Source: Betaproteobacteria bacterium (GTDB lineage Bacteria > Pseudomonadota > Gammaproteobacteria > Burkholderiales > Burkholderiaceae_A). Taken from it: a DNA stretch of 51,930 bases. The notes beneath the pieces were generated by a model. That model was not told the origin of the DNA. It did not search any database and worked only from the letters and a program-made list of their open reading frames with translations. Positions 1 to 51,930 of the stretch are shown piece by piece (position 1 is the first letter of the stretch; the number at the start of each line of letters is the position of its first letter). The translations under genes were made by a program, and so were the position numbers. The stretch spans positions 1 to 51,930 of the forward strand of contig VGHK01000015.1 of assembly GCA_016868305.1 (NCBI GenBank), in the 5' to 3' direction.

Positions 1-255
1 AAGGCTGAAGGAAGAGCCGAGGGCAAAGCAGAAGGCAAAGCAGAAGGCAAAGCAGAAGGCAAAGCAGAAGGCAAAGCAGAAGGCAAAGCAGAAGCCACCC
101 GCGCTCTCGTAGCGCGCCTTCTCGAGCGAAAGTTCGGCCCCCTCGCCCCCGAGCATCAGACCCTGCTCGCCTCGGCAACGATCGAGCAGCTAGAGCAGTA
201 CTCTGATGCGCTGCTCTCGGCGTCAAACCTCGGCAATGTCTTTCGGTTTCGCTAG
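1..255 (+). CDS. C-terminal part of an Rpn-family (PD-(D/E)XK) nuclease/putative transposase
   Basis: Reading frame 1 is open from the window edge to a TAG at 253-255, so only the C-terminal 84 residues are visible. They begin with a Glu-Gly-Lys-Ala repeat and end in a segment of the form LLERKFGPLAPE...IEQLEQYSDALLSASNL, which matches the C-terminal DUF4351-type tail of Rpn/YhgA-like recombination-promoting nucleases. The catalytic nuclease domain would lie upstream, outside the window. Such proteins are DNA endonucleases that promote RecA-independent recombination in E. coli; function here is inferred from the tail only. The tetrapeptide linker varies easily in length between homologues. 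The gene converges on the minus-strand gene at 303. Confidence 0.7.
   Translation, partial: KAEGRAEGKAEGKAEGKAEGKAEGKAEGKAEATRALVARLLERKFGPLAPEHQTLLASATIEQLEQYSDALLSASNLGNVFRFR
22..93 (+). repeat. Six perfect tandem copies of a 12-bp unit inside the Rpn-like gene
   Basis: The unit GGCAAAGCAGAA occurs six times in a row without change and encodes Gly-Lys-Ala-Glu each time. Bases 1-21 look like degenerate earlier copies. Because the unit is a multiple of three, slippage changes linker length without a frameshift. Confidence 0.95.
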
Positions 256-302
256 CAGTTAGCTTCGTGATCGAGGACTACGATAAGGCTGCGTGGGGCA
301 TT

Positions 303-698
303 TCAGAGATATTGGCGAGAAAACCTCTTGATGCCCTCGGTCTGAAACCATTCGAAATCCCAGGGGGTGTCAACGAGACCCTCTTGTAACGCCCAGGCAT
401 AGGTGTCGGCCGAATGTAAATCGCCCCGCGCGTCAGTCACCTGAACCGTAATACGCTGATACTCGTGTCCTTCAAAGTCATCCAGTCGGATCCACTCGGG
501 ATTGCTCAGACCCATCCACAAAACGCCAGTCACCGAAACCTCAGGCGCCCGCACGATTGCGGGGTAGGGCTGATCCGCCACTTGGCAGCGCTTCCAACCA
601 TGCAGGGTTGCAGCTACAGCGGGGCGTACTTCCTGGGTGACACGGGAAAAAATATCCCGAATCATAAGAGAGCCATAGGCAAAAAGGTTTGTCTGCAT
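303..698 (-). CDS. Gamma-glutamylcyclotransferase-like (AIG2/GGCT fold) protein
   Basis: The 131-residue product begins with FAYGSLM (YGSL at residues 8-11), the substrate-binding loop of the gamma-glutamylcyclotransferase fold. It has the acidic residue expected in the active site in LDDFEGHEY (Glu76), and its length is normal for a one-domain member. These enzymes cyclise gamma-glutamyl amines or peptides to 5-oxoproline in the cytosol; the exact substrate cannot be read from sequence. Its ATG follows the stop of the upstream phosphoesterase gene by one base, so the two are probably co-transcribed and translationally coupled. The gene converges on the Rpn-like remnant. Confidence 0.85.
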   Translation of the reverse strand: MQTNLFAYGSLMIRDIFSRVTQEVRPAVAATLHGWKRCQVADQPYPAIVRAPEVSVTGVLWMGLSNPEWIRLDDFEGHEYQRITVQVTDARGDLHSADTYAWALQEGLVDTPWDFEWFQTEGIKRFSRQYL

Positions 699-699
699 A

Positions 700-1521
700 T
701 CAATGCACTGACCGTACTTGCCGCAGGCTCACGGTATGGCTAAGCCATCCACAGTCTTGTTGCCACTGATGGAATGCAAAGCCCGGCGCTTCGTTATCAA
801 CGCCGGAGCGGTGGTCTTCGGCGTGGTCCATACCGTAGGCATGAAAGGTACTGGGCGCAGAAATCACGGGCCTGCCCGCCAGCGATGCCAGCATGGTGCG
901 GTGAAGATGGCCGCAGATAAGGCGTTCAACCTGCGGGTGACGCGCGAGCACCTTAGCCAACTCCGCGCGCTCTTTAACCGCCATTGCGTCAAAAATAGTA
1001 TTTCCAAAAACAAACGGCGGGTGGTGTAGGGCCAGGATAACCTGCTCGCCTCGGGCGCTATGCAAGGCGGTTTCGAGCCAGTCGAGGCGCTCACTACAAA
1101 GTCTGCCAACGTCCGAGCCCTCCCACAAGGTATCAAGCACGACCAGGCGCTGGCCTTGCCCAAGGGGCACCTGATACTGCAGGAAAGAACTGTCATCACC
1201 GGCGTGGGCACTCCAAAAGTCGTTAAATACCGCGCGGAATCCGTTGCGACTATCGTGATTTCCAAGACAGAAATAAAGCGGCATTCGCTTCTCAAGCGGT
1301 GCGAGCGCTTGCCTTAGCAGACGGTACTCTTCAGCCGATCCGCGATCCACAAGGTCGCCCGAGAGCAGCGCAGCAGTCCACTGCACACGCATGGAAAGCG
1401 CGTAGGTAATTGCCGCTTGAAGACCGTCAGTGGGGGAACGCCCGTTTTTCAGTGCTGACTGCGCGCGGGTGCCGGGCGGTGGAATATGCAGGTCTGAGAG
1501 TTGAAGCAAGGAGATTGGCAT
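700..1521 (-). CDS. Calcineurin-like metallophosphoesterase (CpdA-like)
   Basis: This 273-residue protein shows the full binuclear-metal signature of calcineurin-like phosphoesterases in order: SDLH (9-12), GDLVD (55-59), GNHD (87-90), HHPP (166-169) and GHLHR (204-208). Spacing and length resemble the class III cyclic-nucleotide phosphodiesterase CpdA (3',5'-cAMP phosphodiesterase), but the motifs are shared by other phosphodiesterases, so the substrate is not certain. A purine-rich AAGGAG stretch precedes the ATG. It is the first gene of a two-gene unit with the gamma-glutamylcyclotransferase-like gene. A 91-bp palindrome begins about 20 bp upstream of its start, between it and the divergent ybjN-like gene. 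Confidence 0.85.
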   Translation of the reverse strand: MPISLLQLSDLHIPPPGTRAQSALKNGRSPTDGLQAAITYALSMRVQWTAALLSGDLVDRGSAEEYRLLRQALAPLEKRMPLYFCLGNHDSRNGFRAVFNDFWSAHAGDDSSFLQYQVPLGQGQRLVVLDTLWEGSDVGRLCSERLDWLETALHSARGEQVILALHHPPFVFGNTIFDAMAVKERAELAKVLARHPQVERLICGHLHRTMLASLAGRPVISAPSTFHAYGMDHAEDHRSGVDNEAPGFAFHQWQQDCGWLSHTVSLRQVRSVH

Positions 1522-1542
1522 GGGTTTTCGCTCCTATTACGT

Positions 1543-1633
1543 ATTACGGTGACAGTTTACTAAATACACTAAATTAAGCTAACTTCACCTTTTGATTGTA
1601 AATTTAGTGTATTTAGTAAACTGTCACCGTAAT
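1543..1633. repeat. 91-bp palindrome, copy 1 (33-bp perfect arms, 25-nt loop)
   Basis: Arms at 1543-1575 and 1601-1633 are perfect inverted copies. The loop is 1576-1600. Each arm contains the core GGTGACAGTTTACTAAATAC or its complement. Outside the arms further ATTACG/CGTAAT hexamers follow. It lies in the divergent intergenic region between the phosphoesterase gene and the ybjN-like gene. It has no T-tract, so it is not a classical terminator. It looks like a REP/MITE-like dispersed palindrome, but the class is unknown to me. Confidence 0.95.
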
Positions 1634-1778
1634 ACCGTAATACGTAATTTCGTAATTTACTTTCCTCCTGGATCATTGATTGATCCTGTCACCCCGCATG
1701 ATGGCATTCATGCACTCCGGAACACTACTGCCCTTTCCTAAGACGCCTGCCCCGGGCGCCTTGCATATGGAGCCCAAA

Positions 1779-2300
1779 ATGGTTCATGAGATCTCCCGCG
1801 ATCAACTTACCCTTGACCGCCTACTCGAAACGGTGGCCATGGCTGGGTTTGAGGCCGAATTGCAAGAGGACGACATTTTTATCCGAGGAACCGGCTGCGG
1901 TCTGCGGCTGGAGATTCACGCCAGCGCGGGTGTGGTGCAGATTCGCGCCGTACTTGTGTTGAACCGAAATGTAACCGATACCGCGGCAGAGGCCCTCTGC
2001 GGTAACCTGAACAAGCGGCTGCTGGTCTCAAAGTTCGTTGCCCATCGGTGGGATGACGGCGATCTTGGGATGTTTATCTCTTACGCCGTGCATTACAACT
2101 TTGGCCTGAACGTACCTAACTTTCTGTTTGTGCTGCGCCGGTTCACAGAGTCTTGCCAGGCCATCTACCGAAACGAAATCGAGGCCACGCGGCTTGATCC
2201 AGACTTCAAGCCACCTGAACTCGAACTCGTGGCACCTGAAAACGAAAACGCCACGACAGAGAACCAAGAGACGCCACTGGTATCGGAATTACAAAATTAA
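1779..2300 (+). CDS. YbjN domain-containing protein
   Basis: The protein matches the YbjN family: an ISRDQLTLDRLLE helix at the start, a two-layer sensory fold resembling a type III secretion chaperone, and the YAVHYNFGLNVPNFLFVLRRF segment near the middle to end of the domain. YbjN proteins are small cytosolic proteins linked in E. coli to motility and stress phenotypes; biochemical function is unknown. I chose the ATG at 1779 because GGAG lies six bases upstream and the domain begins right after it. The frame is open upstream to a TTG at 1680, which would add 33 residues without family resemblance. The last codons and the TAA fall inside the left arm of the second palindrome. The C-terminal tail is rich in Glu and Asn. 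Confidence 0.75.
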   Translation: MVHEISRDQLTLDRLLETVAMAGFEAELQEDDIFIRGTGCGLRLEIHASAGVVQIRAVLVLNRNVTDTAAEALCGNLNKRLLVSKFVAHRWDDGDLGMFISYAVHYNFGLNVPNFLFVLRRFTESCQAIYRNEIEATRLDPDFKPPELELVAPENENATTENQETPLVSELQN

Positions 2301-2387
2301 GGTGACAGTTTACTAAATACACTAAATTGCGCTACTCTCACTCGTTTATCCGAAAATTAGTGTATTTAGTAAACTGTCACCTTAATT
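2295..2387. repeat. Long palindrome, copy 2 (34-bp arms with one mismatch, 25-nt loop)
   Basis: Arms are 2295-2328 and 2354-2387 with a single mismatch next to the loop; the loop 2329-2353 is again 25 nt and unrelated in sequence to the other loops. The core is the same as in copy 1, but the outer bases are AATTAAGG/CCTTAATT instead of ATTACGG/CCGTAAT, changed on both sides. The stop codon of the ybjN-like gene lies in the left arm. A nine-base direct repeat CGGAATTAC flanks the element at 2284-2292 and 2400-2408. The copy sits between two convergent genes. Confidence 0.95.
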
Positions 2388-2404
2388 CTTCATAATCAAC
2401 GGAA

Positions 2405-2854
2405 TTACTTCACGTCGAGCAGTTCCACATCAAAGATTAGGGTGGCGTTTGGGGGAATTACGCCTCCAGCCCCACGGGCGCCATAGCCCATCTGCGGGGG
2501 GATCACCAGGGTGCGTTTGCCGCCTACCTTCATGCCGACAACCCCCTGGTCCCAGCCGGCAATCACGCGCCCAGCGCCCAAGGGAAAGTTGAAGGGGCTG
2601 CCGCGGTCGACCGAACTGTCGAACTTCTTGCCCTTACCGTCGGCTGCCTGGGTGGTGTAAAGCCATCCGGAGTAATGCACAAAGACATTCCTGCCCGCCA
2701 CGGCCTCAGTGCCTTTGCCTACCGCGCGGTCAATCTTTATGAGTTCTTGCACGGGCTCTTTTGGAAGGTCTGCCGCCAGGGGGCCAGGCATGAGTACAGG
2801 GGCAGCACCAAACCCAAACAGCGAAACGAGGAACTGCAGGAAACGGTTTTTCAT
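2405..2854 (-). CDS. FKBP-type peptidyl-prolyl cis-trans isomerase, exported
   Basis: The 149-residue product starts [19 protein letters not shown], a signal peptide with a charged start and a hydrophobic core, then carries one complete FKBP domain. Recognisable pieces are [42 protein letters not shown] and the end [16 protein letters not shown]. It should catalyse proline isomerisation to help protein folding in the periplasm. A longer frame reaches 2932, but the ATG at 2854 gives the natural signal peptide. Divergent to it, the redoxin gene starts 72 bp away, so promoters for both probably lie in between. It ends 17 bp from the second palindrome. Confidence 0.9.
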
Positions 2855-2926
2855 GGGATTTATCGGTAAAAATGGAAGGGAGTCGCGAAGCGATTCAACT
2901 ACTTCAACGACTAAAAAGGGGCTAAC

Positions 2927-3586
2927 GTGCAATTCTTTCGAAAGTGTATTCCTTCATGGGCTTTGGCGCAGTTCGCGCCGCTAATTGCGCTCGGGGCCAT
3001 CGTCCTATTTGGGGGAGGTTCTGCCTTGGCGGCAGCGCCACCGGGAAGCCCAGCGCCTGTATTTTCTCTTACCGATGTATCGGGCAAGGCATTCTCGCTC
3101 AAAGATTTCTCCGGACGCTGGGTGGCGCTGGAGTGGGTCAACCCCGAGTGCCCGTTTGTAAAAAAGCACTACCAGTCAAAGCACTACCAGTCGGGCAATA
3201 TGCAGTCCACCCAGAAGCAGGCGGCCGATAGCAAGGTGGTCTGGATGCAGATCAATTCCACCAACGCCAACCATTCAGAATACAAGAGCCCCAAAGAGAT
3301 GGCTGCCTGGAATACCGAGATGAAGACGGTGGGGGTCATTGCGGCACTGGATAGCGATGGCAAGGTGGGCCGCGCCTATGGTGCGAAGACCACGCCGCAG
3401 ATGGTGCTGATTAACCCCCAAGGGGTAGTGGTTTATCACGGGGCGATTGACAGCGTGCGGTCGGCTAATGTGGCAGATATCGCCCGGGCCACTAACTACA
3501 TGAAGCAGGCGATGACCGAGGCCCTGTCGGGCAAGCCGGTGACGGTGGCGGAGTCGGTGCCCTATGGCTGCACGGTGAAGTATTAG
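2927..3586 (+). CDS. Exported thioredoxin-fold protein (redoxin/AhpC-TSA type, single active-site Cys)
   Basis: A GTG start preceded by AAGGGG gives a 219-residue protein with an N-terminal signal or anchor segment (about residues 12-36) and a redoxin domain. The active-site region reads [13 protein letters not shown], with a single Cys (75) rather than a CXXC pair; the second conserved Cys (215) is in the C-terminal PYGCTVKY. As I recall it, this pattern is normal for a family of periplasmic peroxiredoxin-like proteins of uncertain function. The oddity is a tandem duplication of KHYQS at residues 80-89, just after the cysteine. The gene is followed at once by the third palindrome and converges on ychF. 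Confidence 0.8.
3164..3193 (+). repeat. 15-bp tandem duplication inside the redoxin gene
   Basis: AAGCACTACCAGTCA (3164-3178) is repeated as AAGCACTACCAGTCG (3179-3193) with one silent change (Ser TCA/TCG), adding five residues in frame directly after the active-site cysteine segment. Confidence 0.95.
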
Positions 3587-3587
3587 A

Positions 3588-3678
3588 GTTACGGTGACAG
3601 TTTACTAAATGCACTAAATTTTAGATAAAAACACGAGCGTCGATTAATTTAGTGCATTTAGTAAACTGTCACCGTAAC
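3588..3678. repeat. 91-bp palindrome, copy 3 (33-bp perfect arms, 25-nt loop)
   Basis: Arms 3588-3620 and 3646-3678 are perfect inverted copies; the loop is 3621-3645. Relative to copy 1 the core reads AAATGCACT/AGTGCATTT instead of AAATACACT/AGTGTATTT, and the ends are GTTAC/GTAAC instead of ATTAC/GTAAT, so both arms changed together. It lies between the convergent redoxin and ychF genes. Two more CCGTAA units follow, up to the ychF stop codon. Confidence 0.95.
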
Positions 3679-3695
3679 CCACCGTAACTCCGTAA

Positions 3696-4787
3696 TTAAA
3701 CGTTGAACCGGAAATGCATCACGTCGCCGTCTTTGACGATGTAGTCCTTGCCTTCTAGTCGCATCTTGCCGGCCTCTTTGGCGCCGTGCTCGCCTTTATG
3801 GGTAATGTAGTCTTGAAAGCCAATCACCTCGGCACGAATAAAGCCGCGCTCAAAGTCGGTATGAATGACACCGGCGGCCTGAGGGGCGGTGGCGCCGATA
3901 CGCACTGTCCAGGCACGCACCTCTTTGGGCCCGGCGGTGAAATAAGTTTGTAGCCCCAAAAGCCCAAAGGCCGCGCGAATCAGGCGATTCAGCCCAGGCT
4001 CTTGCATGCCCATATCGGCGAGAAAAACCGCCTTGTCTTCATCGGGCATGTCGGCAATCTCAGACTCTACCGAGGCGCAGATGGCCACCACAGGCATGCC
4101 CAGCCCTTGCGCATAGGCCTGCAACGTTTGCAGATGCGGGTTATTCTCAAACCCATCTTCGGCCACGTTAGCCACGATCATGCCGGGCTTGGCGGTAATG
4201 AAGAAGAAGGGCTTGATGAGCAGTCGATCTTCATCGGATAAATCAAGCGCACGAATGGGCCTGGCCTGATCTAACTGGGCCTGGCATTTTTCTAAGACCG
4301 AGACCAGCCGTATGGCCTCTTTGTCACCGGCCCGTGCGGGCTTTACCGCCTTGGCCAGCTGCTTTTCCACGCCTGCCAGGTCGGCTAAGGCAAGCTCAGT
4401 GGCAATGGTTTCGAGGTCGGAAATGGGGTCAACCCGCCCACTGACATGCACCACATTCTCGTCTTCAAAACACCGCACCACATTGACAATGGCATCGGTC
4501 TCGCGAATGTTGGCCAGAAACTGGTTGCCCAGCCCCTCGCCCTTGCTGGCCCCGGCCACCAGCCCCGCGATATCGACAAACTCCACCGTGGCCGGCATGA
4601 TTCGCTCCGGTGACGCAATGGCGGAAAGCTGGGCCAGACGGAGATCGGGAAGCTCCACAATGCCCGTGTTGGGCTCGATGGTGCAAAAGGGGTAGTTTTC
4701 TGCCGCGATACCAGCCTTGGTAAGGGCGTTAAAAAGCGTGCTCTTGCCCACATTGGGCAGGCCAACAATTCCGCATTGCAGTGCCAT
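3696..4787 (-). CDS. ychF: Redox-regulated P-loop ATPase YchF (Obg family)
   Basis: At 363 residues this is a full-length YchF. The P-loop GLPNVGKST (8-16) is followed by the switch region [29 protein letters not shown] and a C-terminal TGS domain with [14 protein letters not shown]. YchF binds ribosomes, prefers ATP over GTP and is a negative regulator of oxidative-stress responses in E. coli. It is the last gene of the minus-strand run tRNA-Gln/prs/rplY/pth/ychF and starts 15 bp after pth ends. The strong conservation leaves little doubt. Confidence 0.97.
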
Positions 4788-4802
4788 GGCGATTGGGTTC
4801 CT

Positions 4803-5429
4803 TTAAGGGGCGGGGCTGTGCAATAGACGCTGGGCTGGCGCGAAATCGCCCGCGACGATCTTGGGCAGTTCTTGAAGACAACGGTCTATGGCGCCATGAA
4901 TGGCCTGCTCTTCTTCGGCGCGCGGCCGATGCAGCACAAAGTCGACAACCTCTTGGCTAAGCCCCAGGGTTCTTGGATGCCCAATGCCCAGCCGCAGCCG
5001 CCAGAAGTTGGGGCTTCCGAGCTGGCTGGTGATATCGCGTACTCCATTGTGGCCGCCGTGGCCGCCACCCTGCTTAAGCCGAATATCGCCAGGGGGAATG
5101 TCGAGCTCGTCGTGGACCACAAGGATCTCCTCAGGAGCGATCTGATGAAACCGAGACAGCGCGGCAACCGCAGTGCCCGAGTGGTTCATAAAAGTCTGTG
5201 GGCAGCACAGCCAGACTGGCTGCAGGCCCTGCGGGGTGTTAATAGTTACCTTGCAGACCCGTGACTGAAACTTGGATTCCAACGACCAAGAGGCAGGGCC
5301 AGCGGCGAAGCCGCCCTGACCCGAGCCGCTTGCAAGTTTTTCGAGCAGCCAGAAGCCCACGTTATGCCGGTGCAGCGCATAGGCCGCACCGGGATTACCA
5401 AGCCCGGCTACGAGACGAATCGACGCCAA
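4803..5429 (-). CDS. pth: Peptidyl-tRNA hydrolase
   Basis: The enzyme releases tRNA from stalled or dropped-off peptidyl-tRNA. The 208-residue product carries [18 protein letters not shown] (active-site Asn and His), the catalytic Asp in VVHDELD, and [17 protein letters not shown] place the start at the TTG at 5427-5429, giving the family-like N-terminus [14 protein letters not shown]; a longer frame to 5558 would run deep into rplY. An ATG overlapping the rplY stop (TAATG, 5444-5446) is in the wrong frame, so either the TTG is used or a base has been lost. It is preceded by rplY and followed by ychF, the usual order in this group. Confidence 0.93.
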
Positions 5430-5445
5430 TGCGCCGGAACCGCCA

Positions 5446-6087
5446 TTACGACTTGGCGGGCGCCGCAGCCGGTGCGGCGGTCTGGCTGCTGGTATCGACC
5501 ACCGGTTCGGCACCACCGGCCTTCGACGCCGTGGCCACCACCGGGTCGGTCTGGCCATGGAGCACCAGGCTTACACCCGCTGGAACCTTGATGTTACTGA
5601 CATGCACGGGGTGCGACAACGACAGGCCTGAGAGATCAACTTCGAGGAAGCTGGGCAGGTCTTTGGGCAGACAGCTGACCTCAAGCTCATTCAGGATATG
5701 GCTGACGATGGCGGCTTCAAGCTTCACAGCAGGCGAGTTTTCCTGGCCCACAAAGTGCAGGGGCACCTTGGTATGCAGCTTGGCATTGACATCAATACGT
5801 TGGAAGTCTACGTGCAGCACCTGCGCCTTGTAGGGATGCATTTGAAAGTCGCGCAGCAAGACCTGTTCGGCCTGACCGTCGAGTTCGAGCGACAGAATAG
5901 ACGAGTGAAACGCTTCAGCCTTGAGCGAGAGAAAGATGGGGTTGTGGTCCATCTCGATGGAGACAGGGGCCGTGGTGCCACCGTAGACAATTCCGGGAAC
6001 CTTGCCGCTTCGGCGAAGACGGCGGCTCGCACCCGATCCTTGCACCGAACGGCGGCTTGCAACCACTTTAGAGGTGGAAACTTTCAT
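5446..6087 (-). CDS. rplY: 50S ribosomal protein L25 (general stress protein Ctc form)
   Basis: The product (213 residues) is the long two-domain L25/Ctc form: an N-terminal 5S-rRNA-binding beta barrel ([29 protein letters not shown]) and a C-terminal beta domain ([16 protein letters not shown]), ending in an Ala/Pro-rich tail. The ATG at 6087 has GGAG seven bases upstream and gives [13 protein letters not shown]; the frame extends five codons further without support. It sits between prs and pth. Confidence 0.96.
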
Positions 6088-6273
6088 GTATGCACTCCGC
6101 AAAAATGATGGGGGCGGCAGACACCGGAACGCCCGATGCCCTGTTGCCCTTGGTTAAAGACGCCTCTGCCGCCGCGACCAGCAACAAAGGAAAGCCCGCT
6201 AGTATAGCCCATGGGAGCAGTAGTAAGCGGCACTGATTGGGCGCCGCTCGGCGTCGGAGCCGCCGCCGGGGGG

Positions 6274-7251
6274 CTACTCGAGAAAGAGCGAGCTTACCGA
6301 ATCAGACTTGGCGATACGAATAATCGTTTCTGCCATGAGGCCCGCACAGGAGATAACCCGAATACGCCCCGAGTCGATGGCTGCCTGGCTTAAGGGAATG
6401 GTGTCGGTGACCACTAGCTCATCGAGATCGGAGTCGACCACGCGCTGCACGGCGCTACCGGAGAGCACGGGGTGGGTACAGTAGGCCACCACCCGCGAAG
6501 CGCCATAGGTTTTAAGCGCTGCGGCCGCCTTGGTGAGCGTACCAGCGGTGTCCACCATGTCGTCCATGATGATGCAGGTGCGGTCGGTGACATCGCCAAT
6601 GATATTCATCACCTCAGACACGTTGGCCTTCGGCCGGCGCTTGTCGATAATGGACAGTTCGGTGTCGAGTTCTTTGGCAAAGGCCCGGGCCCGCACCACA
6701 CCGCCCACGTCGGGCGAGACCACGATCAGATCTTTGTAGTCGTGCTTCCAGACATCCCCCAGAATAATCGGCGCGGAGTAGATGTTGTCGACTGGGATAT
6801 CGAAGAACCCCTGAATCTGGTCGGAGTGCAGGTCCATAGTGAGCACCCGATCAACACCAACAGACTGCAGCATATTGGCCACCACCTTGGCGCTGATGGG
6901 CACTCGCGCAGACCGCACCCGGCGGTCTTGCCGCGCGTAGCCAAAGTAGGGAATAGCGGCCGTAATGCGGCTTGCAGAGGCCCGCCTGAGGGCGTCGGCC
7001 ATGAGCATTACTTCCATGAGGTGGTCGTTGGCCGGCGCGCAGGTGGGCTGCAGCACGAAGACATCGCGCCCGCGCACATGCTCAAGAATTTCAACGGTGG
7101 CCTCACCGTCGGAGAACCGCCCGACATTGGCACGCCCCAGAGGGATGGAAAGACACTTGGCCACATCGGCCGCTAGCCGAGGGTTGGCGTTGCCCGTAAA
7201 GAGCATGACACCGTCGTGGGCCCCGTTTTGGCTGGCTCTGCGATCGACCAT
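6274..7251 (-). CDS. prs: Ribose-phosphate pyrophosphokinase
   Basis: Makes PRPP from ribose 5-phosphate and ATP for nucleotide, histidine and tryptophan synthesis. The 325-residue class I enzyme shows the ATP loop region [27 protein letters not shown], and the PRPP-binding loop [13 protein letters not shown]. The first 12 or so residues ([12 protein letters not shown]) are an extension over the usual start near [11 protein letters not shown]. The gene lies 42 bp downstream of tRNA-Gln on the same strand and upstream of rplY, so the tRNA and prs probably share a promoter beyond the tRNA. Confidence 0.96.
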
Positions 7252-7293
7252 ATGGGAGTGGGTAGGTGAGGTGGGAGGTATGAGAAAAGTGAC

Positions 7294-7370
7294 TGGCTGG
7301 GGAGGAAGGATTCGAACCCTCGAATGCCGGAATCAAAATCCGGTGCCTTAACCGACTTGGCGACTCCCCA
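7294..7370 (-). tRNA. tRNA-Gln (anticodon TTG)
   Basis: Read on the minus strand the 77-nt sequence folds as a full cloverleaf. The acceptor stem is TGGGGAG/CTCCCCA with an encoded CCA end. The anticodon arm is CCGGA-TTTTGAT-TCCGG with TTG in the centre. The T arm contains GGTTCGAATCC. Its place between ispE and prs is the usual one in Burkholderiales. Confidence 0.97.
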
Positions 7371-7415
7371 GCGGAACCCTTAAAACGCGTATCGTACCTC
7401 TTCTTCGGGTCGTCC

Positions 7416-8336
7416 TCAGAAAAGATTCTGGCAGACGCGAACTATAGAGCCAGCGCAGGATTGAGTCGGGTCTTCTGGCGTGTCCCCAAGCAGCTTACGC
7501 AGCAGGCGGGCGGCCGTAGTGGCCTGGTCCTGGCCTGAGCAGCTGATAAATACCGCGCCACCACTTCCGCTCATGCGACAGGCGCCCCTGGGAAGCCCCA
7601 ACTGCTCTGCAACGGACCGCAGCGCTTCGAGCAACGTCGCCACCATGGGGTACTGACGACAGGCCACCGGTTCGAGGTCGTTTCTGCCGAGTGTCCAGAT
7701 GGCAGCATCGGCGCAGTCTTCCACTGCAGACAGCCCGATGGCCGGCGTGCTGCGGCTGAGCAAGGGGTCTTGAAAGACCGCGGCAGTGGGCACGGTGACC
7801 GGAGGTACCGCCACCACAAACCAGCGGCTGGCCACTGCTATTGGTGTGATGTCTTCGCCAATGCCGCGCACGTAGGCGGACTGTTCCGCCAGGAAAAAAG
7901 GAAGATCCGCACCAAGCCCAAGCCCAATTGCCTGCAGGGTGTCTCTGGGATAGTGCAGGCCCCAGAGCCTATTGAGCAGCAGCAGCGTGTAGGCCGCATC
8001 GGCGCTGCCGCCACCAAGACCAGCGCCATGCGGAATGGACTTCTGCAGCCAGATGCGGCAGCCCAAGGGGGAGCTCAGCCTGCCGTGTTCACGGGCATAG
8101 TCACGCAACGCCTCGGCGGCCCTTACAGCAAGGTCTTTCTGAACCGGCCAGGCAATATCGCCCTCGCGCTCGATCCGTCCGGATTTATCGACGGTTATCT
8201 CGAGCTGATCACACCAGTCGATTGCCACAAAGACGCTCTCAAGCAGGTGGTAGCCATCGCTGCGCTGGCCGGTGACATGCAGAAACAGGTTGAGCTTTGC
8301 CGGCACCTGCACGGATGCCTGCAGGGGTGGGGGCAT
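7416..8336 (-). CDS. ispE: 4-diphosphocytidyl-2-C-methyl-D-erythritol kinase
   Basis: This GHMP kinase phosphorylates CDP-ME in the non-mevalonate isoprenoid pathway. Seen in sequence: VPAKLNLFLHVTGQRSDGYH near the start, the ATP-binding loop PHGAGLGGGSADAA, and the third GHMP motif CRMSGSGGAVF. The ATG at 8336 gives 306 residues and begins shortly before the domain. The frame is open far upstream into lolB, and a GTG at 8357 is another possible start; neither has a clear ribosome-binding site. The order lolB-ispE-tRNA-Gln-prs is standard in the group. Confidence 0.93.
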   Translation of the reverse strand: MPPPLQASVQVPAKLNLFLHVTGQRSDGYHLLESVFVAIDWCDQLEITVDKSGRIEREGDIAWPVQKDLAVRAAEALRDYAREHGRLSSPLGCRIWLQKSIPHGAGLGGGSADAAYTLLLLNRLWGLHYPRDTLQAIGLGLGADLPFFLAEQSAYVRGIGEDITPIAVASRWFVVAVPPVTVPTAAVFQDPLLSRSTPAIGLSAVEDCADAAIWTLGRNDLEPVACRQYPMVATLLEALRSVAEQLGLPRGACRMSGSGGAVFISCSGQDQATTAARLLRKLLGDTPEDPTQSCAGSIVRVCQNLF

Positions 8337-8406
8337 TGGAGATGGGGCTATCGGCACGCTCGGGTCGCTGTTGGCTGTTGGAATAACGCTGCCGGGACCT
8401 TCTTGC

Positions 8407-9105
8407 CTAGGGTGCGCAGCCCGGGCCAGCTTCTTGGCCAGAGCCGTCTGAAGGCCGTTTGCAGTCGGGTGGGCTGTCCAGAGCAATGCGCAGCTCCACC
8501 CAGTCGCTGCCCACGGTCTGCCGTAGGGTGAAGGGCTGACGGGCTTCACCGGGTAGGGCGGCTTCTTTTTCCAGGCGCGCCCGCAGTCCATGAAGCAGCT
8601 CGGCCAGAGCCTGAAGGCCTGCTGCGGTCAGTAGCGACGGTGGTGGGGTCGTAGGGGTTGCAGCGGCCTGCACAGACTCATAAGGGCCGGATGGTGCTGC
8701 AGCAGTTTGGGCAGGAAATTGCTCGGGCAGCACAGGCCTGCCTCGCGGGTCGGTAAGCGACCAGCCTGCCCAGGGGCCATGCCGATCGGGTCGCCATGAG
8801 AAGATGCCCTGCGCCTGCCCCCAAGGGTCTTGGATGAGCACTTCCTGATAGCCGGAGTATTCCGGACTGCCTTGACCCCGGGCATCTGTACGCCATTCGA
8901 ACCGGCCTTGACTAGGCTCTGGCAGGAAGGAGCCGCGCAGGGCGAACCTGCCTGATCCAAGCTCGGCCGTCGGGGGCGGTGGGGCGATGGCGGTGGTGGC
9001 GCAGCCTGTGGCCGTGAGTACCATCACGACCAAAAGCACCATGAGGCCTAGTGGGGCTAGGCGCCCGGTGAAGGCTATGCGAGCCATAGGAACTGTAACG
9101 GCCAT
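8407..9105 (-). CDS. lolB: Probable outer-membrane lipoprotein LolB, divergent
   Basis: From the ATG at 9105 the product starts with a signal segment ending LTATGCATT, a plausible lipobox with the lipidated Cys. GRFALRGSF, QGRFEWRTD and VLIQDPWGQAQGIFSW then align loosely with the first beta strands of LolB, the receptor that inserts lipoproteins into the outer membrane. The usual later LolB segment (P-x-P...L..W) is not visible. A Pro/Ala/Thr-rich stretch and a helix (LQALAELLHGLRARLEKE) are there instead. The identification rests mainly on position between a TPR gene and ispE, so the product may be a reduced or diverged LolB. Confidence 0.6.
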   Translation of the reverse strand: MAVTVPMARIAFTGRLAPLGLMVLLVVMVLTATGCATTAIAPPPPTAELGSGRFALRGSFLPEPSQGRFEWRTDARGQGSPEYSGYQEVLIQDPWGQAQGIFSWRPDRHGPWAGWSLTDPRGRPVLPEQFPAQTAAAPSGPYESVQAAATPTTPPPSLLTAAGLQALAELLHGLRARLEKEAALPGEARQPFTLRQTVGSDWVELRIALDSPPDCKRPSDGSGQEAGPGCAP

Positions 9106-9164
9106 GGGGCCCAGACTTCGCAGAAACAAGAGGGCGCGCGACACCGTGGCGAAGACCAATCCGG

Positions 9165-10232
9165 CTACTGGCCTGCGCGTTTGGAACTGGGCAGAGACTC
9201 GGGACTGATGCCCAGTCGTTTGAGCGTGTTGCTCAGCACGGTGTTGCCCGGGTCGTGGGTGAGGCCGAGCCGAAAGACCGCCAAGGCCTCTTCTTTGCGC
9301 GCGAGTGCCCAGAGGGCCTCGCCAAGGTGTGCTGAGATCTCGGCGTCTGGCTGTCTGCGATGGGCATCGGAAAGCCATTGCACCGCGGTGTCAAACCGAC
9401 CCTGTCGAAACGCAACCCAGCCCATGCTGTCAAGAATATGGGGATCTTCGGGCAGTATGCTAAGCGCCTCTCGGATCAGGGCTTCGGCCTCCTCGAGTCG
9501 GACACCCCGATCGGCGAGGCTATAGCCCAGGGCATTACGCGCATGGGCATGGCCTGAGTCTTGCGCAATCAGTTGGCGCAGGAGCGACTCCATGGTCTTA
9601 TGGTTCTGCACCCGCTCATTGAGCATGGCGCGCGCGTAGAGCAGACTGCGGTGGTCTTTGTTTGTGCCTGCAACCGATTCGATAAGTGCTAAGACCTTGG
9701 CGGGTTCTTGGGCTTGCCCGGTGAGCCCGGCCAGTCTTTCAAAAAAAGGTGCAAGCGTGCCCGCCTTTTCTGCCTGAACCTTGCGTGCCGTCAGGCTGCC
9801 GCGCAGGTCGGTAAAGAACCCGAACTGTAGCCGCAACAGATCGACAATATCCTGGGCATCTTCGCTTTCGGGCTGTGCCTCAAGCCAGACCACTCCTGCC
9901 CGCAAGGCCTGTCTTGCAGACTGGGCCGTAAGGGCGATACGGGTAGCCCGTTCGGCCACGCCCGCGTCCCGAGTGCTTTCCGCCAGGGAAATGTAGGTTG
10001 CCACGGCCACCGCGAGCTGGCCCTGCTGCAGGGCCAGCTCACTTGCGAGAATCTGAAACACAGCGCTGGCTGCCGAGGGAGGCCGCGACCCAGCTGATTC
10101 GCTGCTCTGGGCCTGTGCGGGCAGCAGCCATGAGAGCGAAACGACACTGGCAACAATGCCTGCCCGAAACCGCGAAGCCAGGCGGCCAAACACCAGCGCA
10201 GTCAATTTATGGGGGGAATAGTTTCGAGGCAT
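9165..10232 (-). CDS. Exported tetratricopeptide-repeat protein
   Basis: The product has a signal peptide (hydrophobic stretch ending LPAQAQS near residue 42) and then alpha-helical TPR repeats. The clearest repeats are HARNALGYSLADRG, PHILDSMGWVAFRQGRFDTA, ISAHLGEALWALARKEEAL and DPGNTVLSNTLKRLG. It should be a periplasmic or outer-membrane-associated scaffold; such a TPR gene precedes lolB in many Burkholderiales, but its partner is unknown. I prefer the ATG at 10232 (GGAT eight bases upstream). Another ATG at 10271 shares the CATG at 10269-10272 with the divergent mutM start and would add 13 residues. Confidence 0.85.
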   Translation of the reverse strand: MPRNYSPHKLTALVFGRLASRFRAGIVASVVSLSWLLPAQAQSSESAGSRPPSAASAVFQILASELALQQGQLAVAVATYISLAESTRDAGVAERATRIALTAQSARQALRAGVVWLEAQPESEDAQDIVDLLRLQFGFFTDLRGSLTARKVQAEKAGTLAPFFERLAGLTGQAQEPAKVLALIESVAGTNKDHRSLLYARAMLNERVQNHKTMESLLRQLIAQDSGHAHARNALGYSLADRGVRLEEAEALIREALSILPEDPHILDSMGWVAFRQGRFDTAVQWLSDAHRRQPDAEISAHLGEALWALARKEEALAVFRLGLTHDPGNTVLSNTLKRLGISPESLPSSKRAGQ

Positions 10233-10269
10233 GATCACAGATCCAAAGTATCCCAGTTTGAGCTGATTC

Positions 10270-11106
10270 ATGCCTGAATTACCCGAAGTTGAGGTGGTAT
10301 GCCGAGGCCTGCGAGACCATGTCCTTGGCCTTGCGGTGCAGTCCATGGGTACGAGCGGCAAGGCGCTTCGCAGCTTTCCGGGGAAAAAAACGGGGCTGCC
10401 ACTGGTGGGTCAGAAGATTCATTCTCTAGAGCGGCGGGCCAAGAACCTGGTGTTTCTGATGGATGACTGGTGGATGCTGGTGCACCTGGGCATGTCGGGT
10501 CAGCTGCTCTGGCTGCCACGCGAGGCCCAGCGGCCTGCCCATAGCCATGTCTGGTGGGGGTTTGCCAGTGGCCAGCTGGTCTATAACGATCCCCGTCGGT
10601 TTGGCGATGTGCGGCTTGTCTCGCGCGGTCTTGCAGGCGCTGCTGACAGCCTCCCCGCCAGTGTGCTCGGTGCTGCGTCAACTGGCATTGAGCCGCTTTC
10701 GTCGCAGTTTGATGGCAACTGGCTCTATCGGGCAAGCCGAGGGGTTCGCCAGCCGATAAAGCCCTGGCTGATGCGCGGTGATCTGGTGGTTGGGGTGGGA
10801 AACATCTATGCCAGCGAGGCGCTCTTTCGCGCAGGAATTCACCCTGGACGGCCTGCCGGCCGGATTGGGCCCGAACGCCACACGGGCCTGGCAGATGCGA
10901 TTCGGCAGGTGTTGTCTGAGGCTATTGCCGGGGGCGGAAGCAGCCTGCGCGACTTTGTCTCTGCCGATGGGCTTCCTGGTCACTTCGCAACCAGCCACCG
11001 GGTCTACGGCCGCCACGGCCTGCCATGCGGCCAGTGTGGCCGGGTTATTTTTCGTCGGATGCAGGCCCAGCGCGCAAGCTACTTCTGCCCAGGATGTCAG
11101 CATTGA
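10270..11106 (+). CDS. mutM: Formamidopyrimidine-DNA glycosylase (Fpg)
   Basis: Removes 8-oxoguanine and formamidopyrimidines from DNA and cleaves the abasic site. The product begins MPELPEVEVVCRGL, with the catalytic Pro and Glu directly after the initiator Met. It has the lysine loop SLERRAKNLVF, the H2TH segment GVGNIYASEALFRAGIHP, and a C-terminal zinc finger CGQC-x16-CPGC. The 278 residues are the family norm. It is divergent from the TPR gene with almost no space between starts, and mutY begins before it ends, so the two enzymes of the GO repair system form one unit. Confidence 0.97.
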   Translation: MPELPEVEVVCRGLRDHVLGLAVQSMGTSGKALRSFPGKKTGLPLVGQKIHSLERRAKNLVFLMDDWWMLVHLGMSGQLLWLPREAQRPAHSHVWWGFASGQLVYNDPRRFGDVRLVSRGLAGAADSLPASVLGAASTGIEPLSSQFDGNWLYRASRGVRQPIKPWLMRGDLVVGVGNIYASEALFRAGIHPGRPAGRIGPERHTGLADAIRQVLSEAIAGGGSSLRDFVSADGLPGHFATSHRVYGRHGLPCGQCGRVIFRRMQAQRASYFCPGCQH

Positions 11107-12185
11107 CTAAGAGGCCTGGTGGGGCCGCCGTGGCAGAGAGCTTTGCCACGCAACTGCTGCGCTGGGCACGCACCCATGGTCGAACGGGCCTTCCCTGGCA
11201 GCCCCCGCCAGGAAGCCTTGCCGATCCGTATCGGGTCTGGGTCTCGGAGATCATGCTGCAGCAGACCCAGGTGCAGAGCGTGAGGGGTTATTTTCAGCGG
11301 TTTACAGACCGGTTTCCAAGCCTTGGGTCGCTAGCGAAGGCGGATCTTCAAGAGGTTTTAGCGGTCTGGAGTGGACTGGGCTATTACGCCCGGGCGCGCA
11401 ATCTGCACCGCGCGGCCCAGCAGATAGAGGCGGCCTGGGGCGGCCGGTTTTCGGATCGCGCCGAAGACTGGCAGAGGCTGCCCGGGGTGGGCCGGTCTAC
11501 TGCCGCGGCCATTGTCTCGATCTGTTTTGGCCAGCGCGAGGCGATTCTGGATGCCAATGTGCGCCGGGTGCTTGCCCGCCAGGTGATGGCGCAGGAGCCC
11601 TGGGGCTCGGCTGCTCTGGACCAGCGTCTCTGGCAGGAGGCAGAGCAAAGACTGCCACTTAGGCGGCAGGATATGCCCCGGTATACCCAGGCCATGATGG
11701 ACCTGGGCGCTACCGTGTGCCTGTCTCGGTCTGCCGACTGTGCGGCCTGCCCGGTCGTGGGCTTCTGCCAGGCCCATGCGGCCGGTCGTGTTGCCGATTT
11801 TCCGGTGCCGCGGGCCAAGGCCCCTCGTCCAAGCCGCAAGGCATTCTGGCTGCTGGTGGTCTACCAGAATCAGCTTGGGCTCTGGCAGCGGCCGCCCGAG
11901 GGAATCTGGGGCGGGCTCTGGACGCCATGGGACATTCCCGCAGCAGAGCCATGGCCCCAGGGGTCTGAGCCGCTCACGATGCTGCGACATGGGTTTACGC
12001 ATTTCACCCTCGAGGTGGAGGTGCGGCTGATCAGCCCTCAGACCAAGGCCGGGATGCTCAGCCTGCAGAGGCAGTCTCGGGGCCATGGCCAGACGCTCGA
12101 GTTTCGGCCGCTTGTCGACTTTCTGGCCCTGGGACTGCCTGCGCCGGTTCGGCGGCTGCTAGCTAGTTCAGGCCTCGCTGGGTAA
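11094..12185 (+). CDS. mutY: A/G-specific adenine glycosylase
   Basis: Removes adenine mispaired with 8-oxoguanine. Visible are WVSEIMLQQTQVQSV with the catalytic Glu, the helix-hairpin-helix LPGVGRSTAAAIVSICF, the [4Fe-4S] motif C-x6-C-x2-C-x5-C (CLSRSADCAACPVVGFC), and a C-terminal NUDIX-like domain (WGGLWTPWDIPAAEPWP). The ATG at 11094 overlaps the mutM 3' end; a GTG at 11130 with GGTGGGG five bases upstream is an alternative that would drop 12 non-conserved residues. The 3' end overlaps convergent rapZ by 23 bp. Confidence 0.96.
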   Translation: MSALTKRPGGAAVAESFATQLLRWARTHGRTGLPWQPPPGSLADPYRVWVSEIMLQQTQVQSVRGYFQRFTDRFPSLGSLAKADLQEVLAVWSGLGYYARARNLHRAAQQIEAAWGGRFSDRAEDWQRLPGVGRSTAAAIVSICFGQREAILDANVRRVLARQVMAQEPWGSAALDQRLWQEAEQRLPLRRQDMPRYTQAMMDLGATVCLSRSADCAACPVVGFCQAHAAGRVADFPVPRAKAPRPSRKAFWLLVVYQNQLGLWQRPPEGIWGGLWTPWDIPAAEPWPQGSEPLTMLRHGFTHFTLEVEVRLISPQTKAGMLSLQRQSRGHGQTLEFRPLVDFLALGLPAPVRRLLASSGLAG

Positions 12186-13077
12186 GGGTGCGGTGCCGTA
12201 CCAGGGTAGGGCAGGTGGCGGTGAAGGCCCGCGCCAGAGCCTCGGCACAGTAGACCGACCGGTGCTGCCCCCCAGTGCAGCCTAAGGCTACGGTGAGGTA
12301 ACTGCGCTGGTCGGCCTCATAGGCCGGAAGCCAGCGGCGCACGAAGCCGCCGATGTCCTGGATCATCTGGTCCACCTCGGGCTGGCTGCAGAGATACTGC
12401 ACTACCGGCTGATCGAGCCCGGTAAGGGGCTTGAGGGCTTCAATGTAATGCGGGTTTGGCAGGCAGCGGACATCGAAGACCAGGTCGGCATCGAGCGGGA
12501 TGCCCGCCTTGAATGCAAAGGACTGGAAAAGCAAGGTGACGGGGGCGGGCTTAAGCCCCAGAAACTCGCGTATCCAGGCGCGAAGGCTGGCGGGTTTGAG
12601 CTCGGTGGTGTCTATTGCCATGCCCAGAGACTCAATGTTGGAGAGGATGCGTCTTTCCTCTTCGATACATTCGACCAGAGAGCTTGCAGCGGCCTCGCCC
12701 TCCTGCCCTGAGACGCGTTTGGGCCGCAGGCTTAAGGGATGCCGGCGGCGGGTCTCTGAGTAGCGCTGGATAAGGGCCTTGGTCTGCGCATTGAGAAACA
12801 CCACCTGCACAACCATGCCTGAGGCCTTGAGGCTCTCAATGGCCTCGCGCAAGGGCCCGAGGTCCGCACCCACGCGGACATCGGCCGCCACGGCAACCCT
12901 TCTGTGGCCTTGTGAATGAAGCGATCGGGCCAAGGGGGCAAGAAAGGCAATTGGCAGGTTGTCTACGCAGAAAAATCCGGCGTCTTCCAGGGCATTGAGC
13001 ACCACCGACTTGCCCGACCCTGACATGCCAGTGACCACCAGTAGCCGCATGGAATGCTGATTGCCTGCCGAGGTCAT
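12163..13077 (-). CDS. rapZ: RNase adapter protein RapZ
   Basis: RapZ (YvcJ/YhbJ family) is a nucleotide-binding protein; in E. coli it delivers the sRNA GlmZ to RNase E and so controls glucosamine-6-phosphate synthase. The P-loop GMSGSGKS (17-24) and the C-terminal block [15 protein letters not shown] with its conserved Cys and His are present. At 304 residues it is slightly longer than usual; the ATG nine codons in (MRLLVVTG) would give the family length. The first ATG overlaps the hprK stop as ATGA, which favours translational coupling and the longer form. Confidence 0.95.
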
Positions 13078-14024
13078 TGGGGTGCCTGGCGGTCTTCGTC
13101 GGCTTGCATCGACTGCATGGCATCGCGCTGCCGCTCGGTGAATTCGCGCATGGTGTCGATGCCCCGCAGCTGCAATACGGTATTGCGCACCGCCGCCTCA
13201 ACCAGCACCGCAAGGTTGCGGCCAGCGGCCACGGGAATGACCACCTTGCGAATGGCAAGCCCCAGGATATCTTCTGAAAGTGCCTCAAGCGGCAGGCGTT
13301 CGTAGTCGTCAATGGCCGAGCGACGGACAAGCTGCACGATGAGTCGCAGCCGCAGCTTGCGCCGGACGCTTGTCTCACCAAAGATGGTGCGAATGTCTAA
13401 GAGCCCAAGGCCGCGGACCTCAAGCAGGTTTTGCAGCAGCGGGGGGCATCGGCCCTCGACGGCATCGGGGGCAATGCGCGAAAAGTCAACGATGTCGTCA
13501 GCCACGAGCCCATGGCCCCGGGTGATCAGTTCCAGGGCCAGTTCGCTCTTTCCCAGTCCCGACTCGCCCGAGATAAGCACCCCGAGCCCCAGGACATCCA
13601 TAAAGACACCATGCAAGGAGGCCGACGGCGCGAGAATCCGGCCGAGCTGGATGCGCATGATTTCAATGACCTGGGCCGCAGAAAGGGTAGACCGCCACAG
13701 CGGAAGGTTGTCGCGGTCGCAGGCTTCAAAAAGAGAGGCCGGTGGCACAAGGCCATCTGCCATAACGATCGCCGGCGGGGCCGCAGACAGAAGCTCGGCC
13801 GTGAGGTAGGACCGCCTTTGGGGGTCGAGCCGGTTAAAGTAGTCGGCCTCTGCCGTTCCAAGCACCTGAATACGATTGGCATGAATCAGGTTGAGGTGCC
13901 CTACAAGGTCTGCGCTTTCGAAGCTGGGGCCCGATATGGGGCGGCCTTCGCCGGCCCGACCGGCGATCCAGGTGAGCCGCAGCGGCTCCTGGTATGACTG
14001 AAAAAATTCCCCGGCCTTAAGCAT
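13074..14024 (-). CDS. hprK: HPr kinase/phosphorylase
   Basis: Phosphorylates and dephosphorylates the seryl site of HPr-type PTS proteins. The kinase domain shows Walker A GESGLGKS and the family signature [18 protein letters not shown], with an N-terminal regulatory domain containing [16 protein letters not shown] start at the ATG at 14024 (AAGGG four bases before); a GTG at 14039 would add five residues. It lies between ptsN and rapZ, the usual proteobacterial setting where HprK belongs to an incomplete PTS used for regulation rather than sugar uptake. Confidence 0.95.
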
Positions 14025-14072
14025 GACACCCTTGGACACGCGTCGGCAGGGTAGGCCGGGGCTGGACTGGGA

Positions 14073-14537
14073 CTAGCTGCCTGAGGGCTTCCAGCTGCTC
14101 AGAGACTGAAAAAGGGCCTCTGGGGTTGGACTCTGCAGCAGGCCTTCTCTGAGGTGGCTGTCGGAAAGCATTTCGGCAACCTCGGAGAGGATCTCCAGGT
14201 GCTGCTGGGTGGCGTGTTCGGGTACCAGCAGAAAAATGAGGACCGACACGGGGATGCCGTCGGGGGCATCGAACGAGACCGGCTCCGAGAGCCGAACCAC
14301 CGCGGCAACCGCCTCTTCGAGTCCCTTGATGCGGCCATGGGGAATCGCGATTCCCTCGCCCAGACCAGTGGAGCCCAGACGTTCGCGGGCAAACAATGAG
14401 TCGAAGACCTTGGCCCGCGCGATGCCGTGATTCTCTTCGAACAGCAAACCAGCCTGCTCGAAAACGCGCTTTTTGCTGGTGGCCTCGACACCCAGCAGAA
14501 TGTTTTTGACACTCAGAAGGCTTGAGATTCGGTTCAT
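14073..14537 (-). CDS. ptsN: Nitrogen-regulatory PTS EIIA component
   Basis: EIIA(Ntr) takes phosphate from NPr and regulates potassium and nitrogen metabolism and envelope stress through protein contacts. The 154-residue protein has a typical EIIA type-2 fold with the phosphorylated histidine in GIAIPHGRI (His67) and the closing segment HLREGLLQSPTPEALFQSL. It lies between hpf and hprK in the rpoN neighbourhood, as in most proteobacteria. A perfect TATAAT lies about 90 bp upstream in the gap after hpf, so the ptsN-hprK-rapZ part may have its own promoter. Confidence 0.96.
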   Translation of the reverse strand: MNRISSLLSVKNILLGVEATSKKRVFEQAGLLFEENHGIARAKVFDSLFARERLGSTGLGEGIAIPHGRIKGLEEAVAAVVRLSEPVSFDAPDGIPVSVLIFLLVPEHATQQHLEILSEVAEMLSDSHLREGLLQSPTPEALFQSLSSWKPSGS

Positions 14538-14623
14538 GGCGGTGGCGGTCCTTTGTGAAGTCCGAGCCCGACCCCACCCAGGCGAAACAGTCTGACGCCT
14601 CGGATGGGGACCTAAAGAAGAAA

Positions 14624-14653
14624 ATTATAGCGACAGCCGCCCGTTTTTGTTGC
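14624..14653 (-). promoter_or_regulatory. Candidate sigma-70 promoter upstream of ptsN
   Basis: On the minus strand a perfect -10 hexamer TATAAT (14629-14624) lies in the 166-bp gap between hpf and ptsN. The best -35 at 18 bp spacing is a weak GCAACA (three of six). Just upstream the hpf 3' side has a short CCGA/TCGG stem followed by a run of seven T, perhaps a weak terminator. Predicted only. Confidence 0.3.
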
Positions 14654-14703
14654 ATTGCAAAATAAAAAAATGGACCGATTGGGGGTTTTGTCGGATCGTC
14701 CGC

Positions 14704-15024
14704 TTATTTTTCGGTCGCAAGTGGCTGAGACTGGTGCACCCCAGACTGGTGCTGCTCTTTGTAGCGGACAACCTGGCGGTCTAGCTTATCTGCCAAAAGG
14801 TCGATTGCGGCGTAGAGGTCAGAGTGCTTTGACTCGGCGTGCAGGTCTTTTCCTTGAAAGTGAACAGTAACTTCGGCTTTCTGTTCCAGCTTCTCGACGC
14901 TCAATACCACGTTCGCCTCCCTTCCATAGCCTGAGTGCCGCCAGATGCGGGCAAGTTTCTGCTCGACGTAGTTGCGGATTGCCTCGGTGACGGTTAAGTG
15001 GTGGCCCGTGATCTGTACCTGCAT
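14704..15024 (-). CDS. hpf: Ribosome hibernation-promoting factor, short form (HPF/YfiA)
   Basis: Binds the 30S decoding region in stationary phase and, in its short form, helps form 100S ribosome dimers with RMF. The 106-residue protein matches: MQVQITGHHLTVTEAIRNYV at the start, then VVLSVEKLEQKAEVTVHF and LHAESKHSDLYAAIDLLADK, with no long C-terminal dimerisation domain. A strong AAGGAG lies seven bases before the ATG. It follows rpoN by 67 bp, the usual arrangement. Confidence 0.96.
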   Translation of the reverse strand: MQVQITGHHLTVTEAIRNYVEQKLARIWRHSGYGREANVVLSVEKLEQKAEVTVHFQGKDLHAESKHSDLYAAIDLLADKLDRQVVRYKEQHQSGVHQSQPLATEK

Positions 15025-15091
15025 AGCGATTCTCCTTTTTTCGTTGTATTAGCTTTTTTAGTCGCGCGATTATCGAATGCGCCTTCTTAGG

Positions 15092-16507
15092 TTAGCGCTG
15101 TTTGCGCTGGCTCGCACTCGCAATACGCAGGGATTCGCGGTACTTAGCCACGGTGCGGCGTGCGACCACGACGCCCTGCCCGGAAAACCGGTCGGCGATG
15201 GCCTGGTCTGAAAGCGGCTTATCGCTGTCTTCGGCCTTGATCCAGTCTTGGATCTGGGCCCTGAGGGCCGTGGCAGAAGCCGTGCCGCCGTCGTCGGTGC
15301 CTACGTGACTGCCAAAGAAATACTTCAGCTCAAAGCAGCCCTGCGGGGTGAGCATGAATTTCTGGTTGGTTACCCGCGATACCGTTGACTCGTGCAGTTC
15401 GCAGCGCTCGGCGATATCCCTGAGTACCAGCGGGCGCATGGCCTTGGGGCCCTCGTCGAAGAAAGACTTTTGCGCGCTCACAATGGCCTGGGAGACACGC
15501 AGGATGGTGTCGGAGCGCTGCTGGATGTTCTTGAGCATCCAGCGTGCCTCTTGCAGTTTTTGCTGCAGGCCGCCTTCGCTGCCCGCCTGTTTGATCGCCT
15601 GGGCATACTCCTGGTTAATGGAAAGCCGTGGCAGCGAGCCATTGGCCAGACGCGCACGCCACTGCCCGGAGCGCGTTTTGTAGACAAGGATATCCGGGAT
15701 CATGTAGGCGGCATGCTGGTCTCGAAACCGTTGTCCGGGCTTGGGGTTCAGACGCCGAAGCAGCTTTAGCGCCTCGACCAGAAGGTCTCTATCAACCTGC
15801 AGGCTCTTGGCAAGTATCGCCGCGTTTACGCTTGCCAGAGACTCCAGGTGATCCTGAAGGACCAGGCGGGCGAGGTCTACTACCGCTTCGGGGCCATCAA
15901 ATCGCGGGGCAAGTTCCTGCAGCTGTAGGCTCAGACATTCCTGCAGGGTTCGCGCCCCGACCCCCGGCGGGTCTAGGGACTGCAGCAGCTTGATTCCAAT
16001 GGAGACCTCTTCGGCCTCCAGAGGCCCATCGAACTCGGAGACGAAAAGGGCCTCAAAGCTCTGCGCGAGCTCGAAGGGGTCGTCACGCAGGTAGCCATCC
16101 GGGTCGAGTGCCTGAATGAGGATCTCAAGCCAGACCCTGTCTTTCGGCGCAAGATGCAGCCCTGCAGCCTGGTCACGCAGATGGTCTGCCAGACGCACCG
16201 GACAGGCATCGCGGTCTTCGCGTTCATCATCATCGCCAGAGTAGTCAGAGGTCTTCCAGTCTGCCAGGCTGTCGAGTTCCTCATCTGCCGTGCTCGATGC
16301 CTCTGATTCCTCGCCGGATTCGGCGGGGCCATCAGCAGCGCCAGCCTCTTGGGTGTCTTCAAGCTCAAGCAGGGGGTTATCCCGCACGAAGTCATCAAGC
16401 TCCTGGCGCAGCTCCAGGTTTGACAGCGTGAGCAGCCGAATGGCCTGCTGTAGCTGCGGCGTGAGCGATAGCTGCTGACTTGTGCGCGTGGTAAGCGTGA
16501 TCTTCAT
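15092..16507 (-). CDS. rpoN: RNA polymerase sigma-54 factor
   Basis: Directs RNA polymerase to -24/-12 promoters with enhancer-binding ATPases; typically nitrogen and motility genes. The 471-residue protein has the Gln/Leu-rich activator region at the N-terminus (SLTPQLQQAIRLLTLSN), an acidic linker about residues 55-100, the core-binding domain, and the DNA-binding RpoN box ARRTVAKYR at 449-457. It starts six bases after lptB ends and is followed by hpf. Confidence 0.97.
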   Translation of the reverse strand: MKITLTTRTSQQLSLTPQLQQAIRLLTLSNLELRQELDDFVRDNPLLELEDTQEAGAADGPAESGEESEASSTADEELDSLADWKTSDYSGDDDEREDRDACPVRLADHLRDQAAGLHLAPKDRVWLEILIQALDPDGYLRDDPFELAQSFEALFVSEFDGPLEAEEVSIGIKLLQSLDPPGVGARTLQECLSLQLQELAPRFDGPEAVVDLARLVLQDHLESLASVNAAILAKSLQVDRDLLVEALKLLRRLNPKPGQRFRDQHAAYMIPDILVYKTRSGQWRARLANGSLPRLSINQEYAQAIKQAGSEGGLQQKLQEARWMLKNIQQRSDTILRVSQAIVSAQKSFFDEGPKAMRPLVLRDIAERCELHESTVSRVTNQKFMLTPQGCFELKYFFGSHVGTDDGGTASATALRAQIQDWIKAEDSDKPLSDQAIADRFSGQGVVVARRTVAKYRESLRIASASQRKQR

Positions 16508-16513
16508 GCGCGC

Positions 16514-17272
16514 CTACATTCGAAAATGCTCACCAAGGTACACCTGGCGCACCTGGGGGTTATCGATAATCGCATCGGGGGCGCCACTTGCCAGCACCGC
16601 GCCGTCGTTCAATATCGTGGCATGGTCGCAGATGCCCAAGGTCTCGCGGACATTATGGTCGGTAATCAGCACCCCAATGCCGCGGCCCTTGAGGAATCGA
16701 ATGATCCTTTGAATCTCGATAACCGCAATGGGGTCGACCCCTGCGAAGGGTTCATCAAGCAGAATGAACCGCGGGTTGCAGGCCAACGCCCGGGCTATTT
16801 CTACACGGCGGCGTTCTCCGCCGGAGAGTGACTGTCCGATCGTGTCGCGAATGTGAACAATCTGCAGTTCATGCAGCAGCGCACTGAGCCGTTGGGTAAC
16901 CTCTGCCTCCGATAGGGGTCTGCCCTCCGCGTCGCGCTGCAGTTCCAGCACCGCCCGGATGTTGTCGTCCACGGAAAGCCGCTTGAAGATCGAGGCCTCC
17001 TGCGGCAGGTAGGACAGACCCTGCCGGGCGCGCAGGTGAATCGGGCTGCGGGTGATGTCTTCGTTATTAAGCAGGATCTGTCCGCCGTCGGCAGGTACCA
17101 GGCCGACGATCATATAAAAACAGGTGGTCTTGCCGGCGCCGTTCGGGCCGAGTAGCCCGGCAATCTGCCCGCTACGCACGGTAAGCGAGACGTCGCGCAC
17201 GACCATGCGGCCCTGGTAGCCCTTTTGAAGCCCTCGGACTTCCAGAACCGATTCGGGGCCTACCGCGGTCAC
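16514..17272 (-). CDS. lptB: LPS export ABC transporter ATP-binding protein LptB
   Basis: The 252-residue ATPase powers LPS extraction by LptFG. It has Walker [17 protein letters not shown], the signature [15 protein letters not shown] and Walker [17 protein letters not shown], all typical of LptB. The membrane partners LptFG are not in the window, as is usual. Its ATG overlaps the lptA stop as ATGA. It is followed by rpoN, the classical lptABC-rpoN neighbourhood. Confidence 0.97.
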
Positions 17273-17826
17273 GGGGCGCTGGCCGCAGGCGGCTTCGGCA
17301 TGAGCGTCATCCGCGCCCGAGGCATGCCGGGCAGAGCCTCCACCTGATAGGTTTCCAGAATATTGTTGTAGCGAAGCCGATCGCCTGCGACCTGATCGAG
17401 GAGGGCGTCATTGAGGGTGCGACGCATCGTGGCCTGACCGGTGATCGTGACAAGCTCAGCGGTGCCGTCGTACTCGATCGTCTGGCCTTCGCCCTCGATC
17501 CACTCTTTAGTCTGGCCGCGTTGCTGCCGAAACCGCGCAGGCGTACCGGTAATCACCGCCATCATGGTGCCATTGGGCTGTTGCCGAAGTTCGAGCCGGT
17601 TGCCCTTAAGCAGAAGACTGCCTTTGGCGAGCACGACATTGCCCGAGAACACCGTGGTGAGTTTTTGTTCGTCGTGGGCAAGCGTGTCGGCGTCGATCTT
17701 GGTGGGCGCCTGGCGGTCGGCTGGGTTTGCCAGACCGGGGCTAGACGTGAGCAACGCCGCCACGACGAGAGCCAGCCCGGACCACGTGACGCTCAGAGAG
17801 GTGGGCCAGGCCCTAGATACCGTCAT
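17269..17826 (-). CDS. lptA: LPS transport periplasmic protein LptA
   Basis: The product has a signal peptide (hydrophobic core to about residue 33, PGLANPADR) and an OstA/LptA beta-jellyroll domain: [48 protein letters not shown]. LptA forms the periplasmic bridge that carries LPS from LptC to LptD. It overlaps lptC at its start and lptB at its end by four bases each. Confidence 0.94.
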
Positions 17827-18413
17827 TGCCGGATTCCCTTTCCAGGCAGAACCATCTGCGACTGCGACAGCACCTCAATCTGCTCTGTTTTCTGGTTGAA
17901 CTTCATGCCAACGCCGGTTAACAGGATATTGCCCTGGTTCACACGCACCGGCGCCTTAGTCTGCGCGGTCTGGGCGTTGATATCAAACTGCACCCAGTCG
18001 GTGGCAATGCGGATTGCTGATTCCTTGTCGTAGGCGTCGCGAGAGATCAGGGCCTGACCAGTGAGCATCACCTCGTTCTGGTTGGCGCTTACTAATGCCT
18101 TGCTGGCATGGGCTCTCACCGGTGGTCCGTCGTTTCGAAGGGCAAGCATCACGGGGTTACTCATTTCGGCGCTGCCATCTTCGAAAAGCGACAGCGAGGG
18201 TGAGGCGATCTGAAACCGTGTCTGTCCCCTCTCGTCGGTCTGAGTGAGCTCCGCCCCGGTAATCTGGGCATTGAGCTTGGTGCTGCTGCGATAGCTGCTG
18301 TCCCACACAGGGCTTAAGGCAAGCTCGGTAAGCAGCCATGCCGCTAAGGCCAGCGCCGCCATGAGCCCGAGAGCCAAGAGGGCGCTTACGCGCTCGAAGA
18401 GGCTGGCTGTCAT
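17823..18413 (-). CDS. lptC: LPS export system protein LptC
   Basis: One N-terminal transmembrane helix (about residues 9-30) anchors this 196-residue protein in the inner membrane, followed by the LptC periplasmic domain (LNAQITGAELTQTDERG, SPSLSLFEDGSAEMSNP, VMLTGQALISRD, VGMKFNQKTEQIEVL). It hands LPS from LptBFG to LptA. The four-base overlaps with kdsC upstream and lptA downstream support co-translation. Confidence 0.93.
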   Translation of the reverse strand: MTASLFERVSALLALGLMAALALAAWLLTELALSPVWDSSYRSSTKLNAQITGAELTQTDERGQTRFQIASPSLSLFEDGSAEMSNPVMLALRNDGPPVRAHASKALVSANQNEVMLTGQALISRDAYDKESAIRIATDWVQFDINAQTAQTKAPVRVNQGNILLTGVGMKFNQKTEQIEVLSQSQMVLPGKGIRQ

Positions 18414-18904
18414 GTCCGCGCAGACAATAAAAAGTCGCAGGCGTCTCGGGCCGCGCCAGCCCCGCCAGGCCGTTGCGATACCCAGTGGGCGGCGGCCTGC
18501 ACGGATTCGGGCGCATTGGGAACGCTGGCAGCAAACCCAGCCCAGGCGAATACAGGCGTGTCGGCCAGGTCATCGCCCATGTGACCAATCTGCTGTGGCG
18601 ACAGACTCGTCTGGACGATCCAGCCTTCCAGGCAGCGCCGCTTGTCTTCAACACCCAGAAACACGGTCTGCACGCCGAGTTCTTCTGCGCGGCGCGTTAC
18701 CGACGGATGGCTTCGGCCGCTCAAGATTCCCACACCGATGCCGCTTGCCTGCAGCGACTTAAAGCCCTGTCCGTCAAGCACACAAAAACGCTTGAGGCTC
18801 TCGCCCTGCGCGTCGTAATAAAGTCCGCCATCGGTGAGGACGCCATCGACATCGAAAAACATGAATGCCACCTGGGCGGCGCGATCCCGCGCGCAGGGAG
18901 TCAT
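18410..18904 (-). CDS. kdsC: 3-deoxy-D-manno-octulosonate 8-phosphate phosphatase
   Basis: A small HAD-family phosphatase (164 residues) producing Kdo for LPS. It shows the HAD nucleophile motif FFDVDGVLTDG (Asp18, Asp20), GILSGRS for motif II, and GHMGDDLADTPVF for motif IV. It lacks a cap domain, as KdsC proteins do. It lies between kdsD and lptC with ATGA overlaps on both sides. Confidence 0.95.
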   Translation of the reverse strand: MTPCARDRAAQVAFMFFDVDGVLTDGGLYYDAQGESLKRFCVLDGQGFKSLQASGIGVGILSGRSHPSVTRRAEELGVQTVFLGVEDKRRCLEGWIVQTSLSPQQIGHMGDDLADTPVFAWAGFAASVPNAPESVQAAAHWVSQRPGGAGAARDACDFLLSART

Positions 18905-19935
18905 AGAATCTTCGCCTCAAGCAGGTCATGGATGCCCAGCGCACCGATGAGCCCGCCCTGACCGTCGGTTACCAGAAGATGGTTAATCCGCTGGCTGTCC
19001 ATGATCAGCGCCGCCTCGGAGGCCAGCGCGCTGGCGGAAATCGTTTTTCCCCCGGGGGTCATCAGGCTGGAAATGGGTGTCTTGGGCGATAGGGTCTGTT
19101 GCTCCAGCACGCGGCGCAGGTCTCCGTCGGTGAAGATTCCCAGCAGGTGGTTGTCGCCCTTCATAACGCAGGTCATGCCCATGCGTTTACGTGTCATCTC
19201 GATAAGGGCCTCAGACAGGCTGGCATCGTCCAGGACCTTGGGAATCTGCTCGCCCGTGCGCATCACATCTTCGACACGAATGAGCAGCCGCCGCCCTAGG
19301 CTGCCGCCAGGATGAGACCGGGCGAAGTCGTCAGCGCTAAAGCCCTTGCCTTCGAGTACCGCCACGGCTAAGGCATCCCCCAGCGCCATCGCGGCCGTGG
19401 TGCTGGCGGTGGGCGCCAGGTTTAGTGGGCAGGCTTCCTGGTCGACAGCGGCGTCTAGGCGCAGGTCGGAAAGCCTGCCTAGGCTGGAGTCGGCCCGGCC
19501 GGTCATGGCGATAAGCCGAATTCCCATGCGTTTGATGTGTGGGGCAATTTCGAGTATCTCGGCGGTTTCACCCGAATAGGAGATGGCCAGAACCAGGTCT
19601 TGGGGCTGCAGCATGCCGAGGTCACCATGCTGGGCCTCGGCGGGATGAATGAAAAATGACGGGGTTCCGGTGGATGCGAAGGTGGCCGCAAGTTTTTTTG
19701 CGACATGGCCAGACTTCCCCATACCCATGACAATGAGCCGGCCATTGCCTGAGAGCCCGCCGATCCAGTCGACCGCCTGGACGACCTCAGGACCCACCCG
19801 GTTTTTGAGGGCGGCGATGGCAAGCGACTCGATGTTGAGAACGCGGATCACGCGGTCTGCGACAGGCTGCGTAGACATGAGGGGCTGCGGGTGCTGGGGC
19901 GCCAACACGGCAGTCGAGCAGGGCTGAGCAAACAT
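18901..19935 (-). CDS. kdsD: Arabinose-5-phosphate isomerase
   Basis: Converts ribulose 5-phosphate to arabinose 5-phosphate, the first step to Kdo. A SIS domain (IVMGMGKSGHVAKKLAATF, PAEAQHGDLGML, ISYSGETAEI) is followed by two CBS repeats (VEDVMRTGEQIPKV, LMTPGGKTISASALASEAA). The 344-residue frame starts at 19935; the second Met, 19 codons in, gives a length closer to other KdsD proteins, and neither start has a clear ribosome-binding site. It is the first gene of the kdsD-kdsC-lptC-lptA-lptB-rpoN run and is divergent from mlaF across 85 bp. Confidence 0.95.
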   Translation of the reverse strand: MFAQPCSTAVLAPQHPQPLMSTQPVADRVIRVLNIESLAIAALKNRVGPEVVQAVDWIGGLSGNGRLIVMGMGKSGHVAKKLAATFASTGTPSFFIHPAEAQHGDLGMLQPQDLVLAISYSGETAEILEIAPHIKRMGIRLIAMTGRADSSLGRLSDLRLDAAVDQEACPLNLAPTASTTAAMALGDALAVAVLEGKGFSADDFARSHPGGSLGRRLLIRVEDVMRTGEQIPKVLDDASLSEALIEMTRKRMGMTCVMKGDNHLLGIFTDGDLRRVLEQQTLSPKTPISSLMTPGGKTISASALASEAALIMDSQRINHLLVTDGQGGLIGALGIHDLLEAKIL

Positions 19936-20020
19936 TGGGCCAGTTTAATAGAAATCGCAGTCTTCCAGGCGTCTAAGTCTATCTTCAGCCTCTTAGGTCA
20001 AGCCCCGATAAAATACGCAC

Positions 20021-20848
20021 ATGAATGGTGAATACGATGAGGCAATGCGGTTCGAAGAGGTGACCTTTGGCTATGGGTCCTCAGTGGTTATCGACCGCCT
20101 GACCTTGTCGGTTCCTCGCGGAAAGCTTCTTGCCATCATGGGGGGGTCGGGGGTAGGCAAGACAACCCTGCTCAGGCTTATGGCAGGCCTGGTGACCCCT
20201 CAGCAGGGCCAGGTGGTGGTGCTTGGTGAGCCGCTGTCTTCGGGTAACCTGAAGTCCTTGTATGCCGTTCGCCGCCGTATGGGCCTGCTGTTTCAGTTTG
20301 GGGCCCTGTTCACCGACCTGAGCTGCTTTGAAAATGTTGCCTTCCCGCTTCGCGAGCATTCCGATCTTCCTGAGCAGATGATCCGTGACCTGGTCTTATT
20401 GAAGCTGGAGTCAGTGGGGCTGCGGGGTGCTGCCGGCCTGATGCCCTCTCAGATCTCTGGGGGAATGGCCCGGCGGGTGGCCCTGGCCAGGGCCATTGCC
20501 CTTGATCCAGAACTCATCCTGTACGACGAGCCGTTTGCCGGGCTAGACCCGATATCGCTGGGCGTTACCGCCCAGCTGATTCGGCGGTTGAACGACGCTC
20601 TAGGCGCCAGTTCTGTCGTGGTCACCCATGATGTTGCCGAGACCTTTCGGATTGCCGATCAGGTGGCCGTGCTTGCCCCTTCGCCCTCGGGGGCACGGCT
20701 TGTCGCCGTGGGAACTCCTGAGGCCTTGCAGGCCTCGGACGACCCTTATCTGCGTCAGTTTCTGCAGGGGCAGACCCAGGGGCCGGTGGGGTTTCACTAT
20801 CCCGCCTCCGATCTGGAGCAGGCTTTTTTCCCTGCGGGCTCTGCATGA
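20021..20848 (+). CDS. mlaF: Phospholipid transport ABC ATP-binding protein MlaF
   Basis: The 275-residue ATPase drives the MlaFEDB complex, which moves phospholipids between inner and outer membrane to keep outer-membrane asymmetry. Walker A is IMGGSGVGKTTLLRL. The signature SGGMARRVALARA is the MlaF variant, followed by Walker B ELILYDEPFAGLDPIS. The C-terminal extension after VAVLAPSPSG is also typical. The start ATG follows an AT-rich GATAAAAT. It opens the operon mlaFEDACB; mlaE overlaps it by ATGA. Confidence 0.95.
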   Translation: MNGEYDEAMRFEEVTFGYGSSVVIDRLTLSVPRGKLLAIMGGSGVGKTTLLRLMAGLVTPQQGQVVVLGEPLSSGNLKSLYAVRRRMGLLFQFGALFTDLSCFENVAFPLREHSDLPEQMIRDLVLLKLESVGLRGAAGLMPSQISGGMARRVALARAIALDPELILYDEPFAGLDPISLGVTAQLIRRLNDALGASSVVVTHDVAETFRIADQVAVLAPSPSGARLVAVGTPEALQASDDPYLRQFLQGQTQGPVGFHYPASDLEQAFFPAGSA

Positions 20849-21642
20849 GCGCCCCGCGAGTGGCCGACCGGCTGTCTGCGCTTGGGCAATGGGCAGTCGA
20901 GCATCTGGCCGCCCTGGGCCGCTTTGTGCTTTTGTTTCTGCAGGTAATGGCCCGCATGGGCCCGATTCTGCGACGCTGGCGGCTGGTGGTTGCCCAGACG
21001 CATTTTCTGGGAAACCATTCGCTCGCGATCATTCTTGTCTCTGGTCTTTTTGTCGGCCTGGTACTTGGCCTGCAGGGCTATTACACGTTAAGGCGCTATG
21101 GCTCGGAGGAGGCTGTGGGGCTGCTGGTGGCTTTGTCGCTGGTGCGTGAGCTGGGCCCCGTGGTTACTGCCCTTTTGTTTGCGGGGCGGGCGGGGACGGC
21201 CCTGACTGCCGAGATCGGCCTGATGAAGGCCGGCGAGCAGCTCTCTGCTATGGAGGCCATGGCGGTCGACCCGATTTCACGGGTACTTGGCCCCCGACTC
21301 GTGGGTGGGGCAATCGCCATGCCTATTCTTGCGGTGCTGTTTTCGGCTGTTGGCATCATTGGGGGCTGGCTGGTCGGGGTTGGCCTTATTGGGGTAGACC
21401 CAGGTGCTTTTTGGTCGCAGATGTCAGAGGGCGTTGACTTTTGGGACGACCTGGCCAACGGCATTGTAAAAAGCCTCGTCTTTGGCCTGGTGGTAACCCA
21501 GGTGGCCCTCTACATGGGCTACGCGGCGAGGGCTACGCCGGAGGGGGTTTCCCGGGCGACCACGCTTACCGTGGTTGTGGGGTCGCTATCGGTTCTGGGC
21601 CTCGATTTCATCCTTACTGCCCTGATGTTTGGGGATCTCTAA
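20845..21642 (+). CDS. mlaE: Phospholipid transport permease MlaE
   Basis: This polytopic inner-membrane protein (265 residues, about five to six hydrophobic segments) carries the MlaE permease family signature. It includes LVSGLFVGLVLGLQGYYTLR, LVRELGPVVTALLFAGRAGT and AEIGLMKAGEQLSAMEAMAV. The ATG overlaps the mlaF stop, and mlaD starts 22 bp after its end. Confidence 0.95.
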   Translation: MSAPRVADRLSALGQWAVEHLAALGRFVLLFLQVMARMGPILRRWRLVVAQTHFLGNHSLAIILVSGLFVGLVLGLQGYYTLRRYGSEEAVGLLVALSLVRELGPVVTALLFAGRAGTALTAEIGLMKAGEQLSAMEAMAVDPISRVLGPRLVGGAIAMPILAVLFSAVGIIGGWLVGVGLIGVDPGAFWSQMSEGVDFWDDLANGIVKSLVFGLVVTQVALYMGYAARATPEGVSRATTLTVVVGSLSVLGLDFILTALMFGDL

Positions 21643-21664
21643 CACTCACTGGTACTCTTTCACT

Positions 21665-22174
21665 ATGCAACGGTTAACGACCATGTGGGTCGGCCTGTTT
21701 CTGGTTCTTGGCATTTTGGGGCTGCTTTTTCTTGCGCTTAAGGCAAGCAACCTTTTGTCTATGACCACCGGCCAGACCTACTCTGTGACGGCCTTGTTCG
21801 ACGACATTGGCGGCTTAAAGCCTCGGGCGGCGGTTCGCTCTGCCGGCGTTCTGGTGGGTCGCGTGCGGGAGATTGGCTTTGATGACACGCGTTACCAGGC
21901 CGTTGTTGTTCTCGATCTCGATCGAAGTGTCCGGTTTCCGAAAGACAGTTCTGCGCAGATCCTTACCTCGGGCCTGCTCGGTGAAAAATATATTGGTCTT
22001 CAGCCAGGAGCCGAGGCGGAAATGTTGAAGGACCGTGATCGCATTCAGATGACCCAGTCGGCCGTGGTTCTCGAGAATCTAATTTCTCAGTTCCTCTATA
22101 ACCGCAGCCCGGCCCCAGGATCATCCCCGGCGGGTGGGCTGGCCGAGCCCGCAAATGCCCCGGGGCTTAAATGA
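21665..22174 (+). CDS. mlaD: MCE-domain phospholipid-binding protein MlaD
   Basis: One N-terminal transmembrane helix (about residues 8-27) and one MCE domain (YSVTALFDDIGGLKPRAAVR, AGVLVGRVREI, ILTSGLLGEKYIGLQPG) make this the hexamer-forming periplasmic lipid channel of the Mla complex. The ATG at 21665 gives MQRLTTMWVGLF; the longer frame from 21629 overlaps mlaE and is unlikely. It is 169 residues, slightly short but complete, with a Pro/Gly-rich tail. It overlaps mlaA by ATGA. Confidence 0.94.
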   Translation: MQRLTTMWVGLFLVLGILGLLFLALKASNLLSMTTGQTYSVTALFDDIGGLKPRAAVRSAGVLVGRVREIGFDDTRYQAVVVLDLDRSVRFPKDSSAQILTSGLLGEKYIGLQPGAEAEMLKDRDRIQMTQSAVVLENLISQFLYNRSPAPGSSPAGGLAEPANAPGLK

Positions 22175-22890
22175 GAACTGGCAGACGCTGGCTGTTAGGG
22201 CTATGTGCCATGGGTCTGATGGGATGCGCGGGCCTTCCTAAGGGGCACGAGGCCGATCCCCGCGACCCCTGGGAGCGGTATAACCGGGCCATGTTCAGTT
22301 TCAACACCGAGTTAGATGCCGCCGTGGTTAAGCCCTTGGCACAGGGCTACCAGGCGGTTGGGCCCGAGCTCTTTCGGGGCATGGTGCGCAACTTTTTTGG
22401 CAACCTGGGCGACCTGGTCACTAGCCTGAACCATGCCCTGCAGGCCGAGCCAGTTCCTGCAGCGACCTCTGCCGGTCGGTTTCTGGTGAACTCCACCGTG
22501 GGCATTCTGGGGATTGCTGATCCGGCAAGCGAATTTGGTCTGCAGAAGTCTCGGGAGGATTTCGGGCTTACCTTTGGTGTCTGGGGCTCGGGCCCTGGTC
22601 CCTATCTTGTTCTGCCCTTGCTTGGCCCGAGCTCGCTACGAGATGGGCTTGGTACCGCGGTGGAACGGGCGCTTGACCCCTTAGACCCATTGTTTTCACT
22701 AAGCTCTGCCCAGCAGAATGTGGCCACTGGACTAAGGCTCTTAGATACCCGCGCGCGGCTTTTGTCATTTGAATCGGCCTTGGATACGTTGAGCTTTGAT
22801 CGTTACATGGCAGTGCGTGAGGCATACCTGGCCCGGCGGGCCCAGCAGGTGGACCCCGACGCGCTGACTCGTAGGGAACCTAGCGAATAG
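22171..22890 (+). CDS. mlaA: Outer-membrane lipoprotein MlaA (VacJ)
   Basis: The 239-residue product begins with a lipoprotein signal ending GLMGCAG (Cys19). It carries the VacJ domain: DPWERYNRAMFSFN, the long middle helices, VNSTVGILGIADPAS, and FGVWGSGPGPYLVLPLLGPS. MlaA removes misplaced phospholipids from the outer leaflet and passes them to MlaC. Its presence inside the mla operon, rather than elsewhere as in E. coli, is common in betaproteobacteria. Confidence 0.95.
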   Translation: MRTGRRWLLGLCAMGLMGCAGLPKGHEADPRDPWERYNRAMFSFNTELDAAVVKPLAQGYQAVGPELFRGMVRNFFGNLGDLVTSLNHALQAEPVPAATSAGRFLVNSTVGILGIADPASEFGLQKSREDFGLTFGVWGSGPGPYLVLPLLGPSSLRDGLGTAVERALDPLDPLFSLSSAQQNVATGLRLLDTRARLLSFESALDTLSFDRYMAVREAYLARRAQQVDPDALTRREPSE

Positions 22891-22926
22891 CCCGGCCTCC
22901 AATAACTTCCTCTGTAACTGCTCCCT

Positions 22927-23691
22927 ATGAAACGGCTCCTTATGCCCTGGTCTTTTGTGACGTGTAGTTTTTTGTCTCTGCGCAGGGTGAATGGTCCTGT
23001 GGTGCCTGTACATGCTGCGCGGGCCACTGCCGTGCGGGCTGCCGGTGCGCTGATACTCGCCCTGGTGTCTGGGGTGCTGGCAGCCCCTGCGGCATGGTCA
23101 CAGTCGGCAGCCTCTCTTTCTTTGGCCCAACTGGCCCCGCAAGACCTTATCGCCTCGGTGACCCAGGATGTCTTGGAGACTGCCAAGAACGACCGCTCGC
23201 TGCAGCAAAAAGACCTTCGGCGGATCTCAGACCTGGTGGACCAAAAGGTCATGCCAATCGTCAATTTTTCCCGCATGACCGCCCTCGCAGTGGGCCGGCA
23301 CTGGCGCACGGCAACGCCTGAGCAGCAGCAGCGGCTGATGGCAGCATTTCGGGAGCTATTGGTTCTTACATACGCTGAAGCGGTTCGCTTCCTGCCAGAG
23401 TCAACGGTGGAGATTCGGCCGGCCCGATACCTGCCCACCGATGAAGACGTGATTGTTCGAACCTTGCTCTTGCGTACAGGCAAGGAGCCGATTCCCCTGG
23501 ACTACCGGCTTCAGAAGACCCCCGAGGGCTGGAAGATTTATGACTTCAATGTCCTGGGCCTCTGGATCGTGGAGTACTACCGCAGCCAGTTTGGGCAGCT
23601 TGTCTCGGCCAAGGGTATCGAAGGGCTGATCACAAGCCTCGAACAGAAGAACCAGGCGCTTCGGCAGGCGGTACTGTCTGGTAAAGGCTGA
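22927..23691 (+). CDS. mlaC: Periplasmic phospholipid-binding protein MlaC
   Basis: The MlaC domain is clear from DLIASVTQDVLETAKNDRS to VSAKGIEGLITSLEQKN, with FSRMTALAVGRHWRTATPEQ and YDFNVLGLWIVEYYRSQFG. It shuttles lipid between MlaA and MlaD. The N-terminus is unusual: about 36 residues precede the real signal-peptide core (AAGALILALVSGVLAAPAAWSQS). Translation may start later, for example at GTG 23032, or the signal is an extended one. The first ATG at 22927 is annotated here. Confidence 0.93.
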   Translation: MKRLLMPWSFVTCSFLSLRRVNGPVVPVHAARATAVRAAGALILALVSGVLAAPAAWSQSAASLSLAQLAPQDLIASVTQDVLETAKNDRSLQQKDLRRISDLVDQKVMPIVNFSRMTALAVGRHWRTATPEQQQRLMAAFRELLVLTYAEAVRFLPESTVEIRPARYLPTDEDVIVRTLLLRTGKEPIPLDYRLQKTPEGWKIYDFNVLGLWIVEYYRSQFGQLVSAKGIEGLITSLEQKNQALRQAVLSGKG

Positions 23692-23698
23692 CCCGGCT

Positions 23699-23983
23699 GT
23701 GCCGGCGCTTTGTCTCACGGGGCCACTGACGCGTTCAGAGGTACTTGAGCGGCTCGCCTGGCTGGAGGCGCGCCTGCCAGGGTCGGCGCAGGGTGATTCC
23801 GAGCCTGTGGTAATCGACCTCTCGGGGCTTACTCGTGTCGATACCTCTGCCGTCACCTTTATGATCGCCCTGGAGCGACGCTCGCGCAGGCAGGGCCTGA
23901 CGCTGCACTGGAAAGCCTTGCCTGCATCGCTTCTTGCCTTGCTCCGGCTCTCGTCTGTGGAGTCATTGTTTCATCTGAAATGA
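23699..23983 (+). CDS. mlaB: STAS-domain protein MlaB
   Basis: A 94-residue single STAS domain (VVIDLSGLTRVDTSAVTFMI with the conserved Ser/Thr region, then LLRLSSVESLF). MlaB binds MlaF and is needed for activity and assembly of MlaFEDB in E. coli. It starts with GTG seven bases after mlaC; ribosome-binding sequence is weak (AAAGG eleven bases upstream). Its stop overlaps the following ATPase gene by ATGA. Confidence 0.88.
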   Translation: MPALCLTGPLTRSEVLERLAWLEARLPGSAQGDSEPVVIDLSGLTRVDTSAVTFMIALERRSRRQGLTLHWKALPASLLALLRLSSVESLFHLK

Positions 23984-24723
23984 CGGCTGCCGTTTCTTTC
24001 CGTGGCGTGAGCAAAAGGTATCCCTCGGCCGGGGCGGGGCGGGATGTTCTCGCGCTCAATCAGGTTGACCTTGAGATTGCCCCTGGCGCATTTTTTGGGC
24101 TACTGGGTCCCAACGGCGCTGGCAAGACCACCCTGATACAGATCATGGCTGGGCTTGTGACTCCTTCTGAGGGGTCTGTCTCGGTCATGGGGGTTTCCGT
24201 TCGGGATAATCCAAGCCAGGCCCGCAGGATGCTGGGGGTGGTTCCCCAGGAACTGGTCTTTGACCCCTTCTTTACCGTCAGAGAAACCCTGCGCATCCAG
24301 TCGGGCTTTTTTGGTCTTGCAAAGAACGATGACTGGATCGATACCTGTCTGGCGGCTCTGGGCCTGATGGATAAGGCCGATGCCAATATGCGCAGTCTGT
24401 CGGGGGGAATGAAGCGGCGTGTTCTGGTAGCCCAGGCTCTTGTGCACAAGCCCCCGGTGATCGTTCTGGATGAGCCCACGGCTGGTGTTGACATAGACCT
24501 ACGGCAGAGCCTTTGGCGGTTTATTCAGTCCCTAAATGCCCAGGGCCATACGATTGTGCTCACCACCCACTATCTCGAAGAGGCAGAGAACCTGTGTCAG
24601 CGCGTGGCTTTTTTGAAGCAGGGCCGACTGGTGGCCGAGGAAGACACGGTTGAGTTGCTTACCGGCGACCGGCGCATGGAAGACGTCTTTCGCCAGGTGC
24701 TGTCGCAGGCCGCCGTAGAATAG
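23980..24723 (+). CDS. ABC transporter ATP-binding protein (ABC-2 exporter type), permease not adjacent
   Basis: The 247-residue ATPase has Walker [17 protein letters not shown], the signature SLSGGMKRRVLVAQAL, Walker B VIVLDEPTAGVDIDL and the H-loop LTTHYLEEAE, all typical of drug/polysaccharide exporters of the YadG group. In related genomes, as I recall them, a YadH-like ABC-2 permease gene follows and precedes ibaG. Here the stop is followed by ibaG after five bases, so the permease has been lost or moved. An ATPase of this type needs a membrane partner; it may use one encoded elsewhere. Confidence 0.88.
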   Translation: MTAAVSFRGVSKRYPSAGAGRDVLALNQVDLEIAPGAFFGLLGPNGAGKTTLIQIMAGLVTPSEGSVSVMGVSVRDNPSQARRMLGVVPQELVFDPFFTVRETLRIQSGFFGLAKNDDWIDTCLAALGLMDKADANMRSLSGGMKRRVLVAQALVHKPPVIVLDEPTAGVDIDLRQSLWRFIQSLNAQGHTIVLTTHYLEEAENLCQRVAFLKQGRLVAEEDTVELLTGDRRMEDVFRQVLSQAAVE

Positions 24724-24728
24724 CGGGT

Positions 24729-26945
<2,217 letters not shown>

Positions 26946-26949
<4 letters not shown>

Positions 26950-28307
26950 GTCTCTCTCTGCCAACCTCCGCCTCTGAAGCATTTCGCGCCAGCGACATTC
27001 TTTTGCTGGATAGCAGGCAGCCCGATTTCCAGTCCCGCCTCATAGACCGGCTTGCCTTCGATGCGGCCCAGGACGAGTCTATTCAGTCGCGGGTGCGGTC
27101 GATTATTGCCGATGTCCGCGCCCGCGGTGATGCGGCTTTGCTCGAGTATACGGCCCGGTTTGATGGGCTAAGCCATGGTGCTGCAAGCGCACTCGAGGTC
27201 TCTGCCGCCGAGCTGCAGGCCGCCTTCGGTAGCCTGGAGCCAGCGCCCCGGCAGGCCTTGCAGGCAGCGGCCGACCGAATTCGCAGGTTTCACGAGGCCC
27301 AGGTTCAGGCATCCTGGGCAATAACCGACAGCCATGGCTCGGTGCTGGGTCAGCGGGTATCTGCCCTCGACCGCGTGGGCATCTATGTGCCAGGCGGTAA
27401 GGCCGCCTATCCCTCCTCGGTGCTGATGAATGCGCTACCAGCCAAGGTTGCCGGTGTCTCCGAGGTCGTGATGGTGGTGCCTACCCCACAGGGCGAGCGC
27501 AATCCTCTGGTCCTAGCGGCGGCGTATCTCGCGGGGGCGGACCGTGTCTTTACGGTGGGCGGGGCGCAGGCGGTTGCCGCCTTGGCCTACGGCACGGCAA
27601 CCATTCCCCCAGTCGACAAGATTGTTGGCCCCGGCAATGCCTATGTGGCAGAGGCCAAGCGGCAGGTATTTGGCCGCGTGGGAATCGACATGATTGCCGG
27701 GCCCTCGGAGATTCTGGTGATATCCGATGGCAAGACACCGGCTGACTGGATTGCAATGGACTTATTTTCCCAGGCCGAGCATGACGAGATGGCCCAGTCG
27801 ATCCTGCTTACTCCCGATGGCAGCCATATCGCAGCGGTCTGTGAGGCAATCGATAGGCTGCTGCCGTCGATGCCGCGTAGAGAGGTTATTGCCGCGTCTC
27901 TGCGTCAGCGAGGGGTGTTTGTGCTGGTACAAAGTCTTGAGGAGGCCTGCGAGATTGCCTCGAGTATTGCGCCAGAGCACCTTGAGGTCTCGACAGACAA
28001 CCCCGAACACTGGGCCGAGCAGATCCGCCATGCTGGCGCGATCTTTATGGGTCGGTATGCCTCGGAGTCGCTGGGCGATTATTGCGCGGGCCCTAACCAT
28101 GTGCTGCCCACCATGCGTACCGCCCGGTTTTCCTCGCCTCTGGGGGTCTACGACTTTCAGAAGCGCACCAGCCTTATCAATATTTCTGCCGAGGCGGCCC
28201 AGGTGCTTGGCCCGGTGGCGGCCGAATTAGCCTGGGGAGAAAACCTTCCGGCCCATGCCCGGGCAGCGGAGCTACGGCTTACCGAGATTCCTCCCGCGCG
28301 GCGATAA
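26946..28307 (+). CDS. hisD: Histidinol dehydrogenase
   Basis: Catalyses the last two oxidations to histidine. The 453-residue protein includes [40 protein letters not shown], the zinc-ligand segment [12 protein letters not shown] and the C-terminal [13 protein letters not shown]. The his run stops here: tldD lies convergent with its stop codon directly adjacent, so hisC, hisB and later his genes must be elsewhere. Confidence 0.97.
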
Positions 28308-29801
28308 CTAGCCCGCAGTGCCCCCCACGGTAAGCCCCTCGAGGCGTAGCGTGGGCTGACCCACACCTACAGGCACGCTCTGTCCTTCCTTTCCGCAGGT
28401 GCCCACGCCCGAGTCGAGTGCGAGGTCGTTGCCGATGCGGGTAACGCGGGTGAGGGCATCTGGCCCATTGCCAATGATGGTTGCCCCTTTGACAGGATGC
28501 TGAATTTTGCCGTTTTCCACCCAGTAGGCCTCTGAGGCGGTGAAGACAAACTTGCCACTGGTGATGTCGACCTGACCTCCGCCAAAGTTCACGGCGTACA
28601 GGCCTCGGTCGAGAGAGGCGACGATCTCCTGAGGGTCTTCATGGCCTGCAAGCATGAAGGTATTGGTCATGCGGGGCATGGGCAGGTGCGCGTAAGACTC
28701 GCGGCGCCCATTGCCCGTGACCGGCACACGCATGAGCCGGGCATTGAGGCTGTCTTGCAGATAGCCTTTGAGTACCCCGTCTTCGATAAGCACCGTGCGC
28801 TGCGTAGGGTTGGCCTCGTCATCGATATTGAGTGAGCCGCGCCGATCGGGAATACTGCCATCGTCGATCACGGTTACGCCTTTGGCGGCAACGCGCTCTC
28901 CGATGCGGCCACTAAAGGCGGAAGACCCTTTTCGGTTGAAGTCACCCTCCAGACCATGCCCAACTGCCTCGTGCAGTAAAACGCCAGGCCAACCGGGGCC
29001 AAGCACCACAGGCATTACGCCTGCGGGGGCAGCCTGCGCCTGAAGGTTGATCACTGCCTGCCGCACTGCTTCATGGCTGTATCGCCGCAGCATCTCAGGC
29101 GTAAACGTCAGTAGGCTGGTACGGCCCCCGCCTCCGCTGCTGCCCTGTTCGCGCCGGCCCTTTTCTTCGGCGATCACGCTGACGGAGAGCCGCACCAGGG
29201 GACGGATGTCAGCAGCAATTCTGCCGTCGGTGCGGGCAATCAGTACCACCTCGTACTCGCCGGCCAGCGAGGCCATGACCTGAATCACCCGTGGGTCTTG
29301 GCTTCGGGCCAGCCGATCGACCTCGTGCAACAGGGCTACCTTGTCCTGCGCGGAGAGCGCCGCGAGGGGGTCGTTGGGCAGATAGAGGGGTTCACGGGGG
29401 GAGGCATAGACATGGCGATCGCGAAGGATTCTTTGTTTTAATGCCGCCGTTTTTACCGTTCCTGAACCGCCGGCGCGGGCAATCGCCCGCGAGGTATGCG
29501 CAGCCTCAAGCAGGGCCTGGGGGCTTAGGGTGTCGCTGTAGGCGAAGGCGGTTTTTTCTCCAGAGACCGCCCGCACGCCCACGCCCTGATCGATGGAAAA
29601 GCTGCCCGACTTTACGATTCCTTCATCAAGGCTCCAGGCTTCTGACCGGCTGTACTGAAAATACAGGTCGGCATAGTCGATCCGGTGGGCATGGATCTCG
29701 GCAATTGCGTCGAGCAGGTGGGCCTCGGTTAGCCCGTGAGGGGCAAGCAGAAGGGAGTGGGCGGTAGCCAGTGCGGCAACGGCGGAGTCAGAGGGTGTCA
29801 T
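28308..29801 (-). CDS. tldD: Metalloprotease TldD
   Basis: The 497-residue protein has the PmbA/TldD family fold with the metal motif [11 protein letters not shown] (HExxxH, residues 277-282), preceded by GPGWPGVLL and followed by [17 protein letters not shown] near the end. TldD works with TldE (PmbA) as a protease that trims peptides such as microcin B17 precursor and CcdA; TldE is not in the window. Downstream it abuts hisD without a gap. Upstream the nitrilase-family gene lies 46 bp away on the same strand. Confidence 0.95.
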
Positions 29802-29847
29802 AGTGGAAGTTTAGTGGTCGGGCAGTTAGTTTGAGAGCTTAGCCGTG

Positions 29848-30690
29848 TTAAGAGTTGGGGAGTGATCGTCGGTGGCTCAGTGCAGGCAAGTTTAGGCGAA
29901 CTTGGGCTGTCTGGGCTGGATCGAGGTCGGCGATGGCAAGCCCCTCGCCGCTTGCCACCTGGCTCACCACACGACCCCAGGGGTCAATGACCATGCTCTG
30001 GCCCCAGGTCTGGCGGCCGTTGGCGTGCTGCCCGCCCTGCGCGCTGGCAAGCAGCCAGCACTGGTTTTCAATGGCCCGACTGCGCAACAGGATTTCCCAG
30101 TGGGCCTGGCCGGTGGTCCAGGTGAAGGCCGCAGGCATGAGAATAAGATCAAGTGGCTGGGGATGGGCCATGGCCCGATACAACTCAGGGAACCGAATGT
30201 CGTAGCAGACCGACAGGCCGGTATGGCCAGCCGGCGTCTGGCAGGCCACCGGCCGGTGACCCGCCGCAATGGTGCGCGACTCGTCGTAGCGCTCATTGCC
30301 GTTATCAAAGGCAAAGAGATGCAGCTTGTCATAGCAGGCCACCTGCCTGCCCTGCGGGTCATAGACCAAGAGGCTATTGCGAATCCGGGGCGGGTGGTCT
30401 GACTGCAAGGGAATGGTGCCTGCCGCAATCCAGATGCCGAGGTCTTGGGCAAGACTGGCCATCCGAACCTGTATGGGGCTTTCGGGACCCAGCCCTTGTG
30501 GCTCGGCAATGGCGCACTTATCGGTGTCTTTTTCGCCCATCAGGCAGAAGTATTCCGGCAGCAGAGCAAGCTGAGCCCCCTGGCTATGGGCCTCGCGCAG
30601 CCAGTGCTCTGCGGTGGCGAGGTTCTCTTGCAGGCGTGTGCCTGAGACCATTTGGACGGCAGCGATGCGTATCGGATTGGGGGTGGGCAT
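29848..30690 (-). CDS. Carbon-nitrogen hydrolase (nitrilase superfamily, Nit/omega-amidase-like)
   Basis: The Glu-Lys-Cys triad of the nitrilase superfamily is visible: LLPEYFCLMG (Glu), CYDKLHLFAFD (Lys) and LSVCYDIRFPELYR (Cys). At 280 residues it resembles the Nit1/NitC group, which includes deaminated-glutathione amidases and omega-amidases. The precise substrate is not determined. It follows yhdP after six bases and precedes tldD, an order common in the group. Confidence 0.9.
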   Translation of the reverse strand: MPTPNPIRIAAVQMVSGTRLQENLATAEHWLREAHSQGAQLALLPEYFCLMGEKDTDKCAIAEPQGLGPESPIQVRMASLAQDLGIWIAAGTIPLQSDHPPRIRNSLLVYDPQGRQVACYDKLHLFAFDNGNERYDESRTIAAGHRPVACQTPAGHTGLSVCYDIRFPELYRAMAHPQPLDLILMPAAFTWTTGQAHWEILLRSRAIENQCWLLASAQGGQHANGRQTWGQSMVIDPWGRVVSQVASGEGLAIADLDPAQTAQVRLNLPALSHRRSLPNS

Positions 30691-30696
30691 AGTGGG

Positions 30697-33600
30697 CTAC
30701 GGCTCCTTGGCTTCGCGGGTCACGGTGCGGCGGGGCAGGGCCTGCACCTGCGGGTCATCCCAGCGGCCGGTAATTTGGTATTCGTAGGCCAGAGCCTGCC
30801 GCAGCGGGTCACGCAGAAGGTACTGGGCAATGAAACTGCCCAGCCCCACTGCGGGATTGACAATCGCGTATCCGAGTGAGGCGAGGCCAGCATTGAATTC
30901 TGGCAGAACCAAGACTCGAAGGTCTTGTGTCTCGTTGAGCAGGTTGGCCTGCCCTTCCAGAAGCACAGAGGCCTGAATGCCAACGATGCGCAGGTTTTCG
31001 GTTCGTGCCTGGCCATTTGCGAACTGCACAGAGCCCCGCAGCCGTTCGTAGATAAAGCCTTCGGAGAAGATGTCGCGGAAGTCGAGCGTGATGCGCTTGG
31101 GCAGGGACTGCAGATTCACCACACTGATGAGCTTGGCAAGGCCAGCATCGGCCTTCAGAAACTGGCCCGCCTGCATGTCGAGCGCAAGCGACCCCTCCAT
31201 CGTGGCGAGTTGAAAGTCGGTGGGGGCTCCGGCCCATCGGATCTGGCCGGTGAGGCTGCCTGGGGTGGCCCGGATGATTCCGGGGTACCCCATACGGCCT
31301 AGAAGGTTTCCACCGTCGCGCACCTGCAGGCTGAGGTCGATCTGCGTGCGAGAACCCACCGGCTGCGAATCCTGCACGGACTGCCCCTGCATGGACTGCA
31401 GCGCAGACCACTGCCCCTTACCGGTTAATCGACCGTAGGCATTCTCAATGGTCAGGCCACGAATATCCCATCGTGCCTGTTCGGCAGCGGGCGAGGCATC
31501 TAACACCAGCCTTCCGAACTGCTTGCTGCCACGGCGGAAGTCTTCGGCGACGAGATCGATAGTGGGCCAGCGACGGGACTCGGAAAGGGACGTAAGTGGC
31601 CGGGCTGCAAGGGATCCGTTGGGATCCTGAACGAGGCTGCCTCGGGCAGGCTGCTCCGAAGTCTGCCCTGGTGGAAGCCAGAGCCGCTCCAGCCGGGCGA
31701 CCAGCGTTCCTGAGGAGGTGGGGGGCTCGCCGGACTCTGCCTGCTGTTTGGGGGCCCAGGCGAGCTGTCCGTTGACCTGGGCTGACTGTAGGTCGATTCG
31801 CCAGACACCTGACTGGTTAATGGCCTGCGCCTTTACCCCCGTGATCCTCTGCTCACCGAGAGCGACCTGCTGGGCGTCGATTTCGATTCGGGATAGCGCT
31901 GGGGCCGTGGCCTGTTGTCCAGCCAAAGGGCTTACGGCCTCTGCCTGGCGGCTGGCGCCAGGACCTTCCCTTTTGCTGCCGGCCAGGCGGTATTCAAACG
32001 CCTGAAGCCAAGACGACAGGTCGAGACTTTCGGTCTGCAGGGAGACGACAATGCCCGACCGACCGGGGCCTGGTGCCGTCTGGGGAACTGGCAGGCCGAT
32101 TCCGACCCGCCCAGAGATTGTTGATGTCCCTCCCGATAGCGGCCCCGAGCGCCGAATGTCTGCCGACAACTGGTGCGAAACGGATGCAACCTTCCAGGTC
32201 TGTTGCCTCTGGGCCTGACCCTGGGTGGTGATCCCCGACTTCTGCGCGAGGCTGAACTGCAGTCCCCAGTCTTCATCGCTACGTTTGCGTGCCGGCACGG
32301 GCAGGCGAATGGCCAGGCCGCGCAGGCTGGACTGACCGGCCATCTGTATGCCTGCCGGACCAAGGTCGATCAGGAGGCTGTAGGGGGCCTTTCCGATGAA
32401 AACCCCTGCGCCCAGCGGCAACCCTGCGGACTCGCGTAGCCAGGACTCGAGCGAGGCAGCCGCTAGTTCGCCCTTCACTACCAGCTGGCTGGTGCTGGAA
32501 CCCCTGGTTTTCGATGCAGCGGTTGCAGTAAAGGGCCCACCGAGGGCTCTGCCAGAGACGGCTAGGCTTGTCAGACCATTTTCGTTAAACCCCAGGCTGC
32601 CGCGGACCACGGACATCTCGGGAATGTCGGGATCCAGAACAATACGATTGTCCTTAAACGACAACTGGCCCTGTACCTGAGATGCCTCGGTGTTGTTGAG
32701 GTCGATGGCAAGCGACAGGCCGAGCTGGGCCTGTCCACTGGCCAGGCTGCCGACGAGTGCCTGGTCGAGCCAGTCGCGCACTGGGGAGCGGTTGGCCGTA
32801 TCGACCATCGCTGCAAGGCTGCCCGAGATTTCACCGTTGATAGTGAGAATAGGGTTTGCCGCGGTAAGGTCTGCAATCTCTGCAACCACCTGAGTGACTG
32901 GGGCCGATCCGATGAGGGCCTGCCGGCTCTCGATGCGAAGCCCTTGTCGCACAAAGGCAAGGTCGATAAAGGCGCCGGTGATCCTCGGCCACTCGGGACT
33001 GAAGGCAAGCACCTGATCCTCTAGCCTGAGCCGCACATCGAAATCGCCCGTGCCTTGTTGCTTAAAGGGAAACTCGGCAAGCGGCCCTGATATCTGAAAA
33101 CTACCACTGACAGGCCGGCCGTTCTGAATGGCTCGCACCAGCCATGCCCGGGTATCTGGACCCATAGAAAGCGGCAGAAGCCCCTTGAGCTCGGTGGGAA
33201 CAAGCCCGCCAATGCTGCCGGAGGCCTCGAGACTGCCAAGCCCTTCTCCCGTGTACAGATAGCGACCCTGCGACCGGAGCTTGAGTTCGCCTTGGCGGAC
33301 AAGAAGCCTATCGACAAGCAGGGTGGCACTGATCTTGGCGTTATCGGCACCGGCCTTCAGGCTGGCGATCAGATCCTGGGCAGAGAACTCAAACTGACCC
33401 GAGAGCTCATCGAGCCGGATCTCTGCCTTCGGAAGGTGCCCGGGGATGCGGAGGGTGAGATCCTGGCTGGACAGGGAAAGACTGCCTTGCCGTGGTGACA
33501 ACAGCAGCCGTCCACTGAGGCCCTGGACACGCGGCGCGTTCTGCGCCCGGGTTCCGAAGGCCGCTCCTAGCCCGGAGAAACTGGTATCGAGCCGAAGCTG

Positions 33601-34506
33601 CTCGAGTAGCTGCTCTGCCGTAAGGTCGGGTACTTCCTCGATGGCACCCCGCCAGTCAAGGCGCACCGCGCCAAGCTGTCCTTCAAGCTGCGGCATCTGG
33701 ATTGTTCTACCAACCAGCGCCGAGACCTCGGCAGCATCCATGACTGCGGTCTGCAGGGAGAGCCCGTCGTCAGAGAGCTGCAGCCGTAGGTCGTTTAAGA
33801 GCAGGCGGCCTGATGCAGCCGAAGACTTGGTGGCATCTACCCAGGAGAGGTCTGCCCGATGGATGGTCCAAGGCCCCTGCAAGGAGAGGGCGCGCAGAAG
33901 GGGCCTGGGATCCTCAGGTCTGGCATCGGAGGGCGAGGCTTCCGGGGCCACGGCACCGGAAGGACTCTGGTCTGCGGAAGTCTGCCCGGCTCGCCCGAGT
34001 GGAAAGCCTGCGAGCCGCCACGATCCCTGTGGGTCTTTATCGGCAAACACCTGAAGTCTGGAGACCTTGAGCTCTGAGAAGATCGGCATGCCATAAACAG
34101 CAGAAAGCAGGCTTCGCAGGCCGAAGTCTGCAGACACCGACTCGGCTACTAACAGGTCATTGGGGGAGGCCTCGGAGCGGATTCGAATCTCGCCGATGGC
34201 GAGCCGCGGCGCTAGCCAGGAACTCCACTCGGTGTGGGCATTTTGCACCGTAATCGAGATATCGGATTCGCCAAGGTATTGGTCGAGAGTCTGCTCTAGG
34301 CGAGCAGGATCGTTGAGAAGGCTAGCAAGACTGGGCCAGAGCCAGTACCGAACGCTGAGTGCTGAGGCCACGAGGATGAGCAACAGGCCAGCCAAGGCCA
34401 GTACGAACCAGAGTGCGAGGCTGCCAAACGGCATCCCCGAGGCGCCTTTATTTCCTGCCTCAGGGATGCAACCCGCTTGCTGTGGTTTTGCAGAAGGATT
34501 TGGCAT
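30697..34506 (-). CDS. yhdP: YhdP family AsmA-like envelope protein
   Basis: A very large protein (1269 residues, close to E. coli YhdP) with one N-terminal transmembrane helix (about residues 28-52, ALWFVLALAGLLLILVAS) and a long beta-rich periplasmic part ending in an AsmA-type C-terminal domain (FSEGFIYERLRGSVQFANG). YhdP, with TamB and YdbH, carries phospholipids to the outer membrane in E. coli. An ATG 24 codons in (34434) is an alternative start. It is divergent from glnE, whose start lies 48 bp away. Confidence 0.92.
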   Translation of the reverse strand: MPNPSAKPQQAGCIPEAGNKGASGMPFGSLALWFVLALAGLLLILVASALSVRYWLWPSLASLLNDPARLEQTLDQYLGESDISITVQNAHTEWSSWLAPRLAIGEIRIRSEASPNDLLVAESVSADFGLRSLLSAVYGMPIFSELKVSRLQVFADKDPQGSWRLAGFPLGRAGQTSADQSPSGAVAPEASPSDARPEDPRPLLRALSLQGPWTIHRADLSWVDATKSSAASGRLLLNDLRLQLSDDGLSLQTAVMDAAEVSALVGRTIQMPQLEGQLGAVRLDWRGAIEEVPDLTAEQLLEQLRLDTSFSGLGAAFGTRAQNAPRVQGLSGRLLLSPRQGSLSLSSQDLTLRIPGHLPKAEIRLDELSGQFEFSAQDLIASLKAGADNAKISATLLVDRLLVRQGELKLRSQGRYLYTGEGLGSLEASGSIGGLVPTELKGLLPLSMGPDTRAWLVRAIQNGRPVSGSFQISGPLAEFPFKQQGTGDFDVRLRLEDQVLAFSPEWPRITGAFIDLAFVRQGLRIESRQALIGSAPVTQVVAEIADLTAANPILTINGEISGSLAAMVDTANRSPVRDWLDQALVGSLASGQAQLGLSLAIDLNNTEASQVQGQLSFKDNRIVLDPDIPEMSVVRGSLGFNENGLTSLAVSGRALGGPFTATAASKTRGSSTSQLVVKGELAAASLESWLRESAGLPLGAGVFIGKAPYSLLIDLGPAGIQMAGQSSLRGLAIRLPVPARKRSDEDWGLQFSLAQKSGITTQGQAQRQQTWKVASVSHQLSADIRRSGPLSGGTSTISGRVGIGLPVPQTAPGPGRSGIVVSLQTESLDLSSWLQAFEYRLAGSKREGPGASRQAEAVSPLAGQQATAPALSRIEIDAQQVALGEQRITGVKAQAINQSGVWRIDLQSAQVNGQLAWAPKQQAESGEPPTSSGTLVARLERLWLPPGQTSEQPARGSLVQDPNGSLAARPLTSLSESRRWPTIDLVAEDFRRGSKQFGRLVLDASPAAEQARWDIRGLTIENAYGRLTGKGQWSALQSMQGQSVQDSQPVGSRTQIDLSLQVRDGGNLLGRMGYPGIIRATPGSLTGQIRWAGAPTDFQLATMEGSLALDMQAGQFLKADAGLAKLISVVNLQSLPKRITLDFRDIFSEGFIYERLRGSVQFANGQARTENLRIVGIQASVLLEGQANLLNETQDLRVLVLPEFNAGLASLGYAIVNPAVGLGSFIAQYLLRDPLRQALAYEYQITGRWDDPQVQALPRRTVTREAKEP

Positions 34507-34554
34507 TATCGAAATTTTTGCATACCTAAAGAGGCTAAGGCAGAGGCGACGACT

Positions 34555-37317
34555 ATGGAATGTCTTGATCAGATCTTAAACCCGGAGGACAGGCAGGGCT
34601 ACACGCGGGTAGGGGAGCATTCTGCGTTTGCACGGCGCTGCCTGCCTCTGGTCATTGCGCGGGGGCAGCTTTTGTCGCTCGCGCAGCCAATAGATGGGCC
34701 CCTGCTGCTTTCCCACCTGGCCCGTGGCTGGCCGGAACTCTCAGTTTGTTACACGGGACTTACCTGCGTGCTTTCGGAGGACAGGGCCGCTACCGCATTA
34801 CGACAGTTTCGAAATAGCGCCCTACTGGCGATCATGGGCAGAGACCTTTGCGGCCAGGCCGATCTCTCCGAGAACCTGGAGAGCATCACGATATTGGCCG
34901 AGATCTGCCTGCACCTTGCCTACCGGGCGGTGGGGTATCAGATGACGCAGCGTCATGGACTGCCCCGCCGGCCCGATGGTAGGCCCGTGGATCTGCTGGT
35001 TGTGGGCATGGGCAAACTCGGTGGCGGTGAACTCAATGCCTCCTCGGATATCGATCTGATCTATGTGATTGCAGAGGAGGGCCAGACCGATGGCGTGGAC
35101 GGCAAGGGAATACTGGACCTGCCCACTTTCTTTACCCGGCTTGGCCGGAAACTCGCGCTGTTGCTTGGCGACGTGACCGCCGATGGAATTGTCTTTCGGG
35201 TTGACCTGCGCCTGCGGCCAAACGGAGACTCGGGCCCCCTAGTTTCCACCTTTGCCATGCTGGAAGACTATCTGATGGTGCAGGGCCGGGAATGGGAGCG
35301 GTATGCCTGGGTGAAGGCGCGCGTGGTGAGCCCAGCCTTTTTTTCCGAGCCCGCGGTTTTTGCCCAGGACCTGCAGAGCCTGGAGGATATTCGCAGGCCC
35401 TTTGTATTTCGTCGATACCTTGACTTCAACGCCCTTGCGGCTTTACGAGACCTGCATCAGCAGATCCGGGAAGAGGCCGAGCGGCGAACCTTAAAGCGAG
35501 AGTCGCGTCTGGCCGGTGAGTTTGATCCGGTGGATCTGAAGCTCGGGCCGGGAGGAATTCGGGAAGTGGAGTTCATTGCCCAGTTGTTTCAGTTGGTGCG
35601 TGGCGGACGCAATGCTACTTTGCAGGCGCGGGGGACACGGGAGATTCTCCGGGTTCTGGGTGATCAGGGGCGACTGTCGGCGCAAGAGGTGGAGACGCTT
35701 TTTGGCGCCTATCGTTTCTGGCGACTGCTTGAGCACCGGTTACAGTATGTCGAAGATGCCCAGACCCATGTGCTTGGCGGTGCCCAGGCCGAGGTCAATC
35801 ACGCCGCCCAGTCTATGGGGCTGGCCAATGGGGCTGCCTTGCATCAAGAGATTGCCCATCATCGGGAGCAGGTGAAACACCTCTTTGAGCGCCTGTTTCG
35901 CAAGGAGGTCTCTGATGCCAATGCCTCTGCAGAGGCAACCGGACAGACCGCTCGCGCCACGGATCGGGAGAGCCGGCTTGCCCGGATCGCCCGCCAGATT
36001 GACCAGTTGGCCCTTGCGAGCGAGACCCCCGATGCACTGCGTGTCGGGCTGCAGGGCCTAATTGATGCGATTCAGAAACGCACCGCCTACCTGGCGCTTT
36101 TTGATGAATACCCAGATGCCCTGTCTCGGGTGGCTCGCGTGATTGCGGCGTCGTCCTGGGCGGCGGAATATCTGCGCCGGCATCCGATAGTGCTCGATGA
36201 GCTCTTGGATACCCGAACCTTGTTTGATCCGCCGCAGTTTGATGTATTTGACCGAGCCCTTGCCCAGCAGCTGGAACAGACTCTGGTTCAGGGGCAGCCC
36301 GATGTGGAGCGGCAGATGGATATTCTGCGCGAAGCCCACCATGCCCAGCTCTTTCGGCTTTTGGTGCAAGACCTCGACGGACTCTGGCCGCTTGAGAATC
36401 TGTCGGACCAGCTTTCGGCCTTGGCTGACATCATGATTAGCGCAACCCTGCGATCGGCCTGGGCCGCAAGCCCCCGGCGCCACTGCGATAGCCCTCGGTT
36501 TGCCGTGGTGGCCTACGGAAAGCTCGGTGGCAAGGAGCTTGGCTATGCCTCCGACCTTGACCTGATATTTCTGCATAACGATCCCCACGAACAGGCCCCG
36601 GAGAACTATGCCCGGCTGGCTCAGCGCTTGAATGTCTGGCTTACCACCACCACCGCTGCGGGCAGCCTGTTTGAAATTGACCTGCGGCTGCGCCCGAATG
36701 GCAACGCTGGCCTACTGGTGAGTGACTTCGACGGGTTCATGGCCTATCAGATGGAGAAGGCATGGGTCTGGGAGCATCAGGCGCTTACCAGGGCCCGATT
36801 TTGTGCCGGTGATGTGCGGATCGGCCAGGCCTTTGAGCAGGGGCGCATCGCAATCCTGCGCATGCGGCGCGACCCCTGTGCCTTGCTCGAAGAGATTCTG
36901 GCGATGCGTCAAAAGATGCATGAGGGACATCCCAATGCCAGCGGTCTTTTTGACCTCAAGCACGACGCAGGGGGCATGGTCGATATCGAGTTCATGGTGC
37001 AGGCCTTGGTTCTGCGGCATAGCGCTGACCACCCGCAGCTCACGGCCAATCTGGGCAATATCGCCTTGTTGCATATCAGTGCGCAACTTGGGCTGATTGC
37101 GACAGATCTTGCCCAGGCTGTGGCTGATGGCTACCGAGAGTTTCGGCGTCAGCAGCATCGCCTGCGGCTGGCCGGGGCAGCCTCAGCCAGGCTAGACCTG
37201 CAGGCACTCGCACCGCACCGGCAGGCGGTGGAGGCCCTCTGGGCCCAGGTTTTTTCCGATGCCCCATCGGTTGTGCGGCCGCTTACCGAGATTCATGACC
37301 GGCCGCAGTCGATCTAG
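34555..37317 (+). CDS. glnE: Glutamine synthetase adenylyltransferase/adenylyl-removing enzyme
   Basis: Bifunctional control of glutamine synthetase. Two nucleotidyltransferase domains are visible: GMGKLGGGELNASSDIDL (about residues 151-168, de-adenylylating half) and YGKLGGKELGYASDLDL (about 653-669, adenylylating half), with their second motifs VDLRLRPNGDSG and IDLRLRPNGNAG. The ATG at 34555 has AGAGG eight bases upstream and gives 920 residues. The stop TAG overlaps the azlD stop inside a CTAG. Confidence 0.97.
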   Translation: MECLDQILNPEDRQGYTRVGEHSAFARRCLPLVIARGQLLSLAQPIDGPLLLSHLARGWPELSVCYTGLTCVLSEDRAATALRQFRNSALLAIMGRDLCGQADLSENLESITILAEICLHLAYRAVGYQMTQRHGLPRRPDGRPVDLLVVGMGKLGGGELNASSDIDLIYVIAEEGQTDGVDGKGILDLPTFFTRLGRKLALLLGDVTADGIVFRVDLRLRPNGDSGPLVSTFAMLEDYLMVQGREWERYAWVKARVVSPAFFSEPAVFAQDLQSLEDIRRPFVFRRYLDFNALAALRDLHQQIREEAERRTLKRESRLAGEFDPVDLKLGPGGIREVEFIAQLFQLVRGGRNATLQARGTREILRVLGDQGRLSAQEVETLFGAYRFWRLLEHRLQYVEDAQTHVLGGAQAEVNHAAQSMGLANGAALHQEIAHHREQVKHLFERLFRKEVSDANASAEATGQTARATDRESRLARIARQIDQLALASETPDALRVGLQGLIDAIQKRTAYLALFDEYPDALSRVARVIAASSWAAEYLRRHPIVLDELLDTRTLFDPPQFDVFDRALAQQLEQTLVQGQPDVERQMDILREAHHAQLFRLLVQDLDGLWPLENLSDQLSALADIMISATLRSAWAASPRRHCDSPRFAVVAYGKLGGKELGYASDLDLIFLHNDPHEQAPENYARLAQRLNVWLTTTTAAGSLFEIDLRLRPNGNAGLLVSDFDGFMAYQMEKAWVWEHQALTRARFCAGDVRIGQAFEQGRIAILRMRRDPCALLEEILAMRQKMHEGHPNASGLFDLKHDAGGMVDIEFMVQALVLRHSADHPQLTANLGNIALLHISAQLGLIATDLAQAVADGYREFRRQQHRLRLAGAASARLDLQALAPHRQAVEALWAQVFSDAPSVVRPLTEIHDRPQSI

Positions 37318-37646
37318 GCGGCTGCGAGCAGGTAGAGGGAAATGTAGAAGCCGCCCGAAACAACCAGGGCCAGTACGGTGCTCTTCCACCGAAACCAGAC
37401 AACCAGGGCAAGGGCCACCGCCCAGAGCCTAAGGTTGGTAAGCGAAACCGCCAGCCCGCCGGCGTCGTTGAGCAGACTATCGGGCATCAGAATCGCGGTG
37501 AGTCCCGCCATGGGCGCATACCGCAGGGCTGCGGTAATCCGTGGTGGTAGCTGCCAGCGGGTCGGGAGCAAAAGCGGAATGCCTCGGCTGGCGATTGTGG
37601 TGATGGCCAGGCCAATGACCGTGACCCATATGGCGAACTCAGTCAT
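37314..37646 (-). CDS. azlD: Branched-chain amino acid exporter small subunit AzlD
   Basis: A 110-residue membrane protein with about four hydrophobic segments (FAIWVTVIGLAITTIASRGI, AALRYAPMAGLTAILMP, LWAVALALVVWFRW, TVLALVVSGGFYISLYLLA), the AzlD/YgaH family pattern. With AzlC it forms an exporter for branched-chain amino acids. The ATG at 37646 overlaps the azlC end by eight bases; a longer open frame upstream is just azlC in another frame. Confidence 0.9.
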   Translation of the reverse strand: MTEFAIWVTVIGLAITTIASRGIPLLLPTRWQLPPRITAALRYAPMAGLTAILMPDSLLNDAGGLAVSLTNLRLWAVALALVVWFRWKSTVLALVVSGGFYISLYLLAAA

Positions 37647-38355
37647 TGCGACTGAGCCAGAGGGCCACCGCAACGCCCGCAACCACTGCGGCCAGAAGCC
37701 CAAGGTTAAGGGGCAGAGGCTTGAGTGCGACCGAGACGGCAGCAGCAGTGGCCACACAGCCCCAGGCCGGCCTGCCCTGAAGCATCGGTAGCAGCAGAGT
37801 GAGCAGGGCCAGTGAGGCAAGAAACCCCAGCCCCGCATCCTGGGGCAAGAAGCCACCGAGAAAGATTCCGACCATTGAGTAGGCCTGCCAGCAGACCCAT
37901 CCCATAGCGGCTGACATGCGGAAGTACTGCAAGAAAAGACGTCGCCGGGCTGCGGAGTTGCTTCCGTCGGGGAACCGCAGGGAGATGGCTACCACCTGCG
38001 CGTCTGTGGACACCGTGCCATACAGGGCCCGCTTGGCCGGGGGCATATGGCGAAACCAGGGGCGCATGGCCAGCGAATAGATAAAGAACCGCAGGTTCAC
38101 GATCAGCGCACTGATCCAGATGATGGGCAGAGCAGCGCCCGAGGCGATCAAGGGCAGGGCCGCCAACTGGGCGGAGCCGGCATAGACCAGCAGGCTCATG
38201 CCGACGGCCTGCCAGGGCGTGAGCCCGGCCTTAACCATGGCCATTCCCGTGACCACGCCCGAGATGCCTATGGCGATCATGGACGGGCTCAGGTCATTCC
38301 AGGCCTGCCGGACAGGGCCATTGCGTGAGCGGCGACGGAGGGAAATGCCGGGCAT
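37639..38355 (-). CDS. azlC: Branched-chain amino acid exporter large subunit AzlC
   Basis: A 238-residue polytopic membrane protein of the AzlC/YgaZ family: LLVYAGSAQLAALPLIASGA, IWISALIVNLRFFIYSLAM and YGTVSTDAQVVAIS are family landmarks. It exports leucine, isoleucine, valine or analogues together with AzlD. It is divergent from ilvE, which makes the same amino acids, across 117 bp; a shared control region is plausible but I see no clear operator. Confidence 0.93.
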   Translation of the reverse strand: MPGISLRRRSRNGPVRQAWNDLSPSMIAIGISGVVTGMAMVKAGLTPWQAVGMSLLVYAGSAQLAALPLIASGAALPIIWISALIVNLRFFIYSLAMRPWFRHMPPAKRALYGTVSTDAQVVAISLRFPDGSNSAARRRLFLQYFRMSAAMGWVCWQAYSMVGIFLGGFLPQDAGLGFLASLALLTLLLPMLQGRPAWGCVATAAAVSVALKPLPLNLGLLAAVVAGVAVALWLSRND

Positions 38356-38472
38356 GCCGAAGCTTCGTTAGAATGTGGTAACTAGATGGCTGGGGAAATG
38401 TTCTGGTGTATCGATGGGCATGATGCCTTTTTCCTGGCCCTGTGAGAAATGAGACCCCAAGGAGACCCTGGC

Positions 38473-39393
38473 ATGTCAATGGCCGACCGCGATGGATGGA
38501 TCTGGATGGATGGAGAGCTGGTGCCCTGGCGGGACGCTAAGATCCATGTCCTCACCCACTCGCTGCACTATGGAATGGCCGTATTCGAGGGGGTGCGTTG
38601 CTATGAAACCCAGACCGGCAGCGCGATCTTCCGGCTCCAGGACCACACCCAGCGTCTGCTGAACTCGGCAAAGATCTTTCAGATGAAGATCCCGTATGAG
38701 GCAGCGGTGTTAGAGGCCGCCCAAAAGGAAGTCGTGCGGCGTAACGATCTTAAGTCGTGCTACCTGCGGCCTATTGCCTGGATCGGCTCAGAAAAAATGG
38801 GCATCTCGGCGGTGGGCAACACTATTCATGTGTCGGTGGTTGCCTGGCCCTGGGGTGCCTACCTGGGCGAAGACGGGCTCGCCAAGGGTATTCGGGTCAA
38901 GACCTCGTCCTTTTCAAGGCACCATGTCAATGTCTCTCTGGTGCGCGCCAAGGCCTCGGGCTATTACATTAATTCGATTCTGGCCCACCAGGAGGTGGCC
39001 GCCAACGGTTACGACGAGGCCCTGCTGCTTGATACCGATGGCTATGCCTCTGAGGGGGCGGGGGAAAACCTGTTTATCGTGAAAGCGGGCAAGGTCTACA
39101 CGCCTGATCTCGCCTCGTGTCTCGACGGCATTACCCGCAGCACGGCAATAACGCTTGCCCAAGACCTTGGCCTTTCGGTCATCGAAAAGCGCATCACCCG
39201 TGATGAGATCTACTGCGCTGATGAGGCCTTCTTTACCGGCACGGCTGCCGAGGTAACCCCGATTCGGGAGCTCGATGATCGTGTTATTGGCCAGGGCCGT
39301 CGGGGCCCGGTAACGGAGAAGATTCAAGGCCTGTTTTTCGATGTGGTGGCCGGCCGTGCCCAGAAATATTCGGGCTGGCTAAGCCGAGTCTAA
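38473..39393 (+). CDS. ilvE: Branched-chain-amino-acid aminotransferase
   Basis: Class IV PLP aminotransferase making leucine, isoleucine and valine. Start ATG at 38473 with GGAGA seven bases upstream. The 306-residue product has WIWMDGELVPWRDAKIHVL, HYGMAVFEGVRCY, the PLP lysine in VSLVRAKASGYYINS, YASEGAGENLFIV, and FFTGTAAEVTPIREL. It is followed after 11 bp by a zinc-finger protein gene. Confidence 0.96.
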   Translation: MSMADRDGWIWMDGELVPWRDAKIHVLTHSLHYGMAVFEGVRCYETQTGSAIFRLQDHTQRLLNSAKIFQMKIPYEAAVLEAAQKEVVRRNDLKSCYLRPIAWIGSEKMGISAVGNTIHVSVVAWPWGAYLGEDGLAKGIRVKTSSFSRHHVNVSLVRAKASGYYINSILAHQEVAANGYDEALLLDTDGYASEGAGENLFIVKAGKVYTPDLASCLDGITRSTAITLAQDLGLSVIEKRITRDEIYCADEAFFTGTAAEVTPIRELDDRVIGQGRRGPVTEKIQGLFFDVVAGRAQKYSGWLSRV

Positions 39394-39404
39394 GGGTTCG
39401 TGCA

Positions 39405-39614
39405 ATGACACGATCTGGTGCCGATTTGGGCCCGGAGGCTGTGGTGGAGCTCACTGCGGCCGACCTGCCAGCCTACTGCCCCAATCCGCAGATGCCCTTG
39501 TGGAGCAGCCACCCCAGGGTGTTTCTTGACCTGTCAGAGGGCCAGGCCCGCTGCCCTTACTGCGGAACCGTGTATCAGCTCGCGGCGGGGCATCAGCCCA
39601 GCAGTTCGCATTAA
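39405..39614 (+). CDS. Small CHCC zinc-finger protein
   Basis: A 69-residue protein with Cys25, His36, Cys50 and Cys53 (CPNPQMPLWSSHPRVFLDL and ARCPYCGTVYQL), the zf-CHCC pattern also found in the NDUFS6 subunit of complex I. In Burkholderiales a protein like this follows ilvE; its role is not known. AAGGG lies eight bases before the ATG. The 144 bp after it (to moaC, convergent) hold no gene or clear terminator that I can see. Confidence 0.88.
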   Translation: MTRSGADLGPEAVVELTAADLPAYCPNPQMPLWSSHPRVFLDLSEGQARCPYCGTVYQLAAGHQPSSSH

Positions 39615-39758
39615 GTGCTGTACTGAGGGTCGCACTACGCGTTAAGCGTCGCACGCACCGAGGCAGGATCCTGCTCGTAACACTCTGTTGGCTGGCCTCT
39701 GCCAAGCGACGCAGCGACCTTCAATGCGGCAAAGCGCATGGTGGTCTTATAAGGGCGC

Positions 39759-40235
39759 TTACTCGGCGACAAAGCTGCCCGATTTCCCGCCATGCTTTTC
39801 TTCGAGCCGTACCTCGGAAATCACCATGTCCTTCTGCACGGCCTTGACCATATCGTAGATGGTGAGCAGGCCAATCTGCACCCCTGTGAGGGCCTCCATT
39901 TCGACGCCGGTCTTGCCCGTTGTGGCTGCCTGCACCCTGCACCAGATGCCCGGGGGATCTGCCTGCAGCGTAAATGCAACCGAAAGATGGCTAAGCGGCA
40001 GCGGGTGGCATAAGGGAATGAGGGTACTGGTGCGCTTTGCCGCCTGAATGGCAGCAATGCGGGCAACGCCAAGCACATCGCCTTTTTCTGCCGATCCCTG
40101 CCGAACCAAGTCGAGTACATCGGGTCTCATGCTAATGAACCCCCGAGCAACTGCCAGTCGGGCCGTTTCGGGCTTCTCAGAGATATCCACCATATGGGCT
40201 TGGCCCGAGGCGTCAAAATGGGTCAGACCAGTCAT
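39759..40235 (-). CDS. moaC: Cyclic pyranopterin monophosphate synthase MoaC
   Basis: Second enzyme of molybdenum-cofactor synthesis, acting after MoaA. The 158-residue product has [37 protein letters not shown] and [19 protein letters not shown], all standard MoaC blocks with the catalytic Lys/His/Glu. No other moa gene is in the window. Its start lies 18 bp from the divergent protease gene. Confidence 0.96.
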
Positions 40236-40253
40236 GGTTCTATCATAGCCCGC

Positions 40254-41912
40254 ATGAGAGTACTTCTTTTCCGTTTAGGGGCGGTCTTCAGTCTGTTGGT
40301 TCTCGTTAGCGCCTGGTTGGAGTCGCCAAGGGCAAGCGGGGTGGGCCCGGCCCCTGGGCCAGCCGCCTCGCCCGCTCCTCTGCCCGCCCTGGGGGAGACG
40401 TCCACAGATGTTCTGTCCGGTGCCGCCGAGCGCCGACTCGGGCGGTCTATTTTTGAGCAGCTGCTCAGGGCGCGGGTGGTGCACGATGACCCTGAGGCCC
40501 AGGACTATCTCCAGGTGCAGGCCTCCCGGCTATTGTCTGCAGCGCTTGCGCGCAGCGAACTCGGCGCAGAGGCCGGACTGCTTCCCGAAGACTTTCGGTT
40601 TTTTCTCGTAAAGGACCCGAGTATTAATGCCTTTGCCCTGCCGGGGGGGTATATCGGGGTGCACACCGGCCTAGTGGTTCAGTCGGCGCGTGAGTCTGAG
40701 CTGATGTCGGTGCTCGCCCACGAGATCGGGCATGTCACGCAGCGCCATATTGCCCGGCTGTTTGGTCAGCAGCGTCAGTCGTCCGGGGTGATGATTGCTG
40801 CCGCCCTCTTAGCCGCAATTGCCGCGGCCAGCAGCCCGGACGCGGCTATGGGCATTGTCTCACTGGGGCAGACGGTGGCGGTGCGAGAACAGCTCGCGTT
40901 TTCGCGGGATGCCGAGCGCGAGGCGGATCGTATTGGCCTGCTTCTGCTTGAAGAGTCTGGCTTTGCGCCCGAGGCTATGGCCGAGCTTTTTCAGAAGCTG
41001 TCTCAGGCGGGAAGGTATTACGAGTCTGCAGCGCCATCCTGGCTGCGAAGCCACCCCCTAACCTTAGAGCGAATCGCGGACGTACAGGCCCGCCTGCAGG
41101 CCCGGGCAGCCCCCTTCAGACCGCAAGGGCCTGAGGCTTCTGGCAGCCTGGAGTTCGCATGGATTCGGCAGCGGCTTGCGGCAACCGCAGACCAGTCCGT
41201 CAATGGCCTTGCCCGATCGGCAACACTGCTTGCTACCCAGCGTGCGGACCCAGTGTTTGCTGCTGCAGCAGATCAGGCAAGACTCGCCTATGGCCAGGCC
41301 TGGGTTGCGCTTGGGCAGGGCGATAGCGCTGCCGCTCGGGCGTTTATTGATCAATCGATGAACGCTGCGGCCCAGGCAGATAATGCCGCGCGCAGGAAGG
41401 GCGATACAGATGCTGGTCCGGGAATCATAACGCTGGCCCAGCCTTTCTGGGCCTTGGCCAAGGCACGCGCCTGGCAGCAGTCCGGTCAGCCGGCCAATGC
41501 CCTCACCGAGGTAGAGGCGGCATTGCTTGCCAGCCCGCAGTCTATTGCCACTCGGGCACTGGTGCGGGTGGCGATTACCGTGGAGCTAGACCTTGGTCGC
41601 GCACAGCCTGCCCTCACCCGTGCCCGTTGGTTATCTACCCACTGGCCCCATGATGCGGAGGCATGGCGGCTGCATGCCCAGGCAGCTGCAGCGGCCAGTC
41701 GCCTAACCGAGGCGCATGCAGCCCAGGCTGAACGTTATGTGCTGCAGGGGGGCCTGGCTGCTGCCTTAGAGCAGCTTGCTCTGGCGCGAAAGGCCGCAGG
41801 CACCGCCTCTGGATCTGGAGACCAGTTTATGTCTTTGTCTCGGATCGATGCCCGAATTGGGCAGCTTCGCCAAGAGATGCTGCGGCTAAAAGAAGAGGGT
41901 CGCCAGCCCTAA
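40254..41912 (+). CDS. bepA: Periplasmic M48 metalloprotease with TPR-like C-terminus (BepA-like)
   Basis: An N-terminal signal segment (residues 4-22) is followed by an M48 peptidase domain with the zinc motif [12 protein letters not shown] (His156, Glu157, His160), the third ligand in [12 protein letters not shown], and a helical C-terminal half that resembles TPR repeats. BepA (YfgC) checks LptD and BAM assembly in the periplasm. The 552 residues match. The gene starts at the ATG at 40254; the upstream part of the frame overlaps moaC. Its 3' end overlaps mgtE by 27 bp. Confidence 0.93.
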
Positions 41913-43346
41913 AAAAATAAAGAACCCCATCGAGTCGGTGCTAAAGGTAAGAAGTACCGAGGCCCCGAGCGCCGGGTCGCGCCCCAGCTTTTGCAGCAGC
42001 ATGGGCACAAAGATGGCAATCAGGGCGGCAATCAGGAGGTTGAGCATAATCGCCAGTATCATGGTGAGCCCCAGTAGCATTCCCTGATCCGACCCCGAGT
42101 AGAGCCACCAGGCGAATAGCCCGGCCACAAGCCCCCAGACCAGGCCGTTGAGTGCGGCGATCGAGAGCTCTTTGGCAAAGAGCCGAGAGAGATTACTTGC
42201 TGTCACCTGTCCAAGCGCCATGGAGCGAATAAAGATGGTCATGGTCTGGTTACCAGTGTTCCCAGCAATGCCCGCCACAATCGGCATGAGCGCGGCAAGG
42301 GCCACCACCTTTTCAATCGTGCCCTCGAAGGCGCCGATCACGCGCGAGGCAAAAAACGCGGTGCAGAGGTTTAAGGCGAGCCAGAGCCAGCGGTTGCGGG
42401 CCGAGGCCCAGATGGAGGCAAACAGGTCTTCCTCTTCGCGCAGGCCTGCCTGGGCAAGCACGTCAGAGTCGCCTTCCTCGCGAATCACATCGACTACCTC
42501 AGAGACCGTCAGGCGGCCAATGAGCTTGCCATGTTCATCAACAACCGGTGCCGATACCAGGTCGTAGCGCTGAAACGCCTGGGCGGCCCCAAAGGCATCG
42601 TCGCGGGCATTGAGTGAGAGAAGGTCATGCCGCATAACCTCGGCCACCAGGGTCTCTGGCTCGTTGAGCAGTAGCTGATCGATCGATAAGGCTCCCCGAA
42701 GATGCTCCTTTCGGTCGACGACAAAGACCTGGTCCGTATGGGCCGGCAGCGCCTCAAACCGCCGCAGGTAGCGCAAGACAACCTCAAGCGTGACATCGTC
42801 CCGAATCGTGACCATCTCGAAGTCCATACGGGCTCCGACGCTGTCCTCGGGATACGACATTGCCGCCCGCAGCTGCTCCCGCTCCTCAATGGTCAGTCCC
42901 TGGCGCACGCGTTCGACGACATCAAACGGGAGTTCCTCGGCCATGGCTGCCAGGTCGTCGGTATCCAGAGACTGGGCCATCTGAATCAGGGCGCTGCGGG
43001 ACATCATCTCGATGATCGGGGCCCGCACGGCGGGGCTGAGTTCGACCAGGACCGGGCCGTGACGATTCTCATGCACCAGGGGCCAGAGCAGCTCGCGTTG
43101 CTCCCGCGGAAGAGCCTCAAGCACATAGGCGATATCGGCTGCATGCAGGGGCGCGATGCGGGCCGCCAGGGTGTTTCGCTGCTGCTTGGCGACCAACTGC
43201 TCGACTAAGGCCTGGCGCTCCGGCTCGGTGGGATGCTGCTCGCGATGGACCAGCTCGGCCTCGACCTTTAGCCGGGCCAGCAGGTCTTGAATTTCCGCCA
43301 AGGCCCGGTGGGCCGCCTCGGGCTCGCGGGGTAGGGCAGTGTTCAT
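41886..43346 (-). CDS. mgtE: Magnesium transporter MgtE
   Basis: The 486-residue protein has the MgtE order: N-terminal helical domain (about 30-135, HAADIAYVLEALPREQRELL), a CBS pair (about 140-265, ALPAHTDQVFVVDRKEHLRG and VSAPVVDEHGKLIGRLTV), and a five-helix membrane domain with PIVAGIAGNTGNQTMTIFIRS. It conducts Mg2+ and is gated by Mg2+ binding to the cytosolic part. Its ATG overlaps the stop of the rnb-aroE fusion gene as ATGA. Confidence 0.95.
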   Translation of the reverse strand: MNTALPREPEAAHRALAEIQDLLARLKVEAELVHREQHPTEPERQALVEQLVAKQQRNTLAARIAPLHAADIAYVLEALPREQRELLWPLVHENRHGPVLVELSPAVRAPIIEMMSRSALIQMAQSLDTDDLAAMAEELPFDVVERVRQGLTIEEREQLRAAMSYPEDSVGARMDFEMVTIRDDVTLEVVLRYLRRFEALPAHTDQVFVVDRKEHLRGALSIDQLLLNEPETLVAEVMRHDLLSLNARDDAFGAAQAFQRYDLVSAPVVDEHGKLIGRLTVSEVVDVIREEGDSDVLAQAGLREEEDLFASIWASARNRWLWLALNLCTAFFASRVIGAFEGTIEKVVALAALMPIVAGIAGNTGNQTMTIFIRSMALGQVTASNLSRLFAKELSIAALNGLVWGLVAGLFAWWLYSGSDQGMLLGLTMILAIMLNLLIAALIAIFVPMLLQKLGRDPALGASVLLTFSTDSMGFFIFLGLATLFF

Positions 43347-46288
43347 GCGTCAGACTCCAGCGCGGCCACTAGGGCCTCGCGCACCGGCTCAGTATCCGGG
43401 CGCTGTCCTGTCCACAGAAAAAAGCTTTCGGCGGCCTGCTCCACCAGCATTCCCAGGCCGTCGGCACAAAGCGGGGCGCCAGCCGCCCGGGCCTGGCCGA
43501 GGAATACCTCGGCCTTAGGGCCATACATCAGGTCAAGGACCAGTTGCGCGCTTGTGAAGATACGGGGATGCACTGCAAGGCTGGCACCTTCGAGGCTCGC
43601 GGCAGTGGCGTTGATCACCAGACTGGGCCAGGGGCTGCCGTCCGGTAGGGTTTCGGCCTGCAGGGCATCAAGGCCCAACGGAATGAGAGGCGCAGACAGG
43701 GAGTGGTTCATTTGCTCGGCTAGGGCGATGGCCTTTTCAACCGACCGGTTGGCCAGCACGATTCGCTGCAGACCGGCGTCGCGAAACGGGCTGATCAGAC
43801 CCCGGGTGGCCCCGCCAGCGCCAATAATGAGCACCTCGTTGCCGTTGAGCCCACCGTCTCCCAGGATGCGGGTCAGGTCGCGCACCAGACCAATACCGTC
43901 GGTGTTGTCGGCCGACCATGATCCCCCTTCGGCCGCCTCGCCTGTCTGGTTTGTCTCTGCAACGCGCACCAGCGTATTGACCGCGCCGGCCGCCTGGGCC
44001 CGCGGCGCGATATTCCAGCCACGGGTCTGGGCGAGCGCGAAGGCAGCCTCCTTTAAGGGAATGGTGAGGTTAAGCCCCTTGTAGCCCTCTGCCCAGAGAC
44101 GGTCGAGCGTCTGGGCAAGGGCCTCTGCCGAGGTCTCAATCCGGTCGTACTGCAGGGCCGCTTCAGACTGGCCTGCAAAGGCATGGTGGATGAAGGGTGA
44201 GCGGCTATGGGCAATGGGTGAGCCCAGCACCGCGTAATGATCAACCCGTGATTCCTTCAGAATGCCCTGGCCGCGTGCCTCGAGATGGATATCGAGCGCA
44301 TCGCCACTGAGGAGTTCGACCTGGACCTCGGTTCCGGGCGCAAGCTGGGACCAGTCTGGCAGACGAACGATCGCTGGGGCACGGCGCAGCCTGAAGAGTC
44401 CCTCCCGGCCAGCTACCGCAGGCTCGATGATCGGCGGCTGGTCTGGGCTACGTGACCAGGATTCGGTTGGCATACCGGCCTGCGCCCCAAGCCACCGAAT
44501 GCTCCAGTACCGCTCCATCTGGGTCTGAAACTCAGCGTATCGGTCATAGCAGGCGTCGAAATGCGCGAGGTCGGCATAGAGCGAGGCATCGGCCTGGCGA
44601 AACACCGCCCGTCGCTGCCCGAGCACTGCCAGAAGCTGCCACTGGTTGATCAGGTCGCTATAGCGCCGCAGCGGTGAGGTGGACCAAGCGTAGTGGCTGA
44701 CACCGAGCCCTTGGTGCGGGCCTGGGCTTGTCTGCATGCGCACGCGCCCAAAGGTCTGGCAGCGGTAGATTCCGGGCAACTGGGCAAGTGCCAGGGCCTC
44801 ACCCCAGGCCACATTGGTCGCGATCATGAATTCTGAGACCAGAATATCGAGTGCGGATCCGCGGCGGCGCAGGCTGATCTCGGGAGTGCCCAGCCCCAGC
44901 TGATGGGCCCGGGGATCGTCGTGCCAGCGAACGCTTAGCTGAAAGTCGGTGCGGCCGGTGGGCTCGGGCTTGCCGCGTGCGGTTTCGCGCGCCCTGCGCA
45001 GCCCACGGGCGAGAAACAGCAGAGGCAGCAGCCCCGTCCATGGCAGGTCGGCGCATTGCGGCCGGGCTGGCGTATCAAGTGCTTCGGGCTGCACGGTCTC
45101 TAAGGTCTGGGTCAATGTCTCAAACCCCTCCTCCCAGTCTCCGTGACGAATGTTCTGGGCGATCTCTACTGTCTCTACGCAGCTCGTCTGGCGAAGACGC
45201 TCGCCTTGGGGGGAGAATTCTAAGTATAAGGAGACCGCAGGCACCCGAGCGCCCGCATCCAGCGAGGCCAGGGCGATAGCCTCTGGCGGCAGCATGGTGA
45301 TCTTTTCCCCAGGAAAGTAGACCGTTGAGGCCCGGTCGCGCGCCCACTGGCCCAGAGCGCTTTCAGGCTCAATGAGCAGGCCCGGGGCTGCGATATGAAT
45401 GCCCACCCGCCAGCCCGAAAACACTGGCTCGGCTGCGGTGCCCTCCTGATCAGGCGTTGGCGCGTAGAGGGGTACCAGAGAGAATGCATCATCGACCTCA
45501 AAGGTATCGGCATCGTCAATCGAATAGGCAACTGCCTGGGCCTGCGGAAGGCTTTGCAGCAGGGCCGCCTTGCGGTGGGCCAGGGCGGCGAGGTCGAGGC
45601 TGGCAGGCCCTTCGGCATGGGGGTGGGCAAGACCCTCGGTAAGAAATCGAGCCCGGTGCAGGGTATAGGCGCTGGGCAGGGCTCCGCGACTGAGCAATAA
45701 ACGGGAAGGCGTGGTCTGCAGGGTGTGGGCCGCCGATTCGAGGGCCTTGTAGGCGATCGACTGCTTGTCGGGTCGAATGAGCAGGCCCAGGGCCTGACTG
45801 GCGATTTCCTGCGGCAGGGGATCGGTTCCCGCAACAATGGCCTCGGTAAGCTGTGCCTGGGCCTCTGCTGCGAGCCGCTTGCGTTCGGCCCCGGCAAGCG
45901 CCGCCTGCAGGGCCTCTGGCGGCGCCCGCCGAAATACCCCCTTGCCACGCCGATAGAAGTACATGGGGGCGCCGTGCAGGGCAAAGGCCAGGCTTGCCTG
46001 GTCCAGGGCGGATGCCTGGCTGCCATAGACTTCTTGCGAAAATTGGGCAAAGCCGAAGTCATCGTCCGGGGCACACTGCCAGAGAAAGTCTGGGTCAAGC
46101 TCTGCGGCCTGTGACTGGGCCTGACTCAGAAATGCCTCGGCCTCGGGCGTGGCAAACTCCAAGAGGCACTGGGCCTGCTTGACCTTTACCCTGCGGCCCG
46201 AGCCAAGCTCGATCTGCAGGCTGGCCTCGGCCTTGGTCAGGATGCGTCCGGCCCGGTACTGGCCCGCATCTTCAAAAAGGCAGTGCAT
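43343..46288 (-). CDS. In-frame fusion: RNase II-type exoribonuclease + shikimate dehydrogenase (AroE)
   Basis: One open frame of 981 codons joins two enzymes. Residues 1 to about 675 match the Burkholderiales RNase II/RNB protein: ALHGAPMYFYRRGKG, the RNB catalytic block YSIDDADTFEVDDAF (255-269), VYFPGEKITMLPPEAI and a short S1-like end (LPDWSQLAPGTEVQVELL). Residues 683-981 are a full AroE: GSPIAHSRSP (689-698), catalytic Lys746 in NLTIPLKEA, Asp797 in NTDGIGL, the NADP loop GAGGATRG (823-830). AroE reduces 3-dehydroshikimate in aromatic synthesis. In related genomes, as I recall, rnb and aroE are adjacent but separate genes. No ATG, GTG or TTG starts AroE in frame at the junction (near 44242). 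Biological fusion and loss of a stop by sequencing error remain the two explanations. Confidence 0.9.
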   Translation of the reverse strand: MHCLFEDAGQYRAGRILTKAEASLQIELGSGRRVKVKQAQCLLEFATPEAEAFLSQAQSQAAELDPDFLWQCAPDDDFGFAQFSQEVYGSQASALDQASLAFALHGAPMYFYRRGKGVFRRAPPEALQAALAGAERKRLAAEAQAQLTEAIVAGTDPLPQEIASQALGLLIRPDKQSIAYKALESAAHTLQTTPSRLLLSRGALPSAYTLHRARFLTEGLAHPHAEGPASLDLAALAHRKAALLQSLPQAQAVAYSIDDADTFEVDDAFSLVPLYAPTPDQEGTAAEPVFSGWRVGIHIAAPGLLIEPESALGQWARDRASTVYFPGEKITMLPPEAIALASLDAGARVPAVSLYLEFSPQGERLRQTSCVETVEIAQNIRHGDWEEGFETLTQTLETVQPEALDTPARPQCADLPWTGLLPLLFLARGLRRARETARGKPEPTGRTDFQLSVRWHDDPRAHQLGLGTPEISLRRRGSALDILVSEFMIATNVAWGEALALAQLPGIYRCQTFGRVRMQTSPGPHQGLGVSHYAWSTSPLRRYSDLINQWQLLAVLGQRRAVFRQADASLYADLAHFDACYDRYAEFQTQMERYWSIRWLGAQAGMPTESWSRSPDQPPIIEPAVAGREGLFRLRRAPAIVRLPDWSQLAPGTEVQVELLSGDALDIHLEARGQGILKESRVDHYAVLGSPIAHSRSPFIHHAFAGQSEAALQYDRIETSAEALAQTLDRLWAEGYKGLNLTIPLKEAAFALAQTRGWNIAPRAQAAGAVNTLVRVAETNQTGEAAEGGSWSADNTDGIGLVRDLTRILGDGGLNGNEVLIIGAGGATRGLISPFRDAGLQRIVLANRSVEKAIALAEQMNHSLSAPLIPLGLDALQAETLPDGSPWPSLVINATAASLEGASLAVHPRIFTSAQLVLDLMYGPKAEVFLGQARAAGAPLCADGLGMLVEQAAESFFLWTGQRPDTEPVREALVAALESDA

Positions 46289-46302
46289 GGCCCTTGCGTG
46301 CG

Positions 46303-47784
46303 CTAGCCTACAGCCGCCCTGGCGCTACTGTCCGAGCCGGTGCTATTAGAGGTATGCGCGTTGGGCGACTGGCAAGCAGCCAGCGTGGCCAGGAGCCGCT
46401 CATGAATACCGCCAAAGGCACCGTTGCTCATGACCAGGATGTCGTCTCCTGCCTGGGCCTCACGGCAGACTGCCTCGATGAGCACCGCCAGGCTGTCAAA
46501 GGCCTGGGCCTTGCTGCCCAAGGGCGCAAGGGCCTCGCCCAGAGACCAGTCTAGTCCGCCCGAAAAGCCAAAGACCGCATGGGCCTGGGCCAAGGATTCG
46601 GCCAACCGCGCACGCATGACCCCCATTTTCATGGTGTTCGACCGCGGTTCGAGCACCGCCAGAATGCGTCCCCCGGGCCGCTGATGGCGCTGCAGGCCCT
46701 GCAGGGTGGTGGCGATGGCAGTGGGGTGATGGGCAAAGTCATCAAAGATCCGCACCCCGGACCGCTCCCCGCGCAACTGCATTCGTCGCTTGATGCCACG
46801 AAAACCGGGGACTGCCGCGATCAGGTCTGCGATCGGCGCCCCCAGTGAGACGGCCGCTCCAAGGGCTGCCGCCAGATTGGCCCGGTTGTGATCCCCCCAG
46901 AGCGGGCTGGTGACAATACCTTGGGGCTCGCCGTCTAGCCATACTTCGAGCCGGTCACGGCCCGAGTCGTCAGGCGTCGTGGCCACGAGCCGCAGCCGAG
47001 CGGAAGGCTCTGGGGTTGTGTCTGAGCCGTCCCGGGCCGGTGCGCCCTCGGCATGGTCAAACCGATAGACCGGGCTGTAGTGTCCCTTGGCAAGAACCCT
47101 CTCGAGGGCCGACTCCTTGGCCTTTACCCAGAGCGCTCCTGCCGAGGGAAGGGTGCGCACCCAGTGGTGAAACTGGGTCTCAATCGCGGCGAGATCCGCA
47201 AAGATGTCTGCATGATCGAACTCGAGGTTATTGAGGATCGCCACCTCTGCCCGGTAGTGCAGAAACTTTGACCGCTTGTCAAAAAAAGCCGTGTCGTATT
47301 CGTCGGCTTCTATAACAAAAGGCGCCCCGTCTGCAGCCGAACGGGCAGACACTCCAAAGTTTTCGGGAACCCCGCCGATCAGAAACCCCGGCGATAGCCC
47401 GCAGGCATCGAGCAGGTAGGCCAAAAGCGCAGACGTTGTGGTCTTGCCATGGGTGCCAGAGACGGCTGCAAGTCGTGTCGGGCCAAGCACATGGTCAGCC
47501 ATAAACTGCGGGCCGGAGACCATGGGCAGCTTGCGGTTAAGAATTTCTTCGATTAGCGGCAGACCTCTTCGCGCGACATTGCCTACTACCCAGAGGTCTG
47601 GCTTGAGTGCGAGCTGATCTGCTGCAAAGCCCTCGATGAGGTTAATACCGGCCTGGGCGAGCTGGTCGCTCATCGGGGGATAGACCTGGGCATCACAGCC
47701 GGTCACGGTATAGCCCTTGGCCCGGGCAAGCTGCGCCACGCCTCCCATGAATGTGCCACAGATCCCGATGATGTGAATATGCAT
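46303..47784 (-). CDS. mpl: UDP-MurNAc:L-alanyl-gamma-D-glutamyl-meso-DAP ligase
   Basis: Peptidoglycan-recycling ligase that attaches the recovered tripeptide to UDP-MurNAc. The product begins MHIHIIGICGTFMGGVAQLA (start at 47784), followed by the ATP loop SGTHGKTTTSALLAYLL, IEADEYDTAFFDKRSKFLHY and DDFAHHPTAIATTL of the Mur ligase family; the DEYDTAFFDKRSKF block separates Mpl from MurC. It is 493 residues. It is divergent from the hypothetical gene at 47817 across 32 bp. Confidence 0.95.
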   Translation of the reverse strand: MHIHIIGICGTFMGGVAQLARAKGYTVTGCDAQVYPPMSDQLAQAGINLIEGFAADQLALKPDLWVVGNVARRGLPLIEEILNRKLPMVSGPQFMADHVLGPTRLAAVSGTHGKTTTSALLAYLLDACGLSPGFLIGGVPENFGVSARSAADGAPFVIEADEYDTAFFDKRSKFLHYRAEVAILNNLEFDHADIFADLAAIETQFHHWVRTLPSAGALWVKAKESALERVLAKGHYSPVYRFDHAEGAPARDGSDTTPEPSARLRLVATTPDDSGRDRLEVWLDGEPQGIVTSPLWGDHNRANLAAALGAAVSLGAPIADLIAAVPGFRGIKRRMQLRGERSGVRIFDDFAHHPTAIATTLQGLQRHQRPGGRILAVLEPRSNTMKMGVMRARLAESLAQAHAVFGFSGGLDWSLGEALAPLGSKAQAFDSLAVLIEAVCREAQAGDDILVMSNGAFGGIHERLLATLAACQSPNAHTSNSTGSDSSARAAVG

Positions 47785-47816
47785 GCGGCATTGTACGACC
47801 GGCATAATGACGCGCT

Positions 47817-48389
47817 ATGCATTCTTTACGAGACGAGATCGCTGCCGTAGCAGCCCAGATGATTGCTGAAGAGGGAATGGACTATGGGCCCGCCAAGCGC
47901 AAGGCCTATGACCGCATCACCGGCGGTCATCGCAGCCGTATCTCTCAAGAGTCGTTGCCCAGCAACGAGCAGGTGGAGGCCGCCGTGCGTGACTACCTCG
48001 CGGTCTTTTGTGCTGACCACCAGCCCGCGCGGCTTCGGGCGCTGCGTGGTCATGCCTTGTCTCTGATGCAGCGGCTTGCCGCCTATCACCCGCTGCTGCT
48101 TGGCGCGGCGGCCAATGGCACTGCCACCGAATTCAGCGGTATTCACCTGGCCTGTTTTTCAGATAACCCCAAGGCGCTGATGCTCTTTCTGCTCGACCAT
48201 GGCATCAGCCCTGAGGCAGTGATGCTGCCGCATCCGGCGGGGCATGGCGAAGTAGAGGGTCTCGCCTTTGACTGGCAGGGCGAATCGGTGGTGCTTAGCC
48301 TGCTTCCCACCCCTGGGCTGCCCAAGCGACTCGGGGCGGTCTCGGCCGATGCGCTCACGGCGCTGCTTGCCGATACGGGGGCGACATGA
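47817..48389 (+). CDS. Conserved protein of unknown function, possibly nucleotidyltransferase-like
   Basis: I do not know a function for this 190-residue protein. Its start (LRDEIAAVAAQMIAEEGMDYGPAKRKAYDRI) is helical, and similar proteins sit between mpl and tlpA in Burkholderiales, as I recall, sometimes misnamed as Mur ligases. Residues 96-111 (GAAANGTATEFSGIHL) recall the G-S-x(3)-G-x-A-x(3)-S-D-I-D-L block of nucleotidyltransferases, but the acidic D-x-D is replaced by G-I-H, so metal-dependent catalysis is doubtful. It overlaps the TlpA gene by ATGA. Confidence 0.75.
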   Translation: MHSLRDEIAAVAAQMIAEEGMDYGPAKRKAYDRITGGHRSRISQESLPSNEQVEAAVRDYLAVFCADHQPARLRALRGHALSLMQRLAAYHPLLLGAAANGTATEFSGIHLACFSDNPKALMLFLLDHGISPEAVMLPHPAGHGEVEGLAFDWQGESVVLSLLPTPGLPKRLGAVSADALTALLADTGAT

Positions 48390-48910
48390 TGAAGGCCCGT
48401 CGTGCGCTGATCGTGATTTCGGTGATGGCCACGGGGCTCCTGGCCGGAATTGGCATTGGGGTCTGGCGTATGGTTCCCGAACCGGTACCGGATGTCGGCT
48501 GGTTCTACGACCTGTCGTTTCCGAATCGCGAGGGCCGCCCGGTTGCCTTAGAGGGCTATCGTGGTGAATACACCCTGGTAAACTTTTGGGCCACCTGGTG
48601 CCCACCGTGTATTGAAGAAATGCCCGAACTGTCGGTATTTCATGACAAATGGTCTTCAAAAGGCATTAAAGTATTGGGGTTGGCGGTGGACTCTCCCTCC
48701 AACGTCCGGGAATTCCTGGAGGAAAAGAATTTTTCCTACCCCCTGCTAATTACCGGGGCGGCCGGCAGTGAACTGGCACGTCGCTTAGGCAGTAGCATCG
48801 ACGCCCTGCCCTATACCGTCCTGGTCGATCCCCAGGGCCGGGTGGTACGACAAAAAATGGGCAGAATCTACGAAGAAGAGCTCAGTAAGTGGGCAGAAAC
48901 CGTGAAATAG
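48386..48910 (+). CDS. TlpA-family periplasmic thiol-disulfide oxidoreductase
   Basis: An N-terminal membrane anchor (residues 7-28) is followed by a thioredoxin-fold domain with the active site FWATWCPPCIEEMP (Cys72, Cys75) and the cis-Pro in DALPYTVLVDPQGR. Proteins like this reduce periplasmic cysteines, for example in cytochrome maturation; the partner is unknown. It is coupled to the preceding gene by ATGA. Downstream a nine-bp hairpin lies before accB, where I would have expected aroQ. Confidence 0.92.
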   Translation: MMKARRALIVISVMATGLLAGIGIGVWRMVPEPVPDVGWFYDLSFPNREGRPVALEGYRGEYTLVNFWATWCPPCIEEMPELSVFHDKWSSKGIKVLGLAVDSPSNVREFLEEKNFSYPLLITGAAGSELARRLGSSIDALPYTVLVDPQGRVVRQKMGRIYEEELSKWAETVK

Positions 48911-48921
48911 GTCGATTTTCG

Positions 48922-48941
48922 GGCGCAAAGGGCTTTGCGCC
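48922..48941. promoter_or_regulatory. Perfect 9-bp inverted repeat between tlpA and accB
   Basis: GGCGCAAAG (48922-48930) and CTTTGCGCC (48933-48941) form a GC-rich hairpin with effectively four loop bases, 11 bp after the tlpA stop and 35 bp before the accB ATG. There is no T-tract, so it is a weak terminator candidate; it may also be a protein-binding or attenuation site for accBC. Confidence 0.45.
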
Positions 48942-48976
48942 TCAGGTACACTGATCTCTTCCCTTGGGAGGAAGTG

Positions 48977-49483
48977 ATGGACCTAAGAAAACTAAAAACG
49001 CTGATCGACCTGGTGGCTGAGTCGAGCATTTCTGAGCTTGAGATCACTGAGGGGGAGGGCAAGGTGCGAATCGTGAAGGCCGCACCGGTAACCATGCCCC
49101 TGGCCGCAGGTGCCCCACTGGCCCACCAAATGCCCACGGCCCCCGCTTATGGCGCGCCTAGCTATGGTGCGCCTATCCATCATGGGCCGGCCGCTACAGC
49201 AGCATCTGGGGCAGACACCCTGGCCCCGGCCGCCGCAGGCGAGCCCCAGGGCCATCGGGTCACCTCCCCGATGGTGGGTACTTTCTATCGTTCATCCTCT
49301 CCCGGCTCTGCACCCTTTGTCGCTGTGGGTGACAGCGTTGCCGAGGGACAGACCCTGTGCGTAATTGAGGCCATGAAGCTGATGAATGAGATTCCCGCCG
49401 ACAAGGCCGGGGTTGTGAAGGAAATCCTGGTTGAGAATGGCACGGCCGTGGAGTTTGGTCAGGCGCTCTTCATTCTTGGCTAA
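48977..49483 (+). CDS. accB: Biotin carboxyl carrier protein of acetyl-CoA carboxylase
   Basis: Carries biotin for the first step of fatty-acid synthesis. The start at 48977 has GGAGG five bases upstream. The order is a short N-terminal region ([18 protein letters not shown]), an Ala/Pro-rich flexible linker with repeated YGAP (residues about 38-80), and the biotinyl domain with the lysine in [14 protein letters not shown]. At 168 residues it is a normal size. accC follows after 11 bp. Confidence 0.96.
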
Positions 49484-49494
49484 AGGCTAGCACC

Positions 49495-50850
49495 ATGGCA
49501 CTTTTTGAGAAGGTCTTGATTGCCAATCGCGGCGAGATCGCCCTGCGGGTGCAAAGGGCATGTCGCGAGCTCGGCATCAAGACGGTGGTGGTGCATTCCA
49601 CGGCCGATATAGAGGCAAAGTACGTCAAGCTTGCCGATGAGTCGGTCTGTATCGGTCCCCCGTCTTCGCGTGAGAGTTATCTCAATATTCCTGCAATCAT
49701 TGCGGCCGCCGAGGTTACTGATGCTGAGGCAATTCATCCCGGCTATGGTTTTCTCTCGGAAAATGCCAACTTTGCAGAGCAGGTTGAGCAGAGCGGGTTT
49801 CGGTTTATTGGCCCCACAGCCGATGTGATTCGCAAGATGGGCGACAAGGTGGCGGCAAAGCAGGCCATGATTGCGGCTGGTGTGCCTTGCGTGCCTGGCT
49901 CCGAAGGCGCTCTACCGGATGACCCCAAAGAGATCATTCGTTGCGCCCGAGCAATAGGCTATCCGGTCATTATCAAGGCCTCAGGCGGTGGCGGGGGCCG
50001 TGGCATGCGGGTGGTCCACACCGAGGCTGCCTTAATCAACGCGGTGAACACCACCCGCGCCGAGGCGGCAGCGGCCTTTAACAATCCCGAGGTCTACATG
50101 GAGAAATTCCTGGAGAACCCTCGGCATATCGAGATTCAGATTCTGGCCGATCACTATGGCAATGTAGTGCACCTCGGAGAGCGGGACTGCTCCATGCAGC
50201 GGCGCCACCAAAAGGTGATTGAGGAGGCACCGGCACCGCGACTGTCCCCCCGAATGCGCGACAAGATTGGCCAGCGCTGTGCCGATGCCTGTAAAAAACT
50301 CGGATACCGAGGCGCAGGCACGATTGAGTTTCTGTTTGAGAATGACGAGTTCTATTTCATTGAAATGAATACGCGGGTGCAGGTGGAGCATCCGGTTACC
50401 GAATGCATCACGGGTATCGATATCGTTCAGCAGCAGATCCGGGTTGCCTCTGGCGAGCGGCTGGCGTTTCGGCAGAAAGAAATCAGTTTTAAGGGCCATG
50501 CCATTGAGTGCCGCGTGAACGCCGAAGACCCGTTTAAATTTACTCCCTCACCGGGACGAATTCTTTCCTGGCATGCCCCAGGGGGGCCAGGCATACGCGT
50601 TGACTCGCATGCCTATGCGAATTACACGGTGCCGCCACACTACGACTCAATGATTGGCAAGATCATCGCCTACGGCGATACGCGGGAGCAGGCAATCGCG
50701 CGGATGTCGATTGCCCTGTCGGAAATGGTGGTCGAAGGGATTCAGACCAACATCCCCCTGCACCGCAAGATCATGCGCGATACGCATTTTATAAGCGGGG
50801 GCACCTCTATCCATTATCTGGAGTCCATGCTGGATCAGGAGGCCTTGTAG
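49495..50850 (+). CDS. accC: Biotin carboxylase subunit of acetyl-CoA carboxylase
   Basis: The 451-residue ATP-grasp enzyme carboxylates the biotin on AccB. Seen: [37 protein letters not shown], the glycine-rich loop [27 protein letters not shown], and the catalytic [18 protein letters not shown]. It is co-transcribed with accB and followed by prmA after 22 bp, the usual order. Confidence 0.97.
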
Positions 50851-50872
50851 TGCGCCAGCAAGGGCCAGTCGC

Positions 50873-51850
50873 TTGCCCTGGCAGATAAGCTCTGTCTGTC
50901 GGCCTGCGCCGGTTGCGAAGCAGACCGCAGACCAGTGGCTCGAAGACCTGTCGGATCGCCTTATTGCCGAGGGTGCCTTAAGTGTCAGCATCGAAGATGC
51001 CGATGCCGACCAGTGTGACAAAGAGCAGCCCTTATTTGGTGAGCCCGGATCAGATATGGCGCTGCGGGCCTGGCCCGCCAGCCGCCTCCACGTGCTACTG
51101 GCTGACGACCAGGATCCGTACCAATGGTGGCAACGCTGTGGGTTTCCGATAGGCGAAAGCTCGCCCGAGGTTGCCCGACTTCACGATGAGGACTGGGTCA
51201 CCAAGACCCAGGCGCAGTTCACGCCGCTTGAGGTAGGCGACAGGCTCTGGGTGGGGCCCAGCTGGCATGCGGTACCTGCCCAGTATCGTCGCCCGCCCCG
51301 TATCGCTCTGATCATCGACCCGGGAATGGCCTTCGGCACGGGCGGTCACGCAACCACGCAGCTCTGTCTGGAGGCGATTCTGCAGGCCAGCGACCAGGGC
51401 CTTTTGACCCCAGCCTCCCGGGTAGTCGATTATGGCTGCGGCTCGGGCATTCTGGGGCTGGCAGCCGCCGCCTGCGGTGTCGAGCAGGTTGTGGCGATTG
51501 ATATCGACCCTGTGGCGGTGACCGTTGCCCGGGCTAATGCCAGTCTGAACGGGCTTGGACATCGTGTCCGGTGTATCGCTGCCCACGAAGATGTCTTCGC
51601 CCAGGCTGATTTTCCGTCTTCGGGTTTTGACCTCGTGGTAGCAAATATTCTGGCCCAGCCGTTAAAGCTGCTTGCCCCTTTGCTCTGGCGTCTAACGGCT
51701 CCGCGTGGGGGCCTTATTCTTTCAGGTCTTCTGTCCCGTCAGGCGGAATCTTTAATTGCCTGGTATGCGGCTTCAGATCCGGCGCGTCCATCGCTTCAGG
51801 TGTTGGGGCAGCGTGATGGCTGGGCCTGTATTGGGATAATGCCGGGGTGA
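50873..51850 (+). CDS. prmA: Ribosomal protein L11 methyltransferase
   Basis: Methylates ribosomal protein L11. The SAM-binding motif VVDYGCGSGILGLAAAACG, PGMAFGTGGHATTQLCLEA and the NPPY-like VANILAQPLKLL are present, with the N-terminal substrate-binding domain (EGALSVSIEDADA). Start is a TTG at 50873 with AAGG nine bases upstream; the N-terminus aligns in length with other PrmA proteins, and no in-frame ATG lies early. It is 325 residues, slightly long because of a short variable insertion. Confidence 0.93.
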   Translation: MPWQISSVCRPAPVAKQTADQWLEDLSDRLIAEGALSVSIEDADADQCDKEQPLFGEPGSDMALRAWPASRLHVLLADDQDPYQWWQRCGFPIGESSPEVARLHDEDWVTKTQAQFTPLEVGDRLWVGPSWHAVPAQYRRPPRIALIIDPGMAFGTGGHATTQLCLEAILQASDQGLLTPASRVVDYGCGSGILGLAAAACGVEQVVAIDIDPVAVTVARANASLNGLGHRVRCIAAHEDVFAQADFPSSGFDLVVANILAQPLKLLAPLLWRLTAPRGGLILSGLLSRQAESLIAWYAASDPARPSLQVLGQRDGWACIGIMPG

Positions 51851-51890
51851 TAGCAGCAACTACCATTGCCAGAAAGGAAAGCGGTTATTT

Positions 51891-51930
51891 ATGACAACCA
51901 AGGTCGCTCCCCATGCCCAACAGCCTCTCA
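51891..51930 (+). CDS. Start of an unidentified gene, cut by the window edge
   Basis: An ATG at 51891 is preceded by a purine-rich AAAGGAAAG about ten bases upstream and opens a frame reading MTTKVAPHAQQPL to the end of the window. Thirteen codons are too few to identify it. Confidence 0.4.
   Translation, partial: MTTKVAPHAQQPL

Follow-up and report, generated by a model that had tools for sequence, protein, structure and literature searches.

Most enzyme fusions unite consecutive activities of a single pathway or members of a complex, and the finding that two proteins are fused somewhere is used to predict that they work together. For shikimate dehydrogenase (AroE), AroD-AroE and AroE-AroK fusions are known, according to one report (PMC11237513). 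Further known fusions are the pentafunctional AROM protein and a chorismate mutase-AroE (PDB 5swv, 3fbt). Among the papers listed in a literature search limited to open-licence papers, none describes a fusion of AroE with an RNB-family exoribonuclease; the domain pairing appears to be new.

Here, we describe such a gene in a window of 51,930 bases that is the whole of one contig (C15) of a draft genome (2.26 Mb in 97 contigs, 97.45% complete), follow it through the family of its host and beyond, and weigh how it arose and what it may do. Our main reading, to which we give a probability of about 0.83, is that of a lineage-specific read-through fusion of neighbouring genes that would yield one chain of ~105 kDa bearing two self-standing enzymes. 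A preliminary description of the locus had reported a frame open from 43343 to 46288 across both enzymes, and this is borne out, on the minus strand and with a product of 981 residues. The sequence supports the view that an RNB exoribonuclease and AroE are truly joined in one gene here. The features of the locus are as follows.

43343 to 46288, minus strand: rnb-aroE fusion gene, 981 amino acids, ATG start and TGA stop; all 18 genomes of the genera g1 and g2 have the frame in fused form (see below)
44255 to 46288, minus strand: exoribonuclease half, residues 1–678, comprising an N-terminal beta/helical part, the RNB domain and C-terminal S1-like strands
44621 to 45532, minus strand: RNB catalytic domain, matched by PF00773 in two stretches, with the active-site residues in 18 of 18 fused rows
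44243 to 44254, minus strand: junction, residues 679–682, from DSSP on the AlphaFold model and from linker lengths and identities
43346 to 44242, minus strand: AroE half, residues 683–981, with K746 and D797 kept and with structure and NCBIfam matches
41886 to 43346, minus strand: mgtE, the next gene, overlapping the fusion stop by 4 nt (ATGA)
46303 to 47805, minus strand: mpl, the preceding gene, 14 nt before the fusion (TIGR01081, 536.1 bits)

Pfam matches on the 981-residue product, all above their cut-offs, are RNB (residues 253–512, 2.6e-37), Shikimate_dh_N (687–773, 1.6e-18), Shikimate_DH (813–863) and SDH_C (944–973). Downstream, the stop codon of the fusion and the start codon of mgtE share the bases ATGA (43343–43346), which suggests translational coupling of the fusion to this magnesium transporter gene; the bases after the fusion stop vary among relatives. 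The window gene also carries about 14 extra residues near 275–289 (45422–45466) that occur in none of the 17 other fused rows.

The family sample (f1) comprised 26 genomes of three genera: g1, the genus of the window (n=11), g2 (n=7) and g3 (n=8), the last belonging to f1 by the label of the genome collection. A search of these relatives for the same arrangement agrees with the single-gene fusion first proposed, as a fused frame open across the junction is present in all 18 genomes of g1 (11/11) and g2 (7/7), with matches at 52–61% protein identity. Fifteen of the 18 frames run complete from start to stop codon; those of G008 and G012 end at contig ends, the rest of the G008 gene lying on a second contig. 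In G005 (L067, contig C6), an apparent frameshift near codon 50, near record position 375400, lies far from the junction.

Since the genomes are mostly drafts, and one of them has an apparent frameshift elsewhere in the gene, a sequencing or assembly artefact in which a missed stop codon or frameshift joins two genes had to be considered. We rejected it as exceedingly improbable, given that the same open junction is shared by 18 of 18 related genomes of two genera, among them the single-contig g2 genome G017. The fusion is thus real, because the open junction is kept in every g1 and g2 genome examined.

The arrangement in g3 is different. Both genes are present in two of its eight genomes (G018 and G019) and separate in both, where rnb, its stop codon, 31–32 nt and the ATG of aroE follow one another between mpl and mgtE. 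In G019, mgtE downstream of aroE was identified by Pfam, and mgtE is the gene after aroE in all three f1 loci tested in this way (the window, L002 and L018). Five other g3 genomes (G020–G024; L021–L025) keep aroE beside mpl while rnb is gone, and only one RNB protein was found in each of them. G025, which is 76% complete, has neither gene.

Beyond the family, the fusion appears to be absent from the genomes sampled. The order sample held 399 genomes, 13 of f1 and hence 386 outside it, with matches listed down to about E 9e-117. Ten g1 and g2 genomes in this sample match over both enzymes; among the matches listed, none from the 386 non-f1 genomes does so, and the longest of these ends at query residue 698, after the stop codon. 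A fused gene would hardly fall below about E 9e-117 in this sample. The phylum sample held 398 genomes (397 and the window's own; E ≤ 1e-40; 32 shared with the order sample), and the matches listed from the 397 cover either the exoribonuclease, ending by residue 701, or AroE, never both. The class sample (369 genomes, E ≤ 1e-100) counts for little, its threshold being too strict for distant fusions. We therefore discarded the idea that the fusion is common in the order or phylum, no such match being listed in either sample.

Loci from named genomes reveal how the two genes lie when unfused. Of 12 examined, seven contain both genes (L031–L037), in separate frames in every case. The earlier statement that rnb and aroE are neighbours must be amended: in six of the seven an ORF of about 290–310 residues stands between them. 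This ORF is Pfam TonB_C in 3/3 tested, and the gene after aroE is the transglycosylase mtgA in 2/2 tested. The exception is Ca. Paenalcaligenes intestinipullorum (L034), in which rnb and aroE are unfused with no ORF between and overlap by ~4 nt at about 6034–6037, assuming that aroE starts at its first ATG; here too, as the bases read, the two genes have met.

We examined the two halves in turn. RNB domain PF00773 scores 129.3 bits against a gathering score of 29.3. The acidic block reported before is there as claimed; it consists of D258, E264, D266 and D267, and together with R541 it is found in 18 of 18 fused rows. These four acidic residues and the arginine correspond to the active site of E. 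coli RNase II, in which D207 presumably occupies the position of E264. The Glu does not signify a loss, because all 16 separate rnb rows aligned also have Glu there, as they have the other active-site residues; a stray T in the R541 column comes from an aroE row and is a slip of the alignment.

The label of an RNase II-type enzyme, used in the preliminary description, is apt at superfamily level only: the product falls below the cut-off of the exoribonuclease II model TIGR02062 (61.7 vs 641.9 bits) and also below that of the Ribonuclease R model TIGR02063 (60.1 vs 597.85 bits). Scores so far under both cut-offs indicate that the first half is an RNB-family exoribonuclease of another group. Among proteins of solved structure, the one closest to it in sequence is 2r7d, an RNase II family protein of D. 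radiodurans. In structure comparisons, the model of this half aligns with RNase R over 404 residues (Z 34.8), with 2r7d over 427/459 (Z 34.0) and with RNase II over 401 (Z 32.2), the RNase R and 2r7d matches spanning residues 155–676 of the fusion model. A second RNB protein, which we call RNase R-sized from its size only, is present in 16 of the 18 fused genomes.

Over nine pairs, in which several synonymous rates are near saturation and two comparisons use the cut G008 row, dN/dS was 0.06–0.12 for the exoribonuclease half and 0.05–0.19 for the AroE half. As far as codon substitutions can tell, these values show both halves to be under purifying selection. The idea of an inactive exoribonuclease carried as baggage is not supported, given its kept active-site residues and its dN/dS.

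The AroE half passes both NCBIfam equivalog cut-offs (NF001310.0, 273.2 vs 221 bits; TIGR00507, 202.9 vs 200.2 bits), and its model aligns with V. cholerae AroE (3pgj_A) over 272/272 residues (Z 36.6, rmsd 1.7), a complete fold. Lys746 and Asp797, also named at the outset, are indeed present; in an alignment of 17 fused rows (G005 left out), they are found in all 16 rows that reach both sites and in 12/12 separate aroE rows. They correspond to the catalytic pair K65 and D102 of E. coli AroE. Residue 794, beside the conserved D797, is D in 16 of the 18 fused rows, E in one and cut in one.

Each of the 18 fused genomes has a single Shikimate_dh_N match, always within the fused frame (the two matches of G008 are the two ends of one gene split between contigs). 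This search thus found no second AroE in the 18 genomes, several of whose assemblies are incomplete, and within these assemblies we set aside the idea that another copy makes the fused one superfluous. Chorismate synthase is present in 16/18 fused genomes, and aroA lies within the window at 24950–26284. With the only Shikimate_dh_N domain found lying in the fused frame and these other pathway genes at hand, the genes as read point to a fused AroE that is very probably in use.

To describe the junction we used an AlphaFold model whose input alignment comprised 45 sequences (17 fused, 16 rnb and 12 aroE). It has a mean pLDDT of 93.9 and a pTM of 0.77, and both folds are complete by Foldseek and structure comparison; at this pTM, with no PAE, it does not establish the mutual placement of the halves. 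DSSP places the last strand of the first half at residues 668–678 and the first AroE strand at 683–689, so that four residues are predicted to join two compact folds. By this predicted secondary structure the junction (44243–44254) falls inside the interval 44200–44300 indicated previously.

Linker length was counted between the final D-x-L motif of the exoribonuclease half and the AVLG of AroE. In g1 it is 23 residues long in 9/11 genomes and 22 and 26 in the others; in g2 it is 32 residues in 6/7 genomes and 35 in the other. In g1 (G008 left out), the linker averages 18% identity while the two halves reach 56% and 53%; the corresponding g2 values are 52%, 75% and 72%. Over both genera the linker has 20% identity, and no other stretch compared is less conserved. 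In g1 its length is held tighter than its sequence, which leaves room for a geometric constraint. So nearly fixed a length might reflect a role of geometry, which would tell against complete independence of the halves.

These data bear on two ways in which the halves might be more, or less, than two enzymes on one chain. One, raised in the preliminary description, is that the full-length chain is cleaved after translation to release two enzymes. A linker that is the least conserved stretch leaves this as a bare possibility; with identities of 18% in g1 and 52% in g2 it offers no shared site, no common motif is apparent by eye in the 18 linkers, and at the window junction only about four residues are predicted to be free of strand structure. 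Cleavage accordingly lacks sequence support, and we hold it to be very unlikely.

The other is that the fusion couples the activities: either enzyme would be altered by bound RNA or by having AroE next to the S1-like domain. An effect of RNA on AroE had also been raised in the preliminary description. The 23-residue linker of nine of the 11 g1 genomes, kept despite ~18% identity, would fit such coupling, as would the mere four residues that the model leaves between the folds. However, the linker differs between g1 and g2 in length (23 vs 32 residues) and in sequence, and each half occurs alone elsewhere, G020–G024 keeping aroE without rnb beside it. We regard coupling as unlikely, and equally so its variant, in which AroE would sense a metabolite and thereby control the exonuclease. 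Two independent enzymes on one chain would be the plainest reading of the gene.

A tentative but serious alternative is that one frame gives two products, the fusion and a free AroE started from a surviving internal ribosome-binding site. It is strongest for g2, the site being gone in the window. All seven g2 genomes (L003, L004, L007, L008, L009, L011 and L014) have an in-frame start codon 6–10 codons before AVLG (six ATG, one TTG), sitting behind a GAGGAG-like stretch with a duplex energy of −8.3 to −12.1. Among the other in-frame starts of the g2 frames, −8 is reached by 0/132 ATG codons and by 0.7% of 458 when ATG, GTG and TTG are counted. To judge from its bases, the g2 site looks like a fossil of aroE's own ribosome-binding site. 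In g1 the best duplex energy is −6.9, and five of 11 genomes, the window included, are without a start codon in the zone before AroE. The 13-base 16S 3' end was found in 7/26 f1 genomes, and in g2 only in G013 and G017.

Several results weaken the case for an internal start. When codons were resampled synonymously, keeping the same residues, an equal or stronger energy arose in 28–77% of draws, which means that nothing is favoured beyond the Glu-Glu residues. In 140 kb of G017, sites at −8 are somewhat commoner near gene starts (10/79) than inside genes (4/79). A dip in synonymous rate across the linker stands out in a single trio and at a single window size (rank 14/910); the rank is 67–68 at two other sizes and 130–353 of about 930 over all g2 pairs. 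The seven g2 genomes are, moreover, related and not independent. Shine-Dalgarno motifs are described as underrepresented inside ORFs in another report (PMC7043885). Because codon resampling and the G017 survey weakened the first comparison, we keep the internal start as a rival only.

Trees bear on the origin of the fusion. In a tree of RNB plus AroE (26 rows), a single branch separates the fused rows from the others, with a support of 92/96, below the tool's star, and g1 and g2 each form one clade. A tree of mpl (22 rows) likewise groups g1 (86/94), g2 (92/92) and g3 (100/97) each together, leaving g1, g2 and the outgroups unsorted against one another. The placement of g3 is unsure because it forms a long branch of odd composition. 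A fusion in the common ancestor followed by fission in g3 would be compatible with the trees taken alone, given the modest 92/96, the unsettled order of g1, g2 and outgroups in the mpl tree and that long, compositionally odd branch; all outgroups are unfused, however, which speaks against it. With the outgroups unfused, g3 unfused with a spacer of 31–32 nt and two genera fused, we favour a single fusion event.

For the read-through fusion we infer the following order of events, gene loss and then stop loss. In the f1 ancestor, the tonB-like gene that commonly separates rnb from aroE would have been lost, so that only some tens of bases lay between the two. The rnb stop codon would then have been lost, once, in the ancestor shared by g1 and g2, and the spacer would have become a short in-frame linker. 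The product would be one polypeptide of ~105 kDa in which exoribonuclease and shikimate dehydrogenase each fold and work alone; we infer from the gene that it is made as one chain, with both halves active and nothing coupling them. Chance may have fixed the fusion in small genomes, and the need for aroE may have kept it from then on; the tie to aroE would also shield the exoribonuclease from a loss like that in g3.

Equal expression, put forward earlier, is a possible reason for the fusion. That it is kept for a function, with a dispensable exoribonuclease tied to the sole AroE in a fixed geometry, on a shared chain and perhaps under shared control, and with a free AroE in g2 that g1 has given up, seems rather unlikely to us. 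The read-through fusion may also illustrate the way in which a gene that is dispensable is tied to one that is needed, an idea that follows from the five of eight g3 genomes that keep aroE without rnb while 18/18 fused genomes retain both halves. It is a well-conserved fusion of two enzymes without a known link, and unfused relatives in the same family make its origin and consequences testable.

Among described systems, the unfused clusters of Alcaligenaceae and Tepidiphilus (L031–L037) have the same two genes in the same order and on the same strand as the fusion, and the four Alcaligenaceae loci have an mpl-like ORF upstream, as in the window; the three Tepidiphilus loci have no mpl-like ORF within 4 kb. 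They differ from the fusion in their separate frames, in the ORF between the genes (6/7) and in having mtgA, not mgtE, downstream (2/2 tested). With RNB exoribonucleases (PF00773; 2r7d, E. coli RNase II and RNase R) the first half has in common the RNB fold, the acidic block, the arginine and an S1-like C-terminus; it differs from RNase II and RNase R in scoring below their equivalog cut-offs and in having Glu where the E. coli enzyme has D207. With stand-alone AroE (NF001310/TIGR00507; PDB 3pgj, 1nyt) the second half has in common the whole fold and the K/D pair, but here AroE is the C-terminal half of a 981-residue chain, with no start codon at the window junction. Finally, in the known AroE fusions, with AroD, AroK, AROM or chorismate mutase, AroE is covalently joined to another enzyme, as it is here; there the partner comes from the aromatic pathway, whereas here the partner degrades RNA.
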